Assembly: GCF_011947195.1 (NCBI RefSeq)
Contig: NZ_JAATVY010000009.1
Coordinates: forward strand, 1 to 64,000
Reading direction: 5' to 3'
Length of the DNA stretch: 64,000 bases
DNA from: Planosporangium thailandense
GTDB taxonomy: Bacteria; Actinomycetota; Actinomycetes; Mycobacteriales; Micromonosporaceae
In this document: positions 1 through 64,000 of the stretch, in pieces
Position numbering within the stretch: position 1 is the first letter of the stretch
How the letters are laid out: each line of letters begins with the position of its first letter
Notes under the pieces: model-generated
Told to the model about the DNA's origin: nothing
The model's database searches: none
The model's input: only the letters and a program-made list of their open reading frames with translations
Made by a program: the position numbers and the translations under genes

Positions 1-185
1 GCCGACCGTTGAAGGATGCGAGCGATCTCGTCGGTGGTCATGAACGTGGCGTACCGGCGTGTGCCGTCGCGGAGGTAGACGTGCGCGTCGATGTTCTCGA
101 TAGCTGCCGGGTCGTCGTCTTGCCCTGGCATGAACTGGACCGTCGCGCCATCCAGTTCGTACGTCCACTCAGAGCCGTGAGTCAC
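1..185 (-). CDS. Unknown small protein, 3' end cut off by the window
   Basis: An open frame on the minus strand starts at GTG (183-185) just after an in-frame TGA and runs off the left edge, giving 61 visible residues. The visible product contains YELDGATVQFMPGQDDD, then HVYLRDGTRRYATFMTTDEI, with codon use typical of a real high-GC gene. No clear Shine-Dalgarno precedes the GTG. I do not recognise a family. The setting (HIRAN gene, integrase stub, repeats) suggests accessory DNA, possibly remains of an integrated element. Confidence 0.45.
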   Translation of the reverse strand, partial: MTHGSEWTYELDGATVQFMPGQDDDPAAIENIDAHVYLRDGTRRYATFMTTDEIARILQRS

Positions 186-513
186 GGGGCGATCATGTCA
201 TGTTCGCCGTCGCAACGGTTGATCCTCAGAGCAAGGCAACCAGATCCGTGAGGGTAGATGCAAGGCCAGCCTGTGCGTCGAGGTCCGGTTCGGCGCGGTA
301 CGGGGTCACCGTTGCTGCACCTCCGCGCTGTGTCGCCGCTCCCCCAGACCAGCGGATTAAGAGCCCGGCTTAGGCGGCTGGGTCTCCGACTGCGAAGTGC
401 GGCAAGCCGTCTGGCGAGGTCCACCGGTGATCGGGCGTGGCGGTCTCGGTTGCCGTCAGCGTTGCTGTCACTCCAGCGGTCACCACTCGTCACCCACAGG
501 CGACCATCGATCG
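186..513. other. Gene-free stretch
   Basis: Frames on both strands here read as low-quality Arg/Ser-rich translations without a ribosome binding site or recognisable motif. I see no gene, RNA or strong repeat. It separates the truncated minus-strand gene from the HIRAN gene. Confidence 0.4.
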
Positions 514-1146
514 TCAAGACACCTGATGCGCTGGCGTCGGCAAATGGTCTGGTCGAGGTTCAAGAAGCCGCCGCAAGACCTCCGGCGACGCAGCCAGGAC
601 GGCTATCTGATCGCAGGGTATCCCCGAGCCGGTTCCCCGGATCGAGATCGCCTCGATCGGCTCACCAGAATCCATGAGGCGTGACAACATCCGAGCCTTC
701 TGCTTGTTCACATAGGCAGCCGGGTGCAGTCCGGCGTGGTCGTAGACAGCCACCGCGTTGCGATCGAACTCGTTATCCGGTTCTCGAACGAGCCGAACTG
801 GACGACCCGGCCGGAAGTCACCAGCCTCGCACGCCGTGCGATGGTAGGCCTCGCCCCGGAGCTGGGACACGTAGATGCCGGCCCTCGGAAGGCGGGTGTC
901 ACTCGGGCTTACCAACAGCCCTGTTGTGTCCTCGCACAGGCGGAGGACTGACTCACCGCCAGTATCTCCATAGACGATCAGATGAAGGGGAGGTACTCCG
1001 TCAGCACCGACGAAGCGGTCTCGATCCCCATCATGCGGCACGTACCATCTACCATCCGGCGTCGATCCTGGCGCAGAGTTGGGCAACGGCTCCGGCATGT
1101 CGGTCTCGGTAGACGGGCGTCCGAGGATGCGATCGATGAAGCTCAT
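514..1146 (-). CDS. HIRAN-domain protein
   Basis: The 210-residue product carries a HIRAN-type segment at about residues 88-165: AGIYVSQLRGEAYHRTA, then RLVREPDNEFDRNAVAVYD and AAYVNKQKARMLSRLMD. HIRAN domains (named for HIP116 and Rad5) bind DNA ends or stalled-fork structures. In bacteria they occur alone or with nucleases and helicases, often in accessory regions. The N-terminal part (about 1-85) and the short C-terminal tail are not recognised. The gene stands alone, with no partner nuclease or helicase visible, so its role is unknown. It starts at ATG 1144-1146. Confidence 0.7.
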   Translation of the reverse strand: MSFIDRILGRPSTETDMPEPLPNSAPGSTPDGRWYVPHDGDRDRFVGADGVPPLHLIVYGDTGGESVLRLCEDTTGLLVSPSDTRLPRAGIYVSQLRGEAYHRTACEAGDFRPGRPVRLVREPDNEFDRNAVAVYDHAGLHPAAYVNKQKARMLSRLMDSGEPIEAISIRGTGSGIPCDQIAVLAASPEVLRRLLEPRPDHLPTPAHQVS

Positions 1147-1284
1147 GGCCGCAGCCTTGCAGCATCGATGTCGTGATTCGACCGACCGACCGAGCAGACC
1201 TCCATGGGCCGAAGGCAGGACTGCTTACGTGTCAAGGAATGATTGCGGGCGGGCTGCCAGGGCGGTCATGGCCCGTTAGCACGA

Positions 1285-1353
1285 GAAACAGTCCGCCGAC
1301 GTCCGCCAATGTCCGCCGCCATCCATACCGGTTGTCACTCAGTTCGTCACCCA
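1285..1353. repeat. 69-bp degenerate direct repeat, left copy
   Basis: Aligns without gaps to 2604-2672, 54 of 69 positions identical by hand count. The first 18 bases (GAAACAGTCCGCCGACGT) are identical and both copies end in GTCACCCA. Inside are two TTGTCAC-like heptamers (1332 and 1344) exactly 12 bp apart. The two copies flank the dehydratase gene in the same orientation. Origin is inferred: remains of an integrase 3' flank or attachment region. Confidence 0.75.
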
Positions 1354-1372
1354 CTACTTCAGTTGCCAGGAC

Positions 1373-2335
1373 TCACCGGCCGACCCAACGGCGGTAGGCG
1401 TCCAGGTCTACGTTGCCGCCACAGATGATCGTGACCACGTGGCGGCCGGCAAAGCGATCAGGGTCTTCGAGAATGGCGGCGATACCCAAAGCCGCCGAGG
1501 GCTCGACGACCAGACCCGCGTGCTCCAGGAGCAACCGCATCCCGGTGACGATCGACGCCTCGCGCACGAGGACCGCGTCGTCGATCACCTGGAGGAGATC
1601 TTCCAGGACCGCAGGGATCGGGTACCGGCCGGCCACGCCGTCAGCGATGGTGTCGGTCGAGTCAGTGGTGACGACCCTGCGCTCCCGCCAGGACAGCGTC
1701 ATGGCAGGTGCGCCAAGCGGCTGCACGCAGATCACCTCGACCTCCGGCGCCAGCGCCTTGAGGACATGGCCAACGCCGGTGGCCATGGCGCCGCCGCCAA
1801 GGGCGATCAGGACGACGTCGCCGGCGGACATCCCGCCGACCAGCTCCAGGCCGATGGTCGCCGCACCCTCGCAGGTCTCAATGTCCAAGCTGTCCTCGAC
1901 CAGCCGAACGCCGTGCTGACGCGCGATGGTCACCGCCCGCTCGCGGGCCATCTCGAAGTCGCCGTCCACCACCTCCAGGTGCGCCCCGAAGGAACGAACC
2001 CGGTCGAGCTTGATCGTCGGCGCAAAGCACGACGCCACCACCGTCACGTCCAGGCCTCGGCGACGACCCGACCAACCCAGCGCCTGACCGAGGTTGCCGG
2101 CGCTGGCGCACACCACCGCCGCCGCGCCCTGGTCGGCCAGGCGGCTCGTGACCAGTTCAGTACCCCGGGCCTTGAAGCTACGCACCGGGTTCGCTGTTTC
2201 CAGCTTGATGCTCACCGTGCAGCCAAGCTGACCTCCCAGGGCATCACACCGGTACAGCGGTGTGGCCAGAAAAACCGGGTCGATCACATCGCGAGCCGCG
2301 CGGATCCGGTCAAGATCAAGACGGGTCTGGAGCAC
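1373..2335 (-). CDS. Threonine/serine dehydratase-like PLP enzyme (fold type II)
   Basis: The 320-residue product fits the fold-type II PLP family of threonine/serine ammonia-lyases and racemases. SFKARG near residue 53 supplies the Schiff-base lysine. ASAGNLGQALGWSG near 82 is the asparagine-loop substrate region. ALGGGAMATGVG near 178 is the glycine-rich phosphate-binding loop, and the C-terminus has CGGNVDLD. The length matches short catabolic dehydratases without an ACT domain, so allosteric feedback is not expected. Substrate (Thr, Ser or another hydroxyamino acid) cannot be fixed from sequence. It stands alone between the two 69-bp repeat copies, which suggests it could have arrived as a cassette. 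Confidence 0.8.
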   Translation of the reverse strand: MLQTRLDLDRIRAARDVIDPVFLATPLYRCDALGGQLGCTVSIKLETANPVRSFKARGTELVTSRLADQGAAAVVCASAGNLGQALGWSGRRRGLDVTVVASCFAPTIKLDRVRSFGAHLEVVDGDFEMARERAVTIARQHGVRLVEDSLDIETCEGAATIGLELVGGMSAGDVVLIALGGGAMATGVGHVLKALAPEVEVICVQPLGAPAMTLSWRERRVVTTDSTDTIADGVAGRYPIPAVLEDLLQVIDDAVLVREASIVTGMRLLLEHAGLVVEPSAALGIAAILEDPDRFAGRHVVTIICGGNVDLDAYRRWVGR

Positions 2336-2762
2336 GGTCAGTCAATGTACCCGGCAGCCCAGTCGCTTCAACCGCCTTAGCCGCTTCGCCGGTCGCCGGT
2401 CGACCTATTCGGTGTGAACTACAGGCAACCCGGTCGCATGAAATCTCGTAGGAGGTCAGCAGGACTGCTGCGGTCTGTTGTGGTCCGGTTCGGTGCGGTC
2501 GGTTGCTGTACTTAGCTGCTGTACACGGCGGGCAGGCGACCTCTCTGTCCCGAACGAACCATAATGGCCGACTGAGCTGCACCATCGCTGGCCCTGAGCT
2601 GTCGAAACAGTCCGCCGACGTACGTGCCTGTCCGCTGACATTCGTATCCGTTGTCACTCGCCTTGTCACCCAGTTGTCGGGGGAGCTGCTGGGTTATGAG
2701 GAGATCAAGCGGCGTCCCAGCGCCCCATCCGGTGCGTGAGGTTAGAGGGGTGTTCCACCGGG
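2336..2762. other. Intergenic stretch holding the second repeat copy
   Basis: No convincing gene is present. It carries the right copy of the 69-bp repeat and otherwise lower-GC, non-coding-looking DNA between the dehydratase start and the sigma-factor end. Confidence 0.5.
2604..2672. repeat. 69-bp degenerate direct repeat, right copy
   Basis: Partner of 1285-1353. The paired TTGTCAC heptamers sit at 2651 and 2663, again 12 bp apart. Read on the minus strand, both copies keep a similar peptide frame (GDxxSDNxYxxxRTxxxVGGLF), so they may descend from coding sequence. Confidence 0.75.
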
Positions 2763-3830
2763 TCAGGCCATCGTGGTGGGCAGACCGAACAGTCTGAAAA
2801 GGTCGGGGTCGAGGAATGAGGTGATCTCGGCGATCCGGTCATCGCGCAGGTCCAGCACCGTGATCGACCACGCGTCATGCGGGTGTGCGGGGTCGGTGCC
2901 GAGGTAGAACGCGATGGCCGCTTGGCCGTTCGCGCTGGTCAATTGGTGTCGCCAGCTCGGGCAACGGGTCATGGGCACCTGCACGGCGAAATCGGAGACG
3001 GCGTCGATGCCGTGGTACCAGTGCGGCAGCGGCGGCATCGACCAGGTGACGTCCTCGGTGAGTAGCGCGATCAGGGCCTCGGCGTCGCCGCGCTCCAACG
3101 CGCTGGCGAATTCGGTCGCCAGCGTCCGCGCTCCCGAGTCGCCGATGGAGCGCAGCGTCTGTTGCTGGGTGCGGGCGGGCAGCTTCTTCGCGAGGATGCG
3201 GCGGGCGCGGGCGAGCGCGGAGTTCACCGAGGTGGTGGAGGTGCCCATCATGGCGGCGATCTCGGCTGCCGTGAATCCGAGGACGTCGAACAGCAGCAGC
3301 GCCGCCCGCTGGTTGACTGGCAGATGCTGGCATGCGGCAACGAACGCCAGCTCAACCGCTTCGCGCTGCTCGTAGCGGGCCTCCGGTCCCGCTGGGTCGT
3401 GCGGGAGACCGGCGTCGGGGTAGGGACCGAGCCAGGCGATGTCGGTGCGTGGACGTTGGTCGAGCACAGCGTGCTCACTGGACGGACCCAGGTCCACCGG
3501 CAGAGCCCGCTTACTGCGCGCGTCGACTACGTCCAGGCAGACACGGGTGGCCACGGTGTACAGCCACGTGCGCAGGGTGCTGCGGCCCTCGAACCGGGCC
3601 AGCCCGCGCCAGGCGCGCACCAGCGCCTCCTGCACCGCGTCGTCGGCATCGTGAACCGAGCCGAGCATCCGGTAGCAGTGGGCGTGCAGCTCCCGGCGTA
3701 ACGGCGTCACCAGGCGCGTGAACGCGGCATCGTCCCCGTCCCGGATGCGGGCCAGGTCGGCGTCCTGAGCGCCCTGTCCACTCACCTCGACGGTGCCGCC
3801 TGCGAGCCGGTCGGTAGAAATCTCGTCCAT
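2763..3830 (-). CDS. ECF-type RNA polymerase sigma factor with SnoaL-like C-terminal domain
   Basis: 355 residues. The sigma-2 region lies at about 28-100 (HAHCYRMLGSVHDADDAVQEALVRAW, followed by FEGRSTLRTWLYTVA). Sigma-4 lies at about 175-220 (LPVNQRAALLLFDVLGFTAAEIA with TSVNSALARARRIL). Residues 240-345 form a SnoaL/NTF2-like domain (EDVTWSMPPLPHWYHG and LDLRDDRIAEIT). This is the architecture of SigG/SigJ-like and TIGR02960-type factors, in which the tail replaces a separate anti-sigma factor. No anti-sigma gene is adjacent. It is divergent from the VOC gene, which could be a target. The start is ATG 3828-3830. Confidence 0.9.
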   Translation of the reverse strand: MDEISTDRLAGGTVEVSGQGAQDADLARIRDGDDAAFTRLVTPLRRELHAHCYRMLGSVHDADDAVQEALVRAWRGLARFEGRSTLRTWLYTVATRVCLDVVDARSKRALPVDLGPSSEHAVLDQRPRTDIAWLGPYPDAGLPHDPAGPEARYEQREAVELAFVAACQHLPVNQRAALLLFDVLGFTAAEIAAMMGTSTTSVNSALARARRILAKKLPARTQQQTLRSIGDSGARTLATEFASALERGDAEALIALLTEDVTWSMPPLPHWYHGIDAVSDFAVQVPMTRCPSWRHQLTSANGQAAIAFYLGTDPAHPHDAWSITVLDLRDDRIAEITSFLDPDLFRLFGLPTTMA

Positions 3831-3914
3831 CAGCGACGATTCTGCCCCATGGCAGCAGTCTCACCCATGAACACGTACGACCGACCGCCCTTGACCGCGC
3901 CGAGGAGGCTGCTC

Positions 3915-4274
3915 ATGAGCTCGACCGACCACCCGCACCGGCCCGCGTGGTTCGACATCTCCACCCCCGATGCCCCGCGCGCACGACGCTTCTACCAGGA
4001 TCTTTTCGGGTGGTCGGTCAACGCCCTCGACGCGAACTATGCGCTCGTCGGCGGCGACGACGGCCGGCCGTCGGGCGGGATCGGCCAGGCCGGCCCGGAC
4101 AGTCCGTATACCGGTCTCGTCGCCTACTTCCCGGTCGATGACGTCGATACTGCGCTCGCCCGCGCCGAGCAGCTCGGAGCCACTTGCGTCCTTTCCCCGA
4201 CCGACACGCCCGTTAGCCGTATCGCCGTGTTCACCGATCCCGACGGCAACCACGTCGGCCTGGTCAGCCGCTGA
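3915..4274 (+). CDS. VOC/glyoxalase-superfamily protein
   Basis: 119 residues. The ATG at 3915 is chosen over upstream starts because GAGGAGG at 3902-3908 is well spaced. The product opens with a VOC half-module (PAWFDISTPDAPRARRFYQDLFGW) and closes with AVFTDPDGNHVGLVSR, the usual metal-ligand-bearing end strand. Such proteins bind small molecules or act as dioxygenase- or glyoxalase-type enzymes; the substrate is unknown. It faces away from the sigma factor and is followed 43 bp later by the broken DinB-like gene, so the two may once have formed an operon. Confidence 0.85.
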   Translation: MSSTDHPHRPAWFDISTPDAPRARRFYQDLFGWSVNALDANYALVGGDDGRPSGGIGQAGPDSPYTGLVAYFPVDDVDTALARAEQLGATCVLSPTDTPVSRIAVFTDPDGNHVGLVSR

Positions 4275-4317
4275 CCGGATCCCCGCCCGCCTACTACCGC
4301 ACAGGAGCATCGTCCGT

Positions 4318-4665
4318 ATGACGTCGCCGACACCGAATATCGACCGTCAACCCGCGACCGGCACCTGGTCGCTGATCCACGCCGAGCGCGCCGCCTTGGC
4401 CGCTGACCTCGCGCAGCTAACCGAGCAGCGGTGAGCTACCCGGTCGCTGTGTGACCAGTTAACCGTTCGCGAGGTGCTCGCGCACTTGACCGCGGGGGCC
4501 AGCCTCAACCCGGTGCGGTGGATGGCGGGTGTGATCCGCTGCCGCTTCGACTTCGACCGGCAGGTCGCCATGCGGCTGGCCGAGCACATGGGCGCCACTC
4601 CGGACGAGACGCTCGCACGATACCGCCGGGTGATCACCAGCACGACCAAGCCGCCCTTTCCGATC
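4318..4665 (+). pseudogene. Broken DinB/maleylpyruvate-isomerase-like (TIGR03083-type) gene
   Basis: ATG 4318 begins a frame reading TWSLIHAERAALAADLAQLTEQR and then TGA at 4432-4434. The same frame continues as ATRSLCDQLTVREVLAHLTAG and MRLAEHMGATPDETLARYRR. Family members normally have Trp after Glu-Gln in this phrase (for example DEQWATPSLC), so a TGG to TGA change is the simple explanation. Similarity ends near 4665, where the reading frame of the integrase stub takes over, so the 3' half is also lost. Intact relatives are mycothiol-dependent isomerases or DinB-fold proteins. Confidence 0.75.
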
Positions 4666-4862
4666 GTGGACTGCCGGACGTCCGGCTACACGATCTTCGC
4701 CACACGATGGTGACGCTGCTGTTGGACCTCGGCGTACCGCCGCACCTGGTCCAGGCGATCGCCCGCCACGCTGACGTGGACATCACGCTCAAGATCTACG
4801 CCCACACCAACCTCGACGCGAGGCGAGAGGGGCTGAAGCGCCTTGACGACCACCTCGACTGA
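4666..4862 (+). pseudogene. Tyrosine recombinase (phage/AICE integrase) C-terminal remnant
   Basis: The frame ending at 4862 reads LPDVRLHDLRHTMVTLLLDLG, then ARHADVDITLKIYAHTNLD and LKRLDDHLD. This is the last part of a tyrosine recombinase catalytic domain, with the HxLRH arginine box, a conserved His/Asp region and the nucleophile Tyr in IYAHTN. The N-terminal arm-binding and core-binding domains are absent, and the 5' side joins the DinB-like pseudogene. It lies 75 bp from the 3' end of tRNA-Val, the classical position for an integrase of an element using that tRNA as attB. It is inactive as it stands. Confidence 0.85.
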
Positions 4863-4869
4863 CCTGACA

Positions 4870-4890
4870 CTGCTACAGGCGCTGCTACAG
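4870..4890 (+). repeat. Paired CTGCTACAG repeats beside the integrase stub
   Basis: Two CTGCTACAG copies (4870-4878 and 4882-4890) lie 12 bp apart just after the integrase remnant and before the tRNA. The position and spacing suit integrase arm-type binding sites; this is inferred. Confidence 0.5.
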
Positions 4891-4937
4891 ATGATCTCCG
4901 TTGCGGTCTTCCCCGAAGAAAAAGACCTGGTGAACCG

Positions 4938-5012
4938 TGGTGGGCGCGGCTGGGTTCGAACCAGCGACCCCCCGCTTGTAAGGCGGGTGCTCTTCCACTG
5001 AGCTACGCACCC
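4938..5012 (-). tRNA. tRNA-Val (anticodon UAC), CCA encoded
   Basis: Read on the minus strand from 5012 it begins GGGTGCGTAGCTCAGTGG. The anticodon stem is CCCGC/GCGGG around loop CTTACAA (anticodon TAC), the T arm contains GGTTCGAACC, and the 3' acceptor strand CGCGCCC is followed by A and CCA at 4938-4940. The acceptor pairs with a single G-T wobble. The body is 72 nt plus CCA. Its 3' end faces the integrase remnant, so it is the probable attachment site of a lost or decayed element. Confidence 0.95.
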
Positions 5013-5068
5013 GGAATCGGCGGCTAGCTTACCTTGCTGCGCGAGGATACCGCCTCCGCGGCGCACCG

Positions 5069-5113
5069 CTCCACCATGATCGGACTGCAAGCCGTCCAGT
5101 GATCATGGTGGAG
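5069..5113. terminator. Inverted repeat after ahpE (CATGATC type)
   Basis: The 13-bp outer arms CTCCACCATGATC (5069-5081) and their complement (5101-5113) are perfect; an inner ACTG/CAGT pair extends the stem past a 2-nt bulge. It begins 11 nt beyond the ahpE stop and precedes the tRNA on the same strand. There is no U tract, as is common in actinomycetes. Termination is inferred. Confidence 0.6.
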
Positions 5114-5123
5114 ACGGCACGAA

Positions 5124-5585
5124 TCACGCGATCTCGGCCAGTACCTTCCGCCACGTGCCCTGGTCCCGCGCCTCACCGGGCCCGTTCATCTCGGCGTAGC
5201 GGATGATCCCCTCACGGTCGATGACGAAGGTGCCGCGGTTGGCGAAGCCCTTGTCCCGGTTGAAAACACCGTACGCGTGCGCCACCTCCCCGTGCGGCCA
5301 GAAGTCGGCCAGCAGGGGGAAGTCGAAGCCCTCGCGGTCGGCCCAGACCTTGTGGCTGTAGACCGAGTCGACGCTGATCGCGAGCACCTGGACGCTGTCA
5401 CTCTGGAAGTCGCCGATGTTGTCCCGCACCTGGCACAGCTCGCCCTGGCACGTACCCGTGAACGCGAGCGGGTAGAACACCAGCAGAACGTTCTTTCGGC
5501 CCCGGAAGTCCGAAAGGTGGACCTCCTGGTTGTTCTGGTCCTTGAGGACGAAGTCGGGGGCCTGGGTCCCCACTTCGAGAGGCAT
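5124..5585 (-). CDS. ahpE: Peroxiredoxin, AhpE family
   Basis: 153 residues. The thioredoxin-fold peroxidase motif PLAFTGTC (Pro39 to Cys46, PxxxTxxC) supplies the peroxidatic cysteine. Cys51 lies five residues on, and a conserved Arg follows in the later part of the domain. The length and the phrase [16 protein letters not shown] match the actinobacterial AhpE group (M. tuberculosis Rv2238c). That group reduces peroxides and peroxynitrite and is recharged through mycothiol/mycoredoxin or thioredoxin pathways. It lies next to the DUF3052 gene on the same strand, as in M. tuberculosis. The start is ATG 5583-5585 with an AGAAGGC-type ribosome site. Confidence 0.9.
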
Positions 5586-5670
5586 GCCTTCTCCTACGGT
5601 CGCCGGAGTGGTCGACCTGTCGGTCGGCCCTAGAACGGTCGCCTAGAGGATACGGGCACGCAAGGACCAG

Positions 5671-5693
5671 CCGCCGACCGCATGGGTCGGCGG
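5671..5693 (-). terminator. Hairpin after the DUF3052 gene
   Basis: CCGCCGACC and GGTCGGCGG form 9-bp perfect arms around a 5-nt loop, 17 nt beyond the DUF3052 stop at 5711. There is no T run; a terminator or 3'-stabilising hairpin is inferred. Confidence 0.5.
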
Positions 5694-5710
5694 ACCGGAG
5701 ACGGGTGGCG

Positions 5711-6145
5711 TCAGCGCTGCTTGGCTCGGGCACTCCGCGGAACGACGAGCCGGGCGGCCGTCCAGTCCTTCCCGGCGTTGACGGTCGAGGTCTGCTGCAG
5801 GCCAGCCGTCGGAGCCGACTCGTTGATCTCGCTGGGCTCGACGTGCCCCTCACGCCCCGCCTTGGGGGTGAGCAGCCAAACCACACCGTTGTCGGTCAGC
5901 GGGCCGAGGGCGTCGATCAGCGTCTCGACCAGGTCGCCGTCGCCTTCGCGCCACCACAGCAGCACGGCGTCGACCACCTCGTCGGTGTCCTCGTCCACCA
6001 ATTCGCCACACCGGTCGATCAACGTGTCGCGGAGATCCTCGTCGACGTCGTCGTCGTACCCCATCTCCATAACGACCATGCCCGGCTCGATACCGAACCG
6101 GTCCGCCAGGCTCTTGACGTCGGCCTGGCCTGCGGTCGCGTTCAC
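5711..6145 (-). CDS. DUF3052 family protein
   Basis: 144 residues and very acidic. The core reads LADRFGIEPGMVVMEMGYDDD, then DEVVDAVLLWWREGDGDL and DNGVVWLLTPKAGREGHVEPSEI. This is the DUF3052 family, found across actinobacteria next to ahpE and aceE (Rv2239c in M. tuberculosis). Its function is not established. The start is a GTG at 6143-6145 with GGGAGG upstream. The C-terminal phrase TAGLQQTSTVNAGKDWTAARLV is the usual conserved end of the family, so the gene is complete. Confidence 0.9.
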   Translation of the reverse strand: MNATAGQADVKSLADRFGIEPGMVVMEMGYDDDVDEDLRDTLIDRCGELVDEDTDEVVDAVLLWWREGDGDLVETLIDALGPLTDNGVVWLLTPKAGREGHVEPSEINESAPTAGLQQTSTVNAGKDWTAARLVVPRSARAKQR

Positions 6146-6278
6146 TGTCTGGTGCCTCCCTGTCTTGTACGTCTAGCAGCAGTATCCACTGTTTTTGGCG
6201 CGGTCGTGGACGCTGTTAGCGCGTAGTCCACACAGTTGTAGCTTCCGGCGCAAGTGGCTCACCGTACGAACCGGGAAA

Positions 6279-8759
6279 TCAACGCGTCAGTAGTGATCTC
6301 GCCGCTTGGATGATCTGGTCCTCGGTCACGAGTACATGTGCCGCGGCCGGGCCGAGCGGAATGAACGAGTCGACACCCGCGACCCGCCGCGCCACCCCAA
6401 CGTAACCGGTGTCGACCAGCGCGGCGAGCACCCCCTCACCGACTCCCCCACTGCGGCGGGTCTCGTCCACGACCAGGACCCGGCCGGTGGCGGCGGACTC
6501 GCGGATGATGTCGGCGACGGGCAGCGGCGACAGCCAGCGCAGGTCGACCACGCGGCAGCCGACCCCGTCGGCGGCCAGCCGGGCGGCTGCCCGCAGCGAC
6601 ATCCGGACGCCGTTGCCGAACGTGATGATTGTCAGGTCGCCGGCCGAGCCGAGGCCGTAGACGCGGGCCCGGCCGATCGGTACGTGCTCCGCCGACCAGC
6701 GCTCCGGCGCCCGGTACTCCGAAAGCCACTCCCCATCGCCGTCGGTGTGCAGGTCACGGGTGTGGTAGAGCGCGATGGGCTCGAGGTAGACGCAGACGCT
6801 GCCGTCGACGACGGCCGCCGCGAGACAGGTACGCAGCAGCGGCGCGGCGTCCTCGGCCCGCGCCGGCACGGCGACGACGAGCCCCGGTATGTCACGCAGC
6901 ACGGCGACGGAGTTGTCGTTGTGGAAGTGGCCACCGAAGCCCGACTGGTAGGCCAGGCCGGCGAGCCGTACGACCATCGGGTTGCGGTAGGCGCCCTGCG
7001 AGAAGAACTGCATGGTGGCCGCCTCGCCGCGCAGCTGGTCCTCGGCGTTGTGCAGATAGGCCAGGTACTGGATCTCGGGCACCGGCAGCATCCCGCCGAG
7101 GCCGACGCCGAGGCCGAGCCCCAGGATCGACGTCTCGTCCAGCAGCGTGTCGAAGACCCGGCCGACCCCGAACCGGTCCCGCAGCCCCTTGGTCACCCCG
7201 TACACGCCGCCCTTGCCGGCGACGTCCTCGCCGAAGACGAGCAGCTGAGGGTACGCCAGCAGCGCGTCGGTCAGCACCGCGTTGATCGTCTGGGCGAGTG
7301 TGAGCGGGCCGGCCTGTTCGGGCAGTTTGCCGCCGAATGCGGCGTTCCGGGCGGCGCCGCTGGGCACCCCGATGCCGCCCAGCGCGCGGGCGATGGCGGT
7401 GGACGCCGCCGACTCGCTGACCGCCGCGGGCTGGTCGGCCTCCGAGGCCTCCGCGGCCCCCGCGGCCCCCGCGGCCCCCGAAGCGGGCGAGGCCGGAGGG
7501 GCGGACGAGGCCTCCGAAGCGGGCGAGACCTCCGAAGGGGGCGAGACCTCCGAAGCGGCCTCTGGGGCGGGCGCCGCGAGCCGGGCGGCGGCGTCCGCGA
7601 CGGCGCGGGCGACGCGTACGGGCCGCCTGGGCGCGAGCGGGGCGGCGACCTCGCCGGGCGAGCCGAGCTTCGGCTCGGTCAGGATCTCCTCGGCGACCCG
7701 GCGCACCTCCCAGCCGACCTCGTCGTAGCGGGTGAGCAGGTCGGTGCGGGTGGCGAGGCCGGCCCGGACCAGCAGCGCGGCGGTGGCCAGGAGCGGGTCC
7801 CGGTCGACGTCCGCCGCGATCTCGGCGGGCGTGCGGTAGGCCTGTTCGGCGTCGGCGCCGGCGTGGCCCATGAGCCGGACCACGGACAGGTGCAGCACGG
7901 CGGGGCGGCGCTGTCGGCGTACCCAGGTGACCGCCTCGACGGCCGTGTCGTACGTGGCGGTGACGTCGCAGCCGTCGGCGGCGAAGTACCGGATGCCGGG
8001 ACGGCTGCGCAGGGCCTGCTCGACCCAGCCGGCCGGGGACCGGACACTGATGCCGAGCCCGTTGTCTTCGCAGACGAACAGGATCGGCAGGCCCAGGCCG
8101 GTGTGGGTGGACCAGCCGGCGGTGTTGAGCCCGGCGAGGGTGCTGGCGTGGTTGACGGAGGCGTCGCCGAAGGAACAGACCGCGATCGCGTCGGCCGGCC
8201 AGCCGGTGGCCTGGGCGTTGAGCCGGGAGATCCGCCGGCCGCGCGCGAGGGCGTACCCGACGCCGACGGCGCGCGGCACGTGCGAGCCGATGGTGGAGGT
8301 GGTGGGGATGATGTGCAGGTAGGGGTTGCCGAAGACCTTGTGCCGCCCGCCGGCGATCGGCTCCCGGCTGGAGGCGACGAGCCCGCGGAGGACGTCGCGG
8401 ATGGGGTCGCTGCCGGCCACCTGGGCTGCGCGGGCGCAGTAGAACGCGCCGGAGCGGTAGTGCAGCAGCGCCGGGTCGGTCGGGCGCAGGGCGGCGGCGA
8501 CCGCCGCGTTGCCCTCGTGGCCGGCCGAGCCGATGGTGTAGTACCCCTCGTCGAAGCTGCGTAGCCAGCGCGCGGCGAGGTCGAGGTGCCGGCTGGCGAG
8601 CTGTGCGGAGAACAGTTCCCAGGCCTTCGTGCCGGTCAGCGCCGTGCCCTCGCGTACCGGACCGTCGGGCTCCCGCTTCTCCTCGGCGGGTTCCATCCCG
8701 CCGAGGACCGCCCGGAACCGCTCGTCGAGATCCTGGGGGGTGGTCACGTCGCACAGCAT
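6279..8759 (-). CDS. Fused alpha/beta 2-oxoacid dehydrogenase E1 component (branched-chain type)
   Basis: 826 residues joining both E1 subunits in one chain. The alpha part (about 40-390) has the thiamine-diphosphate region GDASVNHASTLAG (from 198) ending in EDNG (from 231). The beta part starts near 486 (LTLAQTINAVLTDALLAYP) with FGEDVAGKGGVYGVTKGL and DETRRSGGVGEGV. Between them lies a low-complexity Ala/Ser/Glu/Pro linker (about 395-455) built from short DNA repeats. Family members decarboxylate pyruvate or branched-chain 2-oxoacids and hand the acyl group to a lipoyl E2. No E2 or E3 gene is adjacent, so the partner and substrate are unknown. The gene is divergent from aceE, with yjbQ between. 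ATG 8757-8759 has no clear ribosome site; GTG 12 nt downstream is an alternative. Confidence 0.85.
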   Translation of the reverse strand: MLCDVTTPQDLDERFRAVLGGMEPAEEKREPDGPVREGTALTGTKAWELFSAQLASRHLDLAARWLRSFDEGYYTIGSAGHEGNAAVAAALRPTDPALLHYRSGAFYCARAAQVAGSDPIRDVLRGLVASSREPIAGGRHKVFGNPYLHIIPTTSTIGSHVPRAVGVGYALARGRRISRLNAQATGWPADAIAVCSFGDASVNHASTLAGLNTAGWSTHTGLGLPILFVCEDNGLGISVRSPAGWVEQALRSRPGIRYFAADGCDVTATYDTAVEAVTWVRRQRRPAVLHLSVVRLMGHAGADAEQAYRTPAEIAADVDRDPLLATAALLVRAGLATRTDLLTRYDEVGWEVRRVAEEILTEPKLGSPGEVAAPLAPRRPVRVARAVADAAARLAAPAPEAASEVSPPSEVSPASEASSAPPASPASGAAGAAGAAEASEADQPAAVSESAASTAIARALGGIGVPSGAARNAAFGGKLPEQAGPLTLAQTINAVLTDALLAYPQLLVFGEDVAGKGGVYGVTKGLRDRFGVGRVFDTLLDETSILGLGLGVGLGGMLPVPEIQYLAYLHNAEDQLRGEAATMQFFSQGAYRNPMVVRLAGLAYQSGFGGHFHNDNSVAVLRDIPGLVVAVPARAEDAAPLLRTCLAAAVVDGSVCVYLEPIALYHTRDLHTDGDGEWLSEYRAPERWSAEHVPIGRARVYGLGSAGDLTIITFGNGVRMSLRAAARLAADGVGCRVVDLRWLSPLPVADIIRESAATGRVLVVDETRRSGGVGEGVLAALVDTGYVGVARRVAGVDSFIPLGPAAAHVLVTEDQIIQAARSLLTR
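7440..7565. repeat. Short tandem repeats encoding the E1 linker
   Basis: Two adjoining in-frame tracts: about three 9-bp GCGGCCCCC-type units near 7455-7485, and about three imperfect 18-bp units containing CCTCCGAAG near 7507-7560. They encode the Ala-Gly and Ser-Glu linker of the fused E1. Unit lengths are multiples of three, so copy-number change would alter linker length without a frameshift. Confidence 0.7.
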
Positions 8760-8805
8760 GTCGGAAACCCGGCGGCCGGGGCCAGCCCGTGCTTACGATG
8801 TCACC

Positions 8806-9210
8806 TCACCCCGGCAGGAACGAGAAGCGCACCTGCCGTGTCGGATTATCGACATTCGGGTCAACCAGGCAGATCGACTGCCAGGTCCCCAGCGCGATCT
8901 TGCCGCCGATCACCGGGAGCGTGGCGTACGGCGCGACGAACGCCGGCAGCACGTGGTCGCGGCCGTGCCCGGGCGAGCCGTGGCGGTGCCGCCACCGGTC
9001 GTCGGCGGGCAGTACGTCGTCGAGGGCCCGCAGCAGGTCGTCGTCGCTGCCGGCGCCGGTCTCGATGATCGCCACGCCGGCGGTGGCGTGCGGTACGAAG
9101 ACGTGGAGCAGCCCGTCGCCGCGCCCGGAGACGAACTCGGCTGCCTCACCTGTGATGTCGCGGACAGTCGGCGCCGACCCCGTCCGAACCGTTATTACTG
9201 ATGAGTACAT
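8806..9210 (-). CDS. YjbQ/UPF0047 family protein
   Basis: 134 residues from ATG 9208-9210. A longer upstream frame exists, but MYSSVITVRT is the usual family start. Signatures include LLHVFVPHATAGVAIIETG, RWRHRHGSPGHGRDHVLPAF and LGTWQSICLVD, which contain the conserved His/Glu cluster thought to bind metal. YjbQ proteins are annotated as secondary thiamine-phosphate synthase-like because the E. coli member complements thiE; the true role is unsettled. It shares its strand with the thiamine-diphosphate-dependent E1 gene, 46 bp upstream of that gene's start, and is divergent from aceE. Confidence 0.85.
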   Translation of the reverse strand: MYSSVITVRTGSAPTVRDITGEAAEFVSGRGDGLLHVFVPHATAGVAIIETGAGSDDDLLRALDDVLPADDRWRHRHGSPGHGRDHVLPAFVAPYATLPVIGGKIALGTWQSICLVDPNVDNPTRQVRFSFLPG

Positions 9211-9277
9211 GTGTCGATCATCCCAGTTGACGCGTCGGTAGCGTGACGCGAGGCGGGGTAAGCGTGCACCATGGTTC

Positions 9278-9291
9278 GGTAGAGCTTTACC
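9278..9291. promoter_or_regulatory. Candidate dyad in the yjbQ-aceE intergenic region
   Basis: GGTAGAGCTTTACC is a near-perfect 14-bp inverted repeat between two divergent genes, 25 bp before the aceE start. An operator role is only inferred. Confidence 0.25.
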
Positions 9292-9315
9292 AGCACGCAT
9301 CCCTAAGGAACGCCT

Positions 9316-12057
<2,742 letters not shown>

Positions 12058-12069
12058 CCCGCCCCTGAC

Positions 12070-12121
12070 GCGATCTTGGACACTTGTGGGACCTATAGGT
12101 CCCACAAGTGTCCAAGATCGC
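12070..12121. terminator. Perfect 26-bp-arm palindrome between convergent genes (GATCTTGG type)
   Basis: 52 bp with two perfect 26-bp arms and no loop, centred at 12095/12096. It begins GCGATCTTGGACACTTG. It lies between the aceE stop (12057) and the end of the convergent S15-type gene (12131), so it can act as a bidirectional terminator. The first 17 bases match the palindrome at 63211-63264. Confidence 0.75.
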
Positions 12122-12130
12122 ATAGAACGA

Positions 12131-13756
12131 TCAGCGGAGCGTCACGTCCAGCCACGAACCGCTGCCGAACGACACCGTGGCGCCCGCCTGGTCGGCGTCC
12201 ATGTAGAGCGGGTCCTTCGTGTCGATGACCAGGGCGAGGTGGTGGCCGGCGGGGATGTCGTCGGCCATCGCCTCGAGCTTGAGATCGATGGTGCGCGTGG
12301 ACGCCAGCCAGGTGATCGGCGCCTGGGCGATGAGCTTGCCGAAGGCCAACGGGCCGGCGTCGTACAGGTAAGCCACCAGCGTCCCGGTCGACGCCGCGGA
12401 GTTGACCGCGAGATGCAGCGTCGGGCAGCCGCGGATCGCCTCGTTGGCGGGCAGCGGGTCCGACTCCCAGACCGCCGCGTTGTTCCGGTTGATCAGGGGC
12501 AGCCACACGGTCGGCGCGATCCCGGTCAGGCCGGTGAGCCCGTTGGTCAGCAGCGGTATCCCGGCGCCGGCGACCGTGTCGGTGCCCATCGAGATCGACT
12601 CCGACCAGGCGCCGGGCGCGCTCGTCGACATCGGGCCGGTGCCGTCCCACCAGTGTGCGCCGCCCAGGTACATCCGCTGGGTCGAGGTGGTGACGTGCGC
12701 CCAGTCGGCGTACGACTCGACGGCGTCGCTGCCGAGGTGGCGCAGGACGACCGGCGGCTCGGTGTCGATGCCGGTCGGCTTGCCGGCGAGGTACCGGTCG
12801 AACCACCGGTACGCGCTGTCCCACACGTGGTTGGGCAGCCCGAACAGGCCGAGCCCTTCGACGACGGCGTGGTCACCCGGGGCGAACTCCAGCCGCTTCG
12901 GGCCGGTCAGCTTGCCGTAGAAGTCGACGAGCTGGTTGGGCGCGAAGAGGCTGTCGCCGTACGCGTTGGCCATGAGGATCGCCGGGTGGTTGCGGTTGAT
13001 GGCGTCGAGGTAGGTGTCCGGAGAGCGGACCCGGCCCCAGGCCTTGAGGGGTTCCACGTCGGTGTTTCCACTGTCGAGGTACGCCTTGGCCATGGCGGAG
13101 AACTCGGCGCTGGGCCGGCCGACGAGCTGCGCGACGGTCTTGAGCAGCCACACCGTCTGCGGCCGGCGGGTGTCGTTGCCGTACAGCGACGTCACCAGGT
13201 CGGTCCAACAGCTCATCGCGACGACCGCCTTGATGCGGGGGTCGAACGCGGAGGCGAGCAGGCTGATGCCGGAGCCGTAGGAGACGCCCGCGATACCGAG
13301 GTGCGCGGGGTCGGCGGCGGTGTTGGCGAGCAGCCAGTCGACCACGCTCGACGCGTCGGCGACGTCCTTGGGGCCGGCGACGTCGATCTCTCCGCCCGAG
13401 TCCCAGAAACCCCTCGTCGTGTACGACAGGACCACGTACCCGCGGCTGGCGAACGCCCGGGCCTGCGCGAGGTACTGGAGATCGTTGAGTCCCCAGCTGT
13501 TGACGAACACGATCGCCGGGTGGCGGCCGGCGGTCGTCGGGGCGACCACGTTCGCCTTGAGCACCACGCCGTCCTTGGCGGGGATGTCGACGAAGCGGAA
13601 TCCCGTGATCGGGGTGCTCTCGGCGGTGGCTGCTGACCGGGCGGCCGCGGCGCGGTGGGCGGCGACGGCGGCACTCGCGGGCGCCGGGGCGGACAGTGTG
13701 ACGGTGGTGACTCCGGCGAGGACGGCTGAGAGGACGGCGGATCGACGCAGCGCCAT
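12131..13756 (-). CDS. Secreted S15/CocE-type alpha/beta hydrolase (X-Pro dipeptidyl-peptidase-like)
   Basis: 541 residues. A signal peptide (LSAVLAGVTTVTLSAPAPASA, cleavage near 29) precedes a catalytic alpha/beta-hydrolase domain: NSWGLND near 86, YTTRGFWDSGG near 112 and the nucleophile elbow GVSYGSG with Ser near 159. From about 365 comes the jelly-roll domain typical of X-Pro dipeptidyl-peptidase and cocaine-esterase relatives (PLPANEAIRGCPTLHLAVNS and AGHHLALVIDTKDPLY). Acyl-peptide or ester substrate cannot be told apart. The promoter carries two TTAC-N6-GTAA operators, so TetR-like repression is likely. No regulator gene is adjacent. Confidence 0.85.
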   Translation of the reverse strand: MALRRSAVLSAVLAGVTTVTLSAPAPASAAVAAHRAAAARSAATAESTPITGFRFVDIPAKDGVVLKANVVAPTTAGRHPAIVFVNSWGLNDLQYLAQARAFASRGYVVLSYTTRGFWDSGGEIDVAGPKDVADASSVVDWLLANTAADPAHLGIAGVSYGSGISLLASAFDPRIKAVVAMSCWTDLVTSLYGNDTRRPQTVWLLKTVAQLVGRPSAEFSAMAKAYLDSGNTDVEPLKAWGRVRSPDTYLDAINRNHPAILMANAYGDSLFAPNQLVDFYGKLTGPKRLEFAPGDHAVVEGLGLFGLPNHVWDSAYRWFDRYLAGKPTGIDTEPPVVLRHLGSDAVESYADWAHVTTSTQRMYLGGAHWWDGTGPMSTSAPGAWSESISMGTDTVAGAGIPLLTNGLTGLTGIAPTVWLPLINRNNAAVWESDPLPANEAIRGCPTLHLAVNSAASTGTLVAYLYDAGPLAFGKLIAQAPITWLASTRTIDLKLEAMADDIPAGHHLALVIDTKDPLYMDADQAGATVSFGSGSWLDVTLR

Positions 13757-13780
13757 GGACGCCTCCAGTAAATGGAGAAG

Positions 13781-13836
13781 TTACCAACTGGTAACAGGAA
13801 TTACTGGAGGGTAACTTCATGTGCAGCAGGTCACAA
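13781..13836 (-). promoter_or_regulatory. Promoter with two phased TTAC-N6-GTAA operators
   Basis: On the minus strand a -35 TTGTGA (13831-13836), a 17-bp spacer and a -10 TACCCT (13808-13813) precede the S15-type gene. Two TTAC-N6-GTAA dyads occur at 13781-13794 and 13801-13814, exactly 20 bp apart. The upstream one overlaps the -10 box; the other covers the expected transcription start. This is the usual layout for a dimeric repressor, most simply of TetR type. Confidence 0.65.
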
Positions 13837-14010
13837 TAGTGATAGTCATGAATAGCTAAACGCTACTTTCCGGATATTTCGCCCGGCCGGCACGCACCGT
13901 CACCACGTACAAATGGGGCGTCACCACATTCCCCGTTAACTGATCGACGGGTATCGCGGTAGGGGCGGAACGGATTAGTGTCCGAGCAAGCTTCACGTTC
14001 GGAGGCGAGC

Positions 14011-15381
14011 ATGACCGACGAGCCGCTGCCCGACTTCCCACCCGACTTCCGCTGGGGCGTGTCGACCGCCGCCTATCAGATCGAGGGCGCCGCGGGCGAG
14101 GACGGCCGCGGACCGTCCATCTGGGACACCTTCAGCCACCAGCCCGACCGCATCGGCGACGGCAGCACCGGCGACGTGACCTGCGACCACTACCACCGGT
14201 ACGCCGGAGACGTGGCGCTGATGGCCGACCTGGGCGTGCGGACGTACCGGTTCTCGGTCGCCTGGCCACGCATCCAGCCCGCCGGGCAGGGCGCGCCCGA
14301 CCCGCGCGGTCTGGCGTTCTACGACCGGCTCGTCGACGCGCTCCTCGAGCGGGGCATCGAGCCGGCCGTCACGCTGTTCCACTGGGACCTGCCGCAGCCG
14401 TTGCAGGACGCCGGTGGCTGGACCAACCGCGACACCGCCGCCCGCTTCGGCGAGTACGCCGAGATCGTCGCGCGGGCGCTCGGTGACCGGGTCGCGCTGT
14501 GGATGACGCTCAACGAGCCGTTCATCCACTTCGCCCTCGGACACCTGCTCGGCCTGCACGCGCCCGGCCGGCAACTGCTCGACGACCCGTTCCCGGTGGT
14601 ACACCACCAACTGCTGGGCCACGGGCTCGCGACGGCCGCGATCCGCCGGCACGCCAGCGGCGGCGTGGCGATCGCGAACAACTACTCGCCGGCCTGGGCG
14701 GTCGGCCCCGACGGCACCCCGGACACCGCCGACGGCGCCGACCGGGCCGCCGCCGTGGCGTACGACGCGTTCCACAACCGTCTGTTCACCGATCCCCTGC
14801 TGCGCGGGCGCTACCCCGACGGCATCGACCAGTTGGCCGGCGTCGATCCCGACCGGGTCGTCCTCGACGGCGACCTCGACATCATCTCCGCCCGGCTCGA
14901 CGTGCTGGGCGTCAACTATTACCAGCCGACCGGCGTACGTGCCCCGGCGCCCGACAACCCGCTGCCGTTCGACCTGACGGCGCTGTCGGGGTACCCCACG
15001 ACCGCGTTCGGCTGGCCGGTCGTCCCCGCCGGGCTGACCCAGACGCTCGTCATGCTCGCCGACCGCTACGGCGACGCCCTCCCACCGATGTGGATCACCG
15101 AAAACGGGTGCTGCTACGACGACAAGCCCGGCCCGGACGCCGTCGTGGCCGACCACGACCGGATCGCGTACCTCGACGCGCACATCCGGGCGGTGCGGGC
15201 CGCGCTGGACGCCGGGGTACGCGTCGACGGGTACTGCGTGTGGTCGTTGCTGGACAACTGGGAGTGGGCCGAGGGGTTCACCAAGCGGTTCGGGCTGGTC
15301 CACGTCGACTTCGACACCCAGCGGCGCACCCCGAAGGCGTCGTACGCGTGGTACCGCGACCTCATCGCCCGTACCCGATGA
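14011..15381 (+). CDS. GH1 family beta-glucosidase-type glycosidase
   Basis: 456 residues from ATG 14011, chosen because GGAGG at 14001-14005 is ideally spaced. GH1 hallmarks are FRWGVSTAAYQIEGA at the N-terminus, the acid/base TLNEP near 165, the nucleophile ITENG near 363, and the sugar-binding end phrase WSLLDNWEWAEGFTKRFG. There is no signal peptide, so it acts in the cytoplasm on imported disaccharides such as cellobiose or other beta-glycosides. The stop codon overlaps the start of the MFS transporter (ATGA), so the two are translationally coupled and the transporter probably brings in its substrate. Confidence 0.93.
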   Translation: MTDEPLPDFPPDFRWGVSTAAYQIEGAAGEDGRGPSIWDTFSHQPDRIGDGSTGDVTCDHYHRYAGDVALMADLGVRTYRFSVAWPRIQPAGQGAPDPRGLAFYDRLVDALLERGIEPAVTLFHWDLPQPLQDAGGWTNRDTAARFGEYAEIVARALGDRVALWMTLNEPFIHFALGHLLGLHAPGRQLLDDPFPVVHHQLLGHGLATAAIRRHASGGVAIANNYSPAWAVGPDGTPDTADGADRAAAVAYDAFHNRLFTDPLLRGRYPDGIDQLAGVDPDRVVLDGDLDIISARLDVLGVNYYQPTGVRAPAPDNPLPFDLTALSGYPTTAFGWPVVPAGLTQTLVMLADRYGDALPPMWITENGCCYDDKPGPDAVVADHDRIAYLDAHIRAVRAALDAGVRVDGYCVWSLLDNWEWAEGFTKRFGLVHVDFDTQRRTPKASYAWYRDLIARTR

Positions 15382-16655
15382 CCGCGACCGAGGCGGGCAC
15401 CCCGGCGGCGGTGTCGGCGGTCGCCGAGCCGACGCAGCCGGTCGGCGCGCGCTGGGTCACGCTGCTCGTGTGCGCGAACCTGGGCCTGTGGATGGCTTTC
15501 TACACGCCGATCCAGGTGCTGCTGCCCCAGCAGATCGCCGCCATCGATCCCGGCCACAAGGAGGCCCTGCTGGGTTGGGTGACCGGGATCGGCGCGCTGG
15601 TCGCGGTGGTCGCCAACCCCCTGGCCGGTGCCCTGTCCGACCGGACCAGGATCGCCGTACGCGGGCGGGCGTCGGGCCGCCGTCATGTCTGGACGCTCGC
15701 CGGTGGGCTCCTCGGGGCGCTCGCGCTGACGCTGCTGGCCGGGCAGCGCACCATCGGCGGGGTGATCCTCGGCTGGGCGCTCGCCCAGGTCTGCTTCAAC
15801 GCGATGCTCGCCACGCTCACCGCCGCGCTGCCCGACCGGGTACCCGTGGCCCAGCGCGGCGCGGTCTCCGGCTGGATCGGCATCCCGCAGATCCTCGGCC
15901 TGGTCGTCGGCGTCGTCCTGGTGACCGCTGTCGTCTCCGGCACCCGCGCCGGCTACCTGGCCATCGCCGTCGCGGCGGCGCTGCTGATCGTGCCGTTCAC
16001 GCTGGCCACGCCGGACGACCCGCTGCCGCCCGGGCAGGCGCCGCCGCTGCGCGCCCGCGCGCTGCTGTCCGGGCTGTGGGTGAGTCCCCGCCGTCATCCC
16101 GACTTCGCCTGGGCCTGGATCACCCGGTTCCTGGTGCAGCTCGGCAACGCGATGGGCACCCTGTACCTGCTGTACTTCCTGCGCGACCGGGTCCACCACC
16201 CGCACCCCGAGGACGGGTTGCTGGTCCTGATCCTCGTGTACGCCGCCGCGCTGGTCGCCACGACCGTGGTGGCCGGGCGGCGCTCCGACCGCACCGGCCG
16301 GCGCCGGTCGTTCGCGGTGTGGTCGGGCCTGGTGATGACCGGCGCGGCGCTGGTGCTCGCCGGCTGGCCGACGTGGCCGGGGGCGGTCCTCGCCGCGGCC
16401 GTGCTGGGCTGCGGGTACGGCGTGTACGTGGCGGTCGACGCCGCGTTGATCACACAGGTGCTGCCGGCGGCGACCGACCGGGCGAAGGATCTGGGCGTCA
16501 TCAACATCGCCAACTCGGCGCCGCAGGTGCTCGGGCCGGCGCTGTCCGCGCCCGTCGTGGTGCACCTGGGCGGCTACCCGGCGCTGTACGCCCTGACCGC
16601 GGTGGTCACGCTGCTGGGCAGCGTGTTCGTCCTGCGGATCCGGTCGGTCCCGTGA
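15378..16655 (+). CDS. Major facilitator superfamily transporter
   Basis: 425 residues with about 12 hydrophobic segments, starting at WVTLLVCANLGLWMAF near 27. The loop NPLAGALSDRTR carries the MFS signature between helices 2 and 3, and GRRSDRTGRRR is the equivalent in the second half. It overlaps the GH1 gene by ATGA, so it is probably the matching glycoside permease. The overall look is that of SLC45/GPH-like or sugar-type MFS proteins. Substrate assignment rests on context only. Confidence 0.85.
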   Translation: MTATEAGTPAAVSAVAEPTQPVGARWVTLLVCANLGLWMAFYTPIQVLLPQQIAAIDPGHKEALLGWVTGIGALVAVVANPLAGALSDRTRIAVRGRASGRRHVWTLAGGLLGALALTLLAGQRTIGGVILGWALAQVCFNAMLATLTAALPDRVPVAQRGAVSGWIGIPQILGLVVGVVLVTAVVSGTRAGYLAIAVAAALLIVPFTLATPDDPLPPGQAPPLRARALLSGLWVSPRRHPDFAWAWITRFLVQLGNAMGTLYLLYFLRDRVHHPHPEDGLLVLILVYAAALVATTVVAGRRSDRTGRRRSFAVWSGLVMTGAALVLAGWPTWPGAVLAAAVLGCGYGVYVAVDAALITQVLPAATDRAKDLGVINIANSAPQVLGPALSAPVVVHLGGYPALYALTAVVTLLGSVFVLRIRSVP

Positions 16656-16661
16656 TCGGGT

Positions 16662-17942
16662 TTAGAGCGCGCTGCCCTTCACCCAGTCGTCCCAGCTCAT
16701 GTTCCAGCCGCCGGGGCTGTCCCACAGCTGCAACTGCTTGGGCGTGTTCCTGACGTCGACCACGTCGCCCGGCCCGAAGTTGTTGTAGATCCAGTCGATG
16801 TTGGCGGGGCCGATGTTGATGCAGCCGTGCGAGGTGTTGGTGTGGCCGTGGGCCCAGATGTTCCAGTCGGCCAGGTGCAGGTACTCACCGGAGTAGCTGA
16901 TCTGGACGGTCTTCTTGATGTCCTCGTCGTAGTAGAACTTGCTGGACTTGTCGGTCAGTCCGTAGCTGGCCGAGGACATGTGGGTCACCGGGGCCTTGCC
17001 GATGACGACGTGGGGGCCGCTGCGGGTCCAGAAGTCGATCGTCTGGCCGTTGGCGCCCTTGGTCTCGCCGCCCATGCCCATGCTGACCGGGATCGTCTTC
17101 ACCAGCTCGCCGTCGACGTACACCTTCATGATCTTGCTGGCGGAGTCGGCGATCGCGATCTTCGACTGACCGATCTTGAACGACGCGCTCACGTCGGACT
17201 GGCCGTAGAGCCCGTTACCGAGGTCCTTGCCGTAGACGGTCGCCTTGACAGTGACCTGGGTGCCGCTCTTCCAGTACTCCTTGGGCCGCCACTGCACCTC
17301 CTGGTTGCCGTTCCAGTGCCAGGCGCCCTCGACCTCGGGGCTCGTGGTGACCTGGAGGGTGCGCTGCGCGGCCGCCTTGTCGGGGATCGGCTCGTCCCAG
17401 TGCACGATCACGGGCTGGCCGACGCCGTAGGTGCCGCCGTCCTGGAGGAGGTGGGACGCGCTGGCCTGCAGGTACGGCTGGGTCATGTTGGGCGGCTTGA
17501 GGGTGGTGAAGGAGGCGACCTGCTCGATGTGCTGGTGGGCGCTGTTGGTGCCGTCCGCCGTCACCTTGTACTGCTTGCCGTAGCCCAGGTATTCGGTGGT
17601 GTGCCAGGTCTTGTGTGCCGCGTCGAACTCGCCGCTGACCTGCTTGCCGTCGGCATTGGCGACCGTGACGGTCTCCAGGGTGGCGTCCTTGGCGGTCACG
17701 TTGACGGGGTCGAGAACGGAGACGTCGGTGGTGTCGGCGGCCGGAGTGATCTTGAACTCACCGGGCGCCTTCTTCACGCCGACTCCGCCGGCGCCGCCCG
17801 CCTCGCCGGAGGGCATGCCCGATCCCGGACTGCGCCAGGCCGCCGTGTTGTCAGGGGCGCATCCGGCGACCGCAACCAGCGCCAGTGCGACGGCCGCCAG
17901 CCCGGCAAGCCGGGTGTACGACCGACGAGGCGGCTTGTGCAT
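16662..17942 (-). CDS. L,D-transpeptidase lipoprotein (Ig-like plus YkuD)
   Basis: 426 residues. A lipobox LVAVAGC places the lipidated Cys near 28. Two Ig-like beta domains follow (about 60-150 and 150-255), then a YkuD catalytic domain (about 258-400) with [13 protein letters not shown] supplying His and the catalytic Cys. This is the architecture of mycobacterial LdtMt2-type enzymes, which form 3-3 cross-links in peptidoglycan and are inhibited by carbapenems. It acts at the outer face of the membrane. The gene ends 6 bp from the convergent MFS gene, with no room for a separate terminator. Confidence 0.93.
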
Positions 17943-18061
17943 TGCGCTCCTCCCCCAACACCTGTTCGTTCGTCACGCAATCTACTGAGCCCAGGCAAGC
18001 GATGCGACCCCACTACCGGCCCGCGTGTCGCGACGACCGGGTGGGCCATAAGGTAGAAACC

Positions 18062-19489
18062 GTGACGGTACGTGTACGGTTTGCACCCTCCCCGACCGGT
18101 ATGTTCCATGTCGGCGGCGCCCGCTCGGCGCTGCAGAACTGGATCTATGCCAAACAACACAACGGGGCGTTCGTCCTGCGTATCGAAGATACCGATGCGG
18201 CGCGCAACCGCCCCGAGTGGACCGAGGGCATCATCGCCGCCCTCGATTGGATCGGCATCAAGCGTGGCACGTACGAAGGCCCGTACTTCCAGTCCTCCTA
18301 CGCCGAACAGCACCGGGAGGCGGCCGCTCGGCTGAAGGAGTCTGGCCGAGCGTACTACTGCGACTGCACCCGCGAACAGATCCAGGAGCGCACCGGCAGC
18401 CAGTACATCGGCTACGACGGATACTGCCGCGACCGCGGGCTCGAGCCCGGCCCCGGCCGGGCGCTGCGCTTCCGTACCCCCGACGAGGGCCAGACCGTCG
18501 TCGAAGACCTGGTCCGCGGCTCGGTCGTGACGGAGAACGCCAACATCGAGGACTTCGTCATCGCCCGCGCCGACGGGTCGCCGGTCTTCCTGCTGGCCAA
18601 CGTCGTCGACGACGCGACGATGGGCATCACCCTCGTCATGCGCGCCGAGGAGCACCTGCCCAACACGCCCAAGCAGCAGCTGCTGTGGGAGGCGCTCGGG
18701 CTGCGGCCGCCGATCTGGGCGCACGTGCCCGTCGTGGTCAACGAGAAGCGTCAGAAGCTGTCGAAGCGGCGCGACAAGGTGGCGCTGGAGTCCTACCGCG
18801 ACGAGGGATACCTCGCCGACGCGATGCGCAACTACCTGATGCTGCTGGGGTGGGCGCCGTCCGGAAACCGGGAGATCGTCCCCTGGTCGGTGATCGAGCA
18901 GGAGTTCCGGCTGGAGGACGTCAACCCGTCCCCCGCGTTCTTCGACGAGAAGAAGCTGCGGGCGTTCAACGGCGAGTACATCCGGGCGCTGAGCCTGGAG
19001 GAGTTCATCGACGCCTGCCAGCCGTGGCTGACCGGTACCCAGGTCGCGCCCGGCGCGGCGGCCGTCGCCGCGCCGCCGTGGCGCCCCGGCGACTTCGACC
19101 CGAAGGTGTTCGCCGCCGTCGCCCCGCTGGCGCAGACCCGGGTGGCGGTGCTGTCCGAGATCGTGCCGAACGTCGACTTCCTGTTCCTGGCCGAGCCGGC
19201 GATCGACGAGGCGGCGTGGGCGAAGGCCATGAAGGAAGGCGCCGCCGACCTGCTCCAGGCCGCGGTGGCCGCGTTCGAGAACGCGCCGTGGGACGCGGAG
19301 TCGCTCAAGACCACGCTGGAGGCCGTGGGCACCGAACGCGGGCTCAAGCTCGGCAAGGCACAGGCGCCCGTACGCGTGGCCGTGACCGGCCGGTCGGTCG
19401 GGCTGCCGCTGTTCGAGTCGCTGGAGGTGCTCGGCCGCGAGCGCACGCTGGCCCGGCTGCGCGCCGCGCTGGCGAAGCTGGCCGGCTGA
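18062..19489 (+). CDS. gltX: Glutamyl-tRNA synthetase
   Basis: 475 residues from GTG 18062. Class I aminoacyl-tRNA synthetase: [20 protein letters not shown] holds the HIGH-type motif, [11 protein letters not shown] is the KMSKS-type loop, and [15 protein letters not shown] lies in the inserted domain. The C-terminal anticodon-binding region is complete. It charges tRNA-Glu (and possibly tRNA-Gln in organisms using the amidotransferase route) with glutamate. The ribosome site is weak; the start is chosen because [12 protein letters not shown] is the normal family beginning. A strong hairpin follows at 19500. Confidence 0.95.
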
Positions 19490-19499
19490 GACGCGGAAC

Positions 19500-19532
19500 G
19501 TGCCGCCGTCGCCGCCGCGGCGACGGCGGCAC
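19500..19532 (+). terminator. Terminator hairpin after gltX
   Basis: GTGCCGCCGTCGCCG (19500-19514) and its exact complement (19518-19532) pair around a 3-nt loop, 10 nt past the gltX stop. No T tract beyond a TT dinucleotide. Confidence 0.65.
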
Positions 19533-19609
19533 TTCCATGTGTACGGACGGGGCGGCGCGGCGGGTGCTGATCCGGTAGCGTGGCCGGCCGGACAGCGTGG
19601 GGAGGCACC

Positions 19610-19918
19610 GTGCCGGGTGGGCAGTTCGAGGTCGTGGCCGACGCGTTGCGCCAGCACGCGAACGCGGTGGAGGCGATCGCCGACCACATCGAGACCGCTC
19701 GCGCCGCCGGCGCGCAGGTGCGGCTGGGCCGCGGCGCATACGGCATGCTGCCGGTCTGCCAGATGATCTCGATGCTGCTCGACCCCATCCAGCAGCGCGG
19801 GGTGGATGCCCTGGCGGCCGCGAGGGACGCGCTGCACGGCTCGGCCGACGCGGTGCGCACGGCGGCGACCCGCTACGACGCCACGGACGCCGCGGCGCGG
19901 GCGCGGTTGGCCCCGTAG
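19610..19918 (+). CDS. EspC-like type VII secretion-associated small helical protein
   Basis: 102 residues from GTG 19610, with GGGGAGG just upstream. It is almost all helical: FEVVADALRQHANAVEAIADHI, a middle MLPVCQMISMLLDPIQQRGV, and LAAARDALHGSADAVRTAATRYDATDAAA. The layout matches the DUF2580/EspC (PF10824) family of small ESX-associated proteins related to WXG100 substrates, including an acidic/aromatic YDATD near the C-terminus that resembles the YxxxD export signal. No ESX machinery gene is in the window, so export is inferred. It sits 73 bp before the resolvase-fusion gene on the same strand. Confidence 0.65.
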   Translation: MPGGQFEVVADALRQHANAVEAIADHIETARAAGAQVRLGRGAYGMLPVCQMISMLLDPIQQRGVDALAAARDALHGSADAVRTAATRYDATDAAARARLAP

Positions 19919-19991
19919 GGACGCATTTACCTGCTCAAACGCGCTTTCGCGTCGAGGTGCGCGCGGTGCGCGGTCCCGTAAAGTACCCGTC

Positions 19992-21311
19992 ATGAAGGCC
20001 GCGGTCTACCTGCGGATCAGCGCCGGCCGGGCGGACCGCGAGCCCGACCTCGAGCGCCAGCGCGCCGGCTGCCTGCGGTTGGCGGGTGCGCTCGGCGCCG
20101 ACGTGGTGGCGGTGTACTCCGACGACGGCGCCGACGGGCCGGCCCCGGGCCCCGACCGCCGGCCGGCCTACCGCCGGCTGCTCGCCGACGCGGGGGCGCG
20201 CCGCTTCGGCACCGTCATCGCGTACACGTCGGGTCGGCTCGCGCAGCGGCCCGCCGAGTACGAGGACCTCATCGACCTGGCGCAGCGGCACGGCATCCGG
20301 TTCGCGTACGTGCTGCCGGCAGCCGCGGAGGCCGGGTCGGCGCTGGCCCCGATCGTCGGCGCGGCCGGCACGTTCCGCAGGCTGGCCGGTGAGCTGGCCC
20401 CGGAGCTGAGAGGGCTGCTGGCAGACGCCGGTCCGGCCATCGAACCGTTCGCCGAAGGCGTGGCCGGCTTCGTTCGCAACGCGATGCCGGGCGTCCGGGC
20501 GCTGGTCCGGCAGTCCGCCCCGGCGGTCACCGAACTCAGCCGCGCGCTACCCGCCTGGGGGCACGCGACGGGCGCGTTCCTCGGCGGCGTGGCGCCGGGC
20601 GCGCCGGGTACGGCGGCCCTCGTCACCGACGTCGTCGGCCTCGCGACGACCCACGCTCGGTTCTGGGGTGACGTGGTCGGCCGGCTGGCCGACCGGTACC
20701 TGGCGCTGCGCGGGCTGGCCGACGACGCCGGCGCGGCGTTCGCCGCGCTGCCCGAGCGGGCGCGGATCGTCGTCGTGGGCGCGTTCGACCAGACCACCAC
20801 CGCCGTCGGGGTCGGCATCGGCGCGGCGCTGCGGTCCCACGCCTCCGGCGCCCTGCCCGGCGTCGTCCGCCAGGGCCTGGCGGGCACCGCGAACGCCGCG
20901 AACTCGGCGGCGTCCGCGCTGGTCGGTGCGGCTATGGGCGTCGCGGCGGGCGTGCCGGTGCGGCTCGGCAGGGCGGTGGGCGGCCTCGGCGGACCGGTAC
21001 GGTACGCGGGGGCGCGGCTGCGGGCGGAGGGCCGCGAACTGGCCGGCGGGGTGGCCGGCGGCGCGGAGTCGGCGGCCGGGTTCACCCTCGCCGCCGTCGA
21101 ACGCGCGACCGGCAACATCCTGGCGGGCGTACGCAGCGGCCTCGCGCCGCCGGCGGCCGTCGGGGCGGTCGCCCTGCCCGGCGGCATCGCCGTCAACGAC
21201 CTGCGCATCAACCTGTACGCCCCGGGCGAGCTCAGCGATCCGGCGACGGTCGACCGGGTCGCCGCCGGCGTCCACGAGGCGCTCAACCGGTTCCGCCGCG
21301 AGTACGCATAA
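19992..21311 (+). CDS. Serine-recombinase N-domain fused to Ala/Gly-rich tape-measure-like tail
   Basis: 439 residues from ATG 19992. Residues 1-108 fit a resolvase/invertase catalytic fold: AVYLRISAGRADREPDLERQR (catalytic Ser10 after YLRI), a Y.DDG turn, RPAYRRLLADAGARRFGTVI, and SGRLAQRPAEYEDLIDLAQRHG in place of the usual DRLSR region. The domain then breaks off before the long E helix and carries no zinc ribbon or HTH. Residues 112-440 form a long Ala/Gly-rich helical and hydrophobic tail (for example RGLLADAGPAIEPFAEGVAG and LTAARFW-like segments) ending in GGIAVNDLRINLYAPGEL. That style is seen in phage tail tape-measure proteins. No frameshift is visible. Function unknown; a direct DNA recombinase seems unlikely without a DNA-binding domain. 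Confidence 0.6.
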   Translation: MKAAVYLRISAGRADREPDLERQRAGCLRLAGALGADVVAVYSDDGADGPAPGPDRRPAYRRLLADAGARRFGTVIAYTSGRLAQRPAEYEDLIDLAQRHGIRFAYVLPAAAEAGSALAPIVGAAGTFRRLAGELAPELRGLLADAGPAIEPFAEGVAGFVRNAMPGVRALVRQSAPAVTELSRALPAWGHATGAFLGGVAPGAPGTAALVTDVVGLATTHARFWGDVVGRLADRYLALRGLADDAGAAFAALPERARIVVVGAFDQTTTAVGVGIGAALRSHASGALPGVVRQGLAGTANAANSAASALVGAAMGVAAGVPVRLGRAVGGLGGPVRYAGARLRAEGRELAGGVAGGAESAAGFTLAAVERATGNILAGVRSGLAPPAAVGAVALPGGIAVNDLRINLYAPGELSDPATVDRVAAGVHEALNRFRREYA

Positions 21312-21318
21312 TCCAGTG

Positions 21319-22134
21319 ATGGAGTTGGACCTGCCGATCTGTCGGACCTGCGGCGTGCAGTACCCGGCGCCGCGCGCGGACTGTCCGATCTGTCTGGACG
21401 AGCGGCAGTACGTGGGCTGGTCGGGTCAGCGCTGGACCTCCCTGGCGGAGCTGGCGGCCGGCGGTCACCGAGGCGAGCTCAGGGCGCAGGGCGAGGACGT
21501 GACCGGCGTCGGCACCACGCCGTCGTTCGCGATCGGACAGCGCGCGCTCCTGCTCCAGCGGCCCGGCGGGAACATCCTGTGGGACTGTGTCAGCTACCTC
21601 GACGACGCCCTGGTGGAGCAGGTGACCGCCCTCGGCGGGATCAGCGCGATCGCCGTCAGCCATCCGCACTTCCACGGTTCCATGGTCGAATGGGCGCACG
21701 CCTTCGACGCGCCCGTCCACATCCACGCCGCCGACCGCGACTGGGTCGTACGCCCGGACCCGGCCGTGGTCTTCTGGGACGGCGACACCCTCGAGCTCGG
21801 CGACGGGCTCACCCTGATCAACGCCGGGGTGCACTTCGACGGCGGCCAGGTGCTGCACTGGCGGGACGCCGACGGCGGCCGGGGCGCGCTGTTCTCCGGC
21901 GACATCCTCCAGGTGGTGCGCGACCGGCGCTGGCTGAGCTTCATGTACAGCTACCCCAACCTCATCCCGGAGCGCCCCCGTACGATCCGGCGGGCGCTCG
22001 CGCTGCTCGAGCCGTACCCGTTCGAGCGGGTGTACGGCGCGTGGTGGGACCTCGTCGTCGGCACCGACGGCGCCGCGGCGGTGCGCCGCTCCGCGGACCG
22101 GTACCTGCGCTTCGCCCTCGACGACGCCGATTAG
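21319..22134 (+). CDS. Metallo-beta-lactamase-fold hydrolase with N-terminal zinc-ribbon
   Basis: 271 residues from ATG 21319, 7 nt after the previous stop. The N-terminus has two CxxC pairs (CRTCGVQYPAPRADCPIC) that should bind zinc like a rubredoxin or ribbon. The MBL-fold body follows: LLLQRPGGNILWDCVSYLD, a metal-site SHPHFHGSM near 114 and FSGDILQVV near 194. The usual HxHxDH is altered (HPHFH without the Asp-His), so metal binding may differ from typical hydrolases. Substrate is unknown. The tight spacing suggests cotranscription with the resolvase-fusion gene. Confidence 0.8.
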   Translation: MELDLPICRTCGVQYPAPRADCPICLDERQYVGWSGQRWTSLAELAAGGHRGELRAQGEDVTGVGTTPSFAIGQRALLLQRPGGNILWDCVSYLDDALVEQVTALGGISAIAVSHPHFHGSMVEWAHAFDAPVHIHAADRDWVVRPDPAVVFWDGDTLELGDGLTLINAGVHFDGGQVLHWRDADGGRGALFSGDILQVVRDRRWLSFMYSYPNLIPERPRTIRRALALLEPYPFERVYGAWWDLVVGTDGAAAVRRSADRYLRFALDDAD

Positions 22135-22139
22135 GTCAT

Positions 22140-22199
22140 TGATCCGCTCACGGCCCGCTGATCCGCTCACGGCCCGCTGATCCGCGATTCCGCTCACGA
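22140..22199. repeat. 19-bp tandem repeat
   Basis: TGATCCGCTCACGGCCCGC occurs twice head to tail (22140-22158, 22159-22177), followed by a partial third copy starting TGATCCGC. It lies between the MBL gene and the double GGDEF gene. Function unknown. Confidence 0.7.
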
Positions 22200-22262
22200 G
22201 CGCCCCGATCCGGACGATGATCTGGAATGACGACTACCTTCAATCCCGGGAAGGATTTGCGG

Positions 22263-24383
22263 ATGTCAGCGAGGCTCGTCGACGGGCCAGGCCGGACGCC
22301 CGAAGCGGCGCGGCCCTGGCGCGTGCGAGCCATCCGCTCCGGGGGCCTGATGGGGGTCGTCGGACCCGGCATCGCGGCGTCGTACACGCTGGCGACGTGG
22401 CACGACCCGCACCGCCCCGCCATGCTCGCGGTCGCCGGGGGCCTGCTGGCGGCCACCGTCGCGAACTGGTGGCGCGCCCCGGCGATCGCCCGGTCCCGGG
22501 CGCGGATCCCGCTGCAGGTGGCCGCCGCGCTCGTCAACGTGCTGGGCTCCGCCCTGCTGGGGCTGCTCGACGGCGGGGTCGCCAGCCCGCTGGGTCCGCT
22601 GGTGCTGTTCTCCCTGATCTTCTTCGCGGTCCTGATGCCCCCTCGGATGTTCGTCGGCATCTACACCGTCACCATCGCCGCATACTGGTCGGTGGCGCTG
22701 CTGGGTGACCCGACCCCGGCCGGCTACCCCTGTGTCTACACGCTGGCGTTCACCGGCCTCGCGTACCTGTGTGTACGACACACGCGCACGCTCGCGTCGC
22801 TGCGCCGCCGGCTCAGCGAGGCCTCGCGCGTCGATCCGCTGACGAGGTGCCTCAACCGTCGCGGCTTCGACGAACGGCTCGGGCAGGAGCTGGCCCGGGC
22901 CGTACGCAAAGGGGCGCCGGTCACGCTGGTCGTCGCCGACCTCGACCGGTTCAAGGACGTCAACGACACGTACGGCCACCGGGTCGGCGACGACGTGCTC
23001 ACGTGGGCCGCCCAGACCATGCTGCGGCAGTTGCGCGCGTACGACGCGGTCGGGCGCCTCGGCGGCGACGAGTTCGCGATGGTCCTGAGCGGGACCGGCC
23101 CGGGCGAGGCGGAGGTCACCGTCGAGCGGCTCCGCGCGGCGCTGGATCCGGTCGCGCCCGCCTCGGTCGGGTACGCCTCGTACCCCGCGGACGCCGCCAC
23201 CGCCCACGAGCTCATGCAGCGGGCGGACGAGCGGGTCTACCGCGACAAGACCGGCCGCGAGGCCGGCCGCGCGGCCGGCCGCACCGGGCGCGTACCGAGC
23301 GCGGACGCGATAGCCGCCGCACGCCGCCAGCTCGACCGCGTGGAGACGGCGAAGGTCTCCCGCCAGGAGCGCCGCCGCCGCTCCATCGCCGGCATGGGCG
23401 GAATAGCCGTGTCCAACTTCACCATCGGCCTGGTCTACGCGGCCGTCTTCGCCACGGCGGCGCCGCACCGGTTGGCGATGGGCGTCCTGTGCGCCATCGG
23501 CTGCGCGTCGGGGCTGCTCGTGGTGGGCGGAGCCGACTGGTTGAGCCGGTCGCCCGCCGGGCGGTGGCTCATGGCCACCTTCGCGGTCGGTCTGATCCCC
23601 GTCGGCGCCGCCGTGGCCGTGCTCGACGGCGGAACGGGCTCGCCGACGATCCTCGGCACGCTGGTCCCCATGCCGTTGGTCGCGCTCAGCACGCCACTGC
23701 GGGTAGCGGTACCCGTCGTCGCCGGATTGTCCGCCTTCTACCTGGTCGTCGCGGCGGTCGTCGGCTCGCCGGGCGGCTGGTACGTCGCCCTGCACCTCGC
23801 CGGCATCATTTCGATCTCGGCCATCTGCGCGGCGCAGGGCCGTACCGCCGCGCGGCAACGACTCCTGCTGACCCGGTTGTCCCGCGTCGACGTGCTGACC
23901 GACTGCCTCAACCGGCGGGGCTTCGAGGACCGGTTCACCGCCGAACTGGCGCGCACCCAACGTACCGGCGGAACGCTGTCCCTGCTGATCTTCGACCTGG
24001 ACGGGTTCAAGAAGCTCAACGACGCGCACGGGCACGCCGCCGGGGACGATCTCCTACGCTGGGTCGCCACCACCCTGCGGGACAACATCCAGCCCCACGA
24101 CGTGGTCGCCCGCCTCGGCGGCGACGAGTTCGTCGTCCTGCTCGGCTCCGCGCCCGAGGCGGACGCCAGGCGGGTCGCGGACCGCCTCGTGGCCCGACTC
24201 GCCGCACGCGCCTCGGCGAGCGTCGGCGTCGCCACGCTTCCCGAGCACGGGCTGACCTTCGACGCCCTGTACGCCCACGCCGACGGCGATCTGTACGGCC
24301 AGAAGGCCACCCGGCAGACGGCCCGGCGGGTCAGCCGGTCCGGTGCCTCCACGAACCTGCGTACGGGTACCTCGGCGCCCTGA
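22263..24383 (+). CDS. Double-GGDEF membrane protein (putative diguanylate cyclase)
   Basis: 706 residues from ATG 22263, preferred over an ATG 36 nt upstream because AAGGA at 22251-22255 is correctly spaced. Two complete modules lie in tandem: about five transmembrane helices (30-175) then GGDEF domain 1 (about 190-330, GRLGGDEF), then a second membrane block (about 380-530) and GGDEF domain 2 (about 540-690, ARLGGDEF). Domain 1 has an inhibitory-site RxxD (RAYD) five residues before its GGDEF; domain 2 has QPHD there, so the site is lost. Both active sites look intact, so the protein should make cyclic-di-GMP, with feedback through domain 1 only. No EAL domain is present. Confidence 0.9.
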   Translation: MSARLVDGPGRTPEAARPWRVRAIRSGGLMGVVGPGIAASYTLATWHDPHRPAMLAVAGGLLAATVANWWRAPAIARSRARIPLQVAAALVNVLGSALLGLLDGGVASPLGPLVLFSLIFFAVLMPPRMFVGIYTVTIAAYWSVALLGDPTPAGYPCVYTLAFTGLAYLCVRHTRTLASLRRRLSEASRVDPLTRCLNRRGFDERLGQELARAVRKGAPVTLVVADLDRFKDVNDTYGHRVGDDVLTWAAQTMLRQLRAYDAVGRLGGDEFAMVLSGTGPGEAEVTVERLRAALDPVAPASVGYASYPADAATAHELMQRADERVYRDKTGREAGRAAGRTGRVPSADAIAAARRQLDRVETAKVSRQERRRRSIAGMGGIAVSNFTIGLVYAAVFATAAPHRLAMGVLCAIGCASGLLVVGGADWLSRSPAGRWLMATFAVGLIPVGAAVAVLDGGTGSPTILGTLVPMPLVALSTPLRVAVPVVAGLSAFYLVVAAVVGSPGGWYVALHLAGIISISAICAAQGRTAARQRLLLTRLSRVDVLTDCLNRRGFEDRFTAELARTQRTGGTLSLLIFDLDGFKKLNDAHGHAAGDDLLRWVATTLRDNIQPHDVVARLGGDEFVVLLGSAPEADARRVADRLVARLAARASASVGVATLPEHGLTFDALYAHADGDLYGQKATRQTARRVSRSGASTNLRTGTSAP

Positions 24384-24580
24384 GCGCCAGCTCGGCGAGC
24401 CGCTTGTACAGCGAGCCGCACGAGGCCACGGTCTGTCAGAGCTTTCCGACCGCTGCGCATGACCGTACGGCATACATGCCTGAGCGGTGGGCTGAAGCGT
24501 GCGGCTCGGACTGGCTCAGGATGCTGCGGCAAGCCCCATCCCCGGAACGCCCTGAGTCATACCCCAAGGCGAGCAGTGGA

Positions 24581-25399
24581 TCAGGAGGCTGTGGCGGGCT
24601 TCTTGGTGGGATCGGCCGAGGTGGCGCCGTGAGTGGGGCGGCGGGTCAGGACCTGGGGGCCGGAAGCCGTGATGGCGACCGTGTGTTCGGAGTGGGCGGT
24701 GCGGGAGCCGTCCGCGGAGCGGATCGTCCAGCCGTCTTTGTCGAACTTGATTTTGTCGGTGGAGCGGCAGAACCAGGGCTCGATGGCGATGGTGAGGCCG
24801 GGGTCGAGTTTCATGCCGCGGCGGGCGCGGCCGTTGTTGGGGACGTGCGGGGCCTCGTGCATGGTGCGGCCGATGCCGTGGCCGCCGAACTCGGCGTTGA
24901 CGCCGTAGCCGTAGGAGTTGGCGACCTCGCCGATCGCGGCGGAGATGTCGCCGAGGCGGCCGCCAGGCTGGGCGGCGGTGATGCCGGCCTCCAGTGCGAC
25001 GTCGGTGGCCTCGATCAGCTTCAGGTCGGCCGGGTCGGGGGTGCCGACGATGACCGAGAGCGCGGAGTCGGCGACCCAGCCGTCGATGCCGACCGCCATG
25101 TCGATGCTGAGCAGGTCACCGTCCCGCAGAACATAGTCGTGCGGCAGGCCGTGCAGCACCGCGTCGTTGACGGACAGGCACAGCACGTTGCGGAACGGGC
25201 CACGGCCGAACGAAGGAGCGTAGTCCCAGTAGCAGGATTCGGCGCCGCGTTCGGAGATCCGGCGGCGGGCGTGGTGTTCGAGGTCCATCAGGTTGACGCC
25301 GACCGCGGCGACACCGCTCAGCTCGGCGAGCAGCTCGCCGACGAACTGGCCGGTCACCGCCATCCGGCCGATCTCCTCGGCGGACTTGAGCTCGATCAC
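24581..25399 (-). CDS. map: Methionine aminopeptidase type I
   Basis: 272 residues from GTG 25397-25399, preceded by GGGAGG. The pita-bread fold metal ligands are visible: SIDMAVGIDGWVADSAL (two Asp), GHGIGRTMHEAP (His), IAIEPWF (Glu) and SEHTVAITASG (Glu). It removes the initiator Met from new proteins with two metal ions. A long C-terminal Thr/Pro-rich tail follows. It is divergent from the XRE regulator across a perfect palindrome. This looks like an extra, regulated map copy rather than the ribosomal-operon copy, although the latter lies outside the window. Confidence 0.92.
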   Translation of the reverse strand: MIELKSAEEIGRMAVTGQFVGELLAELSGVAAVGVNLMDLEHHARRRISERGAESCYWDYAPSFGRGPFRNVLCLSVNDAVLHGLPHDYVLRDGDLLSIDMAVGIDGWVADSALSVIVGTPDPADLKLIEATDVALEAGITAAQPGGRLGDISAAIGEVANSYGYGVNAEFGGHGIGRTMHEAPHVPNNGRARRGMKLDPGLTIAIEPWFCRSTDKIKFDKDGWTIRSADGSRTAHSEHTVAITASGPQVLTRRPTHGATSADPTKKPATAS

Positions 25400-25421
25400 G
25401 ACAGCCTCCCTCTCCGATTGC

Positions 25422-25435
25422 GGTATTTTTATACC
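25422..25435. promoter_or_regulatory. Palindromic operator between map and the XRE regulator
   Basis: GGTATTTTTATACC is a perfect 5+5 bp dyad around TTTT in the divergent intergenic region, 22 bp upstream of the map start and 40 bp upstream of the XRE start. The AT-rich core resembles a -10 box on both strands. The adjacent XRE protein is the obvious candidate binder, controlling itself and map. Confidence 0.55.
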
Positions 25436-25475
25436 ACGACAGGTCGGGGATGATCGGGAGGGATATCCTGCTGGC

Positions 25476-25742
25476 ATGGTTCGCCAACCACTCACCGCCG
25501 AACAGATCGCAGCAGGCCAGCACCTCGGAGCCGCCCTCCGGGCCGCGCGGGCGGGCCGCAGCCTCGTCGAGGTGGCCCTGGCAGCCGGCATCTCCCCCGA
25601 GACGCTGCGGAAGATCGAGGCGGGCCGCCTTCCCGCACCGGCGTTCGGCACTGTGGTCTGCCTCAGCCAGGCCCTCGACGTCCCCCTCAGCGACCTGGCC
25701 GACATCTGGCTGGCCGACATGCCCATCCGCCAGGCGTCCTAG
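25476..25742 (+). CDS. XRE-family (Cro/CI-type HTH) regulator
   Basis: 88 residues and all HTH_3: GQHLGAALRAARAGRSLVEV, then the recognition region LAAGISPETLRKIEAGRLPAP and FGTVVCLSQALDVPLSDLADIW. There is no sensor domain. The ATG at 25476 gives the normal length. It is divergent from map with the palindrome between. The gene ends 66 bp before the first GntR gene. Confidence 0.88.
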   Translation: MVRQPLTAEQIAAGQHLGAALRAARAGRSLVEVALAAGISPETLRKIEAGRLPAPAFGTVVCLSQALDVPLSDLADIWLADMPIRQAS

Positions 25743-25808
25743 AGACCAGCCGTCCTAGTACTCCAGTAGGAGATCCGCTTCAGGATTCCGTGCGGGCTTG
25801 CCGCACCC

Positions 25809-26039
25809 TCACCGCTCGGCCACGAACGAGCCGCGCGCCTGGATCGTGACGACGAGACCACTCTCGCGCAGGACCCGCATCGCCTGGCGGACCGTGCCAC
25901 GGGACACGCCGTAGGTCTGCTGAAGGTGAAGCTCCGACGGCAGCGGCTGACCAGGCCGCAACTCTCCACGCTCGATCTGCGCCGTCAGCAGGTCGGCCAA
26001 CTGCTGATAGAGCGGCATCGGCGAGAGCGGATTGGTCAT
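25809..26039 (-). CDS. GntR-type winged-helix regulator without effector domain (copy 1)
   Basis: 76 residues, only a GntR DNA-binding domain: PLYQQLADLLTAQIERGEL, PLPSELHLQQTYGVSRGTVRQ and VTIQARGSFVAER. It closely resembles copy 2 at 26465-26692. No ligand-binding domain follows, so it may be a constitutive repressor. Tandem GTAC-containing dyads lie upstream (26055-26122). Copies like these accompany small hypothetical genes in actinomycete accessory regions. Confidence 0.85.
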   Translation of the reverse strand: MTNPLSPMPLYQQLADLLTAQIERGELRPGQPLPSELHLQQTYGVSRGTVRQAMRVLRESGLVVTIQARGSFVAER

Positions 26040-26054
26040 GAGCGGAGGCTAGGA

Positions 26055-26122
26055 GCCTTGTACATGATCTGTACGTCAGCCTTGTCCTACCCCTATACGT
26101 CCTGAACATGTACAGGTACGGT
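26055..26122. promoter_or_regulatory. GTAC-rich operator cluster, module 1
   Basis: TGTACATGATCTGTAC and ATGTACAGGTAC motifs flank the divergent promoters of GntR copy 1 and the broken small gene. The related module 2 has a cleaner 13-bp dyad at 26748-26776. GntR binding is inferred. Confidence 0.45.
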
Positions 26123-26242
26123 CGGCATGGTGGCGGTCGGCGGGTACCGATCCCCCGGCCGCTCCCGTCCCCAAACAGGCGGAGCTCCCGCCGCACGGCA
26201 CGCGAACGGGAGCCCATTGACCGGACGCTGGAGGTCCGACCC

Positions 26243-26378
26243 GTGACCAGCATGAGGGCGCCACTTCGCACCCGTGGCGCCGCTGCACATCCCGCCCGGC
26301 GCCCCGCACGCCACGCCGCACGATTACGCAGACTTTTTCAGGCATCGGAAGCTCGGTCATTCCGAAAACCAGGGATAG
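26243..26378 (+). pseudogene. Decayed copy of the small gene at 26911
   Basis: After a GTGACCAGCATG start the DNA is nearly the same as 26911 onward, but two bases are missing in the GCGCGCC stretch, so the frame shifts. In the restored frame it reads HFAPVAPLHIPPGAPHATPHDYAD, against HFAPVAPLHVLPAGPYATPHDCAD in the intact copy, then diverges and stops at 26376-26378. It is a truncated relic of a module duplication. Confidence 0.75.
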
Positions 26379-26464
26379 AAGGGTACGGCTGCGGCCGGCG
26401 CGATGTGCAACTGGATTGACCGGCCGTCTCTACCGTGAAGTGCTCGGCAACGCCAGCCGCACCC

Positions 26465-26692
26465 TCACCGCTCGGCCACGAACGAGCCCTTGCCCGCCAG
26501 CGTGACGATCAGCCCGCGCTCCCGCAGGAGCTTCATCGCCGCGCGCACCGTACCCCGGCTGACCCCGTGCTCCCCCATCAGATACGGCTCGCTGGGCAGG
26601 AGCTGCCCCGGCGCCAGCTCGCCGCTGGCGATCTGATCACCGATCGCGTCGGCAAGCTGCTCGTACATAGGGCGGGGATCCAGCACGGCCAT
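26465..26692 (-). CDS. GntR-type winged-helix regulator without effector domain (copy 2)
   Basis: 75 residues with the same build as copy 1: PMYEQLADAIGDQIASGEL, SRGTVRAAMKLLRERGL and LAGKGSFVAER. The two proteins share the ending GSFVAER and the overall spacing. It is divergent from the intact small gene at 26911. The CTGTACGGG half-site is repeated three times just upstream, so it probably represses itself and its partner. Confidence 0.87.
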   Translation of the reverse strand: MAVLDPRPMYEQLADAIGDQIASGELAPGQLLPSEPYLMGEHGVSRGTVRAAMKLLRERGLIVTLAGKGSFVAER

Positions 26693-26747
26693 TGTCGAGA
26701 CGTTATGGAGGGCTGTACGGGTTTCCCTTTCGGCCCCGTATTAATCC

Positions 26748-26776
26748 TGTACCCGTACAGCCTCTGTACGGGTACA
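26748..26776. promoter_or_regulatory. 13-bp inverted repeat operator, module 2
   Basis: TGTACCCGTACAG (26748-26760) and its exact complement CTGTACGGGTACA (26764-26776) are separated by CCT. A third half-site CTGTACGGG lies at 26713-26721 in the GntR leader. Likely target of GntR copy 2. Confidence 0.6.
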
Positions 26777-26910
26777 CCCAATCAGCGTACGGTCGGATCG
26801 GTGGCGGTCGGCGGGTACCGATCCCCGGCCGCTACCACCCCAAATAAGCGGGCCCTGGTCAGCGCTGCACACGCCGCCAGGACCCTTGATCGCCTACAGG
26901 GAGGCGACCC

Positions 26911-27288
26911 GTGACCAGTATGAAGGCGCGCCACTTCGCACCCGTGGCGCCGCTGCACGTGCTACCGGCCGGCCCATACGCCACGCCGCACGATTGCGCA
27001 GACGCGCTCACGGACGCTCTCCGGGGCGTCGAGCGCGGCGGCTACGACGAGCTGATCTGCGCCTGGCTCGTCCAGCGCCTCGACGTCTCGACACTTCGCG
27101 TGATCGTGAGCCTGATCGAACGCGTCCGCGAGGCCGCGATCCGGCAGGCCGTTGAAGACCAGCTGGTGAGGGATCCACACCCGCAGCCGAAGCATCGCCA
27201 CGCTGGTCGGGAGGGAGCCCCCATCCCCCGGCAGAACAACCACCCGGGCTACTACGGACCGCCTGGCAACGCAGGTCCGGGCTTCTGA
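26911..27288 (+). CDS. Small hypothetical protein of the GntR module
   Basis: 125 residues from GTG 26911 with GGGAGG upstream. Not recognised. The visible product has APVAPLHVLPAGPYATPHDCAD, a helical middle LTDALRGVERGGYDELICAWLVQRLDV, LIERVREAAIRQAVEDQLV, and a disordered Pro/Gly/Asn-rich end (NHPGYYGPPGNAGPGF). It lies divergent from GntR copy 2 and has a decayed second copy at 26243-26378. Confidence 0.6.
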   Translation: MTSMKARHFAPVAPLHVLPAGPYATPHDCADALTDALRGVERGGYDELICAWLVQRLDVSTLRVIVSLIERVREAAIRQAVEDQLVRDPHPQPKHRHAGREGAPIPRQNNHPGYYGPPGNAGPGF

Positions 27289-27323
27289 TCCCGCGTGGTC
27301 TCCCATTTGAGAGACCCGCCGTT

Positions 27324-28658
27324 TCAGACGCCGGGTGCCTGATCGTCCCTGGGCGCCAGCGGCAGAAGGGTACGGCTGCGGCCGGGACGCGGGTACGCCT
27401 CTGCGGCGGCGGCGAGCCGGACCGCGTGTTCGCGCTGGCGCTGCCAGTGGCCGTACAGCGCCCCGCGCTGCGAGAGCCGGTCGACCTCTCGGATCGTCTC
27501 CGGGTCCACGTCGCCGGGCGGCGCTTCCCGCCAGGGCGTACCCGGCAGCGGCATGAAGGTGTGGGCGTGGATACGGGCACCAAGGTCGGCAAGTTCCCGC
27601 GCGAGCCCGAGCGAGTCGTCCACGTCGGACTGATCCTCACCGGGCATACCGAAGATCATGTCGACGTTGATGCGGAAGCCCTCCTCGATGCCGAGGCGAA
27701 CCGCCCGCTTGACCTCGTCCACGCCGTGGCCGCGCTTCGCGGCGGTCAGGACCCGGTCGGAGCCGGACTGCGCGCCCACGATGATGTTGTTGTTGGCGCA
27801 GTAGCGCTTGACCAGGCGCAGCGCCTCGCGGCTGACGTGTTCGGGCCGGATCTCGCTCGGGAACGAGCCGAAGAACACCCGACCGTTCGGACCGATGCCC
27901 TCCTTGCACGAGGCGAGCAACTCCTCGACGGCGGCCAAGTTCGGTTCCTCGTTGTCGCTGCCGTACGACATCGCCGTCGGCGTGATGAACCGGACGTCGC
28001 GCAGGCCCCGCTGGCGCATATGGTCGACGTGCCAGCGGACGTTCTCGACGCTGCGGTGCCGGAACCGCGCCGAGAACATGAACGGCGTCTGGCAGAACCG
28101 GCACGAGTACAGGCAACCGCGCGTGATCTCGATGGCGTTGAACCGGTTCCACCGCAGCGAGAACCCACGGAACGTGTCGAGCGGCAACCGCTGCGGCCGG
28201 CCGGTCTTGACGATGGTCCCGGCCGCGTCCCGGAAGACCACACCGGGTACGGACGTCGGGTCGCCGACTGCGTCGACCAGCCGCAGCAGCGTGGTCTCGC
28301 CCTCCCCTACCGCGGCGACGTCCCAACCGGCGTCGAGCGTCTGCACCGGCTCGGCGGTCGCGTGGACACCGCCCGCGACGTGCAGCACCTTCGGCGAATC
28401 GACCCGGGAGCGGATCTCGGCGAGTTCGCCGGCGAGCGCCTCCGCGTCCGGGGAGTAGAACGACCACAGTACGAGGACCTTTGGCGCCTGAGCCACGGCC
28501 GCCTCGATCTCGCTGACCGTCTCGTCGACCGACTGAGCGAACCGCACCTCGTACGAGACCGGGGTCTGGTGCTCCTCCAGCGCGCCGAGCAGCACGTGGA
28601 AGCCGTACGTGACCGCCTTGCGGTACCGCAGAACGATCACCATGTCACAGTCGCTCAT
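27324..28658 (-). CDS. B12-binding/radical SAM protein
   Basis: 444 residues if begun at MSDCDMVIVLRYRK (28656-28658). The N-terminal part (about 1-160) resembles a B12-binding Rossmann region (VLHVAGGVHATAEPVQTL and VAAVGEGETTLLRLVD), though no DxHxxG motif is seen. The radical SAM domain begins near 170 with CLYSCRFC (the 4Fe-4S CxxxCxxC). Later come IRVNVDMIFGMPGEDQSD and HTFMPLPGTPW, typical of MiaB- or TIGR04013-like enzymes. Substrate is unknown and no partner is adjacent. Confidence 0.75.
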   Translation of the reverse strand: MSDCDMVIVLRYRKAVTYGFHVLLGALEEHQTPVSYEVRFAQSVDETVSEIEAAVAQAPKVLVLWSFYSPDAEALAGELAEIRSRVDSPKVLHVAGGVHATAEPVQTLDAGWDVAAVGEGETTLLRLVDAVGDPTSVPGVVFRDAAGTIVKTGRPQRLPLDTFRGFSLRWNRFNAIEITRGCLYSCRFCQTPFMFSARFRHRSVENVRWHVDHMRQRGLRDVRFITPTAMSYGSDNEEPNLAAVEELLASCKEGIGPNGRVFFGSFPSEIRPEHVSREALRLVKRYCANNNIIVGAQSGSDRVLTAAKRGHGVDEVKRAVRLGIEEGFRINVDMIFGMPGEDQSDVDDSLGLARELADLGARIHAHTFMPLPGTPWREAPPGDVDPETIREVDRLSQRGALYGHWQRQREHAVRLAAAAEAYPRPGRSRTLLPLAPRDDQAPGV

Positions 28659-28747
28659 GCCGCCTATCGTGCCAGGCACGGTTTCCCGGACGCGCCGTCA
28701 GTCCCGGTACGCCCCTTCCCTGCCACACGGCCGTCACCAGCAACGAC

Positions 28748-29806
28748 TTAGCCCTCGGGCGCTTTTTGAGGATTGGCCTCCAGCCACTCCTGGATGGTGT
28801 CATCGCGTACAGCGGCGAACATCGCGGCCGCCTTGCTGTCGTCGAGCTTCACCGCCGATCCGGCCGGGGTCTGCAGATTGGCGCTCGTGTACGGCACCGT
28901 CGCGTACTTGACGTTGGCAGGCTTGACCTGCCTGGCTGCAAGCACCAGCTCCTGGAGATCAACGCTCTTGTCGATGGTCAGCGCCTGGGCCGCGGTCACG
29001 AGCAGGCTGTCCAGTCGCAACGGGTTGGTCAGCATGCCATCGGCGTTGACCTTCTCCATGATCCCTTTCACGACCAGCTGCTGGTCGTGGATGCGCCCGA
29101 AGTCGCCGCCGGGCACCTCCTTACGCTGCCGTACGAACTCCTCCGCCTCATCCCCGTCGAGATCATGACAACCTTTGCTCCAGACCTTGCTGGAGAAGGT
29201 CGAGCGGACGTCGTAGGGGACGCAGACGTTCACCCCGCCGACCAGATCGACCAGCTTGCGGATGCTGGCGAAGTTCGCGATGACCGCACCGTCGAACTGG
29301 ACACCCGTCAGCTCGGTGATGGTCTTTGCCGCGTGCGGCGCACCTCCGAACGCGAACGCGGAGTTCAGCTTGTTCATCCCACCCTCCCACGGCCCGGCGG
29401 CAGGGACGTTGACGTAGCTGTCACGCGGGAGCGAGATGACCGTGGCCTTGTCCAGGTTCTTGCTGATGTGGACCAGCATGATCGTGTCGGACCGCTCACC
29501 CGGAAAGCGCCCTTGGTCTGGCTCGCCTTCCCGCGAGTCGGAGCCGAGCAGCAACAAGTTGAGCGGCCCGGACTTCCAGCGTTGCTCGTCTTTCGGTTTG
29601 GCGACCGTGCCGAGAAGATCCGTCCGAGAAACCTTGCTCTGATAGCGGTTGACCAGGGCGTACGCACCGATAGCCGTGCCGGTCGCGAGCACCAACAGCA
29701 GAACACCGAGGCCCAGCAGCGCCTTCTTCCAACCCGCCATGGCGCGGAGTCTGCGGCCGACGCGCCATCTGTGCTGGCTGGCGGGTGCGGTTGAGGGTAC
29801 GGACAT
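28748..29806 (-). CDS. LytR-CpsA-Psr (LCP) family cell-wall glycopolymer ligase
   Basis: 352 residues. One transmembrane helix (about 28-52, ALLGLGVLLLVLATGTAIGAYA) anchors an extracellular LCP domain from about 82: LNLLLLGSDSREGE, SDTIMLVHI, VISLPRDSYVN and NKLNSAFAFGG, then VDLVGGVNVCVPYDV. These are the polyprenyl-phosphate and Mg-binding signatures. LCP enzymes move lipid-linked polymers onto peptidoglycan. It opens the exopolysaccharide locus and is divergent from its first glycosyltransferase, so it may attach that polymer to the wall. Confidence 0.92.
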   Translation of the reverse strand: MSVPSTAPASQHRWRVGRRLRAMAGWKKALLGLGVLLLVLATGTAIGAYALVNRYQSKVSRTDLLGTVAKPKDEQRWKSGPLNLLLLGSDSREGEPDQGRFPGERSDTIMLVHISKNLDKATVISLPRDSYVNVPAAGPWEGGMNKLNSAFAFGGAPHAAKTITELTGVQFDGAVIANFASIRKLVDLVGGVNVCVPYDVRSTFSSKVWSKGCHDLDGDEAEEFVRQRKEVPGGDFGRIHDQQLVVKGIMEKVNADGMLTNPLRLDSLLVTAAQALTIDKSVDLQELVLAARQVKPANVKYATVPYTSANLQTPAGSAVKLDDSKAAAMFAAVRDDTIQEWLEANPQKAPEG

Positions 29807-30389
29807 CTCACCTTCCCGTTGCGGACAGGTGCGGGGTATGGCCCGTGGGAGTTAACGCACGCGGTGCGCACTCCTTCAAGGTTCCGCGCCCCAAGATTCC
29901 CAAACCAGCACCGCAGCGACCGCTTGTGCAGGGCGGAATAGTCCGACCGTCTCGCGATTCAGAGCCGATCATCCCGTCGAATCATGAAACAAATTCAGCG
30001 GTCGAGCAAAGCAGCAATAAGCTGCGGAAATACCGCATGCACGCGACGCGCTATAGGCCGTTCGGCCGAGCGAATCGCGCTTTTGCGCAATGCCTCACCC
30101 CCGTTGACAGGCCGGGCAGTCCTGGGATCTATTGACCGATGCCAAAGAGCGGCCGTCGTCGCCGCCCATTGCCTCGCACTCGTGCTCGACAGTTCGAGGC
30201 CGGCAAGGAATGGATCATTACCGCTGGGACCGGAGGTATCGGCGTGCCATCCGCCATGCGCTGGACGGAACCATTGCATCACCTGAACACCGGCATTGCA
30301 CTGGTAACCCGTACCGCCGCAGGCACGGACGAGGCAGTCTCTTGTCGCGGTACCGCGGGGGTACAACGTGCCATTCCTGGCGGTCGCAA
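29807..30389. other. Long divergent intergenic region
   Basis: 583 bp without a convincing gene. It separates LCP (minus) from the first glycosyltransferase (plus) and holds a good promoter at 30104-30132, which implies a leader of about 250 nt. Several short inverted repeats occur in the leader, but I could not match a known riboswitch. Confidence 0.5.
30104..30132 (+). promoter_or_regulatory. Candidate promoter of the exopolysaccharide operon
   Basis: A -35 TTGACA (30104-30109) and a -10 ATCTAT (30127-30132) with a 17-bp spacer. The -35 is perfect; the -10 is a weaker match. The first glycosyltransferase gene starts about 250 nt downstream. Confidence 0.45.
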
Positions 30390-31511
30390 GTGAACGTGGC
30401 AGCTCCTGATGCCATTTTGGGAGCCGATCCGCTTGCCGGCCGCTCGGTCGCCTTGATCCACGAATGGTTCGGCGCCACCGGCGGATCCGAGCAGGTCTTC
30501 CTGAGCATGGCCGACGTAATCCCACATGCCGACCGGTACGTGCTGTGGAAAGACCACGACGCCAAGGCCAATCTCGACCTCCGAGAATCGTGGATGTCGA
30601 AGACACCGCTGCGGCGCAGCAAGTCCGTCGCGCTGCCCTTCATGCCGCTGGCCTGGCGCACCCTCACACGGCAGAAGTACGACATCGTCATTTCGTCCAG
30701 CCACGCTTTCGCCCACACCGTCAAGCTCGGCCACCCTGAGGAGACGCGGTACCTGAGCTACGTCCACTCCCCCGCGCGGTACGTGTGGAGCCCGAACCTG
30801 GACGGGCGCGGAGCGCGACGGCTCCTAGGTCCCATGCGGGCGGCCCTGCGGGCGGCAGACGAACGGCTGAGCCGCCACGTGCACACCTACGCGGCCAACT
30901 CGCGTGAGGTCCAGGCCCGCATCCGCCGGTACTGGAACCGCGACGCGCGGGTGATCCACCCCCCGGTCGACGTCGAGTTCTTCGGCGATGCGCCGCGAAC
31001 CGTCAAGCAGCAGGACCGGACCTACTTGCTCGGGGTGGGGCGGTGGATCGCCTACAAGCGGTTCGACCTGATCATAGAGATCGCGGCCGAGGCCAGAATC
31101 CCCCTAGTCCTTGCTGGTTCCGGGCCAGAGGAGGTGTCGCTGCGCCGACACGCCGACAAGGTCGACGTCCCGGTCACGTTCGAGACGCGCCCGACGAGAG
31201 AGCGCCTGCGCGAGCTCTATTGGGGAGCTAAGTGTCTCCTCTACCCCGCCCACGAGGACTTCGGCATGATTCCCGTCGAAGCGCAGGCGTGCGGCACCCC
31301 CGTGCTCGGGCTCGCGCGGGGCGGCTTGCTGGAAACAGTCGTAGATGGCGAAACAGGCTTCCTTACCGGTGCACTTGAGGCCGCAGCATACGCAGCCCTC
31401 GTTCGCAAATTGGACGAATTCTCGGCCGACGCAGCAATGACAAACGCAAGCCGGTTCTCGAGCGATGCCTTCAAGGAAAGGTTGGGGTCATGGATTTCTC
31501 AAGGTATCTAG
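30390..31511 (+). CDS. GT4-type glycosyltransferase (first of the EPS cluster)
   Basis: 373 residues if begun at GTG 30390, just before AAPDAILGADPLAGRSVALIHEWFG. The N-terminal acceptor side has HEWFGATGGSEQVF and SYVHSPARYVWSPNLDG. The donor side has the GT4 E-x7-E region HEDFGMIPVEAQACGTPV and LLGVGRWIAYKRFDLI. It resembles WbaZ/WcaI-like mannosyl- or galactosyltransferases; donor and linkage are unknown. It begins the plus-strand EPS operon. The ribosome site is weak, so the exact start is uncertain. Confidence 0.88.
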   Translation: MNVAAPDAILGADPLAGRSVALIHEWFGATGGSEQVFLSMADVIPHADRYVLWKDHDAKANLDLRESWMSKTPLRRSKSVALPFMPLAWRTLTRQKYDIVISSSHAFAHTVKLGHPEETRYLSYVHSPARYVWSPNLDGRGARRLLGPMRAALRAADERLSRHVHTYAANSREVQARIRRYWNRDARVIHPPVDVEFFGDAPRTVKQQDRTYLLGVGRWIAYKRFDLIIEIAAEARIPLVLAGSGPEEVSLRRHADKVDVPVTFETRPTRERLRELYWGAKCLLYPAHEDFGMIPVEAQACGTPVLGLARGGLLETVVDGETGFLTGALEAAAYAALVRKLDEFSADAAMTNASRFSSDAFKERLGSWISQGI

Positions 31512-31523
31512 GACGAAGCGCTC

Positions 31524-32768
31524 GTGACATCTTTACCGACGTCTACACCACATCCACCAGTACCCTTAGCCGCACGCGAGCCGCAACCAAATGATCTCCA
31601 TCCGCACGTCATGAAGATCCTTCACCTCGACCACACCTCACAACCAGGGGGAGCAGAACTCGCTCTGCTCAGGCTCCTCAATCGAGGGCAAGCGTGGACC
31701 GCGACTGTGATGACCCTAGGATCCGCCGGCGTTTTCGCGACGCTTACAGCAACCGGCATCCCGGTGGAGACCCCTACTCCGACGTTACCGACGGGTGGAA
31801 CCAGTTCACGAAACGTGCGCCGCCAGCTCGCGTACATCACTGCGCTAATGAAGCATTCTCATCTTCTCTATAGAAGCGAACGCTTCCGTCAGGCCGACCT
31901 GATTCACGCCAATACAGCAGCGGCTGCGATTCTCGCAGCACCAGCAGTTGCTATGGCCCGGATCCCGTTGATCATTCACATCCGAGATATAGTTTCGCCC
32001 GCGAGCCTCGGCCGACTGGGATTCGAAGCCTTCACCAAGCTTGCCATCCCAAGAGCAAGCGCCATAATCGCGAACTCACAAGCCACTCTCACGTCCGTGG
32101 CCCCATTCATAACAGACGCATTGCCTAAGATCGTGTTGCAAAGCCCTATAGGCATGAGCGACAGAGTCCATACGGCACCACGCCGACACGTACGCAAAAT
32201 AGGCATGATCGGGCGACTGCAGCAATGGAAGGGGCAACATATATTTCTTAAGGCCTTCGCGTCGACATGCAACGACCTCAATGTCCGCGCGATCATTGCC
32301 GGTGGACCGCTCTTCGGGGAGACCGACTACGAACAACAACTCATCAGTCTGGCGCGCCAACTCAGAATCGACGACAGAGTCGACTTCCTCGGTCATGTCG
32401 AAGATGTGGAATACCTCATAGATTCCTTGGACGTCGTGGTACACGCTTCCATCACACCCGAGCCCATGGGCCAAACAGTTCTACAAGCGCTCGCAATGGG
32501 AAAACCTGTAGTCGCTACCGAGGGCGGCGGCCCCAGCGAATGGCTGATCTCTGGGACTAATGGCATCCTCGTGCGACCAAACGATCCGGTCTCTCTCAGC
32601 GAAAGCCTGCGTGCGCTGACTGATTCATACGACCTTAGGCAGCATATTTCTCAAGGTGCAGCAGAGACGCGGGTCATGACAGATGCCGAGTGCATCCGAC
32701 GGCACCACGAATTCTTTCGCCACGTGCTGTCGCTACACAAGGTTACGCGGGTGCCCAATGAGAAGTAG
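31524..32768 (+). CDS. GT4-type glycosyltransferase
   Basis: 414 residues from GTG 31524, 12 nt after the previous stop. An internal ATG at 31611 before KILHLDHTSQPGGAEL is a common family start and may be the true one. The GT-B donor region reads IGMIGRLQQWKGQHIFLKAF and later EPMGQTVLQALAMGKPVVA, then GPSEWLISGTNGILV, with the conserved E-x7-E-like segment slightly changed. Codon third positions use more A/T than flanking genes, as in the rest of this cluster. The last codons overlap the next gene. Confidence 0.85.
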   Translation: MTSLPTSTPHPPVPLAAREPQPNDLHPHVMKILHLDHTSQPGGAELALLRLLNRGQAWTATVMTLGSAGVFATLTATGIPVETPTPTLPTGGTSSRNVRRQLAYITALMKHSHLLYRSERFRQADLIHANTAAAAILAAPAVAMARIPLIIHIRDIVSPASLGRLGFEAFTKLAIPRASAIIANSQATLTSVAPFITDALPKIVLQSPIGMSDRVHTAPRRHVRKIGMIGRLQQWKGQHIFLKAFASTCNDLNVRAIIAGGPLFGETDYEQQLISLARQLRIDDRVDFLGHVEDVEYLIDSLDVVVHASITPEPMGQTVLQALAMGKPVVATEGGGPSEWLISGTNGILVRPNDPVSLSESLRALTDSYDLRQHISQGAAETRVMTDAECIRRHHEFFRHVLSLHKVTRVPNEK

Positions 32769-33960
32769 AGGCAGCGGACTTAAAGTCGCTTATGTTTCGT
32801 TGTACCCCCCCACCTATAGCGAAACCTTCGTAACCTCGGAAGTCGATGCCCTAAAGCACGCCGGGGTAACCGTGGAGAGCTTCTCTGCAAACACGAAACA
32901 ACCCAGCCGGTTTCACCACGGCATTCACATGGTCGCAACAATCCTCAGGCGCCCCGCTACTGTTGTGCGAGGCTGGCGGGCTCTTGGATACGACTACGGC
33001 ATAAGGGGCATATTCGCAGCTGCCCAAGCGGAGTCGCTAGCTGCGACAGTCTCGCAATACGGACCAGATGTCATCCATTCGCATTTTGTTGGACTGCCAA
33101 CCGCGGTCGCGATCCTACTCGGACAGAAGCTGAATATTCCCGTTACCTCAACCGCTCACGCCGCCGACTTCGTGCTAGACCGTCGCGTTCCGGCACTTGA
33201 CCGGAGGCTTAGTCTTCTGAGCCATCTGTTCCTTATCTCATCCTCGGCGATAGATCAGATGCGGCACCTGGGGGTCAGGATCGACAACCACCCGCACAGC
33301 GTAGTTCGAGCGTCAACTGTCGGGGCTGTTCCGGAGCGCCGGTCAACACAGTCCGACGGCCCCGTCAAAATCGTGAGCATATGCCGCCTTGTCGCCAAGA
33401 AGGGTATCGACACGGCGATCGAGGCGCTCCGCATTCTAAAGCAAGACGGATTTGAATTTAGGTACGACATCTTCGGCGCGGGGCCGCTCTGGGATTCGCT
33501 AAACGACCTGGCGAGGTCCCATGGCCTTTTCGAACAGGTTCGATTCCATGGGGCTACGCCGCATGCCGAAGCCATCGAATCCTTGGCCGGTGCGGACGTA
33601 GCGGTTCTTGCATGCCAGGCTGATACGGACGGCGATCTTGACGGAATTCCCGTATTCCTCATGGAAGCCGCCAGGATGATGGTGCCAGTCGTAACGACTG
33701 ATGTATCCGGCATTCCGGAACTGGTCATCCCCGGTGCAGGTTGGCTGGTACCCCCATCGCGGCCAGACCTCCTGGCAGACGCTATCCGAGCTGCGGCAAC
33801 AGATCACGAGGCGGCACGTCAACGCGCCCATGTCCTGCACAACAGGGTTCTGTCGGAGTTCTCACCCGGCGTTCAGGCACAGCGACTTACGACTGTCTGG
33901 CTCAGGCTCCTACGCCGAGAACGCAGCGATCTAGAGGCCGGCGAGAGGCGTGGTGCCTAG
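32758..33960 (+). CDS. GT4-type glycosyltransferase, WcaL-like
   Basis: 400 residues from ATG 32758, overlapping the previous gene by 11 nt. LKVAYVSLYPPTYSETFV is the usual start of colanic-acid WcaL-like enzymes. IHSHFVGLPTAVAIL, TSTAHAADFVLD and the donor-site phrases ICRLVAKKGIDTAIEAL and DGIPVFLMEAARMMVPVV follow. It adds one sugar to the lipid-linked repeat; the identity is not predictable from this sequence. Its translational coupling to the neighbours supports a single operon. Confidence 0.88.
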   Translation: MRSRGSGLKVAYVSLYPPTYSETFVTSEVDALKHAGVTVESFSANTKQPSRFHHGIHMVATILRRPATVVRGWRALGYDYGIRGIFAAAQAESLAATVSQYGPDVIHSHFVGLPTAVAILLGQKLNIPVTSTAHAADFVLDRRVPALDRRLSLLSHLFLISSSAIDQMRHLGVRIDNHPHSVVRASTVGAVPERRSTQSDGPVKIVSICRLVAKKGIDTAIEALRILKQDGFEFRYDIFGAGPLWDSLNDLARSHGLFEQVRFHGATPHAEAIESLAGADVAVLACQADTDGDLDGIPVFLMEAARMMVPVVTTDVSGIPELVIPGAGWLVPPSRPDLLADAIRAAATDHEAARQRAHVLHNRVLSEFSPGVQAQRLTTVWLRLLRRERSDLEAGERRGA

Positions 33961-33962
33961 GC

Positions 33963-35168
33963 ATGGACTTCACAGTGGTATCCACGTACTTTCCGTTGCC
34001 ACAAGATCGCGGCGACCCCGTACGAGTACTCATGATGCTACGGGCACTCGCGCAAGTGCGCAGTTACACATTACTGGTGGTACGCCGGCCTACGACGACA
34101 GCGGCGGACGTGCGACGACTAGAGGAGCTACTCGAAGGCGTTACAGTGCGTACTTACGACGCAACGCCGTACTTCCTCGGCCGGATGGGCCCGCTCGGTA
34201 GGTTCACCGAGGCACGTGCAGCAGGGCTCCCACCTTGGATCCGTAGCCGATACAGCCGTGACTTGCATGCATCACTAGCACGTAGAACCGGAGTTGCACT
34301 GGCAATCGGGGAGGCTGCGGGCGCCTACATCAAATCCACGATGTTGGCCTGGCACTGGGACAAAGCGAACGTGTTGGCCGCCAGCGCACCGCTGGCCATC
34401 TCAGAATCTCGTAGCCTGCTATATAAGGCGAGAGCCGCTCATATTTCCCGGACGTCGAAGTCATTTGAAGCGTCCGCACTTGTCCGATGTCGCACCGTTT
34501 CAGTTACCAGCCAGGAGGAAGCGGAGCGGCTGGTCATTATGCACGGTCGGCGTGCGGATATCATCATACCCAGCTGCGTATCAGCTCCTGCGGATTACGT
34601 TCGAATACCAGGACCACTCAAGCTTGTTTGGTTGGGTAGCTTCGCGTACGAATCCAATATTGTCGGCCTCCGGCGATTTCTACGAAATGGCTGGGAGAAA
34701 CTACGGCGCAGCGGCTTCTCACTAACGCTTATAGGATCAGGATTGTCGGCCCACCTGAAACGAAATCTTCAAACGCACGATGGCGTGACAACTTTAGGGT
34801 TTGTAGAAGATCTACGGCCCATATTGAGTAGCGCATATGCAGCCGTTGTGCCCCTATGGAGTGGCGCCGGCGTTAAGCTAAAGACTCTGACCCTCCTTGC
34901 GCACGGCGTACCCGTCTTTTCCACATCGTGCGGGGCGGAAGGGATACCGCAGACGGATGGCATCCAGATACGAGAATCGCCAGAAGAACTTGCAGAGGCG
35001 ATCATAAGTTCAAGCAGCAGCGATCTAGAGCGAATGTCAGTGAGCGGGGCCGAACTCGCTGCCGCCGAGTTCTCTGAGGACGCCTTTCAGCGCAAGGTCA
35101 ATCATCTTCTCGCCGACCACATAGGTCTTCGATGCGGCGTTGACCTGCTGCCGTGGGAGATCACCTAG
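33963..35168 (+). CDS. GT-B fold glycosyltransferase
   Basis: 401 residues from ATG 33963, 2 nt after the previous stop. Donor-side phrases are VWLGSFAYESNIVGLRRFL, LIGSGLSAHLKRNLQTH and GFVEDLRPILSSAYAAVVPL, then GAGVKLKTLTLLAHGVPVFST, as in GT1/GT4-like Glycos_transf_1_4 enzymes. The N-terminal acceptor half begins FTVVSTYFPLPQDRGDPVRVL. Function in EPS repeat assembly is inferred from position. Confidence 0.82.
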   Translation: MDFTVVSTYFPLPQDRGDPVRVLMMLRALAQVRSYTLLVVRRPTTTAADVRRLEELLEGVTVRTYDATPYFLGRMGPLGRFTEARAAGLPPWIRSRYSRDLHASLARRTGVALAIGEAAGAYIKSTMLAWHWDKANVLAASAPLAISESRSLLYKARAAHISRTSKSFEASALVRCRTVSVTSQEEAERLVIMHGRRADIIIPSCVSAPADYVRIPGPLKLVWLGSFAYESNIVGLRRFLRNGWEKLRRSGFSLTLIGSGLSAHLKRNLQTHDGVTTLGFVEDLRPILSSAYAAVVPLWSGAGVKLKTLTLLAHGVPVFSTSCGAEGIPQTDGIQIRESPEELAEAIISSSSSDLERMSVSGAELAAAEFSEDAFQRKVNHLLADHIGLRCGVDLLPWEIT

Positions 35169-35169
35169 C

Positions 35170-36513
35170 GTGTCGATCAAGAAGCTCGCAACGGCGTCGT
35201 TCGCAAACCTCCTCATACCGCTCAGCGGTATGCTCGTCAGTCCAGTCCTCTCCCGGGAGCTTGGTCCTGATAGGCGGGGCCTCTACGCCGCCTTTACGCT
35301 GCCTCTCGTCGTTGGCGGGTGGATCGGAACGCTTGGCCTTCAGGATTCACTGAGTTACCACCTTGGCCAGCGCAAGATTACTTGCCGTAGGGCCCTTCGA
35401 ATTGCGATTGTCGCTTCCGCACCGCTCGGGCTCTTGTGCCTCGCACTCCTATTGGTGCTCGGTCGGTGGCTGTTTGCTGGGCTCGCGTCGACCTACAGCC
35501 AGTTTGTTCTAATCTCGCTTTTCGCACCCGTCCACGTACTAGTGAATCTTTTGATCGGATGCCTGACAGGTGTATCCGACGTGCCGAGCGTCAACATAGT
35601 CAAGGCCATTCCAGCTCTGGCGCGGGCAGCCTTCATCGCCTTGGCCTGCTTGCTCTTGCATGTAACGGCATTCGAGGCAGCTGCGATCTTTCTAGCCTCG
35701 GGTCTCATTGGCGTTACCATTGCGATCTATCGCCTACGCACATCCGAGCCGTGTCGTTCTTCAGAGCTTGAGGACACCATTACGTCAAGGCGATCTATCG
35801 CCTCCTATTCATGGTGTTGCCTCCCAGGTGTTCTCGCAATGGTATCGACCGCGAGGCTAGACCAGGTGATCGGGTTGCCTCTGATAGGCGCTCGCGAACT
35901 CGGTTACTATGCCGTCGCGGTTAGCGTCGCCGAGATACCAATGGTAATCGCCGCCGCAGCCCGAACGGTTTTGCTGGGGGCTAGAGGCGGGGATACCGTC
36001 AACGTAACGAGAGTGACCCGCTGCGCAGTCGCGATTTCCTCATGCTCGTGCCTAGGCGTGACAGCGCTTGCTCCGATTGTTTTGCCAATCTTTTTCGGCG
36101 AGCCGTTCCGGCCAGCAGTGCTACCAACAACGATCCTGGCAGTCGGTACCGTGCTATACACAGGTATGACGTGCATGACGGCGATCCTGCTCGTCGAAGG
36201 AAGGCCACGGTCGTCATCTCGTTCTCTCGTCATCGGATCCGCCCTTGGCGTGGTCCTGTTACTGGCCCTATCTCCCCTTGGCGCGATTGGCGCAGCGCTA
36301 GCAAGCCTCGCGGGATACGGGTTATCCCTCGCGATCGCCTGGCGCGCGCTATCTAGACTTGGAACCAGTTACGGGTTTACAAACTTCATTGTTCTGAACT
36401 CACAGGATCTTATAGCGCTTCGGCATTACCTATGGGACACCGTGTCTAGGCGTCACTTGGCAAGGGCATCGACGCCCAAGCAAGGTGGACATCTGAGGGC
36501 TCAATCCGATTGA
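35170..36513 (+). CDS. Polysaccharide flippase, Wzx-like (MOP superfamily)
   Basis: 447 residues from GTG 35170, directly after the previous stop. It has about 12-13 hydrophobic segments. The N-terminal LIPLSGMLVSPVLSRELGPDRRGLYAAF is the typical beginning of Polysacc_synt/MATE-like flippases, and the middle LPLIGARELGYYAVAVSVAEIP is the second-half repeat. It should move the undecaprenyl-linked repeat unit across the membrane. The cluster has the matching initiator, polymerase and co-polymerase, so this fits a Wzx/Wzy-dependent pathway. Confidence 0.87.
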   Translation: MSIKKLATASFANLLIPLSGMLVSPVLSRELGPDRRGLYAAFTLPLVVGGWIGTLGLQDSLSYHLGQRKITCRRALRIAIVASAPLGLLCLALLLVLGRWLFAGLASTYSQFVLISLFAPVHVLVNLLIGCLTGVSDVPSVNIVKAIPALARAAFIALACLLLHVTAFEAAAIFLASGLIGVTIAIYRLRTSEPCRSSELEDTITSRRSIASYSWCCLPGVLAMVSTARLDQVIGLPLIGARELGYYAVAVSVAEIPMVIAAAARTVLLGARGGDTVNVTRVTRCAVAISSCSCLGVTALAPIVLPIFFGEPFRPAVLPTTILAVGTVLYTGMTCMTAILLVEGRPRSSSRSLVIGSALGVVLLLALSPLGAIGAALASLAGYGLSLAIAWRALSRLGTSYGFTNFIVLNSQDLIALRHYLWDTVSRRHLARASTPKQGGHLRAQSD

Positions 36514-36614
36514 CCTAGCAAAGTACGAACCCTACCGCGCCCGCTTCTACGTTACCAATGACGCATTTCGCATCGAGCAGAGAATACCAATGAAGTGAAT
36601 CGGCTGGAAGACAC

Positions 36615-37991
36615 ATGACCCTCTCCAAGTTCCTAAGCACAATTCGCGCTCACTGGCTTTTGGTGCTCGCAGCTGCTGCCGTAGGTGGCCTCGGCGCCGG
36701 TATAGTGTCGACTCTGCAGGCACCGGTATATGAGGGCACGGTACAGTTGTTTGTATCGGTTACCGGCCGGGGAGCAGACACCAGCCAACTCAACCAAGGA
36801 AACACCTTCAGCCAACAAAGAACAAAATCATACGCGGCAATTGTGAACAGCCCAGAAGTTACGCGAGCTGTAGCGCAGTCGCTACATCTTCCGTACACAG
36901 CGGAAGACCTTGCCAAGCACATCTCGACGACCAATCCGCTCGATACTGTCCTGTTGGATATCACTGTGCGGGACACCTCGCCTGACCGGGCACGTGACAT
37001 TGCCAATGCTGTGGCCGCGGAGTTCCCGCGACTGGTCGACCGGATTGAGACGCCGGCTGGCGAGAACACCTCGCCGGTGAAGATTTCCGTCACGCAAGCG
37101 GCCACGACTCCAACAGCTCCCGTGAGCCCGCGCTTGAGCCTAAATCTAGCAATTGGGCTGATACTCGGCTTTACCCTAGGTACTAGTTTCGCTGTCTTGC
37201 GCACCACCTTTGATCGGACGATTCGCAGCAAGCTTGTAGCCGCCGAAATCGCTGGCGCATCGGTACTCGGATCTCTCCCTGACGAGTCGAAGGGAAAGCC
37301 GCAACCGTTAATCATTGATGAGTCGTCTTCTCCTAGAGCCGAGGCGTTCCGGCAGTTGCGCACGAACATCCGGTTCTTGTCGGTTGACCGGCAACTCAAC
37401 AGCATTGTTGTCACCGGCTCACTCCCAGAGGAGGGCAAGACCACGACAGCGGCGAACCTCGCGATCGCACTTGCCCAAGCCGGTCAGCCCGTTGCACTCA
37501 TCGATGCTGACCTGCGGAAACCGAGCGTCGCGGAATTGTTCGCACTCCCCAGCGGAGTCGGACTGACCAACGTACTGCTCGGCGACGTACCTGTCAGACA
37601 CGCTCTTCAGCCTTGGCGGCCAGATTTGCCGCTCTTCGTCCTTACGTCGGGCCCGAAGCCGCCCAACCCGAGTGAACTGCTTGCATCCGCGAGACTCAAG
37701 AAGACCGTCGAATCGCTTGTGGCCTCACACATGATGGTAATTTTCGATTCACCGCCGCTGCTGCCGGTCACCGATGCGGCGATTGTCGCCCAAGCAACCG
37801 ACGGTGCCCTGATGGTCACACGAATTGCGCGGACCCGTACGGACCAATTCACCACGGCGATAGAAACCCTCCGTACGGTCGGGGCGACCGTCCTCGGCGT
37901 TGTTGCTAACCGAGAGAAGAAGGAGAAGAAGGAAGCTTACGGAACGTACTACCACGCGCCCTCACCGCGTCGTTACCGCGCAACGAGGTAG
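36615..37991 (+). CDS. Wzz-type polysaccharide co-polymerase fused to a BY-kinase
   Basis: 458 residues. Two transmembrane helices (about 14-35 and 172-196) enclose the Wzz domain. A P-loop tyrosine kinase follows: the Walker A region SLPEEGKTTTAANLA (about 269-283), Walker A' ALIDADLRKPS and Walker B MVIFDSPPL near 377. The C-terminus has Tyr residues (YGTYYH) that such kinases autophosphorylate. It should set chain length and be reset by the tyrosine phosphatase at 39642. The usual separate two-gene arrangement is one gene here, as common in actinomycetes. A 101-bp gap precedes it. Confidence 0.92.
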   Translation: MTLSKFLSTIRAHWLLVLAAAAVGGLGAGIVSTLQAPVYEGTVQLFVSVTGRGADTSQLNQGNTFSQQRTKSYAAIVNSPEVTRAVAQSLHLPYTAEDLAKHISTTNPLDTVLLDITVRDTSPDRARDIANAVAAEFPRLVDRIETPAGENTSPVKISVTQAATTPTAPVSPRLSLNLAIGLILGFTLGTSFAVLRTTFDRTIRSKLVAAEIAGASVLGSLPDESKGKPQPLIIDESSSPRAEAFRQLRTNIRFLSVDRQLNSIVVTGSLPEEGKTTTAANLAIALAQAGQPVALIDADLRKPSVAELFALPSGVGLTNVLLGDVPVRHALQPWRPDLPLFVLTSGPKPPNPSELLASARLKKTVESLVASHMMVIFDSPPLLPVTDAAIVAQATDGALMVTRIARTRTDQFTTAIETLRTVGATVLGVVANREKKEKKEAYGTYYHAPSPRRYRATR

Positions 37992-38227
37992 CTCGTGGGT
38001 ACGATGATACCCAGATCAGATCGAGAATGCCCTCGACCGTCTCGCCGCCTCCTGCCGGCGTCACTTGATTCCGCTACTAGACGCAAGCCACCGAGCCGGC
38101 GACACCGGAGGCACCCCGAGTTCCCGGTTTGTAAGAACAAGACAGCCGTTTGGGCAGCGCTAGAGGGCCTGGCGTATTTGGTGAGCCATGTTGCGACAAG
38201 ATCGCCATCCACCGTAGGACGTGGACA

Positions 38228-39637
38228 GTGAACTGGATTCAGTTCACAGCCGTCACGTCATTCGGGTTTACCGCTTCGTCGGTTGGTATATGGTTCGTCG
38301 TCCGTCTTGGTGTAACAAGAGCGATCGCAGCGACTCTGGCCCTTTCGGCAGCCGTAGTCGAAGAACTGCATGCTAGCGGGAGGAACGCTGCGGAGGGCGT
38401 GCTAGAGGCGCCAACGCTCGTCAGCCTTGGGCATCAGCTTCATTCAGCGCAAATATTCAGGGTGTCGCTGCTCACCCTAATCGCGATTGCGGCGACTCCG
38501 CTCCTCGCTACCATGCGTGCCGGCAAGAAATTCCCCGTCAGCTACTTCTGTCCGGTCGGTGCGTTGATTATCGGCGCGGGATTATCCGGGCTCGCTTCAG
38601 GTGGCATGAGGTCGTCGGAGAAGGCCATCATCCCTCCGTTGCTGATCGTCGCCGGCATGTTAGTTGGCAAACACGTACGCGACATCGATCACAAGATGCT
38701 TTCAATCGCACTGTTCGCCCTCATGGCGTACAAGGCCGCTGTTGCCGTTCTCGTCATGGCAGGACTCGGCGCGCGTGGTCCCCGGTTTGTGCTCTATTAC
38801 GACGCGGTTACACCCAGTCTAGCGGCTGCGATACTGCTGGCAGTCTTCCTGCGTCAACATTGGGGTCGCCTAGAGATTGGACTCGGACTGGCCGCGGGGG
38901 TCGTCCTGTTGCTCAGTCCACGACGCACCCCGGTGTTCGCGCTGTTAATTACCGGCCTCCTGCTCATCGTGCTTACCCGGCGTAAGCGTGTTCTCAGGCG
39001 CAGCGTCGTGAGTGGTGGGATCATGGCGATATGCGTTGTGTTCTCGTCGGCCCTGCCCGACAACCTACGCATTCGACTTAAAGGTGGGATCGCAGTCTTA
39101 ACGGGCGCATCTCATGAGGATTCGGCGGCTGGCCACTTTGGCGACCTCCACCGTGGTTACGAACTCGGCATCACCGGCCCGCTTTTCGGGCTCGGCCCTG
39201 ACTCCCCCCAACCGTCCGGGCTGGCTGCGAGCGACGCACACGCTCTCTATGTGCACGACGAGTTCCTACACGTTTGGGTCGGCCGTGGGATTTTAGCGGC
39301 GCTAGCCCTCTGCGTGCTGGTATTGATGTCAACGATTCACGCCATGCGGGCTACCTCCAAGGTTTCGCCAAGTCAGGCATCGCTGACTGAAACTACGGCG
39401 GTGTGCTTTCTGTTGCAGATGCCAATCATACTCACATTTTTCCCATACCTGAGTACGACTACCCGATGGCCGCTCGTGTACGGAATTGCGCTTGCAGTCG
39501 CTGCCCGCACGCGCAGGATGTTCCTTCCACGCAGGCGGGCTGAAACCACCGACGAGGCTCAACGACCGGAGATCATGACCTCGGTTCCGCACGGCATACG
39601 ACTCGTGACCAAGGAATCGCCTCAGCAGATAGTATGA
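38228..39637 (+). CDS. O-antigen-polymerase-like membrane protein (Wzy-like)
   Basis: 469 residues from GTG 38228. About 11-12 hydrophobic segments. The long external loop before FGLGPDSPQPSGLAASDAHALYVHDEFLHVWVGRGI resembles the Wzy/O-antigen-ligase region with conserved Gly, His and Asp/Glu positions. Sequence identity in this family is always low, so the call leans on topology and position. 236 bp without a gene precede it. It would polymerise repeat units outside the membrane. The end lies 5 bp from the convergent phosphatase. Confidence 0.75.
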   Translation: MNWIQFTAVTSFGFTASSVGIWFVVRLGVTRAIAATLALSAAVVEELHASGRNAAEGVLEAPTLVSLGHQLHSAQIFRVSLLTLIAIAATPLLATMRAGKKFPVSYFCPVGALIIGAGLSGLASGGMRSSEKAIIPPLLIVAGMLVGKHVRDIDHKMLSIALFALMAYKAAVAVLVMAGLGARGPRFVLYYDAVTPSLAAAILLAVFLRQHWGRLEIGLGLAAGVVLLLSPRRTPVFALLITGLLLIVLTRRKRVLRRSVVSGGIMAICVVFSSALPDNLRIRLKGGIAVLTGASHEDSAAGHFGDLHRGYELGITGPLFGLGPDSPQPSGLAASDAHALYVHDEFLHVWVGRGILAALALCVLVLMSTIHAMRATSKVSPSQASLTETTAVCFLLQMPIILTFFPYLSTTTRWPLVYGIALAVAARTRRMFLPRRRAETTDEAQRPEIMTSVPHGIRLVTKESPQQIV

Positions 39638-39641
39638 ATTG

Positions 39642-40208
39642 CTACAGGGCGTCCAGAATCGCCTCGATCGCCTCCTCGATCTCCGTGGCCGCCGTTCGGT
39701 ACTCCTGTTTAGCGCCGCCGATCGGATCCGCAACGTCGAAGAGTTCACCGGCCGGCGGCTTCAGGTAGCCCCGCCGGTGCCGTGCCACCCTGGCCAGGTT
39801 GGCCACCCGCTCAATTGGGAAGCGCCCCGGTAACTTGCCCGGATCCATCCCGCGTACGAGCCAAGCGAGTTCGCGCCACGTGAACGTGCGGTGCAGCGCC
39901 GCCGGCATCAACCCGACGATCTCGTCACGATGTTCGCGGGTTGCCGTGAGCACCAGGTGGGCGCGCTCTGCGGCTTTCAGGTCGAGCGGGCGCGAGACGA
40001 AGTCGTCAGCAGGCACACCGCGCCGCTCGAGCTCCGCGGCCGCCAGTGGCTGCATCGGCATCCCGGCTACCGCTCTCATGCCTCCGCTGGTGACGTACAC
40101 GGAGTCGGCCACCGGCCCGAAACGGCGCCACAGGCCGGCCACCATGAGCCGCTCTGCTATCGGGGAGCGGATCTGGTTGGCCGTGCAGACGTGAAGGATG
40201 CCTCCCAT
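39642..40208 (-). CDS. Low-molecular-weight protein tyrosine phosphatase, Wzb-like
   Basis: 188 residues. The active-site loop near residue 8 is CTANQIRS (Cx5R-S). The C-terminal general-acid region is VADPIGG near 160. It is slightly longer than the 150-160 residue norm. Such phosphatases remove phosphates from BY-kinases and so cycle chain-length control. It is encoded on the opposite strand within the EPS locus, facing the Wzy-like gene, so its expression is separate. Start ATG 40206-40208. Confidence 0.88.
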   Translation of the reverse strand: MGGILHVCTANQIRSPIAERLMVAGLWRRFGPVADSVYVTSGGMRAVAGMPMQPLAAAELERRGVPADDFVSRPLDLKAAERAHLVLTATREHRDEIVGLMPAALHRTFTWRELAWLVRGMDPGKLPGRFPIERVANLARVARHRRGYLKPPAGELFDVADPIGGAKQEYRTAATEIEEAIEAILDAL

Positions 40209-40633
40209 TGCAGATCTTCTCTCCCGCGCTCACACCGGTAGCAGGAATCATACGGAACTGTCGATCTAGCGTTGCTGGCGAGACACGAAGGAACGACCAG
40301 CACGTACCGAACACCAGCGATATCAGCCGTGCTGGCGGAGACGTCCCGAATCGCACTTTCGATCGTCAAGAGCACAGAGTCACGAACAGAAGCCGCCCAC
40401 GCTGCGACACGGGATAGCGCACGTCAACCTGCACCGAATCGGCAAGCCCCGGCCAGGCACAACCGAAAGCAACCCCCTGCCGTCGCTGTAGCATCTACGT
40501 CCTTGCATGGCCAAAAGTACGACGCCGGTTACGACGGTGAGTCAGACCATTTAGACCCTGGGTGATGGCGCGCCGGAACCGCGCTTCCTAGCGTCTTCCG
40601 CGGTGGTTTCAACTCAACAGCAATCTAGGCGGC
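40209..40633. other. Gene-free divergent region
   Basis: 425 bp between the minus-strand phosphatase and the plus-strand sugar transferase. No reliable gene; promoters for both are expected here but I see no strong -35/-10 pair. Confidence 0.45.
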
Positions 40634-42151
40634 TTGGAGGCCTGCACCTTGCTGTCCCGGGAATCGCAAGTTCAGTCGACCTTCGCGCCCGCTATTCCTC
40701 AGCAGAGACACCACGCTCCAGCGCACTCCAGCAGCATCAGGACGCGCGCCGCGTACACCCCGGCTCACGTCAGCGACAGGAATGCCGTTACCGCCACGAG
40801 GCGCCTGTCGACGAAATTGATCAGGACTTCCCGTACCTGGATGTTCCTGCTTCCCGTGGACGTCATTGCGCTGTCGTCGTTGATTCCGTCCAACTCTGCC
40901 CATGCGCGGGGTCTGGCCGTCACGGCGGCGCTGTCGATCGCGCTCCTGGCAGCCGGCGGGCTGTACCGGCCACGCCTCCATCTGTCCATTCTGGACGAGA
41001 TGCCGGCCCTCGCCAGCAGGTTCCTCTCCGCGACAGCGATCGTCGTCTTCGTCGCCGCGTTGCGGCACGACACCTTCGAGGGGGTCGACGAGCTGCTGCG
41101 CACCGCGACCGTCATGCTCGTTCTTCTGCTCGTCGGGCGGGCGCTGGCCATGTGGACGATGCGCGCCGCGCGCCGGCGGCGGCTCGTCGGTCACCCGACG
41201 ATCATCGTCGGCAGCGGGGCACTCACCGCAGAACTGGCGCAGATCCTCGCCCGCTATCCCCAGTACGGCCTCCACGTCATCGGGTTCGTCGACAACCTGC
41301 ACCGCCTGAACGCTGTCGCCCAGACCGTCCCGTACCTGGGTGATCTCGCACAGCTCGCCGAGGTGAGCACCCATCGGCGTGCTGAGGTGATCATTTTTTC
41401 CGATCCTGATATCACCGAGGCGGGCTTCGCCGACGTCCTGCGCAAATCCATGACTCCCGACCGCGACATCCTGTTCGTCCCCCGGATACACCAGTTCCAG
41501 ATCCAGACCACTCGCCCGGACCACATCGGGGCGATCCCGGTCATGCGCTTCAACGTCCCCACCTTGAGCGGCTGGCGGTGGGGCTTGAAGCGGGCGATCG
41601 ACGTCATCGTCAGCGCCCTGGCGCTCGTTCTGGTCAGTCCGGTCCTCGCCGCCTGCGCGATCGCCGTACGGATCGAGGGCGGCCCCGGGGTGCTGTTCCG
41701 GCAGCAGCGGGTCGGCCGAAACGGAACGGAATTCGAGGTTCTCAAGTTCCGTTCGCTCCGCCCGGTCGACGAAACCGACTCGCAGACCACCTGGTCGGTG
41801 GCGCACGACAGCCGGGTGGGGCCCGTCGGTCGGTTCCTGCGCCGCACCTCGCTCGATGAGCTTCCGCAGCTGTGGAACATCCTTCGCGGCGACATGACGT
41901 TGGTGGGGCCGCGACCGGAACGCCCGTACTTCGTCGAGCTGTTCTCCGCCGAGCACCGCCTGTACGCCCAACGGCACCGGGTACCCGCCGGCCTGACCGG
42001 CCTGGCACAGGTGAGTGGTCTGCGCGGGGATACGCCGATCTCCGATCGGGCGCGTTTCGACAACTACTACATCGAGAACTGGTCGCTCTGGCTCGACTTC
42101 AAGATCCTGCTCCGGACGGTCCGCGAGGTCGTCTTCGGCGGCGGCCGGTAG
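40634..42151 (+). CDS. Exopolysaccharide polyprenyl-phosphate sugar-phosphotransferase (WbaP-type)
   Basis: 505 residues if begun at TTG 40634; the start is uncertain because no good ribosome site is visible and the first 60 residues look poorly conserved. Helices at about 70-170 form the membrane domain, with a CoA-binding-like Rossmann region near 186-290 (TIIVGSGALTAELAQIL). The bacterial sugar transferase domain starts near 313: WGLKRAIDVIVSALALVLVS, LFRQQRVGRNGTEFEVLKFRS and RTSLDELPQLWNIL, then GDMTLVGPRPERP. It transfers a sugar phosphate to undecaprenyl phosphate and starts the EPS repeat unit. Confidence 0.9.
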   Translation: MEACTLLSRESQVQSTFAPAIPQQRHHAPAHSSSIRTRAAYTPAHVSDRNAVTATRRLSTKLIRTSRTWMFLLPVDVIALSSLIPSNSAHARGLAVTAALSIALLAAGGLYRPRLHLSILDEMPALASRFLSATAIVVFVAALRHDTFEGVDELLRTATVMLVLLLVGRALAMWTMRAARRRRLVGHPTIIVGSGALTAELAQILARYPQYGLHVIGFVDNLHRLNAVAQTVPYLGDLAQLAEVSTHRRAEVIIFSDPDITEAGFADVLRKSMTPDRDILFVPRIHQFQIQTTRPDHIGAIPVMRFNVPTLSGWRWGLKRAIDVIVSALALVLVSPVLAACAIAVRIEGGPGVLFRQQRVGRNGTEFEVLKFRSLRPVDETDSQTTWSVAHDSRVGPVGRFLRRTSLDELPQLWNILRGDMTLVGPRPERPYFVELFSAEHRLYAQRHRVPAGLTGLAQVSGLRGDTPISDRARFDNYYIENWSLWLDFKILLRTVREVVFGGGR

Positions 42152-42161
42152 CACGGAGACA

Positions 42162-42209
42162 GATCTTGGGGATTTTGACACCGTATTCGGTGTCAAAATC
42201 CCCAAGATC
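42162..42209. terminator. Perfect palindrome between convergent genes (GATCTTGG type)
   Basis: 22-bp perfect arms (42162-42183 and 42188-42209) around the 4-nt loop TATT, beginning GATCTTGGGGATTTTGACA. It lies between the sugar-transferase stop (42151) and the convergent GH16 gene (42246), so it can end both transcripts. Confidence 0.75.
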
Positions 42210-42245
42210 GCAAAAGTAACGACCCGAAAACGACGCCGTCAGACC

Positions 42246-43658
42246 TCAGTGGCCGAACGTGAACCAGTTGACGTTCACGAAGTCGGCCGGCTGACCGCTC
42301 GAAAACGTCAGAAACACCGTATGCGTACCCGTGACGGCCGCGATGTTGGCCGGGACCGTACGCCAGCTCTGCCACCCGCCGGTGTTGGCGATCGCGAAGC
42401 TGCCGATCGGCGCGTTGGCTCTGCTGTCCAGGCGTACCTCGACCAGGCCGCTGACGCCGCCCGCGGCGCCGGCGGCGACCCTCGCGCTGAACTGGTGCGC
42501 CGCGTTCGTACCGAAGTTGACGTTGTTGAACTGCAGCCAGTCGCCGTTCGCGATCCAGCCGACGTCGCTGCCGCCGCCGGCGTCGGAGGTCGCTTCGGTC
42601 TGGGTGCCCGACTGCGCGTCGAAGTCCTCGGCCTGGATCGTGGAGTACGCGTCCCGCCCGTTGCCGGGCGGCGGCGGAGGCGGCGGAGGCGTGGAACCGC
42701 CCCCACCGCTGGTGTACACGGCCACGTAGTCGACGAGCATCGGTACGCCCGACTGCGTCGCCCCGGTCGGCCCGCCGCCGAACGCGTCCGGGAAGCCGCC
42801 ACCCATGGCGACGTTCATGATCACGAAGAACCCGTGGTGGGTGGCGTTGTTCCAGGTGGTGGCGTCGACCTGGGTGGCGTTGATGGTGAAGAAGTTGTTT
42901 CCGTCGAGGTACCAGCGGATCTGTTCGGGCGAGACGCTGCGGTCGTACTCCATGGCGTACGTGTGGAAGCCGGTCTGGCAGCCGCCGCAGGGCCGTTCGC
43001 CGCTGCCGATTCCGTTGAACTCGTTGCAGGGGCCGCCGGGGGCTACACCGCAGTGCAGGGTGGCGAACTCGGAGCTGCGGCCGTTGATGTCCTCCAGGAT
43101 GTCGATCTCGCCGATGCCCGGCCAGCCGGCCGCGCCGTTGGGCCGCGCCGCGTCGCCGAGCATCCAGAAGGCGGGCCAGTAGCCGGCCGCGGCGGCGCCG
43201 CTGACGTTCGGCTGCTGGATCGACGCCTCGACGCGCAGCTTGCCGCCGGGGGGCGCGGCGAAGTCGGTGCGCTGGGTCTCGATCCGGCCGGAGGTCCAGT
43301 TGCCGGCGGCGTCGCGGATGGGCTTGATGGCGAGGTGGCCGGCGCCGTCCTGGTACACGTTGGCGGTGCTGTCGGTCGTCTCCTCGATCTCGCCGGTGCC
43401 CCAGTTGGGCGCGCCGCCGGGGTAGCCGTGGCCGAGGTCGTAGAGCCAGTCGGACCGGTTGAGCCCGGTGTTGGCCGGGCCGTTGAAGTCGTCGCTGAAG
43501 GCCAGGTTCCACCCGGCCGCCGGGGGCGGCACGGCGGCTCGGGCGCTGATCCTGGTGGTCAGCCAGCTCGCCGCGGCGACCAGGACGACGGCCGCGACGA
43601 CCAGGAGTCGGAACGCAGGTCTCCGTGATCGGGAGAGCGCGTGCGCGGAGGAGTTCAT
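42246..43658 (-). CDS. Secreted GH16 glucanase with C-terminal CBM6-like domain
   Basis: 470 residues from ATG 43656-43658, chosen over an upstream ATG because GGAAAGG precedes it. A signal/anchor helix (about 16-40) leads to the GH16 domain with the catalytic motif GEIDILE (E-x-D-x-x-E) and YPGGAPNWGTGEIEE. A Gly/Pro linker near 330-345 (polyproline) joins a CBM6-like beta-sandwich (IQAEDFD...NGDWLQFNNVNFG). The enzyme should cut beta-1,3- or mixed-link glucans, or possibly the local polymer. Its promoter carries a LacI-type operator over the start site, so sugar induction is likely. Confidence 0.92.
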   Translation of the reverse strand: MNSSAHALSRSRRPAFRLLVVAAVVLVAAASWLTTRISARAAVPPPAAGWNLAFSDDFNGPANTGLNRSDWLYDLGHGYPGGAPNWGTGEIEETTDSTANVYQDGAGHLAIKPIRDAAGNWTSGRIETQRTDFAAPPGGKLRVEASIQQPNVSGAAAAGYWPAFWMLGDAARPNGAAGWPGIGEIDILEDINGRSSEFATLHCGVAPGGPCNEFNGIGSGERPCGGCQTGFHTYAMEYDRSVSPEQIRWYLDGNNFFTINATQVDATTWNNATHHGFFVIMNVAMGGGFPDAFGGGPTGATQSGVPMLVDYVAVYTSGGGGSTPPPPPPPPGNGRDAYSTIQAEDFDAQSGTQTEATSDAGGGSDVGWIANGDWLQFNNVNFGTNAAHQFSARVAAGAAGGVSGLVEVRLDSRANAPIGSFAIANTGGWQSWRTVPANIAAVTGTHTVFLTFSSGQPADFVNVNWFTFGH

Positions 43659-43733
43659 GGGGATGCCTTTCCGTTCCGATGAACAGGCGGTGACTGGCTC
43701 GTTTCTCTGTTCCCACATGGCCCGGCAAGTTGA

Positions 43734-43780
43734 GAGAGCGCTCTCGCATACTTTTTAACAGCGGGTTACCTATAAGTCAA
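43734..43780 (-). promoter_or_regulatory. GH16 promoter with LacI-type operator
   Basis: Minus strand: -35 TTGACT (43775-43780), a 17-bp spacer, -10 TAAAAA (43752-43757), then the perfect palindrome GAGAGCGCTCTC (43734-43745) over the expected start site. The central GAGCGCTC matches the LacI-family operators that control polysaccharide-degrading genes in actinomycetes. Confidence 0.65.
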
Positions 43781-43930
43781 TGAACTTCAATATTTACTCG
43801 TCGGTCGCGGAATCGAAACCGGCCGGGGCGGCCGCCGCGTGTCGGGGGGTCGTACCGGAGCGCGCGCCGAACGGACCTTCCAAGAGCACCGGCGTCCCGC
43901 CGGTCAGCGGCTCATGACAAGCTTTCGGAC

Positions 43931-45178
43931 ATGACCAGGCAGGTGGTGGAGGCCGGGGAGCAGCCCGACGGCGAGGGAGCCGACGCCCTGCCGCTCGCGG
44001 CCAGCATCCGGGCCATCGAACGGGCCGCCGGGGCGCTCGCGACCGCGAGCGTCGCGCGGATGGACGAGGTCCTCCCCTGGTTCCGCGAGCTGCCCGCCGA
44101 CCATCGCGCCTGGGTCATGCTGGTGGCGCAGGCCGGCGTACGGTCGCTCGTCCAGTGGCTGCGCCGGCGCGGCGAGCCCGACGGCAGCGGCCCCCAGGAG
44201 ATCTCCGACGAGGTCTTCGACGCGGCGCCCCGGGCGCTGGCGCGCTCCATCAACCTCCAGCAGACCGTCCAGCTCATCAAAGTCACCATCGAGGTGACCG
44301 AAGAGCAGGTGCCGCACCTGGCCGCCCCGGGCGAGGAGCAGGACATCCAGGACGCGATCCTGCGCTTCAGCCGCGAGATCGCCTTCTCCGCCGCCCGGGT
44401 GTACGCGCGGGCCGCCGAGACCCGCGGCGCGTGGGACGCCCGGCTGCAGGCGCTGCTCGTGGACGCGCTGCTGCGCGGTGACTCCTCCGACGTGCTCGCC
44501 AGCCGGGCCGCGGCGCTGGGCTGGGACGACAAGCCGCCGGTCGCGGTCGCGGTCGGGCGCTCGCCCGGCGGCGAGGCGGCGATGGTGCTGCACACCGTGT
44601 ACCGGGCGGCCCGGCGGATCGGGGTGGAGATCCTCGGCGGCGTGCACGGCGACCGCCTCGTGGTCGTGCTCGGCGGCGCCAGCGACCCGCTCGCGGCGAC
44701 CAGCCTGCTGCTCGCCGGCTTCGGCGACGGCCCGGTTGTCGTCGGGCCGGCCGTACCGAGCCTCGACGAGGCCGCCGAGTCGGCGCGCGCCGCCCTCGCC
44801 GGGTACCGCGCCGCCCCCGCCTGGCCGGCGGCGCCCCGGCCGGTGTCCGCGGGCGACCTGCTCCCCGAGCGGGCGCTCGCCGGCGACACCGAGGCGCGGC
44901 GCATCCTGCGCCAGGACGTGTACGGGGCACTGGTCCGGGCCGGCGGCGAACTGCTCGACACGCTCGAGGCGTTCTTCGCCGCCGGCGGCGTGCTCGAAAG
45001 CGCGGCGCGCGCGCTGTACGTCCACCCCAATACCGTCCGGTACCGGCTGCGCCGCATCGGCGAGGTGACGGGATTCACGCCGCTGTCGGCCCGTGACGCG
45101 TTCGCGTTGCGCATCGCCCTGACGGTCGGGAGGCTGGATCCCTCAGCCGCTCCGCCTCTCCCGCCAACGGTGAGTTAG
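43931..45178 (+). CDS. fasR: PucR-family transcriptional regulator, FasR-like
   Basis: 415 residues. The long N-terminal region (1-170) is helical. A GGDEF-like degenerate middle domain follows (AVAVGRSPGGEAAMVLHTVYR). The C-terminal HTH_30 domain reads GVLESAARALYVHPNTVRYRLRRIGEVTG. Position directly upstream of fabD, and this architecture, match FasR (Rv2242 in M. tuberculosis, also known in Streptomyces coelicolor), which activates fatty-acid synthesis genes and senses acyl products. In M. tuberculosis it directly follows aceE; here the two are far apart. ATG 43931. Confidence 0.92.
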   Translation: MTRQVVEAGEQPDGEGADALPLAASIRAIERAAGALATASVARMDEVLPWFRELPADHRAWVMLVAQAGVRSLVQWLRRRGEPDGSGPQEISDEVFDAAPRALARSINLQQTVQLIKVTIEVTEEQVPHLAAPGEEQDIQDAILRFSREIAFSAARVYARAAETRGAWDARLQALLVDALLRGDSSDVLASRAAALGWDDKPPVAVAVGRSPGGEAAMVLHTVYRAARRIGVEILGGVHGDRLVVVLGGASDPLAATSLLLAGFGDGPVVVGPAVPSLDEAAESARAALAGYRAAPAWPAAPRPVSAGDLLPERALAGDTEARRILRQDVYGALVRAGGELLDTLEAFFAAGGVLESAARALYVHPNTVRYRLRRIGEVTGFTPLSARDAFALRIALTVGRLDPSAAPPLPPTVS

Positions 45179-45223
45179 TTTCACGTCACGCGGCGTAAGA
45201 TCAGCCGCTATCGCAAGGAATCG

Positions 45224-45262
45224 GACGACATCTTTTGGAGGTTTCCTCCAAAAGATGTCGTC
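45224..45262 (+). promoter_or_regulatory. Perfect 18-bp-arm hairpin in the fabD leader
   Basis: GACGACATCTTTTGGAGG and its exact complement flank a TTT loop. It lies 46 nt after the fasR stop and 58 nt before the fabD start. It could terminate fasR transcripts, attenuate the fab operon, or be a regulator site. The stem has no GATCTTGG prefix and so is separate from the other palindromes. Confidence 0.55.
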
Positions 45263-45319
45263 GACTTTGGTCGCTTGCGTTACCTCCACAAGGCCGGACT
45301 ATCCGGAACAGTCATAGGC

Positions 45320-46480
45320 GTGCTCGCCGTACTAGCCCCTGGACAGGGGTCCCAGAAGCCTGGCTTCCTCACCCCGTGGCTCGAACTCCCCGGTGCCGAG
45401 GCCCGCCTGCGCTGGTGGTCGGCGCTCGCCGGACTCGACCTCGTCCACCTCGGCACCGAGGCGGACGCCGACGAGATCAAGGACACGGCGCGCACCCAGC
45501 CGCTTCTGGTCGCCGCCGCCCTGCTGGCCGCCGAACACCTCCCCATGTACGACGTGGGCGTCGTCGCCGGCCACAGCATCGGTGAGGTGGCCGCGGCCGC
45601 GCTGGCCGAGGTGCTCAGCCCCGAGGCCGCGATCACGTTCGCCGCGGTCCGCGGGCGGGAGATGGCGGCGGCGTGCGCCCTCGAACCGACCGGCATGAGC
45701 GCGGTGCTCGGCGGCGACGCCGACGAGGTCCTCGCCGCGATCGAAGCCGCCGGCCTCTACCCGGCCAACCGCAACGGCGCCGGCCAGGTGGTCGCCGCCG
45801 GCGCGCTGGCCAGCCTGGAGAAGCTCGCGGCGGAGCCGCCCGCGAAGGCGCGCCTGATCTCGCTGTCGGTCGCCGGCGCCTTCCACACCCCGTACATGGC
45901 GCCCGCCGAGCAGGCCCTCGGCGCGCTGGCCGGTGGCATCACGACGGGTACCCCGTCGCGGATCCTGCTGTCCAACCGCGACGGTGCGGCGGTCGACCAC
46001 GGACCCACGATGCTGCAGCGGCTCGTCCGACAGGTCACCGCGCCGGTGCGCTGGGACCTGTGCATGCAGACGCTCGCCGAGATCGGCGTCACCGCGATCA
46101 TCGAGCTTCCGCCCGCCGGCACGCTCGCCGGCCTGGCGAAGCGGGCGCTCAAGGGCATCGAGATCATCACCGTGAACACGCCGGACGATCTGGCCGCGGC
46201 ACGCGACGCCATCGCCCGCCACGGCGCCGCGCCCAGCTTCGAGCCGAGCCCGCAGTTCCACGTCGTCGTGGTGACCGCCGCCGGCACCTTCACCCCGGCC
46301 GACGGCCTGGCCGAGGGCGTCGACCTGCGTGCCGGCCAGGTGATCGGCCACGTGACCACCCGCCAGGGCGCGGTCGAGGTGACCGCCCACGAGGCGGGCA
46401 CGCTCACCGAGTGGCTCGCCCACCCTGACGACCCGGTCGCTCCCGGCCAGCCCGTCGCCCGCATCGGCGGCCTCCTGTAG
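45320..46480 (+). CDS. fabD: Malonyl-CoA:ACP transacylase with a biotinyl/lipoyl-like C-terminal extension
   Basis: 386 residues from GTG 45320 (VLAVLAPGQGSQ is the normal FabD beginning; longer frames upstream have no support). The catalytic serine is in GHSIGE near 86 and the histidine in AFHTPYM near 189. It loads malonyl groups onto ACP. The MAT core ends near 305. Residues 312-386 are extra and read like a hammerhead biotinyl/lipoyl fold: VVTAAGTFTPADGL, GQVIGHVTTRQGAVEVTAHEAG and LAHPDDPVAPGQPVARI. The lysine of the usual MKM or DKA turn is replaced by QGA, so the domain should not be modified. Confidence 0.93.
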   Translation: MLAVLAPGQGSQKPGFLTPWLELPGAEARLRWWSALAGLDLVHLGTEADADEIKDTARTQPLLVAAALLAAEHLPMYDVGVVAGHSIGEVAAAALAEVLSPEAAITFAAVRGREMAAACALEPTGMSAVLGGDADEVLAAIEAAGLYPANRNGAGQVVAAGALASLEKLAAEPPAKARLISLSVAGAFHTPYMAPAEQALGALAGGITTGTPSRILLSNRDGAAVDHGPTMLQRLVRQVTAPVRWDLCMQTLAEIGVTAIIELPPAGTLAGLAKRALKGIEIITVNTPDDLAAARDAIARHGAAPSFEPSPQFHVVVVTAAGTFTPADGLAEGVDLRAGQVIGHVTTRQGAVEVTAHEAGTLTEWLAHPDDPVAPGQPVARIGGLL

Positions 46481-46599
46481 AGGCTGCCAGAGCCGCGCAG
46501 AGCCGCCAGCGCCGCGCAGAAGCCGCCAAGGCCGCGCGGCCGCCAACGAAAGGCATCGTCCGTGATCGAGCAAGCACGCTGCTCCAGAGAGGCATAACT
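46481..46599. repeat. GCCGC-rich imperfect repeat before fabH
   Basis: About 60 bp near 46484-46545 consist of irregular repeats of GCCGCGCAGA and GCCGCCAA units. No gene. A ribosome site AGAGAGG lies at 46586-46592 for fabH. Confidence 0.4.
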
Positions 46600-47556
46600 G
46601 TGATCCAACCCGCCGCCGGTTCCCGGATCATCGCCATGGGGCACTACCAGCCCGCCCGCGTACTGACCAACGACGACCTGGCCCAGATGGTCGAGACCAA
46701 CGACCAGTGGATCCGCGACCGGGTCGGCATCGTCACCCGCCGCATCGCCGACACCGAGACGGTCGCCGACATGGCCGCGGCCGCCGCGGACAAGGCCCTC
46801 GCCAACTCGGGCCTCACCGCCGGCGACATCGACCTCGTCGTCGTCGCCACCTGCTCCTCGGTCGACCGCTCCCCCAACGTCGCGTGCCGGGTGGCGGCGA
46901 AGCTCGGCATCAACGCGCCGGCCGCCTACGACATCAACACGGCCTGCTCCGGCTACTCGTACGCGCTCGCCACCGCCGACCACGCGATCCGCGCCGGCTC
47001 GGCCCGCAACGCGATCGTGATCGGCGCCGAGAAGCTGTCCGACTTCACCGACTGGACCGACCGCTCCACCTGCATCCTCTTCGGCGACGCCGCCGGCGCC
47101 GCGGTGGTCACCGCGGTAGGCGAGGGCGAGCAGCCCGGCGTCGGCCCGGTGCTCTGGGGCTCGGTGCCGGAGCGCAGCGACGCGGTACGCATCGAGGGCT
47201 GGCGGCCGTACATCCAGCAGGAGGGCCAGCAGGTCTTCCGCTGGGCCACGACCGCGCTCGCGCCGCTGGCGCTCGAGGCGATCAAGCGCGCCGGGTACGA
47301 GCCCGGCGACATCAAGGCGCTCGTCTGCCACCAGGCCAACGCCCGCATCATCGAGGGCATAGCCAAGCGGCTCAACCTGCCCGACGCGATCGTCGCCAAG
47401 GACATCGTCGAGTCGGGCAACACCTCCGCGGCGAGCACGCCGCTGGCCCTGTCCAAGTTGATCGAACGGCGCGAGGTGCCTTCGGGTTCCCCGGTACTAC
47501 TGTTCGGCTTCGGCGGCGGCCTCACGTATGCCGGACAGGTCGTCCGCTGCCCGTAA
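46600..47556 (+). CDS. fabH: 3-oxoacyl-ACP synthase III
   Basis: 318 residues from GTG 46600. The thiolase-fold active site has Cys116 (NTACSGYSYAL), His in CHQANARI near 246 and Asn in SGNTSAAST near 276. It condenses a primer acyl-CoA, in actinomycetes often branched, with malonyl-ACP to start fatty acids. It lies within the order fabD-fabH-acpP-fabF, the usual Streptomyces-type FASII operon. Confidence 0.96.
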   Translation: MIQPAAGSRIIAMGHYQPARVLTNDDLAQMVETNDQWIRDRVGIVTRRIADTETVADMAAAAADKALANSGLTAGDIDLVVVATCSSVDRSPNVACRVAAKLGINAPAAYDINTACSGYSYALATADHAIRAGSARNAIVIGAEKLSDFTDWTDRSTCILFGDAAGAAVVTAVGEGEQPGVGPVLWGSVPERSDAVRIEGWRPYIQQEGQQVFRWATTALAPLALEAIKRAGYEPGDIKALVCHQANARIIEGIAKRLNLPDAIVAKDIVESGNTSAASTPLALSKLIERREVPSGSPVLLFGFGGGLTYAGQVVRCP

Positions 47557-47599
47557 CGCGCTCACCAGGCGTTCCACATCAGGAAGGAAGTAAAACCCC

Positions 47600-47842
47600 A
47601 TGACCCGTGACGAGATCGTTGCCGGCCTCGCCGAGATCCTCGAAGAGGTAGCCGGGGTCAACCCCGACGACGTCACCGAGGAGAAGTCGTTCACCGAGGA
47701 CCTCGACGTCGACTCGCTGTCGATGGTGGAGGTCGTGGTGGCGGCCGAGGAGAAGTTCGGCGTGAAGATCCCGGACGACGAGGTGCAGAACCTCAAGACG
47801 GTGGGCGACGCCGTGTCGTACATCTCGAAGGCGCAGGCGTGA
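47600..47842 (+). CDS. acpP: Acyl carrier protein
   Basis: 80 residues, acidic. The phosphopantetheine site is DLDVDSLSMVEVVV, with Ser near 41. The preceding segment has GVNPDDVTEEKSFTEDL, normal for FASII ACPs. It carries growing acyl chains. It has a strong GGAAGGAAG ribosome site and overlaps fabF by GTGA. Confidence 0.97.
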   Translation: MTRDEIVAGLAEILEEVAGVNPDDVTEEKSFTEDLDVDSLSMVEVVVAAEEKFGVKIPDDEVQNLKTVGDAVSYISKAQA

Positions 47843-49056
47843 CCGTTGAGGTTGTAGTCACCGGGCTCGGCGCGACGACCCCCCTGGGCGGGGACGTCGC
47901 GTCGACCTGGGACGCCATGCTCGCCGGCCGCTCCGGGGTCAGCGCCCTGACCCAGGAGTGGGCGGCGCAGCTGCCGGTACGCATCGCCGCCCAGCTCGCT
48001 GTGGAGCCGACCATCGACCGGGTGCAGGCCCGGCGGATGGACCGCTCGGAGCAGGTCGCCCTGGTCGCCGCCCGCGAGGCGTGGGCCGACTCGGGGCTCG
48101 CCGACGCCAACCTCGACCCGGAGCGCCTCGGCGTGGTCGTCGGGACCGGCATCGGCGGCGCCACCACCCTGCTCGCCCAGGACGACATTCTCGAAGCCAG
48201 CGGACCGCGGCGGGTGTCGCCGCACACCGTACCGATGCTCATGCCCAACGGGCCGGCGGCCTGGATCGGCCTGGAGTTCAAGGCCCGGGCGGGCGTGCAC
48301 TCGCCCACGAGCGCCTGCGCCACCGGTTCGGAGTCGATCGCCTGGGCGCTGGACATGATCCGGTCCGGCCGGGCCGACGTGGTGATCGCGGGCGGTACCG
48401 AGTCGGTCATCCACCCGCTGCCGATCGCCGGCTTCGCGTCGATGCGGGCCATGTCGACCCGCAACGACGAGCCGGAGAAGGCGTCCCGCCCGTTCGACCG
48501 GGGCCGCGACGGCTTCGTGCTCGGTGAGGGCTCCGGCATCGTCGTACTCGAACGCGCCGACCTCGCCCGGGCGCGCGGCGCCAAGGTGTACGCCCGTCTC
48601 GCGGGTGCCGGCATGACCTCGGACGGATTCGACATCGTCCAGCCGGAGCCGAGCCACGCGGGTGCCGCGCGGGCGGTCGCGAAGGCGCTCAAGGACGCCG
48701 GCGTCGACGGGGCGGAGATCGTGCACGTCAACGCGCACGCCACCTCCACCCCGGTCGGTGACATCCCGGAGATCACCATGCTTCGTACGGTGATCGGTGA
48801 CCACCCGGTGGTCACCTCGACCAAGTCGATGACCGGGCACCTGCTCGGCGCGGCCGGCGCGGTCGAGTCGATCGCCACCGTCCTCGCCATCCACCACGGC
48901 GTGGTGCCGCCGACCATCAACCTCGACGACCCCGACGACGGAGTCGACCTCGACGTGGCCGCCCACAAGGCGCGCCACATGGAGATCCCCGCCGCGCTCA
49001 ACAACTCGTTCGGCTTCGGGGGCCACAACGCGGCGTTGATCTTCACTCGCGCCTGA
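47839..49056 (+). CDS. fabF: 3-oxoacyl-ACP synthase II
   Basis: 405 residues from GTG 47839, overlapping acpP by 4 nt. Catalytic Cys160 sits in TSACATGSESIAW. The two histidines are in NAHATSTPVGD near 297 and KSMTGHLLGAAG near 334. It elongates acyl-ACP by two carbons. It corresponds to KasA/FabF of other actinomycetes. No second KAS follows. Confidence 0.96.
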   Translation: MTVEVVVTGLGATTPLGGDVASTWDAMLAGRSGVSALTQEWAAQLPVRIAAQLAVEPTIDRVQARRMDRSEQVALVAAREAWADSGLADANLDPERLGVVVGTGIGGATTLLAQDDILEASGPRRVSPHTVPMLMPNGPAAWIGLEFKARAGVHSPTSACATGSESIAWALDMIRSGRADVVIAGGTESVIHPLPIAGFASMRAMSTRNDEPEKASRPFDRGRDGFVLGEGSGIVVLERADLARARGAKVYARLAGAGMTSDGFDIVQPEPSHAGAARAVAKALKDAGVDGAEIVHVNAHATSTPVGDIPEITMLRTVIGDHPVVTSTKSMTGHLLGAAGAVESIATVLAIHHGVVPPTINLDDPDDGVDLDVAAHKARHMEIPAALNNSFGFGGHNAALIFTRA

Positions 49057-49068
49057 ACCGGAGGACCC

Positions 49069-50481
49069 ATGACCCTGACATCGACTTCTGCTGATACACC
49101 GGCGGTCGACTACCGCGATCCCGAGGTGCGGCTTCGGGCGCTGTTCGACGACGGCACGCTGCGGCTGCTCATGCCGCGGGACGACTCCGGCGTCCTGGCC
49201 GCCCGCGGTGAGATCGACGGCACCCCGTCGGTCGCGTTCGCCACCGACGCCACCCGCATGGGCGGCGCGATGGGCCTCGAGGGCTGCCGGCACATCGTCG
49301 ACGCCATCGACACCGCCGTGCGCGAGCGGGTGCCGGTGCTGGGGTTGTGGCACTGCGGCGGGGCGCGCCTCGCCGAGGGCGTCGTCGCGCTGGACGGGGT
49401 CGGGCAGGTCTTCGCCGCGATGGTGCGCGCCTCCGGGCGGGTACCGCAGATCTCGGTGGTGCTCGGCCCGGCCGCCGGCGGCGCCGCCTACGGCCCGGCG
49501 CTGACCGACATCGTGGTGATGTCGGACGCCGGCCGGATCTTCGTCACCGGCCCCGAGGTGGTGCGCAGCGTCACCGGCGAGCAGGTCGACATGGAGCGGC
49601 TGGGCGGCCCCGAGCCGCACGGCCGGCGCTCCGGCGTGGTGCACGTGACCACCAAGGACGACGACTCGGCGCTGGCCAAGGCCCGCGAGCTGGCCTCGCT
49701 GCTCGGCCGGCAGGGCCGCATCGAGCCCGCCGACGTCGCCGACGACGTGGACCTGGGCGCGCTGCTGCCCGAGCAGGCCAACCGCGCCTACGACGTCAAG
49801 CCGCTGGTCAAGGCGCTGCTGGACGCTCCCGGCGTGGAGCTGCACGCCAAGTGGGCGCCCAACATCGTCACCACCCTGGGCCGCTTCGGCGGCCGCACTG
49901 TCGGGGTGATCGCCAACAACCCGATGCGCCTGGGCGGCTGCCTCGACGCCGCCAGCGCGGAGAAGGCGGCCCGGTTCGTGCGGATGTGCGACGCGCTGGG
50001 CGTGCCGCTGATCGTCGTGGTCGACGTACCCGGCTACCTGCCCGGCGTGGGCCAGGAGTGGGACGGCGTGGTCCGCCGCGGCGCCAAGCTGCTGCACGCC
50101 TTCGCCGAGGCCGTCGTGCCGCGGGTCACGCTGATCACCCGCAAGGTCTACGGCGGCGCCTACATCGCCATGAACTCCCGGTCGCTGGGCGCCACCGCCG
50201 TTTTCGCCTGGCCCAACGTCGAGGTCGCCGTCATGGGCGCCTCGGCCGCGGTCAACATCCTGCACCGCAAGAAGCTCGCCGCGGCCGCACCCGACGAGCG
50301 CGAAGCGCTGCGCGCCCAGCTGATCGACGAGCAGACCCGGGTGGCCGGCGGAGTCAACCGGGCGCTGGAGATCGGCGTCGTCGACGACGTGGTGAAGCCG
50401 ACCGAGACCCGGCGGCGGATCGCGGAGGCACTGGCGGCCGCCCCGGCCGCGCGCGGCGCGCACGGCAACATTCCGCTGTAA
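49069..50481 (+). CDS. accD: Acyl-CoA carboxylase beta (carboxyltransferase) subunit
   Basis: 470 residues, 12 nt after fabF. Two crotonase-like carboxyltransferase halves: HCGGARLAEGVVALDG and AGGAAYGPALTDIVVM (N half), then GVIANNPMRLGGCLDAASAEKAARF and DVPGYLPGVGQEWDGV (C half). It matches AccD6 of mycobacteria in position at the end of the fab operon and makes malonyl-CoA with a biotinylated AccA subunit encoded elsewhere. The C-terminus is complete and a strong hairpin follows. Confidence 0.93.
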   Translation: MTLTSTSADTPAVDYRDPEVRLRALFDDGTLRLLMPRDDSGVLAARGEIDGTPSVAFATDATRMGGAMGLEGCRHIVDAIDTAVRERVPVLGLWHCGGARLAEGVVALDGVGQVFAAMVRASGRVPQISVVLGPAAGGAAYGPALTDIVVMSDAGRIFVTGPEVVRSVTGEQVDMERLGGPEPHGRRSGVVHVTTKDDDSALAKARELASLLGRQGRIEPADVADDVDLGALLPEQANRAYDVKPLVKALLDAPGVELHAKWAPNIVTTLGRFGGRTVGVIANNPMRLGGCLDAASAEKAARFVRMCDALGVPLIVVVDVPGYLPGVGQEWDGVVRRGAKLLHAFAEAVVPRVTLITRKVYGGAYIAMNSRSLGATAVFAWPNVEVAVMGASAAVNILHRKKLAAAAPDEREALRAQLIDEQTRVAGGVNRALEIGVVDDVVKPTETRRRIAEALAAAPAARGAHGNIPL

Positions 50482-50499
50482 GCACGTCGATGCCTCGAT

Positions 50500-50536
50500 G
50501 CGGGCCCGACAGCGCGGACTGCGCTGCCGGGCCCGC
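50500..50536. terminator. Terminator hairpin between accD and the GGDEF gene
   Basis: 16-bp arms with one mismatch (GCGGGCCCGACAGCGC against the complement of 50521-50536) and a 5-nt loop. It lies between convergent genes, 19 nt after the accD stop. Confidence 0.65.
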
Positions 50537-50554
50537 ACCCTTTGGCGGACCGGT

Positions 50555-52102
50555 TCAGCGCGGGCGCGGCACCGCGCCCTGCTGCGGGCCGTAGGGCTGG
50601 TACGGGACGGGCGCGGCGAGCGGCGCCTCGGCGACCGGCCCGGTGCGGCTGTACGTGCGGTTGCGCCCGGACCGCTTCGCCGCGTACAGCCACTGGTCGG
50701 CCGCGCGTACCAGCTCCCGTGCCGACACGCCCTCGGCGGGCATCGTGCCCACGCCGATGGAGACGGTCACCCGGACGCGCGTCTCGTCGCCGATGTCGAC
50801 GTGGTCGGCGGAGACCCCCTCGCGCATGCGCTCGGCGAGCTGGATCGCGTGGCGCGGCGGTGTGCCCGCCAGCAGCACGAGGAACGTGTCGCCTTCCCAG
50901 CGCGCCACCACGTCGCCCGGCCGGCCCGCCGTCCGCAGCCGCGCGGCGACCTCGTGCAGCACCAGGTCGCCGCCGTTGTTGCCGTACATGGCGTTGATGA
51001 GTTTGAGGTTGTCGACGCCGACCAGCAGGACCGCCAGCTCACCGCGTACGAAGAAGGCGCGTTCGCACTCGGTCTGCATCGTCTCTGCGACGAAGTCGCT
51101 GGAGTAGGCGTCGGTGAGCCCGTCGCGGATGGCCAGGACCCGCTCCTCGGCGGCCTGTTCGGACATCCGCGCCATGATCAGCAGGAACGTGACACCGCCG
51201 GCGATGGCCGTGGCGACCACATGGGCGTCGCTGTGCTGCACCACCATCACGACGAGCGGAAGCAGCGACGCGGCGGCGAGCAGGATCAGCCGGCCGCGGC
51301 TCGGGATGACCACGGTACGGGCCGACCGCCGGTCCAGCGACCGCATCGACGGGTGCAGCGCCGTGGCGCCGAGCAGGAAGTACGCCCCGAACCAGAGCGA
51401 GTCGATCAGGCTGCCGTCCTTGTACGTGTCCTTGGTCAGCACGTACAGGATGTCGGCGACGAGCTGGAGGGTGAGGCTGGCGACGAGCAGCCGGTACGCG
51501 GCGGTCCGGGTACCGACGCCCAGCACCAGCCGCAGCGCGACGGCCAGCACGAGCAGGTCCATCGTCGGGTAGGCGGCGGAGACGAGCCGCGCCGGCAGCG
51601 ATCCCTCGCCACCGCCCTGGGCGCTGATCACGAAGATCCAGGCGACCATGCCGGTCGGCACGGCGAGCACGCCGGCGTCGATGAGGGCGATCCGGTCGCG
51701 GCCGGGGGTCCGCCGGCGAATGAAGATCACCAGGGCCCAGCAGATCAGCGGGTACTGCAGGAGGTAGAACACGTCGGCGAGGTCCGGATAGTCCTCGCGG
51801 TGCAGCACGGTGTGCAGGATGAAGTAGACGGTGTCGCCGATCGAGTACATGCCCTGCGCGGCGGCCAGCACCAGCCACGGGAACCGGGACGCCGGCCGGT
51901 TGAGGACCGTGCCGGCAAGGAGCGCCAGGGCGGCGGCCGTCGAGACCCCGATGAAGATGAGGCTCTGCGCCACCCCCGGCACCCCGAGGTGCGGGAGGAC
52001 GTAGTACCCGGCGGTCACCACGACGCCGGTGCCCGTGAACCACATCCATGCCGAGCTGTTCCGGACCGGCGCCGCTCGGTCCGGGTGGTGTCCGACCGCC
52101 AT
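50555..52102 (-). CDS. Membrane GGDEF protein with degenerate active site (likely c-di-GMP receptor)
   Basis: 515 residues if begun at ATG 52100-52102, where AGGTGGAG lies directly upstream; a longer frame starts at 52171. About nine hydrophobic segments (about 20-310) resemble a MHYT- or 7TM-like sensor. The GGDEF domain (about 330-470) has RWEGDTF where RLGGDEF is expected, so cyclase activity is doubtful. The inhibitory site is intact: RPGD stands exactly five residues before. A GGDEF protein with a lost A-site and kept I-site typically binds c-di-GMP as a signal. A disordered Pro/Gln tail ends the protein. Confidence 0.82.
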   Translation of the reverse strand: MAVGHHPDRAAPVRNSSAWMWFTGTGVVVTAGYYVLPHLGVPGVAQSLIFIGVSTAAALALLAGTVLNRPASRFPWLVLAAAQGMYSIGDTVYFILHTVLHREDYPDLADVFYLLQYPLICWALVIFIRRRTPGRDRIALIDAGVLAVPTGMVAWIFVISAQGGGEGSLPARLVSAAYPTMDLLVLAVALRLVLGVGTRTAAYRLLVASLTLQLVADILYVLTKDTYKDGSLIDSLWFGAYFLLGATALHPSMRSLDRRSARTVVIPSRGRLILLAAASLLPLVVMVVQHSDAHVVATAIAGGVTFLLIMARMSEQAAEERVLAIRDGLTDAYSSDFVAETMQTECERAFFVRGELAVLLVGVDNLKLINAMYGNNGGDLVLHEVAARLRTAGRPGDVVARWEGDTFLVLLAGTPPRHAIQLAERMREGVSADHVDIGDETRVRVTVSIGVGTMPAEGVSARELVRAADQWLYAAKRSGRNRTYSRTGPVAEAPLAAPVPYQPYGPQQGAVPRPR

Positions 52103-52268
52103 CTCCACCTCAACACGCTCGCCGCGCGACGGTGGACGTTCCGTCAGCTCAACGGCCCGCCTCGCGCCCACGTATGCCCTGGTCGCCCTCTATGGAAGGG
52201 CGGAGGCGCGATAGACTATCACGAATGGCTGGCGGTCCACTACGGACAGTTAAGCGGCGCGGGGACGG

Positions 52269-53978
52269 TCAGGCCACGCAGGCCGACCGGGGCAGGCCGG
52301 GCACCTCGATCGGCGAGCGACCGGGCGCCGGAGCCGCGCCGGCGAGCACGTCCGCGAGCGCGTCCATCGACACCTTCGTCGACGAGTAGGTGGCCAGCAG
52401 GACCGGCGACGCCGACTGCCCCAGGATGAGCGGCAGATCCATCGCCACCGTCACGGCCGCGCTCGAATCGAGGTCGGCACCGGCGTCGCCGTAACCCACC
52501 AGCCGCACCTCCGTGCCCCCGCTCGGGACCACCGTGACATGCCGGGCGCGCAGGGCATCCGTGAGCCAGGCCCGCTGCGGGTCGCGCCCGTTGGACGAGG
52601 TGACGGTGACCGGCCCGCGTACCAGGGCGCCCTGGCAGCCGCCGCGCAGCACCGTCACGGCGGCGGCAGCCACCTTGGCGGCCGCGGCCTGGCGGTCAGC
52701 GCCGTTCACTCCCGCCATGCCTGGCTGCGGTCGCCCGCCCAGGGTGAGCCGCAGGGTCAGCACCCTCGTCGCCGCCTCCACCAGGCGCTGCCTCGGTAGC
52801 TGGCCGCTGTGCAGGCCGTCGAGGAGACCGGCCTGGGCGGCCGCGAGATCGGGTGGCATCAGCAGCAGGTCGTTGCCGGCGACCAGCGCCCGTACCGCCG
52901 CCTCGCCCGGCGCGTACTTCTCCGCCGGCGCCATGTTCAACGCGTCGCTGACCACCACGCCCTTGAACCCGAGCCGGCCGCGCAGCAGGTCGATCAGAGC
53001 CTTGGACGAGAACGACGCCGGCACTCCCGGATCGATCGCGCGCACGTCCAGGTGGCCGGACATGACCAGGTCCGCGCCGGCGCCGATGCCGGCCGTGAAC
53101 GGGGGCAGATCGCCGGTGGCGAGCGCGTCGGCGGACTGGTTGAGCACCGGTAGCTCGGTATGACTGTCGCCGCTGGTGTGGCCGTGCCCCGGGAAGTGCT
53201 TCAAGGTGGCCGCGACGCCCGCGTCGCGCAGGCCCTGCACCGCCGCGGCGACCTGGTCGGAGACCGCCTTCGGGTCGGAGCCGTAGGAGCGCGACCCGAT
53301 GACGCCGTCACCCTGGCCGATCACGTCGGCGTCGGGGGCGAGGTCGACGTTGATGCCGATGGCCCGCAGGTCCGCGCCGGCGGCGGTCCACGCCTGCCGG
53401 GTCAGCGCGGGATCGCCGGCCGCCCCGAAGGCGGACGCGCTCGGCAGCTGGGTGATGCCGTCGCGCAGCCGGTTGACCACGCCGTACTCCTGATCGGTGC
53501 CGATCAGCATGGGCGCCGACCCCGGCAGCTTCGTCGCCACGGCCTGCAGGCCGTCGGTGAGGGTCCGGACCTGGGCCGCGGACACGATGTTCGTCGTCTT
53601 GTTGGTGCTCGCCGTCGGATCCGCGGCCGCCTGGTTCATCAGGATCAGCCCGCCCAGCCGGTACTTCTGCACCATCGCGGCCGGGGTGTCGACACCGGCG
53701 TACTTGCGGTTGGCGGCGACGGCCTCCGCGCTCACCTTCCCGGCGTCCGCGCCGTACGCGAAGGGCATCAGCACCTGCCCGACGAGGTCGGCGTCACTGA
53801 AGCGCGCGACGAGGGCGGCGGCCCGGGCGGCGGGGTCGGAGGGTTGGCTGGGGCTCGACGAGGCGCTCGCGGACGCGTTACGACCGGCCGGGGTGAGGGT
53901 CGTGCTCCTCGAGCATCCGGCGACGAGGGTCAAGGCGATGAGAACTGCGATCGTGGCGGGGGGACGCACGCACCCCAC
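52269..53978 (-). CDS. GH3 beta-N-acetylhexosaminidase-type lipoprotein (NagZ-like)
   Basis: 569 residues. The lipobox LTLVAGC places Cys near 22 after a short signal, with a Ser-rich spacer. The GH3 catalytic barrel carries KHFPGHGHTSGDSH (the NagZ acid/base loop) near 265 and VVSDALNM (nucleophile Asp) near 343. A C-terminal sandwich is partly present. It should trim N-acetylglucosamine from peptidoglycan fragments or chitin-like substrates at the cell surface. Start near 53978 is probable; a GTG 9 nt downstream is also possible. Confidence 0.9.
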   Translation of the reverse strand: MGCVRPPATIAVLIALTLVAGCSRSTTLTPAGRNASASASSSPSQPSDPAARAAALVARFSDADLVGQVLMPFAYGADAGKVSAEAVAANRKYAGVDTPAAMVQKYRLGGLILMNQAAADPTASTNKTTNIVSAAQVRTLTDGLQAVATKLPGSAPMLIGTDQEYGVVNRLRDGITQLPSASAFGAAGDPALTRQAWTAAGADLRAIGINVDLAPDADVIGQGDGVIGSRSYGSDPKAVSDQVAAAVQGLRDAGVAATLKHFPGHGHTSGDSHTELPVLNQSADALATGDLPPFTAGIGAGADLVMSGHLDVRAIDPGVPASFSSKALIDLLRGRLGFKGVVVSDALNMAPAEKYAPGEAAVRALVAGNDLLLMPPDLAAAQAGLLDGLHSGQLPRQRLVEAATRVLTLRLTLGGRPQPGMAGVNGADRQAAAAKVAAAAVTVLRGGCQGALVRGPVTVTSSNGRDPQRAWLTDALRARHVTVVPSGGTEVRLVGYGDAGADLDSSAAVTVAMDLPLILGQSASPVLLATYSSTKVSMDALADVLAGAAPAPGRSPIEVPGLPRSACVA

Positions 53979-53998
53979 TCAACCAGACCGGCGCCATT

Positions 53999-54490
53999 TC
54001 AGCCGACCCGCGTGAGAAGCGTCATGGGGCAGCCCTCGCCGGCCTGCCGGTACGGCTCCAGCTCGACGTCCCACGGGCTGCCGAGCGCCTTGTCCAGCGC
54101 GTGGGTGAGGGCCTCGTACCCGGCCGCCGTGGCGACCAGCGCGCGTACCCGGTCCTCGGAGAGCTGTATGTCACCATTTGCACTGGTCGCGGCGCGGAAC
54201 AGGCCGCGGCCGGGAACGTGCATGTAGCGCTCGCCGTCGACGCCCGGGCTCGGCTCCTCGGTCACCTCGAACCGGATCATGGGCCACTGGCGCAGGGCGG
54301 CGGCGAGCTCGCCACCGGTGCCGGGCCGCCCGGTCCAGGTGGACTCGGCCCGCCGAGCGCCGGGCTCGACAGGCTGAGCGGTCCACTCCAGCCGCACCGG
54401 CACGGAGAGGACGCGCGCTATCGCCCACTCGACGTGTGGACACACGGCGAGCGGGGCCGAGTGGACGTATACGACGCCACGTGTTGGCAC
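53999..54490 (-). CDS. DUF3145 family protein
   Basis: 163 residues from GTG 54488-54490, where GGGAGG precedes with good spacing; much longer upstream extensions look like non-coding translation. The conserved beginning is TRGVVYVHSAPLAVCPHVEWA; later come RLEWTAQPVEPGARRAE and GSPWDVELEPYRQAGEG. DUF3145 is conserved in actinobacteria near the fab locus, and its function is unknown. It lies divergent from the small basic gene at 54784. Confidence 0.9.
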   Translation of the reverse strand: MPTRGVVYVHSAPLAVCPHVEWAIARVLSVPVRLEWTAQPVEPGARRAESTWTGRPGTGGELAAALRQWPMIRFEVTEEPSPGVDGERYMHVPGRGLFRAATSANGDIQLSEDRVRALVATAAGYEALTHALDKALGSPWDVELEPYRQAGEGCPMTLLTRVG

Positions 54491-54783
54491 GGTGAACCTC
54501 CCGGGAGCCGAGGTGCGTCTTCCCCTACGACCTCGATCTCGGAAGGACTTGTTGTTCATGATGCCGTCGGAGCCGGCTGTGCGCCAGTGGAGGTTAGACC
54601 CGCCTGGTGACGAAATATCTAACGGCCGGCACCTGTTCAGGTAACTAGTGACCGGCGCGTAACGCAAGACGGGACGCCCGGTCGGCACTGTCGAGGATGA
54701 GATCGTCAACTGCGGTCGTGTACAGTTTCCTCGGCGTCTGCTGCCGTTTTTTTGTTTCCAACTTCTGTGCAAGGAGTCCCGCC

Positions 54784-55116
54784 GTGGCGAGCAACACCTC
54801 GAAGACCGCGCGCGCCTCCGTCCGCGCTGGCCAGGCCGGCGCGGGGGGTGCGCTGAGCGTGCTGGGTGAGTTCAAGTACCTCATTCCCCTCAACAACGGC
54901 AAGAACGCCTACGTGCGTAACCTGACCAACGGCAAGACCGTGCACCTGCGCACCGACTCCGAGGCGTTCGTCGAGGAGATCCGGACGCTGGCCGGCGCGG
55001 GCCACGCCGCCAAGATCCGCGCCGAGCTGGGCGCCCTCGCCTCCGCGCACCCCGACCACGGCTGGGACGCCACCGAGAAGCGTCTGGTCGAGGCCGGCGT
55101 CTTCGGCGAGAGCTGA
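54784..55116 (+). CDS. Small conserved-looking protein of unknown function
   Basis: 110 residues from GTG 54784 with AAGGAG at 54771-54776. The N-terminus is basic and disordered (ASNTSKTARASVRAGQAGAG). A compact part follows: FKYLIPLNNGKNAYVRNLTNGKTVHL, then EEIRTLAGAGHAAKIRAEL and GWDATEKRLVEAGVFGES. I do not recognise a family. A strong hairpin at 55144 ends the transcript. The leader holds an unusual run of seven T (54749-54755). Confidence 0.6.
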   Translation: MASNTSKTARASVRAGQAGAGGALSVLGEFKYLIPLNNGKNAYVRNLTNGKTVHLRTDSEAFVEEIRTLAGAGHAAKIRAELGALASAHPDHGWDATEKRLVEAGVFGES

Positions 55117-55143
55117 GCCAGCGGTCGATCCGGCCCTGACACG

Positions 55144-55179
55144 GCGAGAGGCCCCACGGATATCCGTGGGGCCTCTCGC
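55144..55179. terminator. Perfect bidirectional terminator palindrome
   Basis: 18-bp perfect arms meet at 55161/55162 with no loop (GCGAGAGGCCCCACGGAT and complement). It stands between the convergent 54784 gene and carbonic anhydrase. No GATCTTGG prefix. Confidence 0.75.
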
Positions 55180-55218
55180 TATCCGACTTGTGCCGAGCGC
55201 CTATCTTGCGCCGGGCGC

Positions 55219-55875
55219 CTAACCGAGAACGGTGACCCGGCCGGTGTCGATCTGGTAGCGGGCGCCGACGATCTCGAGCGTGCCCGCGGCGATGCGATCC
55301 CGCGTCGATGCAAGTTCCGACAACACGGACACGGTACGGGCGACGTGGCGATCGATCGCCCGGTCGACCCGGTGCGCCGGGTCATCGGTGGGATCGATGG
55401 CGGCCGCGATGTCGTCGACCAGCCGGCCCACCGCGCCGCCCGGGTGGTCGCCGCCGTCGAGGGCGCGCACGGCCGAGGTGACCGCGCCGCAGTACTGATG
55501 GCCGAGCACCAGCACGAGCGGGACTTCGAAGACGGAGACGGCGAACTCGACCGATCCGATGCCCGCCTCGTCGAGCACGTGCCCGCCGGTGCGCACCACC
55601 ACGACCGAACCGAAGTCCTGGTCGAGCACGGCCTCCGGGGGCACCCGGGAGTCCAGGCAGCCGACGACGCAGGCCCACGGACGGTGCTGAGTGGTACGCG
55701 CTCCCGGCGCGTCGACGTGGTGGCCGAAACGCGGCTTCCCGGCGACGAACCGCTGGTTGCCGGCCAACAGCCGGGCCAACGGCGTCTCGGCGTCGAACGC
55801 CGGTCGCGGTGTGGCGTCGCGGGTCGAGCCCGAACGGTTCAATGCGGAATCGTCAGACAGCGGGCCGCCAATCAT
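55219..55875 (-). CDS. Beta-class carbonic anhydrase
   Basis: 218 residues from ATG 55873-55875; a GTG at 55941 would add 22 residues, and the start is uncertain. The zinc ligands are Cys and Asp of CLDSR near 75 and His-x2-Cys in HQYC near 127; VVVRTGGHVLDEAG lies between. It interconverts CO2 and bicarbonate in the cytoplasm, supplying carboxylases such as AccD complexes. It is convergent with the small gene at 54784 and divergent from the alpha/beta hydrolase. Confidence 0.9.
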   Translation of the reverse strand: MIGGPLSDDSALNRSGSTRDATPRPAFDAETPLARLLAGNQRFVAGKPRFGHHVDAPGARTTQHRPWACVVGCLDSRVPPEAVLDQDFGSVVVVRTGGHVLDEAGIGSVEFAVSVFEVPLVLVLGHQYCGAVTSAVRALDGGDHPGGAVGRLVDDIAAAIDPTDDPAHRVDRAIDRHVARTVSVLSELASTRDRIAAGTLEIVGARYQIDTGRVTVLG

Positions 55876-55974
55876 CCTTCCAGGATCCGACACATGTCGG
55901 CTCAGGAGAACCCGAACCGGCAAAAGTGCGACGGTGATCACCCATCTGCCCGTTTACTATTTACCTTGTTACTT

Positions 55975-57006
55975 ATGAGTACCGACCGGGTATCGGTAGG
56001 CATGGTCACCGCCGAGTCCAAGGTCACCCTGCCGGACGGGGTCCGCCTGCACGTCGCGGAGTACGGCGACCCCAACAGCTCATTGACGGTCGTACTCCTG
56101 CACGGATGGACCTGCGACACCCGGCTGTGGCGCCGCCAGATCGCCGACCTACCGGCCCGGATGGGCGCCCCGCTGCGCATCGTCGCATTCGACCTGCGGG
56201 GGCACGGCCGCTCCACCGCCTGCCCGCGTACCACCACGACCCTGGCCCAGCTCGCCGACGACCTGCACGCGGTGATTCACGAGCGGGTACCCGAGGGCAA
56301 GGTGATCCTCGCCGGCCACTCGATGGGCGGCATGGCGATCATGGAGTACGCGCACCGCCACTCGGTCGAGTTCACCCACCGGGTCGGCGGCGTCGCGCTC
56401 ATGTGCACGACCGCGGAGGGCACCGCGCACACCACGTACGGACTGGCCCCGGGCGTCGCGCGGATCGTACGCGCGCTCGAGATCACGGGCGCCGCCGTGC
56501 TGGCCCGGTCCGGGCCGTGGCGCCTGCACCGCACCGTCATGCCCGTGCTCTCCCCCGGCATCCGCTGGCTCGGGTTCGGGCGGATCGCCGACCCGTCGGC
56601 GGTACGGCTGACCGCCGGCATGATCGGCAACACCCGGCTCACCACGATCGGCGGCTTCCGCCCCTGGTTCGAGGAGCAGGACCGGGTCGACGCGCTCGTA
56701 CACATGGCGACGCTGCCCACGGCCGTGCTGGTCGGCGGCCGGGACCGGCTCACGCCGAGCAACTGTGCGGACACGATCGTGCGGGCGCTGCCCAACGCGG
56801 AGCATCTGGTCTGCCCCGACGCCGGACACATGCTGCCGCTGGAGTGCCCGGACGAGGTGACCGGCGCCATCGCACGGGTCTGCCAGCGCGCGAGCGGCGT
56901 GCCGACGCTGCCGCCGGGCGACGGGCCGACCGATCCGCGGCGGCGCAAGCGCCGCAAAGGCCGCACCCTGCCCGCCGAGGCGGCCGACGCGGCCGACGCG
57001 GCCTGA
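55975..57006 (+). CDS. Alpha/beta hydrolase
   Basis: 343 residues from ATG 55975; an ATG at 56002 is a possible shorter start. No ribosome site is evident for the first, and a TACTAT -10-like box lies just upstream (55955-55960), so the transcript may be nearly leaderless. Features: oxyanion-hole HGWTCD near 38, DLRGHGRS, nucleophile elbow GHSMGG near 113, late Asp and His in VGGRDRL and DAGHMLPLECP. Substrate unknown. The C-terminal end is Arg/Lys-rich and Ala/Asp-repeating (RRRKRRKGR). Confidence 0.88.
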   Translation: MSTDRVSVGMVTAESKVTLPDGVRLHVAEYGDPNSSLTVVLLHGWTCDTRLWRRQIADLPARMGAPLRIVAFDLRGHGRSTACPRTTTTLAQLADDLHAVIHERVPEGKVILAGHSMGGMAIMEYAHRHSVEFTHRVGGVALMCTTAEGTAHTTYGLAPGVARIVRALEITGAAVLARSGPWRLHRTVMPVLSPGIRWLGFGRIADPSAVRLTAGMIGNTRLTTIGGFRPWFEEQDRVDALVHMATLPTAVLVGGRDRLTPSNCADTIVRALPNAEHLVCPDAGHMLPLECPDEVTGAIARVCQRASGVPTLPPGDGPTDPRRRKRRKGRTLPAEAADAADAA

Positions 57007-57123
57007 GGTCGACGCACGGACCGGAGGCCGGTGCGGGCTGAAGCCTCGCGATGGCCGGCCCACGTGGTCGGGCCCGCGTAAACTCCCGCACAACAGCGGC
57101 CACCGCCGCAGGAGGGGGAGACC

Positions 57124-57777
57124 GTGCACCTTGTCCAGGTATGGATGTCCAGCCTTCCTCCTGTCGCGATCTACGCGCTGGTCGGCCTCGTCATCGGAGC
57201 CGAGAGCATGGGCATCCCGCTGCCTGGCGAGTTCGCGCTGGTCGGTGCCGCCCTGCTCGCCGCCACCCACCTGACCAACCCGTGGCTGGTCGGCCTCGCC
57301 GCGGCGCTGGGCGCCATCGTGGGCGACTCGATCGGGTACGCGGTGGGCCGCCGCGGCGGCCGCGCGGTCCTGGAGCGGTTCGGCCGCCGCTTCCCGCGCC
57401 ACTTCGGACCGGAGCACCTCGCCCAGGCCGAGCGCACCTTCGCCCGCCACGGCGTGTGGGCGGTGTTCTTCGGCCGGTTCGTGGCGCTGCTGCGCATCCT
57501 GGCCGGCCCGCTCGCGGGCGCGCTCCGCGTGCCGTACCCGAAGTTCCTGCTGGCCAATGCGGCCGGGGGCATAGTCTGGGCCTACGGCACGACCTTCGTA
57601 ATCTACTTCGCCGGCCAGGCCGCGGAGCGCTGGCTCAGTAGCTTCTCCTGGCTGGCCCTGGTGGTGGCGCTGCTCGCCGGGCTCGCCACGACGATGTACC
57701 TCAAACGCCGGGCCACCCGGCGCGCGCGTGAGGAGGCCGATCGCACACAGCCGGAGGAGAAGACGACCGTCGGCTGA
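57124..57777 (+). CDS. DedA-family membrane protein
   Basis: 217 residues from GTG 57124 after GGAGGGGGAG. Features of the VTT/DedA family: ESMGIPLPGEFALVGAALLA, GDSIGYAVGRRGGR, FFGRFVALLRILAGPLAG and ANAAGGIVWAYG. Recent work links the family to undecaprenyl-phosphate or phospholipid flipping and proton-coupled membrane homeostasis. It acts in the cytoplasmic membrane. Confidence 0.92.
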   Translation: MHLVQVWMSSLPPVAIYALVGLVIGAESMGIPLPGEFALVGAALLAATHLTNPWLVGLAAALGAIVGDSIGYAVGRRGGRAVLERFGRRFPRHFGPEHLAQAERTFARHGVWAVFFGRFVALLRILAGPLAGALRVPYPKFLLANAAGGIVWAYGTTFVIYFAGQAAERWLSSFSWLALVVALLAGLATTMYLKRRATRRAREEADRTQPEEKTTVG

Positions 57778-57901
57778 CGATCGCACTCCCGATCGGCGTC
57801 ACTGACCGTAAGCACCCGCGACATCGGCCCGGCGAATGATCCGTCACGGCGCCGCAGTGCGTACGCTCGCCATGGCCCGTTCCCGACCGCTGGAGTCACG
57901 T

Positions 57902-60097
57902 TTGTCCGCCCCTGTTTCCGACTCCGACCCCATCCGCCAGTCCGAGATCGACAACGAGCAACGGTACGTCGACCGGGTGTACACCCGCCTCGACGAACTG
58001 CGCCGGACCGTCGCCGAGGCGGAGAAGAGCGGCTACAGCCTGGCGCGGGTGGGCACGTACGGCGCGCTGGTCGAGCGCGACGCCATGGTGTTCCACGCGG
58101 CGCGCCGCCGGCACGCGCTGGAGGCGGAGTACGAGGGCCTGGTGTTCGGCCGCCTCGACCTGGGCCCGGACGCGCGCCGCAGCGACGAGTACCAGAGCCC
58201 CGTGGAGCCGGCGGTGCCCGGCGGCGAGGTCCGCTACATCGGCCGTCTCGGCCTGCGCGACGAGGCGCACGAGTCGCTGCTGGTCGACTGGCGCGCGCCG
58301 GCCGCCGCCCCGTTCTACCGCGCCACGCCCACCGACCGGATGGGCGTGGTCCGCCGGCGTACCCTCCGCAGCTCCGGAGAGACCGTCCTCGACGTAGAGG
58401 ACGACCTGCTCGACCCGGCGGCCGCACCGGACACCATGCCGGTCATCGGCGACGGCGCGCTGCTCGCGACGCTCAGCCGGGCCACCGGCCGCGGCATGCG
58501 CGACATCGTCGCCACGATCCAGCGCGAACAGGACGAGGCGATCCGCTCCCCCGCCCTCGGCGTGACGATCGTGCGCGGCGGCCCCGGCACCGGCAAGACG
58601 GCGGTCGCGCTGCACCGGGCGGCGTACCTGCTGTACTCCGACCGCAACCGGTTCGAAAGCGGCGGGGTGCTGGTCATCGGGCCGTCGGAGGTGTTCGTCT
58701 CCTACGTCAGCCGGGTGCTGCCCTCGCTCGGCGAGGACACCGTGACCCTGCGGTCGCTGGGCCAGGTCGTCGAGAAGGTCAACGCCAGCCGTCAGGACCG
58801 CGCCGGGATCGCCGCGGTGAAGGGCTCGCTGCGGATGACCCGGGTACTGGCGCGCGCGGCGCGGGACGCGGTGCCGGGCTCGCCCGACCGGCTGCGGGTG
58901 CTCTACCGGGGACAGCTGCTCGAACTGGGCCGTCGGGCCCTCGACGAGGCGCGCCGCGCGATCCTCGTGCCGGGCGCCAAGCGCAACGCGGTGCGCCCGA
59001 AAGCCGCCGGGTACCTGCTGGACGCGCTGTGGCGGCAGAGCATGGGGCTGTTGCCGGCGCACCGGCAGCAGCCCCGGGAGGAGTTCGCCACCGAGATCGC
59101 CGAGCGCAGCGAGTTCATCCGGTTCATGGGCGCGTGGTGGCCGGTGGTGACCCCGCAGGCGGTCCTGGGCTGGCTGGCCGAGCCGGGACGGCTGCGCCGG
59201 TACGGCGACGGGATCCTGTCGCGCGGCGAGATCGATCGGCTGGCGGCCGCGTACGCGAAGTCCGGGGGTGAGTGGACGGTGGCGGATGTGGCGCTGCTCG
59301 ATGAGCTGGACGACCTTCTGGGCGGGCCGCCCGCGCGCAAAAAGCCCCGTAAAGATCCTTTCCATGTCGTCGACGGCATCCGGGAGGTCACCACGTACGC
59401 CGACCGGATGGCCGCGGCGCGCGCGGTGGAGCGGGAGCGGCCCGAGGACTACCGCGACTACGCCCACGTCGTGGTGGACGAGGCGCAGGACGTCTCCCCC
59501 ATGCAGTGGCGGATGATCGGGCGGCGCGGCCGGCATGCGAGCTGGACGATCGTCGGCGACCCGGCCCAGGCGGCGTGGCCCGACGCGGCCGAGGCCGCCC
59601 GCGCGATGGACGCGGCGGTCGGGTCGCGGCGGCGGCACGAGTACACGCTCACCACCAACTACCGCAACGCCGCCGAGATCTTCGAGCTGGCGGCGGCCGT
59701 GATCCGGCGGGCCGAGCCGGGGATCGAGCTGCCCACGGCGGTCCGCCGGTCGGGCGTCCGGCCGATCGACCGCGCGGTGGCGGCGGCCGAGTTGGCGGCG
59801 GCCACCCGCGCCGCGACCGTCGACGTGCTCGCGGAGGTCGCCGGCACGGTCGGCGTGATCGCGTCGATGGCCACCCGGGACGAGGTCGCGGGCTGGCTCG
59901 GCGGGGTCGACTCCGACCGGCTGCAGGTGGTGGGCAGCCTGGAGGCCAAGGGCATGGAGTACGACGGCGTGGTCGTCGTCGAACCCGCGGCGATCCGGGC
60001 GGAGGGGCGTTCCGGCGTACGCACGCTCTACGTGGCCCTGTCGCGGGCCACCCAGCGGCTGGTCACGGTCGGTACCGACGACTCCTGGCGGCCCTGA
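57902..60097 (+). CDS. HelD/HelR-like RNA polymerase-associated helicase
   Basis: 731 residues if begun at TTG 57902, chosen because GGAG (57892-57895) is ideally spaced; earlier ATGs give a basic, unconserved leader. An N-terminal coiled-coil arm (DNEQRYVDRVYTRLDELRRTV) precedes VDWRAPAAAPFYRAT, a HelD signature, then Walker A GGPGTGKTAVAL near 226 and VVVDEAQD. C-terminal UvrD-like motifs (VVGSLEAKGMEYDGVVVVEP and YVALSRATQRL) finish it. HelD proteins clear stalled RNA polymerase, and the HelR type can displace rifamycin. Rifamycin resistance is not claimed here. Confidence 0.9.
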   Translation: MSAPVSDSDPIRQSEIDNEQRYVDRVYTRLDELRRTVAEAEKSGYSLARVGTYGALVERDAMVFHAARRRHALEAEYEGLVFGRLDLGPDARRSDEYQSPVEPAVPGGEVRYIGRLGLRDEAHESLLVDWRAPAAAPFYRATPTDRMGVVRRRTLRSSGETVLDVEDDLLDPAAAPDTMPVIGDGALLATLSRATGRGMRDIVATIQREQDEAIRSPALGVTIVRGGPGTGKTAVALHRAAYLLYSDRNRFESGGVLVIGPSEVFVSYVSRVLPSLGEDTVTLRSLGQVVEKVNASRQDRAGIAAVKGSLRMTRVLARAARDAVPGSPDRLRVLYRGQLLELGRRALDEARRAILVPGAKRNAVRPKAAGYLLDALWRQSMGLLPAHRQQPREEFATEIAERSEFIRFMGAWWPVVTPQAVLGWLAEPGRLRRYGDGILSRGEIDRLAAAYAKSGGEWTVADVALLDELDDLLGGPPARKKPRKDPFHVVDGIREVTTYADRMAAARAVERERPEDYRDYAHVVVDEAQDVSPMQWRMIGRRGRHASWTIVGDPAQAAWPDAAEAARAMDAAVGSRRRHEYTLTTNYRNAAEIFELAAAVIRRAEPGIELPTAVRRSGVRPIDRAVAAAELAAATRAATVDVLAEVAGTVGVIASMATRDEVAGWLGGVDSDRLQVVGSLEAKGMEYDGVVVVEPAAIRAEGRSGVRTLYVALSRATQRLVTVGTDDSWRP

Positions 60098-60104
60098 CCC
60101 CACC

Positions 60105-60162
60105 CCCATGATCACGGAAACTTTTCCGTGCCGGAACGCGTAAAAGTTTCCGTGATCATGGG
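60105..60162. terminator. Long inverted repeat after helR (CATGATC type)
   Basis: 21-bp perfect arms (60105-60125 and 60142-60162) around a 16-nt loop, beginning CCATGATCACGGAAACTTTT. It starts 8 nt after the helR stop and lies between helR and the DeoR gene on the same strand. Confidence 0.7.
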
Positions 60163-60167
60163 TACCG

Positions 60168-60196
60168 TTGACTTATGTTGACTTGTGCGCGGATAC
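60168..60196 (+). promoter_or_regulatory. DeoR-gal promoter with TTGACTT direct repeats
   Basis: GTTGACTT occurs at 60167 and 60177, 10 bp apart. The first TTGACT (60168) would be a -35 with GGATAC (60191-60196) as a weak -10 at 17-bp spacing. The ten-base phasing suits a repressor or activator bound on one face, such as the adjacent DeoR protein. Confidence 0.4.
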
Positions 60197-60212
60197 GTTC
60201 GAAGCTGTAGAC

Positions 60213-61001
60213 ATGCTCGCGCAGCAGCGACAGTCGGCGATCCTGGACCTCGTCCGGCGCCAGGGCGGCGTGCGGGTCAGCCAGCTGGTCCGGAAGTTCG
60301 GCGTCTCGGACATGACGATCCGCCGCGACCTGGAGGCGCTCGCCGAGCGCGGGCTGGTCGACAAGGTGCACGGCGGCGCCACGGTCGCCGCCCCCGGCTC
60401 GACCGAGGAGCCCGGCTTCGACGCGAAATCGGTCCGTCAGCGCGCCGAGAAGGCCGCGATCGCGGCCCGGGCGGCGCAACTGGTCGAGCCGGGCACGGCG
60501 GTCGCACTGTCGGCCGGCACCACCACCGCCGCGCTCGCCGCGCTCCTGCTCGACGTGCCCGGCCTGACCGTGGTGACCAACTCGATCCCGGTCGCCGACG
60601 CGCTCTACCGCTCCGGCCGCTCCGACCAGACGGTGGTCGTCACCGGCGGGATCCGCACCCCCTCGGACGCGCTCGCCGGCCCGGTCGCCGAGGCCGCGAT
60701 CGCCTCGCTGAACGTGGATGTGCTGTTCCTCGGGGTACACGGGATGAGTCCGCGCACCGGGTTCACCACGCCCAACCTGATGGAGGCGGGCACCAACCGG
60801 CTGCTGGTCGCCGCCGCCCGCCGGTTGGTCGTCCTCGCCGACCACACCAAGTGGGAGACCGTGGGCATCGCCACGATCGCGCCCCTGGAGGACGCGGACG
60901 TACTGGTCACCGACTCGCGCCTGCCGGCCGAGGCGCGGGCACAACTGAGTGAACGCATCGGCGAGGTCATCGTCGCCGATGTGCCGGGAGAGCAAGAGTG
61001 A
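60213..61001 (+). CDS. DeoR-family transcriptional regulator
   Basis: 262 residues from ATG 60213. The HTH_DeoR domain reads MLAQQRQSAILDLVRRQGG, then VSQLVRKFGVSDMTIRRDLEALAERG. The sugar-phosphate-binding domain has ALSAGTTTAALA and the LADHTKWETVG end region. It heads the galT-galK operon with overlapping start codons (GTGA), so it most likely represses the operon and is released by a galactose-pathway intermediate. Confidence 0.93.
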   Translation: MLAQQRQSAILDLVRRQGGVRVSQLVRKFGVSDMTIRRDLEALAERGLVDKVHGGATVAAPGSTEEPGFDAKSVRQRAEKAAIAARAAQLVEPGTAVALSAGTTTAALAALLLDVPGLTVVTNSIPVADALYRSGRSDQTVVVTGGIRTPSDALAGPVAEAAIASLNVDVLFLGVHGMSPRTGFTTPNLMEAGTNRLLVAAARRLVVLADHTKWETVGIATIAPLEDADVLVTDSRLPAEARAQLSERIGEVIVADVPGEQE

Positions 61002-62061
61002 AACGCACCGTCACGCACCTGGCCGACGGCCGGGAACTCATCTACTTCGACGACCGCGACGACGCCGTACGCGACGCGCGGGACCGGCGCGAACTGCCAC
61101 CGCCGCCGCCCGCCTCGGAGATCCGTTACGACCCGATCCTCGACGAGTGGGTCGCGATCGCCGCCCACCGGCAGACCCGTACGTTCCTGCCGCCGTCCGA
61201 CGAATGTCCACTGTGCCCGTCCACACCGACCCGGTCCAGCGAGATCCCCGCGGCCGACTACGACGTGGTCGTGTTCGAAAACCGGTTCCCGTCGTTCTCC
61301 CATCGCGCGGGAGACCTCGAATCCGTCTCGGGGCTGACCGAGGTCAGGCACGGCTGCGGCCGGTGCGAGGTGGTGTGCTTCACCTCCGACCACAACTCGT
61401 CGTTCGCGTCGCTGACGCCATCCCGCGTGCGACTGGTGCTGGAAGCGTGGGCCGACCGGACGGCCGAACTGAGCGCGCTGCCCGACGTCGAGCAGGTGTT
61501 CTGCTTCGAAAACCGGGGCGAGGCGATCGGGGTCACCCTGCACCACCCGCACGGGCAGATCTACGCGTACCCGTTCGTCACGCCGCGCACCCGGATGATG
61601 CTTTCGTCCGCGCGGCGGCATACGGATGGAAATCTGTTCGCCGACGTGCTCGCCGCCGAGCGCGCGGCCGGCGAGCGGGTGGTGGTGGAGAACGAGCACT
61701 GGACGGCGATCGTGCCCGCGACCGCCCGCTGGCCGTACGAGATCCACCTGTACCCGCGCCGCCAGGTGCCCGACATCCCGGCCCTGTCGAGTGCGGAGCG
61801 GGACGCGTTCGGCCCGGTGTACCTGGAGGTGCTGCGTCGCCTCGACGGGCTGTTCGGCTTCCCGATGCCCTACATCGCGGCGTGGTACCAGGCCCCCGTG
61901 CGCGTCGACCGGGACCTCGCCTACCTGCACCTGCAGGTGTTCAGCAGCCAGCGGGCGCCCGGCAAGCTCAAGTACCTGGCCGGCTCGGAGTCCGCGATGG
62001 GCGTGTTCATCAACGACGTACGGCCCGAGCAGGCCGCCCAGCGACTGCGGGAGGTGGCGCT

Positions 62062-62065
<4 letters not shown>
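60998..62065 (+). CDS. galT: Galactose-1-phosphate uridylyltransferase
   Basis: 355 residues from GTG 60998, overlapping the regulator by 4 nt. HIT-like fold: the zinc ligand region is ECPLC near 68, and the active-site histidine is in HHPHGQIYAYPF near 185. ENEHWTAIVPATARWPYEIHLYP is in the second half. It moves UMP from UDP-glucose to galactose-1-phosphate. The gene overlaps galK by GTGA, so the Leloir pathway is one operon; galE is not in the window. Confidence 0.95.
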
Positions 62066-63207
<1,142 letters not shown>

Positions 63208-63210
63208 CTT

Positions 63211-63264
63211 CGCGATCTTGGACACTTACGGGGGCTATAGCCCTCCTAAGTGTCCAAGATCGCG
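63211..63264. terminator. Imperfect palindrome between convergent genes (GATCTTGG type)
   Basis: 18 outer pairs (CGCGATCTTGGACACTTA) are perfect; a few mismatches lie nearer the centre. It sits between galK and the convergent esterase gene. The first 17 bases equal the arm at 12070. Confidence 0.72.
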
Positions 63265-63269
63265 TGGGA

Positions 63270-64000
63270 TCAACACTCGCCGTCGGCGATGACGTAGTAG
63301 TCGGGCCCGGTCTGCCTGAGGGTGTGGACGACGAGCGTGTTCCACAGTCCCATGGGCTGGTCGGAGCCGTTGGCGTACACGTACCCGAGGCTCTGGTGGG
63401 CCCGGCCGGCGGCCGTCTGGCGGTAGTTGTCCGCGGTGAAGCACGGCTGCGGGGACGAGGTCGGGCTGGCGGTCGGCGACGGGGTCGGCGGGGTCGGACC
63501 GGGCGCCGGTGACCCGCCGTCGAGACCGAAGAACTTCGCGGTGTGGTAGCTGGAGCAGATGTAGTCGAGGTAGTACTGCGCGGCGGCGCCGCACTGGTCG
63601 ACACCTGACCCGGGGTGGACGGCCAGGCCGTGCTTCATGCCGGAGATCTCGTACGTCTCGACGGCCGGTGTCCCGTGGGCGTCGTTGTAGATGCTCAACG
63701 TGGTGCCGCCGGGCAGCGACTGCCGGCTGGACGGCGTCTGACCGATGCCCCACACGTTGGTCCACTGGTCGCGGGACTCGGCCATCGCCACCGGCGCGAC
63801 CATGGTGTCGGCGGTGCCCTGCCAGATCGCGACCCTCGGCCACGGCCCGTGGTAGCCGGGGTAGGAGCCGCGCACGAGGTCACCCCACTGCTGCGGGGTC
63901 TTGTTGTTGGTGTTGGCCGTGGTACAGCTCGTACCCATGATGCCGCTGGTGGAGCACTGCGCCGGCGGGCCGGAGTCGATCGATCCGGCGGCGAACACGT
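63270..64000 (-). CDS. Secreted PHB-depolymerase-type esterase, 5' part cut by the window
   Basis: The visible 243 residues are the C-terminal portion; the start lies beyond 64000. VFAAGSIDSGPPAQCS resembles the phrase after the nucleophile region of PHB-depolymerase and feruloyl-esterase relatives. The acid IWQGTADTMV and the histidine ISGMKHGLAVHP complete the likely triad. A Pro/Thr/Ser linker (about 30 residues) leads to a 60-residue C-terminal domain (CFTADNYRQTAAGRAHQSLGY ... VIADGEC) found on several secreted actinomycete esterases. Substrate is polyester or hemicellulose ester. Confidence 0.85.
   Translation of the reverse strand, partial: VFAAGSIDSGPPAQCSTSGIMGTSCTTANTNNKTPQQWGDLVRGSYPGYHGPWPRVAIWQGTADTMVAPVAMAESRDQWTNVWGIGQTPSSRQSLPGGTTLSIYNDAHGTPAVETYEISGMKHGLAVHPGSGVDQCGAAAQYYLDYICSSYHTAKFFGLDGGSPAPGPTPPTPSPTASPTSSPQPCFTADNYRQTAAGRAHQSLGYVYANGSDQPMGLWNTLVVHTLRQTGPDYYVIADGEC

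Follow-up and report, generated by a model that had tools for sequence, protein, structure and literature searches.

A serine-recombinase and tape-measure chimera near gltX in Planosporangium, under purifying selection and probably derived by prophage deletion

The window analyzed here, a stretch of 64,000 nucleotides from Planosporangium thailandense (contig NZ_JAATVY010000009.1 of assembly GCF_011947195.1), contains a single 439-aa ORF at 19992-21311 on the forward strand, with its ATG at 19992 and its stop codon at 21309-21311, as an earlier sequence-only reading had it. The product joins the catalytic-domain part of a serine recombinase of the LSR type to a tail resembling phage tape-measure proteins (TMPs). 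A second in-frame ATG lies farther 5', at 19806; homology and conservation start only from 19992. The parts of the gene and its immediate neighbors are as follows:

17885..19489, + strand: gltX (glutamyl-tRNA synthetase; PF00749 and PF19269), the ORF as listed, with the true start farther in
19580-19918, + strand: EspC-like ORF between gltX and the fusion gene (PF10824, E 1.4e-8), ending 73 bp 5' of the latter
19979..19984, + strand: -10-like hexamer TAAAGT, 7 nt 5' of the ATG (four-genome upstream alignment)
19992..20315, + strand: residues 1-108, LSR catalytic-domain fold without helix E (PF00239, phrog_95, model, Foldseek, residue table)
20316..20345, + strand: LSR/TMP junction, approximately residues 109-118 (alignments with LSRs and sister copies, by eye)
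20346..20918, + strand: TMP-core profile match, residues 119-309 (A3 profile, E 4.5e-23; phage TMP matches)
20919..21176, + strand: variable Ala/Gly-rich helical stretch, residues 310-395 (weakly conserved, low model confidence)
21177..21311, + strand: conserved C-terminus, residues 396-439 (hairpin and helix), and stop codon (omega 0.067; pLDDT 54-78 by block for 401-439)
21319..22134, + strand: MBL-fold hydrolase, the 3' neighbor (PF00753, E 1e-5)

The fusion gene thus lies outside any tail operon, its neighbors being gltX, the EspC-like ORF and the MBL-fold hydrolase. It was found close 3' of gltX in all four genomes of the genus: that of the window (G000), Planosporangium flavigriseum TBRC 198 (G001), P. 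mesophilum NBRC 109066 (G002) and a MAG labelled Dactylosporangium sp. RYN_162, with 6% contamination (G003). The order of gltX, one small ORF and fusion gene is common to the four, and the gltX products are 83-92% identical as aligned, the lowest pair including sequence 5' of the likely start. The MBL-fold gene follows the fusion in three of the four, although internally deleted in P. flavigriseum (L003, 2455-2913, 156 aa in open frame); P. mesophilum has only short remnants, identified by eye (L004, about 1430-1495). The fusion/MBL locus looks deletion-prone. For an ancestral form of the locus in other genera, the 1.5-kb flanks of MBL relatives outside the genus were inspected by eye: the ORFs in the flanks of six of the eight, all but the two weaker relatives L064 and L065, included neither gltX nor the fusion. 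An ORF farther 3' in the window, at 22227-24380 (+), encodes 718 aa and matches GGDEF (PF00990) in two stretches (E 2.4e-70). Each of the two domains is preceded by its own hydrophobic region, as judged by eye, as if an entire membrane diguanylate cyclase had been duplicated in tandem.

One possibility raised by this neighborhood, and by the sequence-only reading in proposing a novel effector, is that the fusion encodes a secreted or effector protein whose functional partner would be the EspC-like (type VII) gene next to it. The EspC-like ORF is supported by its Pfam match and lies directly upstream, but at the fusion locus it occurs in P. thailandense only. The corresponding region in the other three genomes is occupied by an opposite-strand ORF whose N-terminal end is hydrophobic and whose C-terminus is charged and repetitive, and the seven EspC-like matches found in them are all on contigs other than that of the fusion. 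A conserved pairing across the genus is refuted, and the effector proposal, which did not hold up, now seems scarcely credible.

The start region itself is conserved. In the upstream alignment of the four genomes, CGTAANGTAC...CATG is kept, and each copy has TAAAGT or a variant of it, a gap of 6-7 nt, and the ATG. This arrangement suggests a leaderless start, with TAAAGT as candidate promoter. Since several related LSR genes also have leaderless-looking start sites (by eye), it further suggests that the chimera took over the promoter of an integrase.

Copies of the gene differ considerably in what they retain. Full-length versions are found in P. thailandense (439 aa) and the MAG (473 aa); the P. 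flavigriseum copy is missing residues ~24-112, and that of P. mesophilum residues ~249-428, both with a net change that keeps the frame. What all four retain is an N-terminal stretch of 23 residues, the TMP core (113-248), and a handful of residues at the C-terminus. Beyond the genus, neither the 354 family genomes nor the 397 order genomes searched gave a match across both parts, among the matches listed: in the family search such matches came from G000, G002 and G003 (G001 matching by the tail and its first 23 residues only), and in the order search from the window's own genome alone, the three sisters being outside the draw. With four candidates scored per genome, these searches may have passed over a more diverged second example. 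Searching the genome_contigs collection by alignment returned 22 loci, three of them the sister copies; a single-protein query found none. No family in the libraries searched spans the full length of the protein, in keeping with the earlier remark that no named family has this order of parts, and the suggested search for the full-length architecture leads to a gene of one genus, as far as the listed matches go. At the level of titles and abstract starts, we found no description of a serine recombinase-tape measure fusion, and none of the papers listed on tape measures and domesticated prophages in actinobacteria, on inactive or domesticated serine recombinases, or on tape measures and prophage remnants under purifying selection showed this architecture.

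That the N-terminal part is a resolvase catalytic domain, with Ser10 within the motif YLRIS, had been proposed from the letters and is confirmed. PF00239 (Resolvase) covers residues 3-108 with E 2.5e-12 and 47.5 bits (cut-off 23.3), the same residues match the integrase family phrog_95 (E 1e-11), and the catalytic domain of TP901-1 integrase is the best PDB match both by sequence (E 1.5e-4) and by fold (Foldseek). The resolvase-type fold, which had been set as a test, is present in a confident AlphaFold2 model: over residues 1-110, mean pLDDT is 87-97 in eight of the 11 10-residue blocks and 60-73 in the other three. The closest relatives are actinobacterial prophage LSRs carrying the motif ISDDREGREL, whose N-terminal ~110 residues are alike (up to 53.5% identity over 114 residues, for the G003 copy against IMG/VR locus L099). 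A recombinase fold is also found in poxvirus OPG061, a catalytically inactive protein of the serine-recombinase fold, which appears among the weak Foldseek matches (ranks 29, 31, 34, 37, and 38), but its origin is unrelated and its partner domains differ.

Unlike the LSRs, whose fold it shares, the fusion has no helix E and no recombinase or zinc-ribbon domain: PF00239, ending at residue 108, was the sole Pfam hit of the window protein, with no DNA-binding domain matched, which agrees with the earlier observation that both these and helix E are missing. Good LSR alignment stops short of helix E, LSR profile matches end by residue 154, and the junction, placed by eye from alignments with LSRs and sister copies, falls approximately where helix E of an LSR would start. 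By BLAST the boundary is not razor-sharp, because some LSR alignments made without composition correction extend at low identity to residues 167-234.

In serine recombinases, Ser10 is the nucleophile, and an arginine network (Arg8, Arg68, and Arg71 in gamma-delta resolvase numbering) has catalytic roles. The window protein retains Ser10 and the equivalents of Arg8 and Arg68; its Arg71-equivalent is Gln85. In an alignment (A5) of 24 LSR domains (18 from genome_contigs and six from IMG/VR; L088, L090, L105, and the LSR loci from the family and order searches are left out), this position is Arg in all 24, whereas the three fusions that reach it have Q, H and E. The 15 LSRs of a BLAST alignment also have Arg there, judged by eye. 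Ser10 is kept in three of the four fusion copies and is Asn in that of P. flavigriseum, which does without most of the LSR domain. Without an Arg71-equivalent, and with neither helix E nor DNA-binding domains, the protein is very probably unable to recombine DNA, and selection on the LSR domain must therefore serve something else.

The second half of the sequence-only reading, a tape-measure-like tail, holds in part: the core is homologous to TMPs, but a TMP origin for the C-terminal GGIAVNDLRINLYAPGEL was not confirmed. For the core, a profile (A3) was made from seven TMPs of other genera, with no sequence of the host genus included; of these seven proteins, six have a match in one or more tape-measure families of PHROGs, and the seventh, L025, matches phrog_34159. 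Run against the four whole Planosporangium-genus genomes, A3 gave one match in each at E<=1, always the fusion gene, with E-values of 4.5e-23 (G000), 5.6e-28 (G001), 2.2e-20 (G002), and 9.3e-27 (G003). In a local control with a profile of 11 TMPs, the window protein scored E 2.4e-23, and the best of 6000 composition-keeping shuffles E 0.11. A compositional artefact behind the resemblance is ruled out by these whole-genome and shuffle controls. Because A3 finds a single match per genome and the shuffles fail to match, the tail can be called TMP-derived, on sequence grounds, for residues 119-250; the homology probably extends to about residue 309. The A3 match begins at position 195 of the 623 in the profile, and the N-terminal part of the TMP is therefore absent.

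Searches of annotated phages by tblastn point the same way. With the tail of the window protein as query, 13 records matched (nine named tape measure protein, one tail protein, and three without a functional name); with that of G003 there were 16 (12, one, and three, respectively). All are from phages of actinobacteria, and the TMPs among them are ~30-40% identical to the tail across 63-134 residues. Whole-genome searches within the family show that the tail region recurs in long phage-type proteins, one of which, in genome G143, is 37% identical across 134 residues; the seven members of A3 were drawn from these proteins. The central core is thus shared with actinophage TMPs such as those of Streptomyces phage ToastyFinz and Rhodococcus phage REQ1, with Pas27 of phiAsp2, and with the PHROG TMP families and phrog_34159. 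The fusion differs from these TMPs in having an LSR domain in place of their N-terminal part, in lying outside a tail operon, and in its C-terminus, which is without a match.

Two annotations among the relatives may deserve revision. The family phrog_34159, listed as of unknown function, is matched by L025, L031, L033, L035, P0002, and P0004; it is probably a tape-measure family, because most of the phage-type proteins matching it also match TMP families. Pas27 of Actinoplanes phage phiAsp2 (L095, 6350-9286; ~978 aa), annotated as 'putative major tail protein', matches the TMP-derived tail and is more likely a tape-measure protein than a major tail protein.

As for the C-terminus, with GGIAVNDLRINLYAPGEL, fragments from it gave no PHROG or phage match; the last 44 residues are conserved among the copies that have them and are somewhat better modelled than the rest of the tail. 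Structure prediction, which had been expected to show a resolvase-type fold followed by a long helical tail, delivered the former with confidence, but the tail is poorly modelled: 22 of the 29 10-residue blocks of residues 111-400 are below pLDDT 60, and the overall mean is 60. This can be attributed to the shallow fold alignment there, since the viral searches found few TMP relatives (one locus for each of four queries, only L097 being a long TMP, and seven LSR loci for the fifth).

A TMP-derived tail joined to another module brings to mind a different possibility, namely that a contractile injection system (CIS) uses the protein as a tape-measure-like effector, of Sle1 or Tme type, loaded in a phage-tail-like particle. 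Actinobacterial CIS effectors described in PMC13277306 are likewise TMP-related and modular, with a TMP-derived helical part; Sle1 has its variable module at the C-terminus, whereas the extra module of the fusion is N-terminal. Against this reading, no PF04984 sheath match was found in the three near-complete genomes (G000, G001, and G002), against one in G003; the neighbors are gltX, a small ORF, and the MBL hydrolase, with no sheath or DUF4157 gene; and the ToastyFinz relative is in the usual place of a TMP, 3' of the tail-assembly chaperones in an ordinary phage tail operon. A search for DUF4157 (eCIS core), run without a positive control, matched none of the four genomes. With no sheath in three of the four, the CIS reading is rejected and appears very improbable. 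The single sheath gene (L106, contig C541, 6140-6601) occurs only in the MAG, and given the 6% contamination it may come from another organism.

If the protein is neither a recombinase nor an injected effector, is the gene doing anything at all? Nei-Gojobori dN/dS between G000 and G003 is 0.34 for residues 1-112, 0.35 for 113-255, 0.98 for 256-395, and 0.24 for 396-439. Neutral simulations (1000 runs, with the fourfold-site spectrum of gltX and the MBL gene) had mean dN/dS of 1.3-1.8; for this pair, values as low as those observed occurred in 0/1000 runs for 1-112, 113-255, and 396-439, and in 38/1000 for 256-395. Pairs with G001 gave 0/1000 for 113-255 and 396-439 and 5/1000 for 256-395, its 24 N-terminal codons being uninformative (366/1000), and pairs with G002 gave 0/1000 in both regions tested. 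Under the codon model GY+F3X4, omega is 0.10 for the N-terminal part (three genomes), 0.18 for the core (four), 0.18 for the middle (three), and 0.067 for the C-terminus (three), compared with 0.060 for gltX and 0.063 for the MBL gene next door; a fit constrained to omega = 1, with kappa kept at the value from the free fit, loses between 51 and 114 in 2dlnL, depending on the region. For the middle (256-395) the two methods disagree, near-neutral by the former and constrained by the latter. The gaps between G000 and G003 (24, 15, 3, and 60 nt) are all four multiples of three. In the other five pairs, fewer gaps are divisible by three as aligned (G000/G001 3/5, G003/G001 6/8, G000/G002 2/6, G003/G002 2/6, and G001/G002 1/6), and adjoining gaps sum to multiples of three, the frame being kept overall. 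The fusion gene is under purifying selection.

It is possible, though we think it unlikely, that this constraint dates from a period when the chimera or its parts were still of use, and that the gene, now functionless, is a relic in slow decay. Two of the four copies are without large parts, as for a gene on its way out (the recombinase core in P. flavigriseum, most of the second half of the tail in P. mesophilum), the Arg71-equivalent has been replaced by three different residues, and the middle is near-neutral by Nei-Gojobori. Against this, codon-model omega is low in every region, the frame has stayed open in four species despite the divergence of their gltX products, the G000/G003 gaps are all in frame, and conservation of the start region extends to all four genomes.

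Our preferred reading, which we consider probable as a joint claim, is that the gene is an int-tmp chimera derived from a prophage by deletion and selectively retained after loss of catalysis. Its sequence similarities show a genuine chimera, built from two phage genes. In the common ancestor of Planosporangium, a prophage would have integrated 3' of gltX. A deletion would then have left only the front of the prophage's serine-integrase gene, from the promoter through the start and catalytic domain up to helix E, and fused this in frame to an internal part of its tape-measure gene; the product would have been kept by the host as a single-copy, vertically inherited gene. Such a join within an integrated prophage is suggested by the start region, which looks taken over from an integrase. 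Among the suggestions made from the sequence alone, a degraded phage fusion under selection is the best fit, with its two phage-type parents, its missing catalytic residue and DNA-binding parts, and its measurable selection; a structural protein with a borrowed dimerising fold, offered as a separate idea, may be part of the same answer.

What such a chimera might do is more open to debate. The product would probably be a soluble, non-enzymatic, mostly helical protein; the best 19-residue hydropathy window of the window protein is 1.62 (1.31-1.87 in the other copies), with no strong membrane segment. The leading guess, a tentative one, is that the TMP core serves as a decoy, which would bind and spoil the tail-assembly or ejection partners of related siphophages, the recombinase fold acting as a folding or self-association module for it. 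TMPs are a plausible point of interference, because their C-termini are reported as superinfection-exclusion targets: PMC11480721 reports previous work on the Ltp exclusion protein, whose target is the C-terminus of the TMP.

Another possibility, again conceivable rather than likely, is that the host has exapted the protein for housekeeping, unconnected with phage interference; it might, for instance, be a helical protein with a structural or regulatory role in the hypha. The purifying selection and the fixed place near gltX in all four genomes would suit such a role, as would the lack of a strong membrane segment and the lack of any PADLOC match: of the three fusion proteins compared with PADLOC-DB (P0001, P0002, and P0004, the shortened G002 copy being left out), none matched at E<=0.01. 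On the other hand, nothing indicates a particular cellular role, and the large lineage-specific deletions speak against an essential one. Decoy, non-phage cellular role, and decaying relic seem to us about equally likely. The boldest version of the decoy idea, a bacterium-owned antiviral protein made from two genes of one prophage, in which the TMP core would poison siphophage tail assembly or ejection and the dead integrase domain would hold it together, must be called doubtful.

Host takeover of prophage genes is well known, as a rule of whole genes or modules. The prophage-deletion chimera would belong to this known kind, host-retained prophage genes, and its architecture is new: what looks like an accidental in-frame join of two functionally unrelated phage genes, its product under selection while the species of the genus diverged. 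Judging from the deletion variants in the sister species, the TMP core is the large segment that every copy keeps. If phage interference is its role, the core would be a decoy made from the length ruler of the tail, and this would be a type of defence by ruler mimicry; if not, the gene would still be a clean case of a new gene arising from prophage decay.
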